Assembly: GCA_028288285.1 (NCBI GenBank)
Contig: JAQBNZ010000198.1
Location: forward strand, 1-32,013
Origin: Mucilaginibacter sp.
GTDB lineage: Bacteria; Bacteroidota; Bacteroidia; Sphingobacteriales; Sphingobacteriaceae
DNA: 32,013 nt
Direction of reading: 5' to 3'
Shown: positions 1-32,013 of the stretch, in pieces
How the letters are laid out: every line of letters begins with the position of its first letter
Position numbering within the stretch: position 1 is the first letter of the stretch
Program-made: the position numbers and the translations under genes
Notes under the pieces: generated by a model
What the model saw: the letters and a program-made list of their open reading frames with translations, nothing else
What the model was told of the DNA's origin: nothing
The model's database searches: none

Positions 1-93
1 TAAGTCTTTTACGGCCAGCTCCTCTTGAACTCCCCCAGGGTGGGAACGCAGCAAGGGTAGAGAGTTGAGCGGCGCGATAAAAGTAGCTTACCC
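1..93 (+). ncRNA. ffs: Signal recognition particle RNA (small bacterial 4.5S type), 5' end cut by or very near the window edge
   Basis: Apical SRP motif CTCCCCCAGGGTGGGAACGCAGCAAGGGTAGAG; terminal strands TAAG...CTTA can pair; T-tract follows (94-100). Confidence 0.9.
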
Positions 94-163
94 TTTTTTT
101 ATTTCTTTTTTTTGACATTCTACAAAATCAATAGTCCTATATTGGTTTTTTTTAAGACTCTTA

Positions 164-1156
164 ATGTTAGATATACTTATCATAGGCGGCGGCCCAATTG
201 GTTTAACTTGCGGATTAGCGGCTCAAAAAGCCAATCTTAGCTTTGTAATTGTAGAAAAAGGCTGCCTGGTAAATTCGCTATACAACTACCCTTCTACCAT
301 GACGTTCTTTTCTACGTCAGAAAAACTGGAGATTGGCGGCGTACCATTTGTTACTGTACATAATAAACCTACCCGTAATGATGCTTTAGAATATTACCGC
401 AGGGTTGCTCTCTCAAACCATCTTCCCCTGAATTTATTTGAAGAAGTTACTAATGTTACGGCAATAGACGGTGGCTATGCTATTACTACTTCAAAAACTA
501 CCTATCAGGCTAAAAAGGTTATTCTTTCTACCGGCTTTTATGATATAGCCGTAAACCTTGATATTCCAGGCGAAAACCTGCCTAAAGTGAAACATTACTA
601 TAAAGACCCACATTACTATACTTTGCAAAAGGTTGTGGTAGTAGGTTCAAGCAATTCGGCTATTGATGTGGCTTTAGAGACTTACCGCAAAGGTGCCGAG
701 GTTACCCTTGTTGTTCGCGGCCCTGAAATTAGCAGCAGGGTTAAATACTGGGTACGGCCTGATATTATTAATCGTATAAAAGAAGGTAGTATTAAAGCAT
801 ATTTTAACTCCAACCTTGAAGCCATACGGGACAATGAGGTTGATATTAAAACACCCGAAGGATTGATTACAATACCTAACGATTTTGTAATGGCCATGAC
901 GGGTTACAAACCCAACTTTGATTTTTTGGCTAAACTGGGTATCAAACTATCTAAAGATAAATTCCTACCGGAGTATAATCACGAAACAATGGAAACCAAC
1001 CAGCCCGGCATGTACCTTGCCGGTGTGGTTTGCGGCGGGATGGATACACACCTTTGGTTCATTGAAAACTCCCGCATCCACGCGAATATGATTATAGATG
1101 ATATTGTGAGCAAAAGGAAACAAAATATTACATCTGAGACAGAAAAGGCAAAGTAA
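164..1156 (+). CDS. ypdA: YpdA-family putative bacillithiol disulfide reductase (FAD/NAD(P)-binding)
   Basis: 330 aa; N-terminal GGGPIGLTCG dinucleotide fold, second VVVVGSSNSAIDVALE motif, NYPSTMTFFSTSEKLEIGGVPF typical of YpdA. Confidence 0.85.
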   Translation: MLDILIIGGGPIGLTCGLAAQKANLSFVIVEKGCLVNSLYNYPSTMTFFSTSEKLEIGGVPFVTVHNKPTRNDALEYYRRVALSNHLPLNLFEEVTNVTAIDGGYAITTSKTTYQAKKVILSTGFYDIAVNLDIPGENLPKVKHYYKDPHYYTLQKVVVVGSSNSAIDVALETYRKGAEVTLVVRGPEISSRVKYWVRPDIINRIKEGSIKAYFNSNLEAIRDNEVDIKTPEGLITIPNDFVMAMTGYKPNFDFLAKLGIKLSKDKFLPEYNHETMETNQPGMYLAGVVCGGMDTHLWFIENSRIHANMIIDDIVSKRKQNITSETEKAK

Positions 1157-1200
1157 TTGTACGCATTATTCAACCTGAATATCATAATAAAAGTTTTTTC

Positions 1201-1224
1201 TTGCATAAGTAAATTATTATGCAA
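1201..1224. promoter_or_regulatory. Perfect 8-bp inverted repeat TTGCATAA-N8-TTATGCAA, candidate operator upstream of the arg cluster
   Basis: TTGCATAA (1201-1208) and TTATGCAA (1217-1224) are exact reverse complements, 37 nt before a short ORF and about 280 nt before the first arg gene. Confidence 0.45.
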
Positions 1225-1261
1225 TAATTTGCACAAAATTTAAAAACAACAAATTCATAAA

Positions 1262-1387
1262 ATGAATATTGAAAACTCAAACATGACGGCTGTCAGAGCA
1301 AAATTTGCTCCGGTTGCTGCTGCTTTAGTTTCTTTTGTTTTGTTATTCTCCCCCAGCCGACGACGGGTATTCATCCCGCGGGTTTGA
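1262..1387 (+). CDS. Candidate arginine-rich leader peptide (41 aa): MNIENSNMTAVRAKFAPVAAALVSFVLLFSPSRRRVFIPRV
   Basis: Read directly from sequence: ATG 1262, codons ...AGC CGA CGA CGG GTA TTC ATC CCG CGG GTT TGA; too short for the ORF track; lies between the inverted repeat and the first arg gene. Confidence 0.45.
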   Translation: MNIENSNMTAVRAKFAPVAAALVSFVLLFSPSRRRVFIPRV

Positions 1388-1500
1388 ATCAGGTTTTAAT
1401 TCTCATCCAAACAAAGAAGCCTTATTAAACTTCTTTAACCATTGTCCCTCTAATTATACTGGCCGGTAAAGCCAATAATTCAACGGTAACTTTTACTATA

Positions 1501-2154
1501 ATGACCATACAAGATTTTGATATAACGGTAGCTACTGCACAACATGCAGACTTTGCCCCTATGATCTGCAATGAAATGGCAGAATCGGCAAAGGCACGCG
1601 GAACTGGAATTGCACAACGCTCGCCGGAGTATGTCGCCAATAAAATGCTGGAAGGCAAGGCAGTAATTGCTTTGCATAAAGATGGTACATGGGCAGGTTT
1701 TTGTTATATCGAAACCTGGAGCCATGGTGATTTCGTAGCCAATTCAGGGTTAATTGTAAATCCGCTTTATCGTAAAGCTGGTTTAGCAAAAGCCATTAAG
1801 CACAAAATATTCGATCTATCGCGTAAGAAATACCCCAACGCTAAAATATTTGGCTTAACTACAGGTTTGGCTGTAATGAAGATAAATTCAGAGCTGGGTT
1901 ATGAACCGGTAACTTATTCTGAACTTACCCAGGACGAGAACTTTTGGGCAGGTTGCAAAAGTTGTGTAAACTATGATATTTTGACAAGTAAGGATCGCAA
2001 GAATTGTATGTGTACCGCAATGCTTTTTGATCCGGAAGTGATACAAAAGCAATACGAAGAAAAAATGAAGAAGATAACGCACAAGGCAACACTGCTTGAA
2101 CGCATTGAAAATGCGATCAAAAAACGCATGGAGAAAATTGTAGTGTTTAACTAA
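1501..2154 (+). CDS. GNAT-family N-acyltransferase, probable N-acyl-glutamate synthase-type first enzyme of the arginine pathway
   Basis: 217 aa GNAT-like protein (NSGLIVNPLYRKAGLAKAI) directly upstream of argG; C-terminal CxxC...CxC cluster. Confidence 0.75.
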   Translation: MTIQDFDITVATAQHADFAPMICNEMAESAKARGTGIAQRSPEYVANKMLEGKAVIALHKDGTWAGFCYIETWSHGDFVANSGLIVNPLYRKAGLAKAIKHKIFDLSRKKYPNAKIFGLTTGLAVMKINSELGYEPVTYSELTQDENFWAGCKSCVNYDILTSKDRKNCMCTAMLFDPEVIQKQYEEKMKKITHKATLLERIENAIKKRMEKIVVFN

Positions 2155-2162
2155 AATAATTG

Positions 2163-2231
2163 GAGACGCAAGATATTGCGCCTCTACATAACAAAACATC
2201 AACTAATGTAAAGACACAATATTTTGTGTCT
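2163..2231. repeat. REPIN/MITE-like palindromic element between GNAT and argG
   Basis: Hairpin GAGACGCAA-gata-TTGCGCCTC (2163-2184) and hairpin AGACACAA-tatt-TTGTGTCT (2212-2231); the two halves, each extended to 27 nt, are inverted copies at 22/27 identity. Confidence 0.7.
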
Positions 2232-2247
2232 CTGAGATAAACATACC

Positions 2248-3447
2248 ATGAACAAAAAGAAAGTAGTACTGGCATACAGCGGCGGATTAGACACCTCATT
2301 TTGCTGCATTTATTTAACACGCGATCTGGGTTACGAGGTTCACTCGGTAATTGTAAATACAGGTGGTTTTAGCGAGGAAGAACTTAAAGGTGTTGAAGAA
2401 CGCGCTTACCAAATGGGCGTAACATCACACCACGTGGTTGATGAAACTGAAAATTTTTACAATACCTGCGTGCGTTATCTTATATATGGTAACGTATTAA
2501 AAAACAACACCTACCCCCTTTCGGTAAGTGCCGAACGTGTTAGCCAGGCTACAGCAATTGCCAATTACGCTAAAGAAATTGGTGCCGAATTTGTTGCCCA
2601 TGGCAGTACAGGTGCCGGTAATGACCAGGTACGTTTTGATATGATCTTCAATATTCTTGTTCCTGAAGTGCAGATTATTACCCCTATCCGCGATTTAAAA
2701 CTTAGCCGTGAAGAAGAGATTGAATACCTGAAAAAACATGGTGTTGAGATGAACTTTGAGAAAGCAAAGTATTCTATCAATAAAGGTATTTGGGGAACAT
2801 CTGTTGGTGGTAAAGAAACCCTTACCTCTAATTTAGGCTTGCCGGAAGAAGCATGGCCTACACAGGTTACCCAAACCGAACCTAAAAGTTTAGAATTAAC
2901 CTTTGAAAAAGGTGAACTGGTTGGTATAGATAACGAAAAATACGATCACCCAACCAAAGCTATACAAGCATTACAGGCTATTGCACAGCCTTACGGCATT
3001 GGCAGGGATATTCACGTAGGTGATACCATTATTGGTATAAAAGGCCGTGTAGGCTTTGAAGCCGCGGCCCCAATGGTAATTATTAAAGCGCACCATACTT
3101 TAGAAAAACACGTATTAACAAAATGGCAGCTAACATGGAAAGATCAGTTATCATCTTTCTACGGCAACTGGCTGCACGAAGGTCAGTTCCACGACCCTAT
3201 TATGCGTAATATGGAAGCGTTTTTAACAGATACACAGAAGAATGTAAGCGGTAAAGTATTTGTTCAGCTGTATCCATATCGTTTTCAGGTAATTGGTATC
3301 GAATCAGACCACGACCTGATGTCTAACAAGTTTGGCAGCTATGGAGAAATGAACAATGCCTGGAGCGGCGAAGATGTTAAAGGTTTTTCCAAGATATTTG
3401 GTAACCAGGTAATGATATATCATAAAGTAAACAGCACAAATGAGTAA
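2248..3447 (+). CDS. argG: Argininosuccinate synthase
   Basis: 399 aa; VVLAYSGGLDTSFCCIYL ATP pyrophosphatase motif. Confidence 0.95.
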   Translation: MNKKKVVLAYSGGLDTSFCCIYLTRDLGYEVHSVIVNTGGFSEEELKGVEERAYQMGVTSHHVVDETENFYNTCVRYLIYGNVLKNNTYPLSVSAERVSQATAIANYAKEIGAEFVAHGSTGAGNDQVRFDMIFNILVPEVQIITPIRDLKLSREEEIEYLKKHGVEMNFEKAKYSINKGIWGTSVGGKETLTSNLGLPEEAWPTQVTQTEPKSLELTFEKGELVGIDNEKYDHPTKAIQALQAIAQPYGIGRDIHVGDTIIGIKGRVGFEAAAPMVIIKAHHTLEKHVLTKWQLTWKDQLSSFYGNWLHEGQFHDPIMRNMEAFLTDTQKNVSGKVFVQLYPYRFQVIGIESDHDLMSNKFGSYGEMNNAWSGEDVKGFSKIFGNQVMIYHKVNSTNE

Positions 3448-3790
3448 CCCCGTTTTTTCAAGAAGTGAATGTATAAGCCAGTACAGGTGGGGCGATGATT
3501 GCCATGGCTGGAACTTTGTTGATACGGATGCATTATCTGTAAAACAAGAGTTAATGCCGCCTGATACTTCAGAGCAGCTTCACTATCATGAAAAAGCAAC
3601 TCAAATATTCTTTATTTTAAAAGGCAGGGCCATACTCACTATTGATGGTGTGGAAAGTATGCTGAAACCGGAGCAGGGTATTACAATCAACCCTGGTCAA
3701 AAGCACTTCATCAGCAATAAAGACCAAGCCGACCTGGAGTTTATTTTATACTCATATCCATCTATAAAAAATGACAGAATTAACCTCTAA
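3440..3790 (+). CDS. Cupin-domain protein embedded in the arg operon
   Basis: 116 aa; LHYHEKATQIFFILKGRAILTIDG cupin motif; overlaps argG by 8 nt and argC by 20 nt. Confidence 0.85.
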   Translation: MSNPVFSRSECISQYRWGDDCHGWNFVDTDALSVKQELMPPDTSEQLHYHEKATQIFFILKGRAILTIDGVESMLKPEQGITINPGQKHFISNKDQADLEFILYSYPSIKNDRINL

Positions 3791-4769
3791 GCATATTAGG
3801 GCAGGTATAGTTGGCGGTGCCGGCTACACAGGCGGCGAAATGCTGCGGATACTTATTAACCACCCTAATGTGGAAATTGTATTTGTACACAGTAACAGCA
3901 ACGCGGGTAACCATGTGTACGAAGTGCATACCGACCTTTTTGGTGATACCGATCTGCAATTTGCATCGGAACTATCAAATAGTATTGATGTTTTGTTTTT
4001 ATGCGTTGGCCATGGTGATGCCAAAAAGTTTTTAGATGCTAATGATATTCCCGATCATATCAAGATAATTGATTTAAGTCAGGATTTTAGGTTAAGTCAA
4101 CATTCAACAATAAAAGGTAAACACTTTGTATACGGATTACCTGAACTGAACCGTGAGGCTATTAAAACTGCCGATAATATTGCTAACCCGGGTTGCTTTG
4201 CTACTTGTTTGCAATTAGGCCTGTTACCCCTTGCAGCTAAGGGTTTGCTGAATAATGAGGTGCATGTTACCGCAACAACGGGTTCAACAGGTGCAGGGCA
4301 AAGCCTTTCTCCTACTTCGCATTTTACATGGAGGAATGATAACCTGTCTGTTTACAAAGCATTTAGCCATCAGCATTTAAACGAGATTGGGCAGTCGTTA
4401 AAACAATTGCAGGCTGCCTTTGATAAGGATATTAATTTTGTTCCATATCGTGGTGGTTTTACCCGTGGTATAATAGCCTCTATTTATACCGAAAGTGACC
4501 TTACCGAAGCGGAAGCTTTAAAGCTTTATCAGGGGTATTATGCAGGTCATCCGTTTACGCATGTTACCAGTAAAGATATCGACCTTAAACAAATTGTTAA
4601 TACCAATAAATGCTTTATACAAGTTAAAAAATATGGTAATAAAATATTCATTATCAGCATAATGGATAACTTACTTAAAGGAGCGTCCGGGCAGGCTGTC
4701 CAAAATATGAACCTGATGTTTGGCCTGGATGAACGCGCAGGACTACGACTTAAGGCGACTGGGTTTTAA
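3771..4769 (+). CDS. argC: N-acetyl-gamma-glutamyl-phosphate reductase
   Basis: 332 aa; GIVGGAGYTGGEMLRIL N-terminus and NPGCFATC catalytic motif. Confidence 0.95.
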   Translation: MTELTSKHIRAGIVGGAGYTGGEMLRILINHPNVEIVFVHSNSNAGNHVYEVHTDLFGDTDLQFASELSNSIDVLFLCVGHGDAKKFLDANDIPDHIKIIDLSQDFRLSQHSTIKGKHFVYGLPELNREAIKTADNIANPGCFATCLQLGLLPLAAKGLLNNEVHVTATTGSTGAGQSLSPTSHFTWRNDNLSVYKAFSHQHLNEIGQSLKQLQAAFDKDINFVPYRGGFTRGIIASIYTESDLTEAEALKLYQGYYAGHPFTHVTSKDIDLKQIVNTNKCFIQVKKYGNKIFIISIMDNLLKGASGQAVQNMNLMFGLDERAGLRLKATGF

Positions 4770-4826
4770 GCCATTCGCCTTATTAGCACTGTTTTCACTT
4801 TTTACTTTCAACTTTTAACTTTTATA

Positions 4827-5957
4827 ATGAAACTTTTCGACGTATATCCAATCAATCCAATAAATATAGTAAAAGGCCAGGGCAGCCTGGTTTATGATGA
4901 TAAAGGCACTGAGTACCTCGACCTTTATGGCGGGCACGCGGTTATTTCTATTGGCCATACAAATAATCATTATGTAACCCGTTTAGAAGATCAGCTGCAT
5001 AAAATCGGCTTTTATTCAAATTCTATCGAGATTCCTTTACAAACACAACTTGCCGAGAAGCTGGGCCATGTTTCAGGTAAAGAAGATTACCAGTTATTCT
5101 TGTGTAACTCCGGTGCCGAGGCTAACGAGAACGCACTTAAACTTGCATCATTTTATAATGGTAAAAAGAAAGTTATTGCTTTTCGCAAAGCTTTCCACGG
5201 TCGTACTTCACTGGCTGTTGCAGTAACTGATAACCCGAAGATAGTTGCACCTGTTAACGAAACAGATAACGTAATTTTCCTGCCCTGGAATGATGAAGCA
5301 GCTTTAGAACAAGCATTTGCAGCAAACGAGATCTCGTCTGTTATTATAGAGGGTATACAAGGTGTTGGCGGTATACAGGTTGCCCCTATTGGGTTCCTGC
5401 AAAAAATAAGGTCACTTTGTGATGAATACAATGCCGTTTTTATAGCAGATTCTGTACAATGTGGCTATGGCCGTACCGGTAAGTTCTTCTCACATGATTT
5501 TGCGGGCATTAATGCAGATATTTACTCAATGGCTAAAGGTATGGGTAATGGTTTCCCTATTGGGGCTATCATTATATCGCCAAAAATACAACCGGCTTAT
5601 GGTATGTTAGGCACTACATTTGGTGGTAACCATTTGGCTTGTGTAGCTGCTTTAGCTGTATTAGAGATAATTGAACGCGATAAACTGATGCAAAACGCGG
5701 CAGAAGTGGGCGGCTACCTGATAGAAGAATTAAAGAAATTTGATAAGGTAAAAGAAGTACGCGGCCGTGGATTAATGATAGGCATTGATTTGCCAGATGA
5801 ATTAGCCAATGTTAAAAAAGACCTGTTGTTTAAGCACAATATATTTACAGGTGAGGCTAAACCAAACGTGGTAAGGCTTTTACCTGCATTAAATTTAACC
5901 AAAGCACATGCCGATAGGTTCCTGGAAGCATTTACTACGACATTAAACAACTCTTAA
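4827..5957 (+). CDS. argD: Acetylornithine/succinylornithine aminotransferase family (class III PLP)
   Basis: 376 aa; NSGAEANENALKLA, FIADSVQCGYGRTGKFF, MAKGMGNGFPIGA. Confidence 0.9.
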   Translation: MKLFDVYPINPINIVKGQGSLVYDDKGTEYLDLYGGHAVISIGHTNNHYVTRLEDQLHKIGFYSNSIEIPLQTQLAEKLGHVSGKEDYQLFLCNSGAEANENALKLASFYNGKKKVIAFRKAFHGRTSLAVAVTDNPKIVAPVNETDNVIFLPWNDEAALEQAFAANEISSVIIEGIQGVGGIQVAPIGFLQKIRSLCDEYNAVFIADSVQCGYGRTGKFFSHDFAGINADIYSMAKGMGNGFPIGAIIISPKIQPAYGMLGTTFGGNHLACVAALAVLEIIERDKLMQNAAEVGGYLIEELKKFDKVKEVRGRGLMIGIDLPDELANVKKDLLFKHNIFTGEAKPNVVRLLPALNLTKAHADRFLEAFTTTLNNS

Positions 5958-6012
5958 TTACAGGTTAATATATATTAATTATAGTTTTACAAAAAGAATA
6001 GTACCGAGGCCA

Positions 6013-6960
6013 ATGAAAATTTTTTCTTCTGTAAATGATGTTAAGGATATCTCCGCGTTAGTGGGCGAAGCATTGAAACTTAAAAAAGATCCTTTTGCTT
6101 TTCAGCATCTTGGAAAGAATAAAACTCTGTGCCTCGTTTTTCTTAACCCAAGCTTGCGCACCCGCATAAGCACCCAAAAGGCTGCTTTAAATTTGGGCAT
6201 GAACGTTATAGTGCTGAACATTGATAAAGAAGGCTGGGCGCTTGAACTACAGGATGGTGCTATTATGAATGGTACTACTGTAGAGCATATTCGTGAAGCA
6301 GCCGGTGTTATGGGAGAATACTCAGATATTATTGGCGTACGCTCCTTCCCTGGGTTAAAGAATCGCGATGAGGATTATAGCGAGAATATTTTTAACAAGT
6401 TTGTTGAATTTTGTAAAGTGCCGGTGGTTAGTTTGGAATCGGCTACCCGCCACCCGTTACAAAGCCTTGCTGATTTGGTAACTATTGAAGAATTGAAAAT
6501 AGTTAGTCGCCCTAAGGTAGTATTAACCTGGGCGCCGCATATAAAGCCATTGCCGCAGGCTGTACCTAATTCTTTTGCTGAATGGATGTGCAAGGCTGAT
6601 GTTGACTTTATCATAGCTCACCCGGCAGGATATGAACTTTGTGCCGACTTTACCAATGGTGCAACCATTACCCATAATCAGGATGAAGCGATAAGGGATG
6701 CAGATTTTATCTATGTAAAAAACTGGTCGGCTTATGAGCCTTATGGTGTAGTTACCTCGGGTAATGAACACTGGATGCTTACCAACGAGAAATTGAAGCA
6801 AGCACCTAATGCCAAAGTGATGCATTGCCTACCGGTAAGGCGTAACCTGGAACTATCTGACGAGGTATTAGACGGGCCGCAATCTGTAGTGATACATGAA
6901 GCCGGAAACCGTGTTTGGGCCGCGCAGGCAGTACTTAAACAAATGTTGGAAGCCTTGTAA
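6013..6960 (+). CDS. argF': N-acylornithine carbamoyltransferase, predicted N-succinylornithine-type
   Basis: 315 aa; NPSLRTRISTQKAALNLGMNV, VRSFPG, ESATRHPLQSLADL, VMHCLPVRRN typical of the AOTCase/SOTCase branch. Confidence 0.88.
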   Translation: MKIFSSVNDVKDISALVGEALKLKKDPFAFQHLGKNKTLCLVFLNPSLRTRISTQKAALNLGMNVIVLNIDKEGWALELQDGAIMNGTTVEHIREAAGVMGEYSDIIGVRSFPGLKNRDEDYSENIFNKFVEFCKVPVVSLESATRHPLQSLADLVTIEELKIVSRPKVVLTWAPHIKPLPQAVPNSFAEWMCKADVDFIIAHPAGYELCADFTNGATITHNQDEAIRDADFIYVKNWSAYEPYGVVTSGNEHWMLTNEKLKQAPNAKVMHCLPVRRNLELSDEVLDGPQSVVIHEAGNRVWAAQAVLKQMLEAL

Positions 6961-6961
6961 T

Positions 6962-7576
6962 ATGTATACGCCCAAATTTAACCAGATGATTGACAAGCAG
7001 GAAGCCGTGGACTTTATGCAAAAGTATAGCTTTGCTACAATTATTACGGTTGAAAACGGAATACCCTCGGCTACGCACCTGCCTTTTATTATTGAGCAGC
7101 GCGGTGATACGATTGTTTTGATATCGCACTTTGCCAAAGCCAACCAGCAGTCTGCAGATGTTTTTGGTTGTACCACTTTGGTGATCTTTACCGAACCACA
7201 TGCATATATATCTCCCACCCATTACGAAAAAGAACTAAACGTACCCACCTGGAATTATCTGGCCGTACATGCTTATGGCAAAGCCACTTTAATAGATGAC
7301 AAAGCACAGGTTGCCCAGATACTCGAAAAAATGATAGGCTTTTATGAGGCGGAATACATGCAACAATGGAACAACCTGCCCGATGATTATAAATCAAAAA
7401 TGATGAATGGCATTGTTGCCTTTGAAATTGTGGTGGATGACCTGCAGGGTAAAAGCAAGCTGAGCCAAAACAGAACCGAACAGGAAAGAGAGAATATCAT
7501 CAGTTCCTTCGCAAAATCTGCCGACAAGAACGAGCAGGAAATAGCAGATTATATGGCTAAGTTAATTAAGCGCTAG
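6962..7576 (+). CDS. PaiB-like FMN-binding negative transcriptional regulator family protein
   Basis: MYTPKFNQMIDKQEAVDFMQKYSFATIITVENGIPSATHLPF; start trimmed from the ORF-track 6896 to ATG 6962, 1 nt after the argF' stop. Confidence 0.8.
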   Translation: MYTPKFNQMIDKQEAVDFMQKYSFATIITVENGIPSATHLPFIIEQRGDTIVLISHFAKANQQSADVFGCTTLVIFTEPHAYISPTHYEKELNVPTWNYLAVHAYGKATLIDDKAQVAQILEKMIGFYEAEYMQQWNNLPDDYKSKMMNGIVAFEIVVDDLQGKSKLSQNRTEQERENIISSFAKSADKNEQEIADYMAKLIKR

Positions 7577-8813
7577 CTTTTTTGAAAGAAGCGTTAATCA
7601 TCCTGTTTAATGTTAGTCCTTGTATAATAATAGAAAATATCACTATAAAATAACTTCCTGATAGTATAAAATGCCTGTATGGCGATGCGGGTAAAGATAG
7701 TGCCAATGCTATAGTTATTCCGCCCCTTACTCCTGCCCAGGTCAGGATATTTATATTTGCATAACTAACATTTAAAGAGCGCCTTAAAAAGATTAAAGGC
7801 AACATAATACTTAACCATCTCGCTATTAATATAACACAAATACCGATACCCCCGGTTATCCAATAGTTTTTGATATAGGGTAAATTTACCATTTGCAAGC
7901 CTATCATTACAAACAAAACTGTGTTCAGCATTTCATCAATCAAAGTCCAGAATTTTTCGAGTGCTTCATGTGAGTGATCTTTAGTATCTGCGTTTATTGA
8001 TCTGCCGCCTGCAAGTAAGCCTGCTGTTACTACAGATAAGGGAATAGATAAATGAAAAAATGTTGCCATTACAGAATTGAACATTACCAAACCCAATGAT
8101 ACCAGTACAATTGTTTGAAAATCGTCAATAGATTTCATTAACCTAAAAGCTATATAGCCTGAAATTGCACCCATTCCTATACCTCCAAATACCTCTTGAA
8201 TAAACATTATAGCGGCCTTGCTAAAGTCTATATCGTTAACGCCCGATTGCGTGATCTCTAACAACGTAATGAATAAAACCAGCCCAATACCATCGTTGAA
8301 AAGCGATTCGCCGGAGATAATGGTTTCTAAATTTGTTGGCAGATTTGACCTTTTGATAATGGCCCCTACTGCAACCGGATCTGTTGGGGATACCAGCGCA
8401 CCAAACATCAGGCAATATATGTATGGAATTTTTATATCAATAAAGCCGGTAACAAAATATAGAATTGTACCAAAAATAGCGGTTGATAATATTACTCCTA
8501 AAGTGCTTAATATAAGCACCGGGTGCATTTCCTTCTTTAGTTTACGGATATTTAAATTAAAGGCACTTGCAAACAGCAGGAACCCCAGCATAATGTTCAA
8601 CACCGTGGTTGAAAAATTAATGTTTTTAGCTAAGATGGTTAGGTATTTAGCTATACCAGGATTAAGATTATCAATTGCAATGGTTATTATTGAGCCAACA
8701 ATAGCCAACGACATTATACCAATTGTTCCCGGCAACTTTAAAAAGCGTGCGTTTATATATGAATAAATAGCACTAACAATTATGAGAAGCGCAATTATCA
8801 GGAACAGGTGCAT
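7566..8813 (-). CDS. CPA1-type cation:proton (Na+/H+) antiporter
   Basis: 415 aa polytopic; FGALVSPTDPVAVGAI and ISGESLFNDGIGLVLF antiporter motifs. Confidence 0.88.
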   Translation of the reverse strand: MHLFLIIALLIIVSAIYSYINARFLKLPGTIGIMSLAIVGSIITIAIDNLNPGIAKYLTILAKNINFSTTVLNIMLGFLLFASAFNLNIRKLKKEMHPVLILSTLGVILSTAIFGTILYFVTGFIDIKIPYIYCLMFGALVSPTDPVAVGAIIKRSNLPTNLETIISGESLFNDGIGLVLFITLLEITQSGVNDIDFSKAAIMFIQEVFGGIGMGAISGYIAFRLMKSIDDFQTIVLVSLGLVMFNSVMATFFHLSIPLSVVTAGLLAGGRSINADTKDHSHEALEKFWTLIDEMLNTVLFVMIGLQMVNLPYIKNYWITGGIGICVILIARWLSIMLPLIFLRRSLNVSYANINILTWAGVRGGITIALALSLPASPYRHFILSGSYFIVIFSIIIQGLTLNRMINASFKKASA

Positions 8814-8863
8814 ATATGGTGCATAATAGAGGTTTATGGATCAGTAATGTCAAGCTACTATGG

Positions 8864-10162
8864 TTACCTTGCAACGGGGTCTGTCATCATGGTTTTGGTA
8901 TTAAAATGATGCACAATTAACCGGTTATCACTATTACGTGTAAAGTACCCAATTGCCCAGTTAAAAAACACTATAGCCTTATTGCTAAAACCAGCAAGCG
9001 ACATTAAGTGCACAAACATCCACAACAACCATGCAAAAAATCCCTGGAAGTGTAAACGCCTCAAATCGGCAACCGCCTTATTACGGCCTATAGTAGCCAT
9101 AGTCCCAAGGTCTGTATATACAAACGGAGTAGTAGGCTCGCCATTTATAATACTAATGAGGTTTTTAGCCAACTGTTTACCCTGCTGCAAAGCTACCTGC
9201 GCCACTCCAGGGAAACCAGCAGGATTTGCATCAGTTGTTACAGCCGCTACATCACCAATTGCAAACACATTCTTACAGCCTTTTACGCGGTTAATCTCGT
9301 CGGTTTGTATGCGTGAACCTTTGGCCACTATCTCAGGAGGTATTCCGTTAGGTATTTCTCCCCTAACACCGGCGGCCCAAAATACATTACGGGTTTTGAT
9401 TGCTGTGCCGTCATCTATTTTAAGCATATTGCCATCATAACTTTCAACGTGTACACTGTTAAAGATGGTCACATCCATTTCAGATAAAAACTGTTTTGCT
9501 TTTACTGATGCCTGTGGCGACATAGCTGCTAACAATTCGGGTTTACCCTCAACTAAATACACCTTCATATCCGAATTGCACAAGCCTGGATAATCTTTAC
9601 ATAAAATGTAGTCTCTCAATTCAGATAAAGCACCTGAAAGCTCAACACCTGTAGGTCCGCCACCAACTACTACAAAGGTTAATAAAGCATCCCGCTCTGC
9701 TCTATCGGTAGTTACTAAGGCTTTTTCTAAATTTTGCAACATCAGACTTCTAATGTTTTGCGCTTCGGCAATGTTTTTCATGGGCATTGTAAAATGCTCT
9801 AACTCTTTATTGCCAAAAAAATTTGTGTTGGCGCCGGTTGCAATAACCAGATAATCGTATTCAAATTCGCCTGCATCAGCAATTACAGTATTGTTATCAA
9901 AATCTATTCTTTGTACCACCGCCATATGGAAGGTAAAATTCTTTTGGTGGGTAAATATGCGCCTGATTGGAAAACCAATAGAATCGCCTTCGAGTACACC
10001 AGTTGCTACCTGGTAAAGCAATGGCTGAAATGTATGGTAGTTATGCTTATCAAGTAATAAAATTTCAACCGGTTTATTCTTTAATTTCTTTGCCAGTTGA
10101 ATACCACCAAAACCACCGCCTATAATAATTATGCGGGGAAATCCATCTTGTTTTTTATCCAT
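8864..10162 (-). CDS. Type II NADH dehydrogenase-like NAD(P)/FAD-dependent oxidoreductase
   Basis: IIIIGGGFGGIQLAKKL, VVVGGGPTGVELSGALSE, VFAIGDVAAV; start taken at MDKKQDG (10162) rather than ORF-track 10192. Confidence 0.85.
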   Translation of the reverse strand: MDKKQDGFPRIIIIGGGFGGIQLAKKLKNKPVEILLLDKHNYHTFQPLLYQVATGVLEGDSIGFPIRRIFTHQKNFTFHMAVVQRIDFDNNTVIADAGEFEYDYLVIATGANTNFFGNKELEHFTMPMKNIAEAQNIRSLMLQNLEKALVTTDRAERDALLTFVVVGGGPTGVELSGALSELRDYILCKDYPGLCNSDMKVYLVEGKPELLAAMSPQASVKAKQFLSEMDVTIFNSVHVESYDGNMLKIDDGTAIKTRNVFWAAGVRGEIPNGIPPEIVAKGSRIQTDEINRVKGCKNVFAIGDVAAVTTDANPAGFPGVAQVALQQGKQLAKNLISIINGEPTTPFVYTDLGTMATIGRNKAVADLRRLHFQGFFAWLLWMFVHLMSLAGFSNKAIVFFNWAIGYFTRNSDNRLIVHHFNTKTMMTDPVAR

Positions 10163-10281
10163 ATTATAGTATAGCCTGCTGCAATGTAACAAATTAAACA
10201 GCAGGCATGTGTTTAGTTCTTAACGGGATAAATAAATATGTGTTTTAGCAGACAATAATTTTATGGAAATGATGTAGATTG

Positions 10282-10442
10282 TTAACCACAGAGAACACAA
10301 AGAGAAAAGCACAAGGTACACAGAGATTGAAAAATAATTATTACTAATTATAACATTGTATTCTTTGTGGGAAGTATTACAATAATAAGTCTTAGTGCCC
10401 TCTGTGGTATTATAAATAAATCTCCATGTACTTTGTGGTTAA
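10282..10442. repeat. MITE-like intergenic element with TTAACCACA/TGTGGTTAA ends
   Basis: Perfect 9-bp terminal inverted repeats (10282-10290, 10434-10442) with internal degenerate ACCACAGAG...CACAAAG motifs in both orientations. Confidence 0.6.
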
Positions 10443-10494
10443 TTTAAAATCTATAACCAAAAAATAACTATAATTGCCATCGAACTTATATATA

Positions 10495-11292
10495 ATGCGT
10501 ATGCAATCCCTGCACATCATAAAAATAGGCGGAAACGTAATTGATAACTCAGAGAACCTGCACCGTTTCCTGAAAGATTTTACCTCGCTTAACGGTTATA
10601 AGATATTGGTACATGGCGGCGGTAAAGTGGCTACTCAAATATCAGAAACAATGGGTATTGAGACCAAACTGGTTGATGGCCGCCGTATTACTGATATTGA
10701 TACCCTGCGCATTGTAACTATGGTTTATGGCGGATTGATAAACAAGAATATTGTGGCCCAGTTGCAGCGCTATGGCAATAACGCTATTGGCTTAACCGGT
10801 GCGGACGGTGATTTTATCCGTGCTAAAAAGCGACCGGTAAAAACTATTGATTACGGTTTTGCCGGAGATATTTTTGAAGGATCAATAAACCCCGAGAATA
10901 TTGGCAAATTGCTTGACGGTGGCTTTACCCCTGTTTTTTGTGCCTTAACTCATGATGGTGAAGGTCAGTTATTAAATACCAATGCCGATACCATAGCATC
11001 GGCCCTGGCGGTAGCGTTATCAAAGCTATATGAAACCACCTTGGTTTACTGCTTTGAAAAGAAAGGCGTATTGCAGGATATTAATGACGAAGATTCACTG
11101 ATAAGAGATATTGACCCCGCTCGTTACGAAAAATTAAAGACCGAGCAAATCATTCACAGCGGAATGCTTCCTAAAATGGATAATGCATTTACAGCTATAT
11201 CATGCGGGGTTAAAGCAGTTATTATTGGCCATTCTGATGATTTGGGTCAGTTGAAAAACAAACAGGGTTTTGGTACGCGTTTAAGTAAATAA
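10495..11292 (+). CDS. argB: Acetylglutamate kinase family (N-acyl-glutamate kinase)
   Basis: IIKIGGNVIDN, KILVHGGGKVATQIS, LTGADGDFIRAKK; start may instead be ATG 10474 or 10501. Confidence 0.93.
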   Translation: MRMQSLHIIKIGGNVIDNSENLHRFLKDFTSLNGYKILVHGGGKVATQISETMGIETKLVDGRRITDIDTLRIVTMVYGGLINKNIVAQLQRYGNNAIGLTGADGDFIRAKKRPVKTIDYGFAGDIFEGSINPENIGKLLDGGFTPVFCALTHDGEGQLLNTNADTIASALAVALSKLYETTLVYCFEKKGVLQDINDEDSLIRDIDPARYEKLKTEQIIHSGMLPKMDNAFTAISCGVKAVIIGHSDDLGQLKNKQGFGTRLSK

Positions 11293-11296
11293 CAAC

Positions 11297-12112
11297 ATGG
11301 AAACACAACAGCATATAGCCATTTTAGGCAGCGGCAATATTGGTTTAGCTTTGGCTAAAGGATTAGTAAAAGCAGGTATTTTTAAACCGCAACAAATTAC
11401 ACTCACTCGTCGTAATATTACTGCTTTGGCTGAACTGGAAGCCGAAGGTTATAACGTAACCAGCGATAATGCCTTGGCTGTAACCAAAGCTGACATTGTT
11501 GTTTTGGCCATACTGCCACAGCAACTAAACAAACTGCTTGACGAAATTCAACCCGCTGCCAATAAAACAAAACACCTTTTAATATCGGTAGTATCGGGTG
11601 TAAGTTGTGAGGATATCCGTAATCAACTGGACCTGGACGTGCAGGTAATTCGTGCCATGCCTAATACTGCTATCGCTATTGGCCAAAGTATGACTTGTAT
11701 AGCAACAGATAATGCCTCTACAGAGAACATTAGCCTTGTTAAATCATTGTTTGATACTGTGGGTGTAAGCATCCAGATAAACGAAGAATTAATGACATCG
11801 GCCACTGCGCTTTGTGCTTGCGGCATAGCTTTCTTCTTAAGGTCTATCCGTGCGGCATCACAAGGTGGCACCGAGATAGGCTTTCATGCTCATGATGCGT
11901 TAAAAATGGCCGCCCAAACGGCTAAGGGCGCTGCCGATCTTTTACTCCAGCTATCCTCCCATCCCGAGCAGGAAATTGATAAGGTTACATCTCCTAAAGG
12001 CTGTACCATAGCCGGACTAAATGAGATGGAGCACAACGGCTTCAGTTCCGCTATGATAAAAGGTATAAAAATGTCTGCCGAAAAAGCAGGTGTATTGTAT
12101 AAGAGCGAATAA
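11297..12112 (+). CDS. proC: Pyrroline-5-carboxylate reductase
   Basis: 271 aa; IAILGSGNIGLALAKGL, VIRAMPNTAIAIGQSMT, C-terminal SPKGCTIAGLNEME; 4 nt after argB. Confidence 0.93.
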   Translation: METQQHIAILGSGNIGLALAKGLVKAGIFKPQQITLTRRNITALAELEAEGYNVTSDNALAVTKADIVVLAILPQQLNKLLDEIQPAANKTKHLLISVVSGVSCEDIRNQLDLDVQVIRAMPNTAIAIGQSMTCIATDNASTENISLVKSLFDTVGVSIQINEELMTSATALCACGIAFFLRSIRAASQGGTEIGFHAHDALKMAAQTAKGAADLLLQLSSHPEQEIDKVTSPKGCTIAGLNEMEHNGFSSAMIKGIKMSAEKAGVLYKSE

Positions 12113-12192
12113 TTACTGAGAAATTAAAGCAATTAGTTCAACTTCAATCTTGGTTTGTTAAGGTTAGTCAACCTAATTCAGGGCAAGTCAGT

Positions 12193-12525
12193 AACCTACC
12201 CCGTTGTTTGTGTCCTCACAAACAATTGCATTCAGGTGTTTAAAAATTTCGGTGGGGACACCGAAATGAGTAGTTGGACGGTGATATATAATCTATCCAG
12301 CCGTTTGTGTACTCACAAACAGTTGCCTTTAAGTATTTAAAAATTTCGGTGGGGACACCGAAATGAGTAGTTGGACTGTGATATATAACCTACCCCGCTG
12401 TTTGTGTCCTCACAAACAGTTGCCTTCAGGTGTTTAAAAATTTCGGTGGGAACACCGAAATGAGTAGTTGGACGGTGATATATAACCTACCCCGCTGTTT
12501 GCGTCCTCACAAACAGTTGCCTTTA
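12193..12525 (+). repeat. 97-bp tandem repeat, 3 full units plus a partial fourth, each full unit carrying two hairpins
   Basis: Unit starts at 12193, 12290, 12387 and 12484 (exact 97-bp spacing). Hairpin 1: (T/C)TGTTTGTG-TCCT-CACAAACA(A/G). Hairpin 2: ATTTCGGTG-GGGA/GGAA-CACCGAAAT. Confidence 0.93.
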
Positions 12526-12544
12526 GCATGTGCTTAAAGATTTC

Positions 12545-12566
12545 ACCACAGGGCACAAAGGGAGAT
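12545..12566. repeat. Degenerate fragment of the ACCACAGAG-type element
   Basis: ACCACAGGGCACAAAGGGAGAT resembles the arms of the 10282-10442 element. Confidence 0.4.
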
Positions 12567-12697
12567 TGACACCAAATTTTCTTCTTACCAGATTTATTTT
12601 TTTTATTATGAAGACAGCCTCTTGTAACTTTTTCATATCAAAGTCATCCTCCAAGTTATTTTTTAAGATATTTAAGAGTTAATCAGACTTTTTAAAT

Positions 12698-15505
12698 ATG
12701 AAGAAACTATTACTACCTGTATTTTTATTTGTCGCTTTTATTGCCTCTGCACAAAAAGTGTCCAAGAAACCGCTTGACCATACCGTTTATGATGGATGGC
12801 AAAATATTGCCAATGAACGTATCAGTAATGATGGTAAATATGTATTGTATGTAATAAAACCACAGGAGGGCGATGCCAATCTGGTAATTACTGATAGTAA
12901 AAATAGCAGTAAGTTAAATATTCCGCGTGCAGATACTGTACGTATCACTGCTGACTCAAAATACGCGGCGTTTCTGATAAGGCCTTTCTTTAAGGATACC
13001 CGCCTGGCCAGGATCAAAAAGAAAAAACCTGCCGAGTTTCCAAAAGATACGCTGGGCATAATAGCTTTAGGCAAAAACCAGGTAGAAAAGATTCCGGCTA
13101 TAAGATCATTTAAAATTGCCGATAAAGCATCAGTAATTGCTTATTTAATGCCTGCTGATTCATTGAAGAAACCTGCATCATCAGACACTTCGAAAAAAGC
13201 AATTGCCACAACAATAGCCCCGCCAATTCGTGACGGTGCCGAGCTTACTGTTAAAGAATTAATTAGCGGTAAAACCCGCACTTTTAAATATGTTACAGAG
13301 TATCAGTTAAGTAAAAATGGCAAACTACTGGCCTTTTCTGTTACAGCTCCCAAAAAATCAAAAGATGTAAAATCGGGGCTATTTGTTTATGATGTTGAGA
13401 AAGATACTTTAAAAGCAGTAAGCATGGGCCGTGGTAATTACCGCAATATCACTTTTGATGATGCTGCCAAACAATTGGCTTTTACAGCCGAAAAGAACCC
13501 CGAGAAAGCGCAGGTAAAACCGTTTAAATTATACTATTACCAAATTGGTAAAGATAGTGCCGAAGTTATAGCTGCACCAAAATCGGCAGGTATGCCGGCT
13601 AAGTGGGCTGTTAGCGGTGATGGTCGTGTATATTTTAGCAAGAGCGGCAGCAACCTTTTCTTTGGCACCGCCCCTATCCCCAAGCCTGCTGATACTACCA
13701 TTGTTGATTTTGAAGTGGCCCGGTTGGATATATGGAACTATAAAGACGATTACCTGCAGCCACAACAGTTAAAAAGCCTGCAACGCGAGCTTAAACGTAA
13801 TTATCTTGCTGTAATACACCCTGCCGAGGCTGACAAAAAGATGGTACAATTAGCTGATATAAATATTCAGAACGTGCTAATATCTGATAATAATAATGCA
13901 GAATACGCCCTGGGCCTTACTGATACCGGTGCCCGTGTACAATCACAATGGGAAGGTGGCAGTAACCAGGAAGCTTACCTGATAAACGTTAAAACCGGGG
14001 AGCGTAAACTAATAAACAGTCGGTTAAAGGGTCGCTACAGCATTTCGCCGGGTGGTAACTACGTGCTTTGGTTTGATTCAAAAGATCAAAACTGGCATAG
14101 CTATGCAATTGCCACAGACAAAAAAGTAAACTTAACCGCATCTACCAATGTTAAATGGGGCGATGAAGATAACGATGTGCCGGATGACCCATCAGCTTAC
14201 GGCGTTGCAGATTGGGAACAAGGTGATAAAAACGTGCTGATATATGACCGCTATGATATCTGGAGCATTGACCCTGCAACAGGCGCTGCCACAAACTTTA
14301 CCAATGGTATAGGCCGCAAAAACAAACTGGAGTTTAGGTATAACAGTACAGATCCGGATGAGAAATTCATCCCCAATAAAAAAGTACTTTGGATGATTGT
14401 CCAGAATGATGATAACAAGCAATGGGGATATTATAAGAAACAAATAGGCACAGTAACCGTACCGGTAAAAGTTGTAATGGCACCAAACGGTTTCAGCGGT
14501 TTACAAAAAGCCAAAAATGCCAATAACTTTATCTACACCAAATACAGCTACACACAATCACCAGATCTGTATGTATCAACAGACCTGAAAAAAGAAACTA
14601 AGCTAAGCGCTATAAACCCGCAGCAGGCCGAGTACAACTGGGGTACTGCTGAACTGGTACAATGGACAACCCCAAAAGGTTATCATTCAAAAGGTATCTT
14701 ATACAAACCGGAGAATTTTGATCCGACAAAAAAATATCCTTTAATAGCTTATTTTTATGAAAAATTAAGTGAGGGTTTGTATTCTTATGTACCACCGGCA
14801 CCTACTCCGTCAAGATTACCTATTTCATGGTTTGTAAGTAACGGTTATTTGGTTTTTGCACCAGATATTAGCTACGAAGCCGGTCACCCGGGAGCATCAG
14901 CAGTTGAGTTTGTTAACTCGGGCGTTGAGGCTTTAAAGAAAAATGCCTGGGTTGATGCCGCGCATATTGGCATACAGGGCCAAAGCTGGGGCGGTTACCA
15001 GGTTGCTTATTTAATTACCCAAACCAATATGTATGCCGCGGCATGGGCAGGTGCACCTGTTGCCAACATGACCTCGGCTTACGGTGGTATCCGCTGGGAA
15101 AGTGGCGTTAATAGGCAGTTCCAGTATGAAAAAACACAAAGCCGTATTGGAGCTACCCTGTGGGATAAACCGCAATTGTATATTGATAATTCGCCGCTGT
15201 TTATGCTACCAAAAGTTAAAACCCCGGTGGTTATTATGTCTAACGATGCGGATGGAGCTGTGCCATGGTACCAGGGTATTGAAATGTTTACTGCACTGCG
15301 CAGGTTAAATAAACCTGTATGGCTACTGCAATATAATGATGAGGCCCATAACCTGGTAAAACGTCAGAACCGTAAAGACATATCTATCCGTGAAGCACAG
15401 TTCTTTGACCATTTCCTGAAAGGGGCCCCTATGCCGGTTTGGCTGGCCAAAGGTGTACCTGCTGTTGATAAAGGAAAAGACTGGGGATTTGATTTGGTGA
15501 AATAG
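12698..15505 (+). CDS. S9-family (prolyl oligopeptidase-like) secreted peptidase
   Basis: 935 aa; signal peptide [35 protein letters not shown] (GxSxGG nucleophile), late [11 protein letters not shown] and DEAHNL motifs. Confidence 0.92.
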
Positions 15506-15538
15506 TAGAAGTATAATAAAATAGTAGAAGTATAAAAA
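15501..15538 (+). repeat. 19-bp direct tandem duplication spanning the S9 peptidase stop codon
   Basis: AATAGTAGAAGTATAATAA followed by AATAGTAGAAGTATAAAAA. Confidence 0.8.
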
Positions 15539-15539
15539 A

Positions 15540-15640
15540 TATGTCATTGCGAGCGATAGCGCGGCAATCTCGTAGCCAGTGCATGATCGCCTTGCATACT
15601 ACAAGATTGCCGCGTCGTTTCACTCCTCGCAATGACATAT
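15540..15640. repeat. Long imperfect palindromic (MITE/REPIN-like) element between convergent genes
   Basis: TATGTCATTGCGAG...CGCGGCAATCTcGTAG paired with CTAcAAGATTGCCGCG...CTCGCAATGACATA. Confidence 0.8.
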
Positions 15641-15656
15641 TATTTATAGCAACCTA

Positions 15657-16346
15657 TTATTCCAAGTAATAATGCTTTATTTTATCCAGCCGGTCGTCAA
15701 GTTCATATACCCATGGTGTTGCTGTAGGGATATCCAGTTTTGCAACATCCTCGTCACTTAGGTTATCTATATATTGTATTAAAGCTCTCAAACTGTTTCC
15801 ATGTGCGCATATGATCACTTTTTTGCCGTCCCTAATAGCAGGCACTATACTTTCATGCCAAAAGGGAAGCGCCCTCGTCATTGTTTCACTCAGGTTTTCG
15901 GTAAGAGGTAATTCACGGTAAGTAAGATCATTATAGCGCAGGTAGTGGCCGGGGAAACGTTTGTCTTGCTCAGTTATAGCTGGCGGGTGTTCATGCGGGT
16001 CGCGCCTCCATTTATGTACTTGCTCCTCGCCATATTTTTCAATAGTTTCAGCTTTGTTTAAACCTTGCAGTGCACCATAAAAACGTTCATTTAACCGCCA
16101 TGACTTTTGCACCGGAATCCATAAATGATCCAGCTCTTCCAAAACAAAGTGCATGGTTTTGATGGCCCGCTTTAACACAGATGTAAAACCGGTATCAAAC
16201 GTATAGCCATGTTTAGCAAGTAACTTCCCTGCCCGTTTGGCTTGTAATAATCCGTCTTCAGACAAATCAACATCTTCCCAGCCTGTAAAGCGGTTCTCTC
16301 TATTCCATGTACTCTCGCCATGGCGTATTAAAACAAGTTTCTGCAT
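15657..16346 (-). CDS. gpmA: 2,3-bisphosphoglycerate-dependent phosphoglycerate mutase
   Basis: [43 protein letters not shown]. Confidence 0.95.
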
Positions 16347-16449
16347 AATATTCTTATTAACGCCTAATAGATATTTGAGTTTAAAATAATTGCTAATTAG
16401 CTGTATTTAAATTAGATTGCACTATAAACTAAATTAAACCTTACTTATT

Positions 16450-17043
16450 ATGATTCCAACAACACCCGTTACCGTAAAGGATGGAGTTGCCAACCCCGCG
16501 CCGCTTGGCCTGTGTGCCTTTGGCATGACCACCGTTTTGTTAAATATTCACAATGCCGGTTTTTTTGAGCTTAATACCATGATACTATCTATGGGCCTTT
16601 TTTATGGTGGCCTGGCACAAATAGTTGCGGGCATTATTGAGGCTGAAAAGAATAACACTTTTGGTTTAACGGCATTTACATCTTATGGATTTTTCTGGTT
16701 ATCATTGGTGGGCCTGCTAGTAATGCCTAAATTGGGTTGGGCGCCAAAACCATCTGAGCTATCAATGTGCTGTTACTTAGGCATATGGGGCTTATTTACA
16801 TTTTGCCTTTTCTTTGGCACCTTAAAATTGAGCCGCGCACTGCAATTTGTATTTGCATCATTAACCATATTATTCTTTTTATTGGCTTGGGGAAATGCTA
16901 CAGGGAACGAAAGCATTAAACACCTTGCAGGGTACGAAGGCATAATCTGCGGATTATCTGCCATTTATACTGGTATAGCAGTTGTGCTTAACGAAGTTTA
17001 CGGCAGAATAGTGATGCCGATAGGAACAGTAGTGAAAAAATAG
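16450..17043 (+). CDS. Acetate uptake transporter (GPR1/FUN34/YaaH family)
   Basis: 197 aa; [23 protein letters not shown] and [13 protein letters not shown]. Confidence 0.9.
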
Positions 17044-17078
17044 TTTCATTAGCTGAGCGACGCGTATAAACACTATTC

Positions 17079-17198
17079 AGTCACTTGGCTCCTGCCGAGT
17101 GACAACTATTATAAGGCCTCCGGCCGCCTCTTAAATACTCTAAGATGCTGCGGCGGGACGCCGTGTAATAACGGTCACTCGGCAGGAGCCGAGCGACT
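17079..17198. repeat. REPIN: two inverted REP hairpins flanking a GC-rich spacer
   Basis: AGTCACTTGGCTCCTGCCGAGTGAC (17079-17103) and GTCACTCGGCAGGAGCCGAGCGACT (17174-17198) are inverted copies at 23/25 and each is itself a hairpin. Confidence 0.85.
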
Positions 17199-17277
17199 AA
17201 ACACTCTCTTTTTTTTCGTTCATTGCCGTTAGTCGGGTTGAGTTTAAACCCTCAAAAATTTCTGCTAAATTGCGCCC

Positions 17278-17661
17278 GTGAAAGATCTTAAAAAATATTA
17301 CCTGATACCGGCCACTCCGGATGAGATATACATGGCCCTTACCAACCCTATAACTTTAGAATTGTGGACAGGCGAAACCGCAGTAATGTCTACTGAACCC
17401 GACTCTGAATTTTCTTTATGGGAAGGTAGCATAGTGGGTAAGAACATTGAATTTGAGGCTGGAAAGAAGATTGTACAGCAATGGTATTTTGACGGGCAGT
17501 CTGAAGATTCAATTGTAACTATTAAGCTTCATCCTGATAAGCAAGGTACATCTGTTGAGTTAAGACATACCAATATCCCCGATGCCGACTTTAATGATAT
17601 TGCCGAAGGCTGGAGCGATAGCTACTTTGGCAATCTTGCTGATTTCTTTTCTGAAGGATAA
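17278..17661 (+). CDS. SRPBCC/AHSA1-like domain protein
   Basis: GTG start; YLIPATPDEIYMALTNPITLELWTGE... and C-terminal EGWSDSYFGNLADFF typical of the START-like fold. Confidence 0.75.
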   Translation: MKDLKKYYLIPATPDEIYMALTNPITLELWTGETAVMSTEPDSEFSLWEGSIVGKNIEFEAGKKIVQQWYFDGQSEDSIVTIKLHPDKQGTSVELRHTNIPDADFNDIAEGWSDSYFGNLADFFSEG

Positions 17662-17717
17662 CGAGAAGAATCAAGAGGTAAGAATCAAGAAACGAGAAAT
17701 AGAAATTTATTATAAAC

Positions 17718-17752
17718 AAAAGCAGCCGCCCCAATTTGGAGCGGCTGCTTTT
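17718..17752. terminator. Bidirectional rho-independent terminator
   Basis: AAAAGCAGCCGC-cccaatttgga-GCGGCTGCTTTT between convergent genes. Confidence 0.92.
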
Positions 17753-17778
17753 ATTTATGCAATTATGTTATGCAGGGT

Positions 17779-19143
17779 TTAGAATAAAGTAAACTCTACA
17801 CGACGGTTTGCCTGACGGCCTTTTGCAGTTTTGTTTGATGCAATAGGCTGTGTTTCGCCATAACCGGTAGCTTCTATTCTTGAAGCATTGGCACCCTGGC
17901 TAACCAGGTAAGATCTAATTGATTCTGCACGGTCTTTAGACAGACGCATGTTAGCGTCATTAGAGCCTACATTATCAGTATGGCCGGCTAATTTTAAGCT
18001 GAAGTCTTTCTCAGTTAATAACCTTGCCACCCTGTTTAAGCTTGGGTATGATTTAGCACGTATAGTAGCTTTGCCAAAATCAAACTCAAGGTTTTTGATA
18101 GCATCTCTAACAATTTTCCTATCAGCTTCGGTAACAATTACCGTTGGTTTACTTACAACTAACGGACAGCCTGAACCATCAACTTTAGTACCTGCCGGTG
18201 TATTAGGGCATTTATCAAAGAAATCAGGAACACCATCACCATCGCTATCTGCGGTAAATTTGGCAAGGTTAGCGTTAGTAGCATCTAAATCAGCTTTAAG
18301 TTTATCATTAGCTGCTTTTTGAGCATCTATTTGTGCTTGTAGCTGATTTTTGGTGTTCATGTTCTCCCACAAGTATTCGGTACGCATTGAAGCAACCGGA
18401 TTATGTGAAGCTAACTGAGGTTTTGATTTTGGCCCCAGGGCAAATTCTAAACCTATATGCGCATATGAGAACCTGTCGTTAGTAGATCCAGCTTTGTATC
18501 CGTCAAAATTGTCAGAACCAATAAAATTAACCTGGTAACCTAAATCCAGATTCACACCAGAAGCTACATTAAACTTCAATCCTAAGCCTACCGGTACAAA
18601 GTACTCCTTTACCATGTTGCCGTTATTGGTAGCTACCGGGCTTGAACCTTTGGCATTTATAACTGTTTTATAACCCATTAATCCCCATCCTGCGGTAAGA
18701 TATGGTTGTATAGCACCTTTTTGATGACGCCAGTTTATGTTAGCAAGTGTAATATTAGCGCTAAGGCTTGCAGCATAATTTAGTTTTGTTTCATAATCAT
18801 TATAAAAACTTGTTTGTCCGGCATCACCGCTCACTTTTCCTGCCAGGAAATCGGCCTGTATACCAAATGATGGTAAAATTTGTTTTTTGATATAACCACC
18901 ATAACCCAGTTGCGCTGTAGGATGAATATAATCTTGTGTCCTGTTTGAGCCAAAAATTGTAAAAGGTGTTAACAAACCACCATTAACACCAATTGACCAG
19001 GTGCGGAATGAGCTGCTATTAGAAAATGGTTTTACATAGTCTTTAGTTGACGAGGTATCTGCCATGGGCGTTTGGGCAAATAATTTACTGCCAACCATTA
19101 GCCCGGTTAGCAGAATTGTAGCTTTTTTAAAATTTGGTTTCAT
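17779..19143 (-). CDS. OmpA-family outer membrane protein with thrombospondin type 3-like repeat
   Basis: 454 aa; N-terminal beta-barrel, DSDGDGVPDFFDKCPNTPAGTKVDGSGCP, C-terminal LAGHTDNVGSNDANMRLSKDRAESIRSYL. Confidence 0.92.
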   Translation of the reverse strand: MKPNFKKATILLTGLMVGSKLFAQTPMADTSSTKDYVKPFSNSSSFRTWSIGVNGGLLTPFTIFGSNRTQDYIHPTAQLGYGGYIKKQILPSFGIQADFLAGKVSGDAGQTSFYNDYETKLNYAASLSANITLANINWRHQKGAIQPYLTAGWGLMGYKTVINAKGSSPVATNNGNMVKEYFVPVGLGLKFNVASGVNLDLGYQVNFIGSDNFDGYKAGSTNDRFSYAHIGLEFALGPKSKPQLASHNPVASMRTEYLWENMNTKNQLQAQIDAQKAANDKLKADLDATNANLAKFTADSDGDGVPDFFDKCPNTPAGTKVDGSGCPLVVSKPTVIVTEADRKIVRDAIKNLEFDFGKATIRAKSYPSLNRVARLLTEKDFSLKLAGHTDNVGSNDANMRLSKDRAESIRSYLVSQGANASRIEATGYGETQPIASNKTAKGRQANRRVEFTLF

Positions 19144-19258
19144 ATTGTGAATTTTAATGTACTTCTATATGTACAGTTGTACTCACCTCACTTGTCAACA
19201 TTAGTGCCAGTTAAACCAAATTGTAATTTTTTTAATATTAAGGTGATTTTTTGATTGA

Positions 19259-19304
19259 ATATTAATTTAAAAGAAATTTAATATTTACAATATTAAATTA
19301 ATAT
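19259..19304. promoter_or_regulatory. Nested AT-rich inverted repeats upstream of the OmpA-family gene
   Basis: ATATTAATTTAA (19259-19270)/TTAAATTAATAT (19293-19304), and AATTTAATATT-TAC-AATATTAAATT (19275-19299); all arms perfect. Confidence 0.4.
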
Positions 19305-19391
19305 AAATAATGGTACCAAATAGAGAAATTTGGATATAATAAGAACATCTAAAAACATAATAAATGCCTTTAAAAACATACATATTATTAA

Positions 19392-20231
19392 TTATGCCAT
19401 AACTGTAACCATATTAAATATGCCAGCGGCCAAATAATTATCACCTTGTATAATTGAATTTTCTATTGCGGTAGAAGGAGATATTGCTTTGGTGAAAAGT
19501 TTCCAGGCTATATCCGGGCGGATAGTAATATGGACAGCAGGCTTTGATACGGAAACATCATCTTTAAATCCCCATACACTATCGCTTTTTTTCAATATCC
19601 AGGTGCCGCCTGCCTCTCCACTTATTGTAAAGCTGATAATTGTTCCTGTTTGTGCCGGGATATTCGTGTAGGCATGGGGCAGCGCACACATAAAAGTTGC
19701 AATGCAGGGGTAAAATAACTGCGTGGTCATTAAGGCCGGTTTGTTTACCGCTTCGCGTATTTGTTGCTGATGGTGCCACTTTTCGGTATACTCCCTTGCA
19801 ATATGGAACCAATTTAATGATTGCTCCTCTCCTGCCCACGCAACTGAGTGTTTTGCAGGCTTAAAGGGATCAAGCGTATGCAAATATTCTATATATTGAG
19901 GACCGGTAGCTTTTAGCTGTTGTATCAATAACTGAGGGCTCATCCGTTTCATGGCATTTACCCAAACCGCATTTAGCTCATTTAAATAATTAACCAAATC
20001 CTGGTAGCTGTTTATTTGAGGAAGCTGCTGGTTGTTTTCATAATTATGTAGCAAGGCAATATCACGCACATTACCATCAAGCAAGTGCGCGGCAATGTCC
20101 TTTACTTTCCATAATTTAGCAAGAGTGGGTTTGTTCCAATCATCCGGAGATAATGAAGTAAGCAGCTCAACCAATAACTCATCTAACACCTTAAATAAGT
20201 GTAAAGTGGGTATCGGGATGAGCTGCTCCAT
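19392..20231 (-). CDS. Maleylpyruvate isomerase N-terminal / DinB-like domain protein
   Basis: 279 aa; LSPDDWNKPTLAKLWKVKDIAAHLLDGNVRD typical of the MDMPI_N/DinB fold. Confidence 0.7.
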   Translation of the reverse strand: MEQLIPIPTLHLFKVLDELLVELLTSLSPDDWNKPTLAKLWKVKDIAAHLLDGNVRDIALLHNYENNQQLPQINSYQDLVNYLNELNAVWVNAMKRMSPQLLIQQLKATGPQYIEYLHTLDPFKPAKHSVAWAGEEQSLNWFHIAREYTEKWHHQQQIREAVNKPALMTTQLFYPCIATFMCALPHAYTNIPAQTGTIISFTISGEAGGTWILKKSDSVWGFKDDVSVSKPAVHITIRPDIAWKLFTKAISPSTAIENSIIQGDNYLAAGIFNMVTVMA

Positions 20232-20237
20232 TATAAT

Positions 20238-21419
20238 TTATCCGCGGCTTTTTTCTAAAGCTTGCTCAATATCACGCAAAACATCATCTGCATATTCCAA
20301 CCCTGCCGATACACGGATCAGCCCGGGTGTAATACCTACTGCTGCCCGTTCGTCATCACTTAATTTTGAGTGAGTAGTGCTTGCCGGGTGTGATGCAATG
20401 CTGCGCGAATCGCCCAGATTGGCTGTTACCGAAAGCAATTCAAGCGAATTTAAAAACTTACGACCTGCCTCAACCCCGCCTTTTATTTCAAAACATAAAA
20501 CACCACCACCTAACTTCATTTGTTTTTTAGCAATAGCATATTGCGGGTGGCTTGCCAGGAACGGATATTTTACCCATGATACATTTGGGTTGCTTTGTAA
20601 AGCCGTAGCTATTTTAAGTGCGTTTTCGCAATGTCTTTGCAAACGAACGTCAAGGGTCTCCAGGCTTTTGCTTAATACCCAGGCGTTAAAAGGTGACATA
20701 GCAGGGCCTGTATTTCGGCAGAACAAATATATTTCATTGATAAGATCCTTACGGCCTACAATTACACCACCCAATACCCTGCCTTGTCCGTCAATCCATT
20801 TGGTAGCCGAGTGAATAATAACATCGGCACCGTACTCAACCGGCTTTTGCAATAAAGGTGTAGCAAAGCAATTATCTACATTAAAAATAAGGTTATGCTT
20901 TTTAGCAAATTTACCCGCATGCTCCAGGTCAATCACTTCTAACTGTGGGTTGGTTGGCGTTTCCAAAAACAGCATTTTGGTGTTTGGTTGTACAGCCGCT
21001 TCCCAGGCATCTTTATCGTTGGCAGGTATTAACGTGCAGGTAATGCCATACCTTGGCAAATATTTATTTACAATAGTATAGGTACTGCCAAAAACCGAAC
21101 TGCAGCATAATAAATGATCGCCACTTTTCATTAGTGCCATAAATGATGAAAATACAGCGCTCATACCTGTTGAAGTTGCAAAACCATCTTCGACATCTTC
21201 AAGTGCGCACATTTTAGCTACAAATTCATCAACATTAGGGTTACTAAAACGGCTGTAAATGTTGTTGTCATTCTCATCAGCAAATGCGGCGCGCATGGTT
21301 TCGGCCTCATCAAAAGTAAAGCTGCTGGTTAAATATAGAGGTGTAGAGTGTTCGCTTTGACCGGTTTTAGTGGTTTGTATACGTATAGCTTTTGTTATCG
21401 GATGTAGTTCTTGAGACAT
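20238..21419 (-). CDS. metZ: Trans-sulfuration PLP enzyme, O-succinylhomoserine sulfhydrylase-like
   Basis: TKAIRIQTTKTGQSEHSTPLYLTSSFTFD, IIHSATKWIDGQGRVLGGV, HPASTTHSKLSDDERAAVGI; start trimmed to MSQELHP (21419), removing the overlap with the OsmC gene. Confidence 0.85.
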   Translation of the reverse strand: MSQELHPITKAIRIQTTKTGQSEHSTPLYLTSSFTFDEAETMRAAFADENDNNIYSRFSNPNVDEFVAKMCALEDVEDGFATSTGMSAVFSSFMALMKSGDHLLCCSSVFGSTYTIVNKYLPRYGITCTLIPANDKDAWEAAVQPNTKMLFLETPTNPQLEVIDLEHAGKFAKKHNLIFNVDNCFATPLLQKPVEYGADVIIHSATKWIDGQGRVLGGVIVGRKDLINEIYLFCRNTGPAMSPFNAWVLSKSLETLDVRLQRHCENALKIATALQSNPNVSWVKYPFLASHPQYAIAKKQMKLGGGVLCFEIKGGVEAGRKFLNSLELLSVTANLGDSRSIASHPASTTHSKLSDDERAAVGITPGLIRVSAGLEYADDVLRDIEQALEKSRG

Positions 21420-21445
21420 GATATAATGTAGTATGAAGTAAAAAA

Positions 21446-21874
21446 TTATGCTGCGGGGTGAATAATCACCTTCCATTTAATATCGGCATTGGCCTTGTAC
21501 AAGGTTGCAGCTACCGAACAATATTTATTAAGAGAGAGTTCAACGGCTTTATTGGCTTTATCTTCGTCAATAGTGCCATACAGATGAAATTCAAGGCTTA
21601 TTTGTTGCCATAATGATGGCTCTTTCCCTGCTTCGCGCTCGCCGCTAATTACCATTTTATAATCAACAACATCTTGTCGTTGTTTTTTCAGTATGGCAAT
21701 AACATCAATGGCAGAGCAACCGCCCAAACCCATTAAAAGCATTTGCATTGGGCGCACACCAAAATTCTGGCCGCCACTTTCGGGGCTGCTATCCATTCTT
21801 ACGGTGTGTCCGTTTTCATCGCTGGCCTCAAAGCCATAGTCGCCGCTTACGCGTGATAGTTTTATTGTAGGCAT
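21446..21874 (-). CDS. OsmC-family protein
   Basis: 142 aa; GVRPMQMLLMGLGGCSAIDVIAILKKQRQDV. Confidence 0.88.
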   Translation of the reverse strand: MPTIKLSRVSGDYGFEASDENGHTVRMDSSPESGGQNFGVRPMQMLLMGLGGCSAIDVIAILKKQRQDVVDYKMVISGEREAGKEPSLWQQISLEFHLYGTIDEDKANKAVELSLNKYCSVAATLYKANADIKWKVIIHPAA

Positions 21875-22075
21875 TATGTGTTGTAATAATTTGCTAAGTT
21901 ATGTTTTTGAGGTAAATATTAATACGAATAAGGCTCATTGATGTAAATGATTATACAGGGTTGACATTATTTAGGTAATATTCTTGTTGGTTTAATGAGT
22001 TGATGTAATTTTCTTCAAAAAAATTGGTTAGACTAATCTTTATATAATTAATATCGAAGGTTAAATAATTCTGTT

Positions 22076-22552
22076 ATGAAAAATACATTGCTGTTTGCTA
22101 TTCTCTTTATATCTGCTACTACCTGCTTTGGCCAAAGTAAGTTAATATCATATGATGATTTAGGTTACCTTTTGCGTAACAATATTAATAAAGCCGATAC
22201 CTTTTTTGAAGCTAAAGGATATTCATTGATAGAAAAGAACATCAATAAAAAAAACCGCAAGTACAGTTTAAAATTAGAGGACGGTACTTACGCTAATTTT
22301 AATTTGCGTAATGATGGCAGGCGTATGTATGTTGAAATTGAGACCAATGCGCCTGAGCAATATAATTTGATATACAATTCAATATCGCAATACGTTAACA
22401 AGGAAACCAGCACTGCCGAAGTGCAAACCTTTGATGTGAAAGACCTTGGCAGTATTTACATAATGGTTAATGACACTACACCTTATAATCCATTAAGGCG
22501 AACCTACACAATGCAGGTAGTATCAGACAAAAGCATTACGGCATATAATTAA
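22076..22552 (+). CDS. Hypothetical secreted protein
   Basis: 158 aa with signal peptide MKNTLLFAILFISATTCFGQ; no family recognised. Confidence 0.7.
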   Translation: MKNTLLFAILFISATTCFGQSKLISYDDLGYLLRNNINKADTFFEAKGYSLIEKNINKKNRKYSLKLEDGTYANFNLRNDGRRMYVEIETNAPEQYNLIYNSISQYVNKETSTAEVQTFDVKDLGSIYIMVNDTTPYNPLRRTYTMQVVSDKSITAYN

Positions 22553-22971
22553 ACCGGCTTACGGTCTTTTAAACGTATTACCAGCTTTAAGCCCGACCAT
22601 GTTTCATCTACAGCGCAAACCTTTACATCAACTAATCCCGTTTCCAGAGCAAGGTCCCTTATTTTATCCTCTGTAACATCTGTTACTATTTTTGATGCTT
22701 TTTTTGGCCACGATATCCATATAATGCCATTTTGTGTTATTTGCTCTTTTATATCCGGCAAAATTTTAGATAGCTCATCATAACTTTTTGTAAAAAAGTG
22801 AATTAGGTTTAATTTGTTGCCGGGCTGGTCAACAAGACACACATCAGTTGGCAAATCAGTAAATAAGCTTAAATAATATTCAGGTGCATTTATCAGCCTG
22901 ATATTAAAGCCTGATTTTATTCCCAGCTTTTTAGCGAGTGGCGTTCCCGAATAGCCTGATGGGGTTATCAT
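22549..22971 (-). CDS. DUF3052-like protein
   Basis: 140 aa; SGYSGTPLAKKLGIKSGFNIRLINAPEYY, GIIWISWPKKASK. Confidence 0.7.
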   Translation of the reverse strand: MITPSGYSGTPLAKKLGIKSGFNIRLINAPEYYLSLFTDLPTDVCLVDQPGNKLNLIHFFTKSYDELSKILPDIKEQITQNGIIWISWPKKASKIVTDVTEDKIRDLALETGLVDVKVCAVDETWSGLKLVIRLKDRKPV

Positions 22972-22974
22972 GAT

Positions 22975-23409
22975 CTATTTCAATTGATTTAAATGATGCT
23001 GCATATGTGCTAAATAATCATTCGCTATAAATTCCACAGTATAAAATGTTACCCCTTCACGGCTGGTATCACAAGTTGCGTTTATCCGGTCATCAGGGTA
23101 ATTGGTTAATACGCGTGCTATTTGACGGTTAACCAGTTTCCAAAACTGCAGCAATTCGACAACGTCGGCGTCCTTATAATGCTGTGCCTTTACCCACTCA
23201 TTCTGGTAATATATCAGCTTAAAGCCATCCTCATAAGTACAGCGTACAAAACGCTGTAAGTTTATATGAGCGCTATCTATCAGGTGGCCAATAATTTCCT
23301 TGTTGCTCCACTTACTAGTTTTAGGAATTTTATCCCAGTTAATATTGGGCAATGTATTATTCAGAAAGGTATCTACCTCATTATTTATTTGTAGTGCTAT
23401 ATCAATCAT
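22975..23409 (-). CDS. DinB-family protein
   Basis: KTSKWSNKEIIGHLIDSAHINLQRFVR and C-terminal AHMQHHLNQL supply candidate metal-ligand His residues; start trimmed to MIDIALQ (23409). Confidence 0.8.
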   Translation of the reverse strand: MIDIALQINNEVDTFLNNTLPNINWDKIPKTSKWSNKEIIGHLIDSAHINLQRFVRCTYEDGFKLIYYQNEWVKAQHYKDADVVELLQFWKLVNRQIARVLTNYPDDRINATCDTSREGVTFYTVEFIANDYLAHMQHHLNQLK

Positions 23410-23500
23410 TTTAGGGCTATTAGTTATGCAATTGAATATAAAAAATCTTAATTGATGTAAATTATTCAAAAAAAATTAACTTCAAGGCTTTAAACTTGCT

Positions 23501-24739
23501 ATGGCCCTTAACTATATCTGGATTGCGTTTTTCTTGATAGCATTTGTAATTGCACTTGTTAAACTTGTTTTTTTAGGGGATGTAGATGCTTTTAAGCTGT
23601 TGGTTGATGGGATGTTTGATTCATCAAAATCATCTGTAATGGATATTGCGCTGCCATTGGCCGGTAATATGGTTTTATGGCTGGGGATATTAAACATTGG
23701 TGAAAGGGCCGGCGCTATGAATTTCTTATCGCGCATTGTTGGCCCGTTCTTAAGCCGGTTATTTCCGGAGGTTCCAAAAAATCATCCAGCAACAGGGCAA
23801 ATGATGATGAATTTCTCGGCCAATCTGTTAGGTTTGGATAACGCGGCCACTCCTCTTGGTTTAAAAGCTATGGGTAGCTTGCAGGAGCTTAACCCTAATA
23901 AGGAAACTGCCTCAAACGCGCAGATCATGTTTCTGGTGCTGCATACCTCCGGCCTGCAGCTGTTACCAGTAACCATTATTGCACAACGGTTTATATTACA
24001 TGCCAAAGATCCGGCAGATGTTTTAATTCCATGCATTATAGCAACCTACGTGGCAACCGTTGTAGGGATGATAGCAGTAGCTATTAAACAAAAAATAAAC
24101 CTGTTTGATAGGGTTATAGTAAGCTGGTTAGGTGGTTTAACCGCTTTTATAGCTTTCCTGATATGGTATTTCACAGCTTATTTAGATAAGGAGCAAATAT
24201 CAGTAGTATCAAAGGTTGCCAGTAACTTATTGCTGTTTGCCATACCAACTATATTTATATTGGGCGCAATACGCAAAAAAGTAAATGTGTTTGAGAGCTT
24301 TATTGATGGGGCCAAAGCCGGTTTTGAAGTATCGGTAAAAATAATACCTTATTTAGTTGCCATGCTGGTTGCTATAAGTGTTTTTCGTAACTGCGGCGCA
24401 CTTGATTATATAAACAGCGGACTAAAATATGTAGTGACCGCCTTAAATTTAGATACCCGCTTTGTTGATGCCATGCCAGTAGCTTATATGAAACCATTAA
24501 GTGGTTCAGGATCAAAAGCAATGATGATAAGTACTATGCAAACTTTTGGCCCGGATAGTTTTGCCGGCCGCTTGGCATCAGTATTCAATGGTTCTGCAGA
24601 TACAACCTTCTATATTGTTGCGCTTTATTTTGGATCAGTAGGGATTAAAAAATCAAGGTATGCTATACCGGCAGGTTTAATAGCTGATTTTGCTGGCGTA
24701 ATTACTGCAATATTTATTTCATACCTGTTTTTTGGATAA
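23501..24739 (+). CDS. Fused SpmA/SpmB-like (nucleoside-recognition/Gate domain) membrane protein
   Basis: 412 aa; FSANLLGLDNAATPLGLKAM and AYMKPLSGSGSKAMM typical of spore maturation proteins A/B. Confidence 0.82.
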   Translation: MALNYIWIAFFLIAFVIALVKLVFLGDVDAFKLLVDGMFDSSKSSVMDIALPLAGNMVLWLGILNIGERAGAMNFLSRIVGPFLSRLFPEVPKNHPATGQMMMNFSANLLGLDNAATPLGLKAMGSLQELNPNKETASNAQIMFLVLHTSGLQLLPVTIIAQRFILHAKDPADVLIPCIIATYVATVVGMIAVAIKQKINLFDRVIVSWLGGLTAFIAFLIWYFTAYLDKEQISVVSKVASNLLLFAIPTIFILGAIRKKVNVFESFIDGAKAGFEVSVKIIPYLVAMLVAISVFRNCGALDYINSGLKYVVTALNLDTRFVDAMPVAYMKPLSGSGSKAMMISTMQTFGPDSFAGRLASVFNGSADTTFYIVALYFGSVGIKKSRYAIPAGLIADFAGVITAIFISYLFFG

Positions 24740-24742
24740 TTC

Positions 24743-24784
24743 TTAAAGTACTCTTTAATTATTTTAAAGTACTCTTTAATTATT
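24743..24784 (+). repeat. 21-bp perfect tandem duplication, each copy a small hairpin
   Basis: (TTAAAGTACTCTTTAATTATT)x2; TTAAAG-TACT-CTTTAA in each. Confidence 0.85.
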
Positions 24785-24800
24785 AGGAGCGCGCAGATGC
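24783..24800 (+). repeat. 18-bp direct repeat copy 1, TTAGGAGCGCGCAGATGC
   Basis: Identical to 25030-25047. Confidence 0.85.
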
Positions 24801-24864
24801 AAACGCATTAAAAATAAAACACAATACATTGCTATTTGACAGCATTATAAATTGTAATTTTCTT

Positions 24865-24981
24865 AGTCCCATCGGGACTTTGGTGGGTAGAAACGGCCAA
24901 AGAAGCACGAGGCGTTCCCATAGGAACGCTTGGTGAATTTTAAACAAACATTCTACCAACAAAATGTACCTGACGGCACAT
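24865..24981. repeat. Structured multi-hairpin intergenic element
   Basis: AGTCCC-atc-GGGACT; closing pair GGTAGAA (24886-24892)/TTCTACC (24951-24957) enclosing GCGTTCC-cata-GGAACGC; then TGTaCC-tgac-GGcACA. Confidence 0.75.
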
Positions 24982-25029
24982 CAGAAAAAGAAAAAACACA
25001 CTTGAAAAATTTTCAATACGTTTACCCTG

Positions 25030-25047
25030 TTAGGAGCGCGCAGATGC
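25030..25047 (+). repeat. 18-bp direct repeat copy 2, TTAGGAGCGCGCAGATGC
   Basis: Identical to 24783-24800, 247 bp apart. Confidence 0.85.
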
Positions 25048-25094
25048 TATGATTTTCACCAAATAATCTATATGTTTATTGCTTTAAAATTTAC

Positions 25095-25502
25095 ATGGAA
25101 GGTAATTATTTACAGGATAAAGCGATAAAGAAAAAGTCGGCGGTTAAAGTTGTTTGGGTATTTGTTTTTTTTGGAATAGCATTTGCTTTCTTTTTAGCTA
25201 AGTTTGCCATGTCGGGTTCAATTAGTTCCTTTAATGGCTTGCCTGATAGTGATATTGCATATACTGTTGCAAAAGAATATATAACACCAACTGTATTATC
25301 ACCATCAAGCCTCAAGTTTTCTGATGATGAATACAAGTTTGCTAAAAAATCAGATTCGGTGTATGTTATCAAATCATTTTACACGGCCAGCGATGGAAAC
25401 GGTGATGCAGTAAAAACTAATTTTACTATCACTTTAAAATATAATGGCGGGCATGCCGAAAGTAGTAATAGCTGGACGATGCTTGACCTTAACCAGAACT
25501 AA
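25095..25502 (+). CDS. Hypothetical protein with one N-terminal transmembrane helix
   Basis: 135 aa; VVWVFVFFGIAFAFFLAKFAM helix. Confidence 0.65.
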   Translation: MEGNYLQDKAIKKKSAVKVVWVFVFFGIAFAFFLAKFAMSGSISSFNGLPDSDIAYTVAKEYITPTVLSPSSLKFSDDEYKFAKKSDSVYVIKSFYTASDGNGDAVKTNFTITLKYNGGHAESSNSWTMLDLNQN

Positions 25503-25525
25503 TAAAAGTTCCATCATGTAATTTC

Positions 25526-25933
25526 ATGGAAATTAATAACGATTTAATAGCCACAGCCAGCGCTAAAATTGGGCGTATACAATACCAAACTATTGTTAAC
25601 AGCAGCAATCATACCTTAATTTCAGATGAACCTATAGAAGAAGGTGGAATGGATACCGGTATGTCGCCTTACGGGTTGTTACTGGCCAGCCTGGCCAGCT
25701 GTACGGTTATTACTTTAAGAATGTACATAAACCGTAAAATGTGGACGATAGATGAGATTGGTGTTAGTTTGGAATTGAGTAAAACAGAAAAGGGTGTTCA
25801 CATTGATAGCAAACTTAGCTTTACCGGGGAATTAAATGACGAACAAAGAAAGAGATTAATAACTATTGCCGATGCCTGCCCTATTCATAAAATATTGGTA
25901 GGCAATATAGAGATATATACTTCCTTACAATAA
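25526..25933 (+). CDS. OsmC-family protein
   Basis: 135 aa; GMDTGMSPYGLLLASLASCTVITLRMYINRK and ADACPIHKIL. Confidence 0.88.
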   Translation: MEINNDLIATASAKIGRIQYQTIVNSSNHTLISDEPIEEGGMDTGMSPYGLLLASLASCTVITLRMYINRKMWTIDEIGVSLELSKTEKGVHIDSKLSFTGELNDEQRKRLITIADACPIHKILVGNIEIYTSLQ

Positions 25934-25940
25934 GTAAGCT

Positions 25941-26555
25941 TTATTGTAATCCTTTAACAAAAATATCTATCAGCAGCAGGCGCTTATCGTGTATCTCGTC
26001 TAAATGTTCTTTGCGTGGAAAGTTAGCTTTCTTTTGCGGCATTGAACCCACTTTTATACCATGTAAAGCATCCAGGAAAACATCAACAATATCTGCCGGA
26101 TTTTGAACCGGCCTTATATGGCCTTTTTCGGCTTCAGAGTTTATAGCACTTATTAATAGCTTGGTTTCGGCCTCACGTATCTGTGTAATTATCCCCCAAA
26201 TTGTATCGGGCAGGTTTTGCTCGTTTATTCTGAAAAAATCAAAGAAATTATAGTTGTTTACAATAAAATCATGATGAGTGTTCACCTGAAACAGAAATGC
26301 ATCATGCAGGTCGGTAATATTATTAAATTTATCTTCAAATAGCTTCAGGTAATCATTAGCCAGTTTGCGCATTACAGCTATATAAAGCTCACTTTTATCA
26401 GGGAAATAATAATATAGCAATGCCTTTGACATAGATAGGTCACCCGCTATTTCATTCATGGTTGTTTTTGAATAACCATAATGCAAAAAACGTTGGTGCG
26501 ATGCCTCTAAAATTCTTTCGCGCTTTATATCCTGCTGATCAATACCTGCACTCAT
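25941..26555 (-). CDS. TetR-family transcriptional regulator
   Basis: RERILEASHQRFLHYGYSKTTMNEIAGDLSMSKALLYYYFPDKSELY helix-turn-helix. Confidence 0.92.
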   Translation of the reverse strand: MSAGIDQQDIKRERILEASHQRFLHYGYSKTTMNEIAGDLSMSKALLYYYFPDKSELYIAVMRKLANDYLKLFEDKFNNITDLHDAFLFQVNTHHDFIVNNYNFFDFFRINEQNLPDTIWGIITQIREAETKLLISAINSEAEKGHIRPVQNPADIVDVFLDALHGIKVGSMPQKKANFPRKEHLDEIHDKRLLLIDIFVKGLQ

Positions 26556-26686
26556 TTATTTAATGAAAATTTAAAAAGTTAAATATCCTGACTTTTTTAA
26601 CAAATCTATCAATTTTCCAGTTTAAATGTAAAACTGACCCAAAAAGATGAAATTCAAATGGTAATTAAGTGTTTAGCAATGTTGCC

Positions 26687-26735
26687 AATTACTTATACGT
26701 ATCTCAGATTAAAAACATAAAATCAATAAGTAATT
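26687..26735. promoter_or_regulatory. 10-bp inverted repeat AATTACTTAT-N29-ATAAGTAATT in a divergent intergenic region
   Basis: Perfect arms (26687-26696, 26726-26735); also contains the palindrome ATACGTAT (26695-26702). Confidence 0.4.
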
Positions 26736-26770
26736 AGTGTTGTTATAATTATTTAACTAAACTAAAGTCT

Positions 26771-27307
26771 ATGAAACTACACGAGGACAATACACTTAGC
26801 GTGTTGGGAAGCGCTATTGGTAAAGGCCTGTTAGCGGGTATAGCCGCTACAGCCGTTATGACGCTATCACAGATGATAGAAATGAAGATTACCAAAAGAG
26901 AACCAAGCGATGCTACTATTAAGGTGGCAGAAGATACCGCCGGAGCTAAACCCGCTACTGAGGATGATAAACAAAAACTTTCGCAAGAATTACACTGGTC
27001 ATATGGTACAGCATGGGGTGTTGCCCGCGGATTAATTGGCCTTACCGGTTTAAAAGGATTGCCTGCCACTCTGGTACATTTTGGAGCCGTTTGGGGCACT
27101 GCCTTAATTATGTTGCCTAAGCATAATGCCGCCAAACCAATTAACGAGCAGGAACCAAAAGAAATTGCCATTGATGTATTACACCACAGCATTTATGCAA
27201 TAACAGCCGGTATAGTGTACGATGCACTTGACGCAGGTGGTAAACATGAAAGGAAGCTAACCGGTATAGCTAAAAGCTTGAAAAGCCTTATTAAGAAGTA
27301 TAAATAA
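26771..27307 (+). CDS. Hypothetical membrane-associated protein
   Basis: 178 aa; GLLAGIAATAVMTLSQMIEM and later hydrophobic segments; family not recognised with certainty. Confidence 0.65.
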   Translation: MKLHEDNTLSVLGSAIGKGLLAGIAATAVMTLSQMIEMKITKREPSDATIKVAEDTAGAKPATEDDKQKLSQELHWSYGTAWGVARGLIGLTGLKGLPATLVHFGAVWGTALIMLPKHNAAKPINEQEPKEIAIDVLHHSIYAITAGIVYDALDAGGKHERKLTGIAKSLKSLIKKYK

Positions 27308-27313
27308 GGATAA

Positions 27314-27340
27314 AGTCGCTCGGCAGGGAACCAAGCGACT
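27314..27340. repeat. Single REP hairpin related to the 17079-17198 REPs
   Basis: AGTCGCTCGG-cagggaa-CCAAGCGACT. Confidence 0.75.
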
Positions 27341-27355
27341 GCAAGGGGACACATC

Positions 27356-27398
27356 AAATAAAAGAGCCGCATAGTTTAACTATGCGGCTCTTTTATTT
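27356..27398. terminator. Bidirectional terminator, near-perfect 43-bp palindrome
   Basis: AAATAAAAGAGCCGCATAGTT-T-AACTATGCGGCTCTTTTATTT: perfect 21-bp arms between convergent genes. Confidence 0.95.
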
Positions 27399-27412
27399 GT
27401 AATGCTTAAAGC

Positions 27413-30400
27413 TTATGCTTCGGCTACTTCTAATTGTTCTGGTTCTTTTACTTTTTCTTTTTTGCCAAAGAAATAGTTTTTCATGTTAACACGGATGATA
27501 TACATACATGGTACCAGTATTAAAGTAATAATTGTGGCGAAGCCTAAACCAAAGATCATTGTCCACGCTAATGGGCCCCAGAAGGCCACGTTATCACCAC
27601 CAAAGTGAATGTGTGGTTGAAAATGGGTAAACAAGCCAACAAAATCAATGTTAAAGCCTACTGCCAAAGGTATTAAACCTAATATGGCTGCAGTAGCAGT
27701 TAAAAGTACCGGTGTCATACGAGTATGGCCGGCCTCAACAACCGCATCATGCAGGTTTACACCCTGCTCTATCAGCATATCGGTAAACTCTACCAGTAAT
27801 ATACCGTTACGTACCACTACCCCCGCCAGTGCTATAATACCAATACCCGTCATTACTATAGCCATGGTCATTCCAAAAATACTTACACCCAGGAACACGC
27901 CAATGATACTCAAGAATATCTCGCTGATAATAATAAACGTTTTACCTATTGAGTTAAACTGTATCATCAGGATAATTAATATTAAACCAAATGATGTTGC
28001 CATTGCTCCAGCCAGAAAGTTTACAGCTTCCATCTGGTCTTCCTGGCCGCCACCTTGCCTAATGATAATACTTTCATCCTTATTAAAGTTTTTAATAGCT
28101 CTTAAAATATTGGCGTTCACATCGTTGGGATTATAAGGTTTTATAACGCTTGAGCCCAATGTTAGTACCCTGCGTTGTTGCTTACGCTTAATGTTACTGA
28201 AAGTATTGGTATACCTGATATCAGTAAAGGCAGATATAGGCACCTGGCGTATAGCACCACCGGTAGCTAAATCACGGTAGGTTATTTTTAAGTTACGCAA
28301 TTCATCAATATTACCACGCTGCTCGGCCATGGCCCTCACTTTTATCTGGTAATCATCCTCTTTCGTATTCCTGAAATCGGCTGCTTTAGCACCAAATATG
28401 GCGGTACCCAAATTCTGGTTTATTTGTGAAGTGCTTATACCTTCTCGGTTTGCCCTTTCACGGTCAATATCAAATACAATATCCGGCTTGTCGTTTTGCA
28501 CGTCGGCCACAAGGTTTTCAATACCGGCAATATTTTGTTTATCAAGGTAAGTTTTTAAACGGCTACCTGTTTTTACCAGCGAATCTAAATTATCACCAAT
28601 AATTTCAATACTGATATCTTTTTGCACCGGTGGACCGCCGGCCTCTTGCGCCACAGCAATTTTAACACCCGGCAAGCCTTGTACCGCTTTACGGATATTA
28701 GTTAAAACAGCTTTAGTATCCTTGCCTTTCCGTTTGCCAAATTCAACAAAGGCAACAGTTACTTTACCTTTGTTCTGGTAATCGCCCTGGTCTTCATCCT
28801 GCGGATCTGTAACACCTTTTGTAACGTTTGATATAATAGACGATACAATGTCTTTATCAGACTCAACTACTTTAGCTACCCTTTGTTCTATTTTCTTGGT
28901 TACCTCGTTGGTGGTAGCCTGGTCTGTACCTATTGGCAAGGTAATGTACACATAGGCAAAGTTAGGATCGCCAGATGGAAAAAATACTGGTGTTTTACCT
29001 ATTGTTACTAACAACACAATCGACAGAAAAAATAATCCAAACGTGCCTGCTAACATAGTAAGCGGTCTTTGTACAGCTTTTTCCAACAATGTGGCATACC
29101 ATTGTTGGAATTTTGGCCATGCATTGTTCTGGAACCTGTCTATCACTTTTAACAGGAAGAAGTGGTTAAGCAGGTATAATACCATAATTAAAGCCACAAA
29201 ATTACCTATACCTATATTTATCCAGTAACCAACAGCGGCTGCTATTGCCAAATAGATCATAGCGCGTTTGGTTGGTTTATCAAATTTTGGATTATCATGC
29301 TCACCTTTATGGTGTGGTTTCATAAAATCAACCGCGAATACCGGGTTCATAATATAGGCCACAACTAACGATGCCAATAAGGTAATAATAAGCGTTATTG
29401 GTAAAAAGAACATAAACTCGCCTATTATACTATTCCAGAAAGCTAATGGTACAAACGGTGCCAGTGTTGTCATGGTACCTGAAAATACCGGTAAAAACAC
29501 CTCGCCTGCAGCAATTTTAGCGGCTTCTTTAATTGGCACCCTGCCGTTGTCAAAAATACGGTGCGTGTTCTCAATCACCACAATGGCATCATCTACCACA
29601 ATACCCAAGGCAAGCAGGAACGAGAACAGCACAATCATATTTAATGTAAACCCTATCCATGGCATTACCATAAATGCGATAAAGCAGGATAACGGTACTG
29701 ATAGCGCCACAAATATGGCGTTGGTAGTACCCATAAAAAACATGAGGATAACAGTTACCAGTATGAAACCAATAATGATGGTATTGATCAAATCATTAAG
29801 GGTTGTACGCGTTTTATCAGACTGATCTCCGGTTACGGTAATATTTAATCCTTTAGGGAAAACGCTTTTCTGTTTTGCCTTAATCAGTTCATTTATTTTA
29901 TCTGACGCCTGAATAAGGTTTTCGCCCGCTCTTTTACTTACGTTAAGTGTAATTACATTTTTAAATTTCGAATTTTCGGGCGTTTTTAAACGGGCGTAGC
30001 TCTCCTGCTCTAAAAATGCATCTTTAACTTCGGCAATGTCACGTAAATAAACGGCCTGGCCCTTAGGGTTCCTGATAGCCATTGCAGCTACCTCATCGGC
30101 ACTTTTAAAATCTTGCTTAATATCAATACTCCGTCGAACACCATCGGTTTTAATTGTACCGGCAGATGATAAAATGTTTTCGTTACCAACAGCCTGTATA
30201 ATGTCGTTAAAGCTTATCTGTGCTGCTGCCATTTTATTCATGTCGACATTGATCTGTATCTCCGGCGTTAAGGCACCCACCTCATCTACTTTTGAGATCT
30301 CCTTAAAACTTTCAATATCATCCTTTAAAACATCGGCATACTCTTTTAAACGCTTCAGGTCATAATCGCCAGAAATGTTGATGTACAGAATTGGCAAATC

Positions 30401-30832
30401 AGCAATATTAACATCTGATACAACAGGCTCTTTAAAATTATTGTCGTTTTGCGGCAAATCCTGCTTGGCTTTATCAACCGCATCCTGCACATCTATCTTT
30501 GCATCTTTTATCTTTACGTTGGCCTGAAATTCTGCCGTAATAATAGATACGTTCTGCACCGAATTGGATGTTACTTTTTTAAGGCCCTTAAGAGATTTTA
30601 GCTTCTTCTCTAATTGCCTGGTAACCAAGTTCTCTACGTTTTGGGGCGATTGTCCCAAAAATGTTGTTGTGATAAATATTTTCGGTATCTCTATATCCGG
30701 AAAGTTTTCTTTCGGCAGGTTATTATAGCTTACCAAACCTAATGCAGTGATCAAAAATATGAGCACGTAAATGGCGGTTTTGTTATCTATGGCCCAGCTT
30801 GAGGGGCCAAATTCTTTCTTTAGATCTTTCAT
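27413..30832 (-). CDS. RND efflux transporter permease subunit (AcrB/HAE-like)
   Basis: 1139 aa; ALGIVVDDAIVVIENTHRI, LAGVVVRNGILLVEFTDMLIEQG. Confidence 0.95.
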   Translation of the reverse strand: MKDLKKEFGPSSWAIDNKTAIYVLIFLITALGLVSYNNLPKENFPDIEIPKIFITTTFLGQSPQNVENLVTRQLEKKLKSLKGLKKVTSNSVQNVSIITAEFQANVKIKDAKIDVQDAVDKAKQDLPQNDNNFKEPVVSDVNIADLPILYINISGDYDLKRLKEYADVLKDDIESFKEISKVDEVGALTPEIQINVDMNKMAAAQISFNDIIQAVGNENILSSAGTIKTDGVRRSIDIKQDFKSADEVAAMAIRNPKGQAVYLRDIAEVKDAFLEQESYARLKTPENSKFKNVITLNVSKRAGENLIQASDKINELIKAKQKSVFPKGLNITVTGDQSDKTRTTLNDLINTIIIGFILVTVILMFFMGTTNAIFVALSVPLSCFIAFMVMPWIGFTLNMIVLFSFLLALGIVVDDAIVVIENTHRIFDNGRVPIKEAAKIAAGEVFLPVFSGTMTTLAPFVPLAFWNSIIGEFMFFLPITLIITLLASLVVAYIMNPVFAVDFMKPHHKGEHDNPKFDKPTKRAMIYLAIAAAVGYWINIGIGNFVALIMVLYLLNHFFLLKVIDRFQNNAWPKFQQWYATLLEKAVQRPLTMLAGTFGLFFLSIVLLVTIGKTPVFFPSGDPNFAYVYITLPIGTDQATTNEVTKKIEQRVAKVVESDKDIVSSIISNVTKGVTDPQDEDQGDYQNKGKVTVAFVEFGKRKGKDTKAVLTNIRKAVQGLPGVKIAVAQEAGGPPVQKDISIEIIGDNLDSLVKTGSRLKTYLDKQNIAGIENLVADVQNDKPDIVFDIDRERANREGISTSQINQNLGTAIFGAKAADFRNTKEDDYQIKVRAMAEQRGNIDELRNLKITYRDLATGGAIRQVPISAFTDIRYTNTFSNIKRKQQRRVLTLGSSVIKPYNPNDVNANILRAIKNFNKDESIIIRQGGGQEDQMEAVNFLAGAMATSFGLILIILMIQFNSIGKTFIIISEIFLSIIGVFLGVSIFGMTMAIVMTGIGIIALAGVVVRNGILLVEFTDMLIEQGVNLHDAVVEAGHTRMTPVLLTATAAILGLIPLAVGFNIDFVGLFTHFQPHIHFGGDNVAFWGPLAWTMIFGLGFATIITLILVPCMYIIRVNMKNYFFGKKEKVKEPEQLEVAEA

Positions 30833-30856
30833 ATGTAATAGATCAGATTGTTAAAA

Positions 30857-31960
30857 TTAATTTGCAGACTGTAAAACCTTTACCTTATCGCCATCTTCAA
30901 TATCTGCAGCGCCCTCGGTAATTAATTGTTCGCCAGCCTTTAAGCCAGATAACACCTCAGATTGGCCCCCATAAGTAGTGCCAATTTTAATGGCTTTACG
31001 CTTAGCTGTGCCATTTTCGTTCACAAATACGTAGTCGCCTTCTTCTGATTTCTGAACTGCTCTTACAGGAACCACTATAGCGTTTGTTTTTGAATAGTTA
31101 GCTATTTTAATAATAGCCGTCATGTTAGGGCGAAGCGTTTTGCGTACAGGTAACTTAACTTCTACCGCGAAACTACGTGAAGTAGGATCAATAGCTTTAG
31201 CTGCAAAAGTTACTTTAGTGATTATAGAATCTTTAGCATCAGGTACTAAAATTTTAACCACATTACCTGTTCCTACAGTGCCCGCATATGTTTCAGGAAC
31301 ATCAGCCTTAACTTTTAAAACATCAGCATTAACAATACGTATACCTGTAGTACCCGGCTGTGCAACCTGGCCCAGCTTAAGATCCATTTGATCAATAGTA
31401 CCATTTATAGGGGATGTAATACGATACAAGTTTGCCTGCGAGCGTAAAGCAGCTAATGCTTTTTTGCTTGACTGTAAGTTAGTTTGAGCTTGTAAGAACT
31501 GCACTTCGGTACCAATTTTCTGATCCCAAAGATTTTTCTGGCGCTGATATAAAGTTTGGTTTAAACTAACCTGTGCTTCGGTCTGCGCTATGTTTTGTTG
31601 CATTACACTATTATCCAACTGTACTAAAACCTGGCCTTGTGATACATGCTGGCCCGGCTTTACATATATTGCTGTAATAGTACCCGGTGATTGCGGGTAA
31701 GCAATAACGTTATCCTGCGCATCAATTTTACCTTGTATTTGTATATAGTTAATAAACGAACCGGCTTTAACTTCAATTGTGCTAACATCAGTAGTTTTTG
31801 CAACTTCTGTAGTACCAACTTCTGCCTGCAGTTTTATGATCTTGGCATTTATGTCTTGCTGCTGCTTTTGCAGATCGGCAAGCTCTGTTTTTTTATCTAT
31901 CGGTTTACTTGAGCATGCTGCCAAAAGTAATATTACCGGTATGTATAATAATTTTTTCAT
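30857..31960 (-). CDS. RND efflux periplasmic adaptor (MFP) lipoprotein
   Basis: 367 aa; lipobox LLAACSSK, VKPGQHVSQGQVLVQLDNS, GTIDQMDLKLGQVAQPG. Confidence 0.93.
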   Translation of the reverse strand: MKKLLYIPVILLLAACSSKPIDKKTELADLQKQQQDINAKIIKLQAEVGTTEVAKTTDVSTIEVKAGSFINYIQIQGKIDAQDNVIAYPQSPGTITAIYVKPGQHVSQGQVLVQLDNSVMQQNIAQTEAQVSLNQTLYQRQKNLWDQKIGTEVQFLQAQTNLQSSKKALAALRSQANLYRITSPINGTIDQMDLKLGQVAQPGTTGIRIVNADVLKVKADVPETYAGTVGTGNVVKILVPDAKDSIITKVTFAAKAIDPTSRSFAVEVKLPVRKTLRPNMTAIIKIANYSKTNAIVVPVRAVQKSEEGDYVFVNENGTAKRKAIKIGTTYGGQSEVLSGLKAGEQLITEGAADIEDGDKVKVLQSAN

Positions 31961-32013
31961 GTTGTTTATATATAGTGGGTTTAGTGTGTTTGTTATTGAA
32001 TTCTTCCGTATGC

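Follow-up and report, generated by a model that had tools for sequence, protein, structure and literature searches.

The 97-bp tandem array in the window (the whole 32,013-nucleotide stretch analysed here, positions 1 to 32,013 of Mucilaginibacter sp. contig JAQBNZ010000198.1) is very probably a tandemly amplified BIME of about four units, each harboring two REP hairpins of the same family in inverted orientation. The BIME array occupies the gap between a putative proC gene (pyrroline-5-carboxylate reductase; 11297..12112, plus strand) and a gene for a putative S9-type prolyl oligopeptidase (12698..15505, plus strand), both named from their sequences. As judged by sequence comparison between loci, its hairpins belong to a dispersed, intergenic family of inverted pairs whose relatives flank RAYT genes; the stem sequences differ from one RAYT locus to the next, and the GTG-TCCY-CAC tip and a 5' CC tag are constant.

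The array was delimited by TRF at 12192-12523, with a period of 97 bp, 3.4 copies, 90% matches and a score of 566, clearly the highest among the three tandem arrays of the window; this bears out the repeat that a preliminary description had placed at 12193-12525. Units 1 to 3, defined by TRF and alignment, span 12192..12288, 12289..12385 and 12386..12482, and differ over their 97 positions by 12 (units 1 and 2), 4 (units 1 and 3) and 10 (units 2 and 3) mismatches. The three full units recognized previously therefore stand; the fourth, considered to be partial, is a decayed full unit (12483..12578) that extends to about 12578 in the alignment with single-copy homologues in C257 and L129, its hairpin 1 being kept with one mismatch and its hairpin 2 decayed. 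TRF also detected two short duplications in tandem elsewhere in the window, perfect or near-perfect, one of 21 bp at 24743-24784 and one of 19 bp at 15500-15541. Positions 1-97 of the window carry a Bacteroidales small SRP RNA (RF04183, 86.4 bits) that is truncated by the contig edge.

Hairpin 1 reads CCTACCCCG-(T/C)TGTTTGTG-TCCT-CACAAACA(A/G) on the plus strand, and hairpin 2 reads CCAACTACTC-ATTTCGGTG-TCCC-CACCGAAAT on the minus strand. Both present the same layout, consisting of a 5' pyrimidine-rich tag, a stem, the GTG-TCCY-CAC tip and the returning stem, and have the tip GTGTCCYCAC in common. Hairpin 2, read on the minus strand, is thus homologous to hairpin 1, of which it is an inverted copy that has diverged. 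Given this homology, the 97-bp unit is an inverted pair of one kind of hairpin, that is, an inverted REP pair (BIME) with its tags facing outward, and the array is a tandem BIME. Hairpin 1 occurs on the plus strand at 12204..12225 (unit 1, with the tag CCTACCCCG before it at 12195-12203), 12301..12322 (unit 2, one mismatch), 12398..12419 (unit 3) and 12495..12516 (unit 4, one mismatch), scoring 44.5, 20.4, 43.2 and 29.1 bits, respectively, with R1, a covariance model of 72 distinct hairpins from which those of the window were left out. Hairpin 2 occurs on the minus strand at 12246..12267 (unit 1, with CCAACTACTC ahead of it on that strand at 12268-12277), 12343..12364 (unit 2) and 12440..12461 (unit 3, minus-strand loop TTCC), scoring 32.2, 32.2 and 23.5 bits. 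The hairpin details reported in the preliminary description were found in the sequence: the outer pair of hairpin 1 changes from T-A in copy 1 to C-G in copies 3 and 4, copies 2 and 4 each have one C/A mismatch in this hairpin, the 9-bp stem of hairpin 2 (ATTTCGGTG/CACCGAAAT) is the same in copies 1-3, and its plus-strand loops in these copies are GGGA, GGGA and GGAA. Units fold better than shuffles on both strands (z of -2.2 to -3.6), so that folding favours neither strand.

Homologous units in related genomes, proposed previously as a check, are indeed present. Comparison of the array by BLAST with 100 genomes (its own and those of relatives) recovered matches in 19 of them, mostly short and dispersed, among which inverted pairs 30-60 bp apart were frequent. 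Its own genome contains 96 hairpins at E<1 according to R1, distributed in 39 clusters, mostly as inverted pairs. Neighbouring hairpins are inverted with respect to each other in 25 of 33 cases in this genome and in 79 of 101 cases in pattern-fetched loci elsewhere. Nearly all of the hairpins examined are intergenic (77/79, versus 28% of the surrounding bases, as assessed by simple ORF calls), and the 25 clusters with classifiable gene context lie between co-directional (16) or convergent (9) genes, and never between divergent ones. Two subfamilies can be distinguished, one with TCCY tips, to which the hairpins of the window belong, and one with TTGT tips and a GTTGTTG stem. A GTDB pattern scan gave, among the matches listed, Mucilaginibacter, Bernardetiaceae and the Cytophagales genera Arcicella, Emticicia, Dyadobacter, Runella and Lacihabitans. 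No DNA match to the array was found in the plasmid and phage collections searched.

Contig C257 of the same genome and Mucilaginibacter sp. RYN_305 (L129) each contain a single copy of the full unit with its spacer; the two have a similar downstream flank and therefore look like one old insertion. An empty site was found in genome G011, where only about 80 bp separate the same two flanking genes and the array is absent. A TGTAACTTTTTCAT-like stretch precedes the S9 peptidase gene at 12615-12640 of the window and is also seen ahead of this gene in L244, L248 and L250; it is a possible promoter, undamaged by the array. Further tandem arrays of the hairpin family were observed at L147 (apparently G015:C2 82290-82872) and L045 (apparently G015:C61 24604-25148), one made of inverted pairs with a 120-bp period, the other of hairpins that all face the same way with an 85-bp period.

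Stem substitutions among the homologues are compensatory. Changes on both sides occur in 7 of the 10 stem pairs, with 140 cells versus 33 in shuffles of the 72 hairpins; these hairpins were picked for pairing, which inflates the percentage paired, while the spread of stems is real. A less biased count, which agrees, is provided by the cores near RAYT genes, 58 of 62 of which form 5 or more of the 7 stem pairs. This covariation shows selection on, or copying of, the hairpin and is silent as to whether RNA or DNA is involved, but linkage to a transposase of single-stranded DNA and the occurrence of both orientations favour a DNA hairpin.

Such linkage is seen in gaps of about 600 bp inside the hairpin clusters of L053, L098, L082, L116, L119 and L103, which hold RAYT genes. 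The encoded proteins have 173-180 aa and motifs of the NHIH, FWQ and YIHxNP type, the second being FW[QEK] among the RAYTs as a whole, and those tested match NCBIfam NF047646 (REP_Tyr_transpos) with 61-80 bits, just below the curated cut-off of 80. Pfam hmmscan of three of them gave no match, and the sole match among solved structures is a weak one to E. coli TnpArep (4er8, E=0.047). A search of the genus with one RAYT recovered 7 close genes, which are 63-71% identical to it, and a second tier of genes with identities of about 37-44%. The close RAYTs have 173 aa, NHIH, FWQ and a last motif YIH[LTYN]NP with a variable fourth residue. All 7 are flanked by hairpins with TCCY-type tips, with stems beside the tip that differ among loci (GGCG, TGCC, TGTC, GTCT and TTCG), and GTG-TT[TG]T-CAC hairpins lie beside 8 of the 9 second-tier genes. 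One second-tier RAYT (L190, G010:C2:2852811-2856299) lies within a large REP cluster of eleven GTGTTTTCAC hairpins, which occur in either orientation. None of 91 control loci (14 distant RAYT, 29 IS200-like, 29 proC and 19 S9) contains a paired core in which 5 or more of the 7 stem pairs form. The CC tag is on the 5' side in 22 of the 24 hairpins near close RAYTs, in loci fetched by protein search, and its mirror GG is on the 3' side in only one of 24, indicating that the element has a direction. GT[AG]G was sought on the 5' side of the hairpins and is not present, the tag of the family being CC(C)(G); the GTAG seen on the plus strand beside hairpin 2 sits 3' of this hairpin and reads CTAC on the tagged strand.

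The genome to which the window belongs has a RAYT pseudogene (C163:1210-1728) with one TAA stop, followed by alternating hairpins, one of which, TTTCGGTG-TCYT-CACCGAAA, has a stem core identical to that of hairpin 2 of the window. A second, more degraded RAYT copy occurs in C215 among TTGT-type hairpins. Since this assembly is about 76% complete, an intact RAYT gene may be missing from it. Across the genus, RAYT genes were detected at E<=1e-25 in 16 of 38 genomes, all 16 of which contain hairpins, and none of the 9 hairpin-free genomes of the 38 has a close RAYT (Fisher p = 0.005, a value that serves only as a guide because the genomes are related). Hairpins are nevertheless present in 13 of the 22 genomes without a close RAYT, where they could be relics, belong with unassembled genes or have been moved by another enzyme. 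Genome G026, a single contig of 6.0 Mb, has 29 hairpins and no close RAYT gene, so that its hairpins may be relics or may owe their movement to another enzyme.

By analogy with the REPs of E. coli, which are cut and rejoined by TnpAREP (PMC6006769), the RAYT, a TnpAREP-type HUH/Y1 transposase, would bind the hairpin in single-stranded form, for example on the lagging-strand template, cleave beside its 5' tag and then rejoin the ends. The hairpin pair could thereby spread non-autonomously, and the array may have been born at a first copy by repeated processing or by slippage or unequal recombination. Since the hairpin would itself be the DNA that the enzyme acts on, covariation of the stem would be maintained. 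As the RAYT found in the same genome is a pseudogene, the array is perhaps only a relic today. Any influence of it on the ends of the proC mRNA would be secondary. A more tentative proposal, which may well prove wrong, is that RAYTs of this lineage recognize the near-invariant GTG-TCCY-CAC tip together with a 5' CC tag that replaces the GTAG guide, that the stem can drift freely along with each RAYT, and that sister RAYTs read GTG-TTKT-CAC. If true, this mode of recognition would be unlike that of E. coli TnpAREP. The analysis yields a concrete sequence rule by which RAYT-linked hairpins of Bacteroidota can be searched for. No paper was found when the literature was searched for the tip sequence.

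Among the options raised in the preliminary description, that of an amplified REP-like DNA hairpin is strongly supported, and those of a tandem small RNA or a protein-binding RNA array are not. The covarying stems, the folding of both strands and the location downstream of a plus-strand gene could all be accommodated by a plus-strand RNA with conserved GNRA loops, yet the hairpin occurs in both orientations within each unit, so that no strand is special. The argument from the GNRA loop to a plus-strand RNA fails, as what looks like GNRA in hairpin 2 is the TCCC loop seen from the complementary strand; among 310 homologous hairpins, a loop of this kind lies opposite the tagged strand in no more than 94 and on the tagged strand in none. 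Neither a conserved strand and position nor a described RNA family, as would be expected of a structured small RNA, was found: Rfam gave no match on the array at the gathering cut-off or at E<=1, and the position next to proC or the peptidase is not conserved. Dispersion and RAYT linkage would also be left unexplained, making an RNA array extremely improbable. This case calls for caution, in that covariation within a tandem repeat and a GNRA-like loop can stem from a DNA hairpin element and not from RNA.

The location downstream of proC, to which meaning had been attached, turned out not to be conserved, no such hairpin being found at the proC of 29 relatives or at 19 S9-fetched loci; on the same grounds, a conserved cis-element of either gene was rejected. 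This also bears on the possibility that the copies are slippage-amplified transcription terminators of proC or stabilisers of its mRNA 3' end. Copies do sit between genes and avoid divergent gaps, a role at 3' ends, at the RNA level, has been proposed for REPs (PMC3733652), and three terminator-like sites were predicted in the region versus 0.5 in shuffles, two of them being array hairpins. However, one of these two faces the minus strand, the other is followed by AGTTGCCTTT with no clean T run, no relative checked has hairpins at this location, and a 5' tag and linkage to RAYT genes are foreign to terminators. A terminator or stabiliser origin is thus very unlikely, although such a role is possible as a side effect of the BIME. 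Hairpin ends of like size are known in IS200/IS605, and IS200-like genes occur in the same genome, as would suit a MITE or a remnant of a conventional insertion sequence. However, none of the 29 IS200-like loci has this tip with a paired stem, on which ground IS200/IS605 ends were rejected, the hairpins flank RAYT genes instead, and the units, which occur as inverted pairs and arrays, contain no transposase remnant; the probability of this origin is close to nil.

The reading of the array as a tandem BIME agrees with what is known of such elements. Inverted REP pairs are termed BIMEs or REPINs (PMC6006769), and, like those of E. coli and Pseudomonas, the hairpins described here are short palindromes of 20-40 bp, mainly extragenic, arranged in inverted pairs and occasionally in tandem arrays, and tagged on one side only. 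Again as in those species, copies number from tens to hundreds and are dispersed (96 in this genome), and there is linkage to a RAYT gene that has such hairpins on its flanks. They differ in that the tag is rich in pyrimidines and ends in CC, in place of GTAG, the 5' GT[AG]G at the hairpin foot of canonical GTAG REPs being absent, and in that the apical GTG-TCCY-CAC is near-invariant while the stem varies between RAYT loci. A one-sided tag on a short hairpin and inverted dimers between genes are shared with the GTAG and CGTC REP superfamilies (PMC3733652), but neither of these tags occurs here and, in contrast to CGTC REPs, the hairpins are linked to a transposase gene. There is also a likeness to the published description of RAYT subclass 2.6 (group 5), which is found mostly in Bacteroidetes and whose proteins, of about 179 aa, have the motifs NH[LIV]H, WQ and YIH[QN]NP; the genes have 'atypical' structures on their flanks that lack GT[AG]G and are copied elsewhere in the genome (PMC6006769). 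The RAYTs found here, with 173-178 aa, NHIH, FWQ and YIHxNP, agree with this description, as do their flanking hairpins, which lack GT[AG]G and have further copies elsewhere in the genome. The array fits this kind in all features tested except the GTAG tag, which is also absent from subclass 2.6, and on these sequence features it can be assigned to the REP/BIME type of this subclass. RAYT-linked hairpins of Bacteroidota that appeared 'atypical' in the 2018 survey (PMC6006769) would thus form BIME pairs and tandem arrays.
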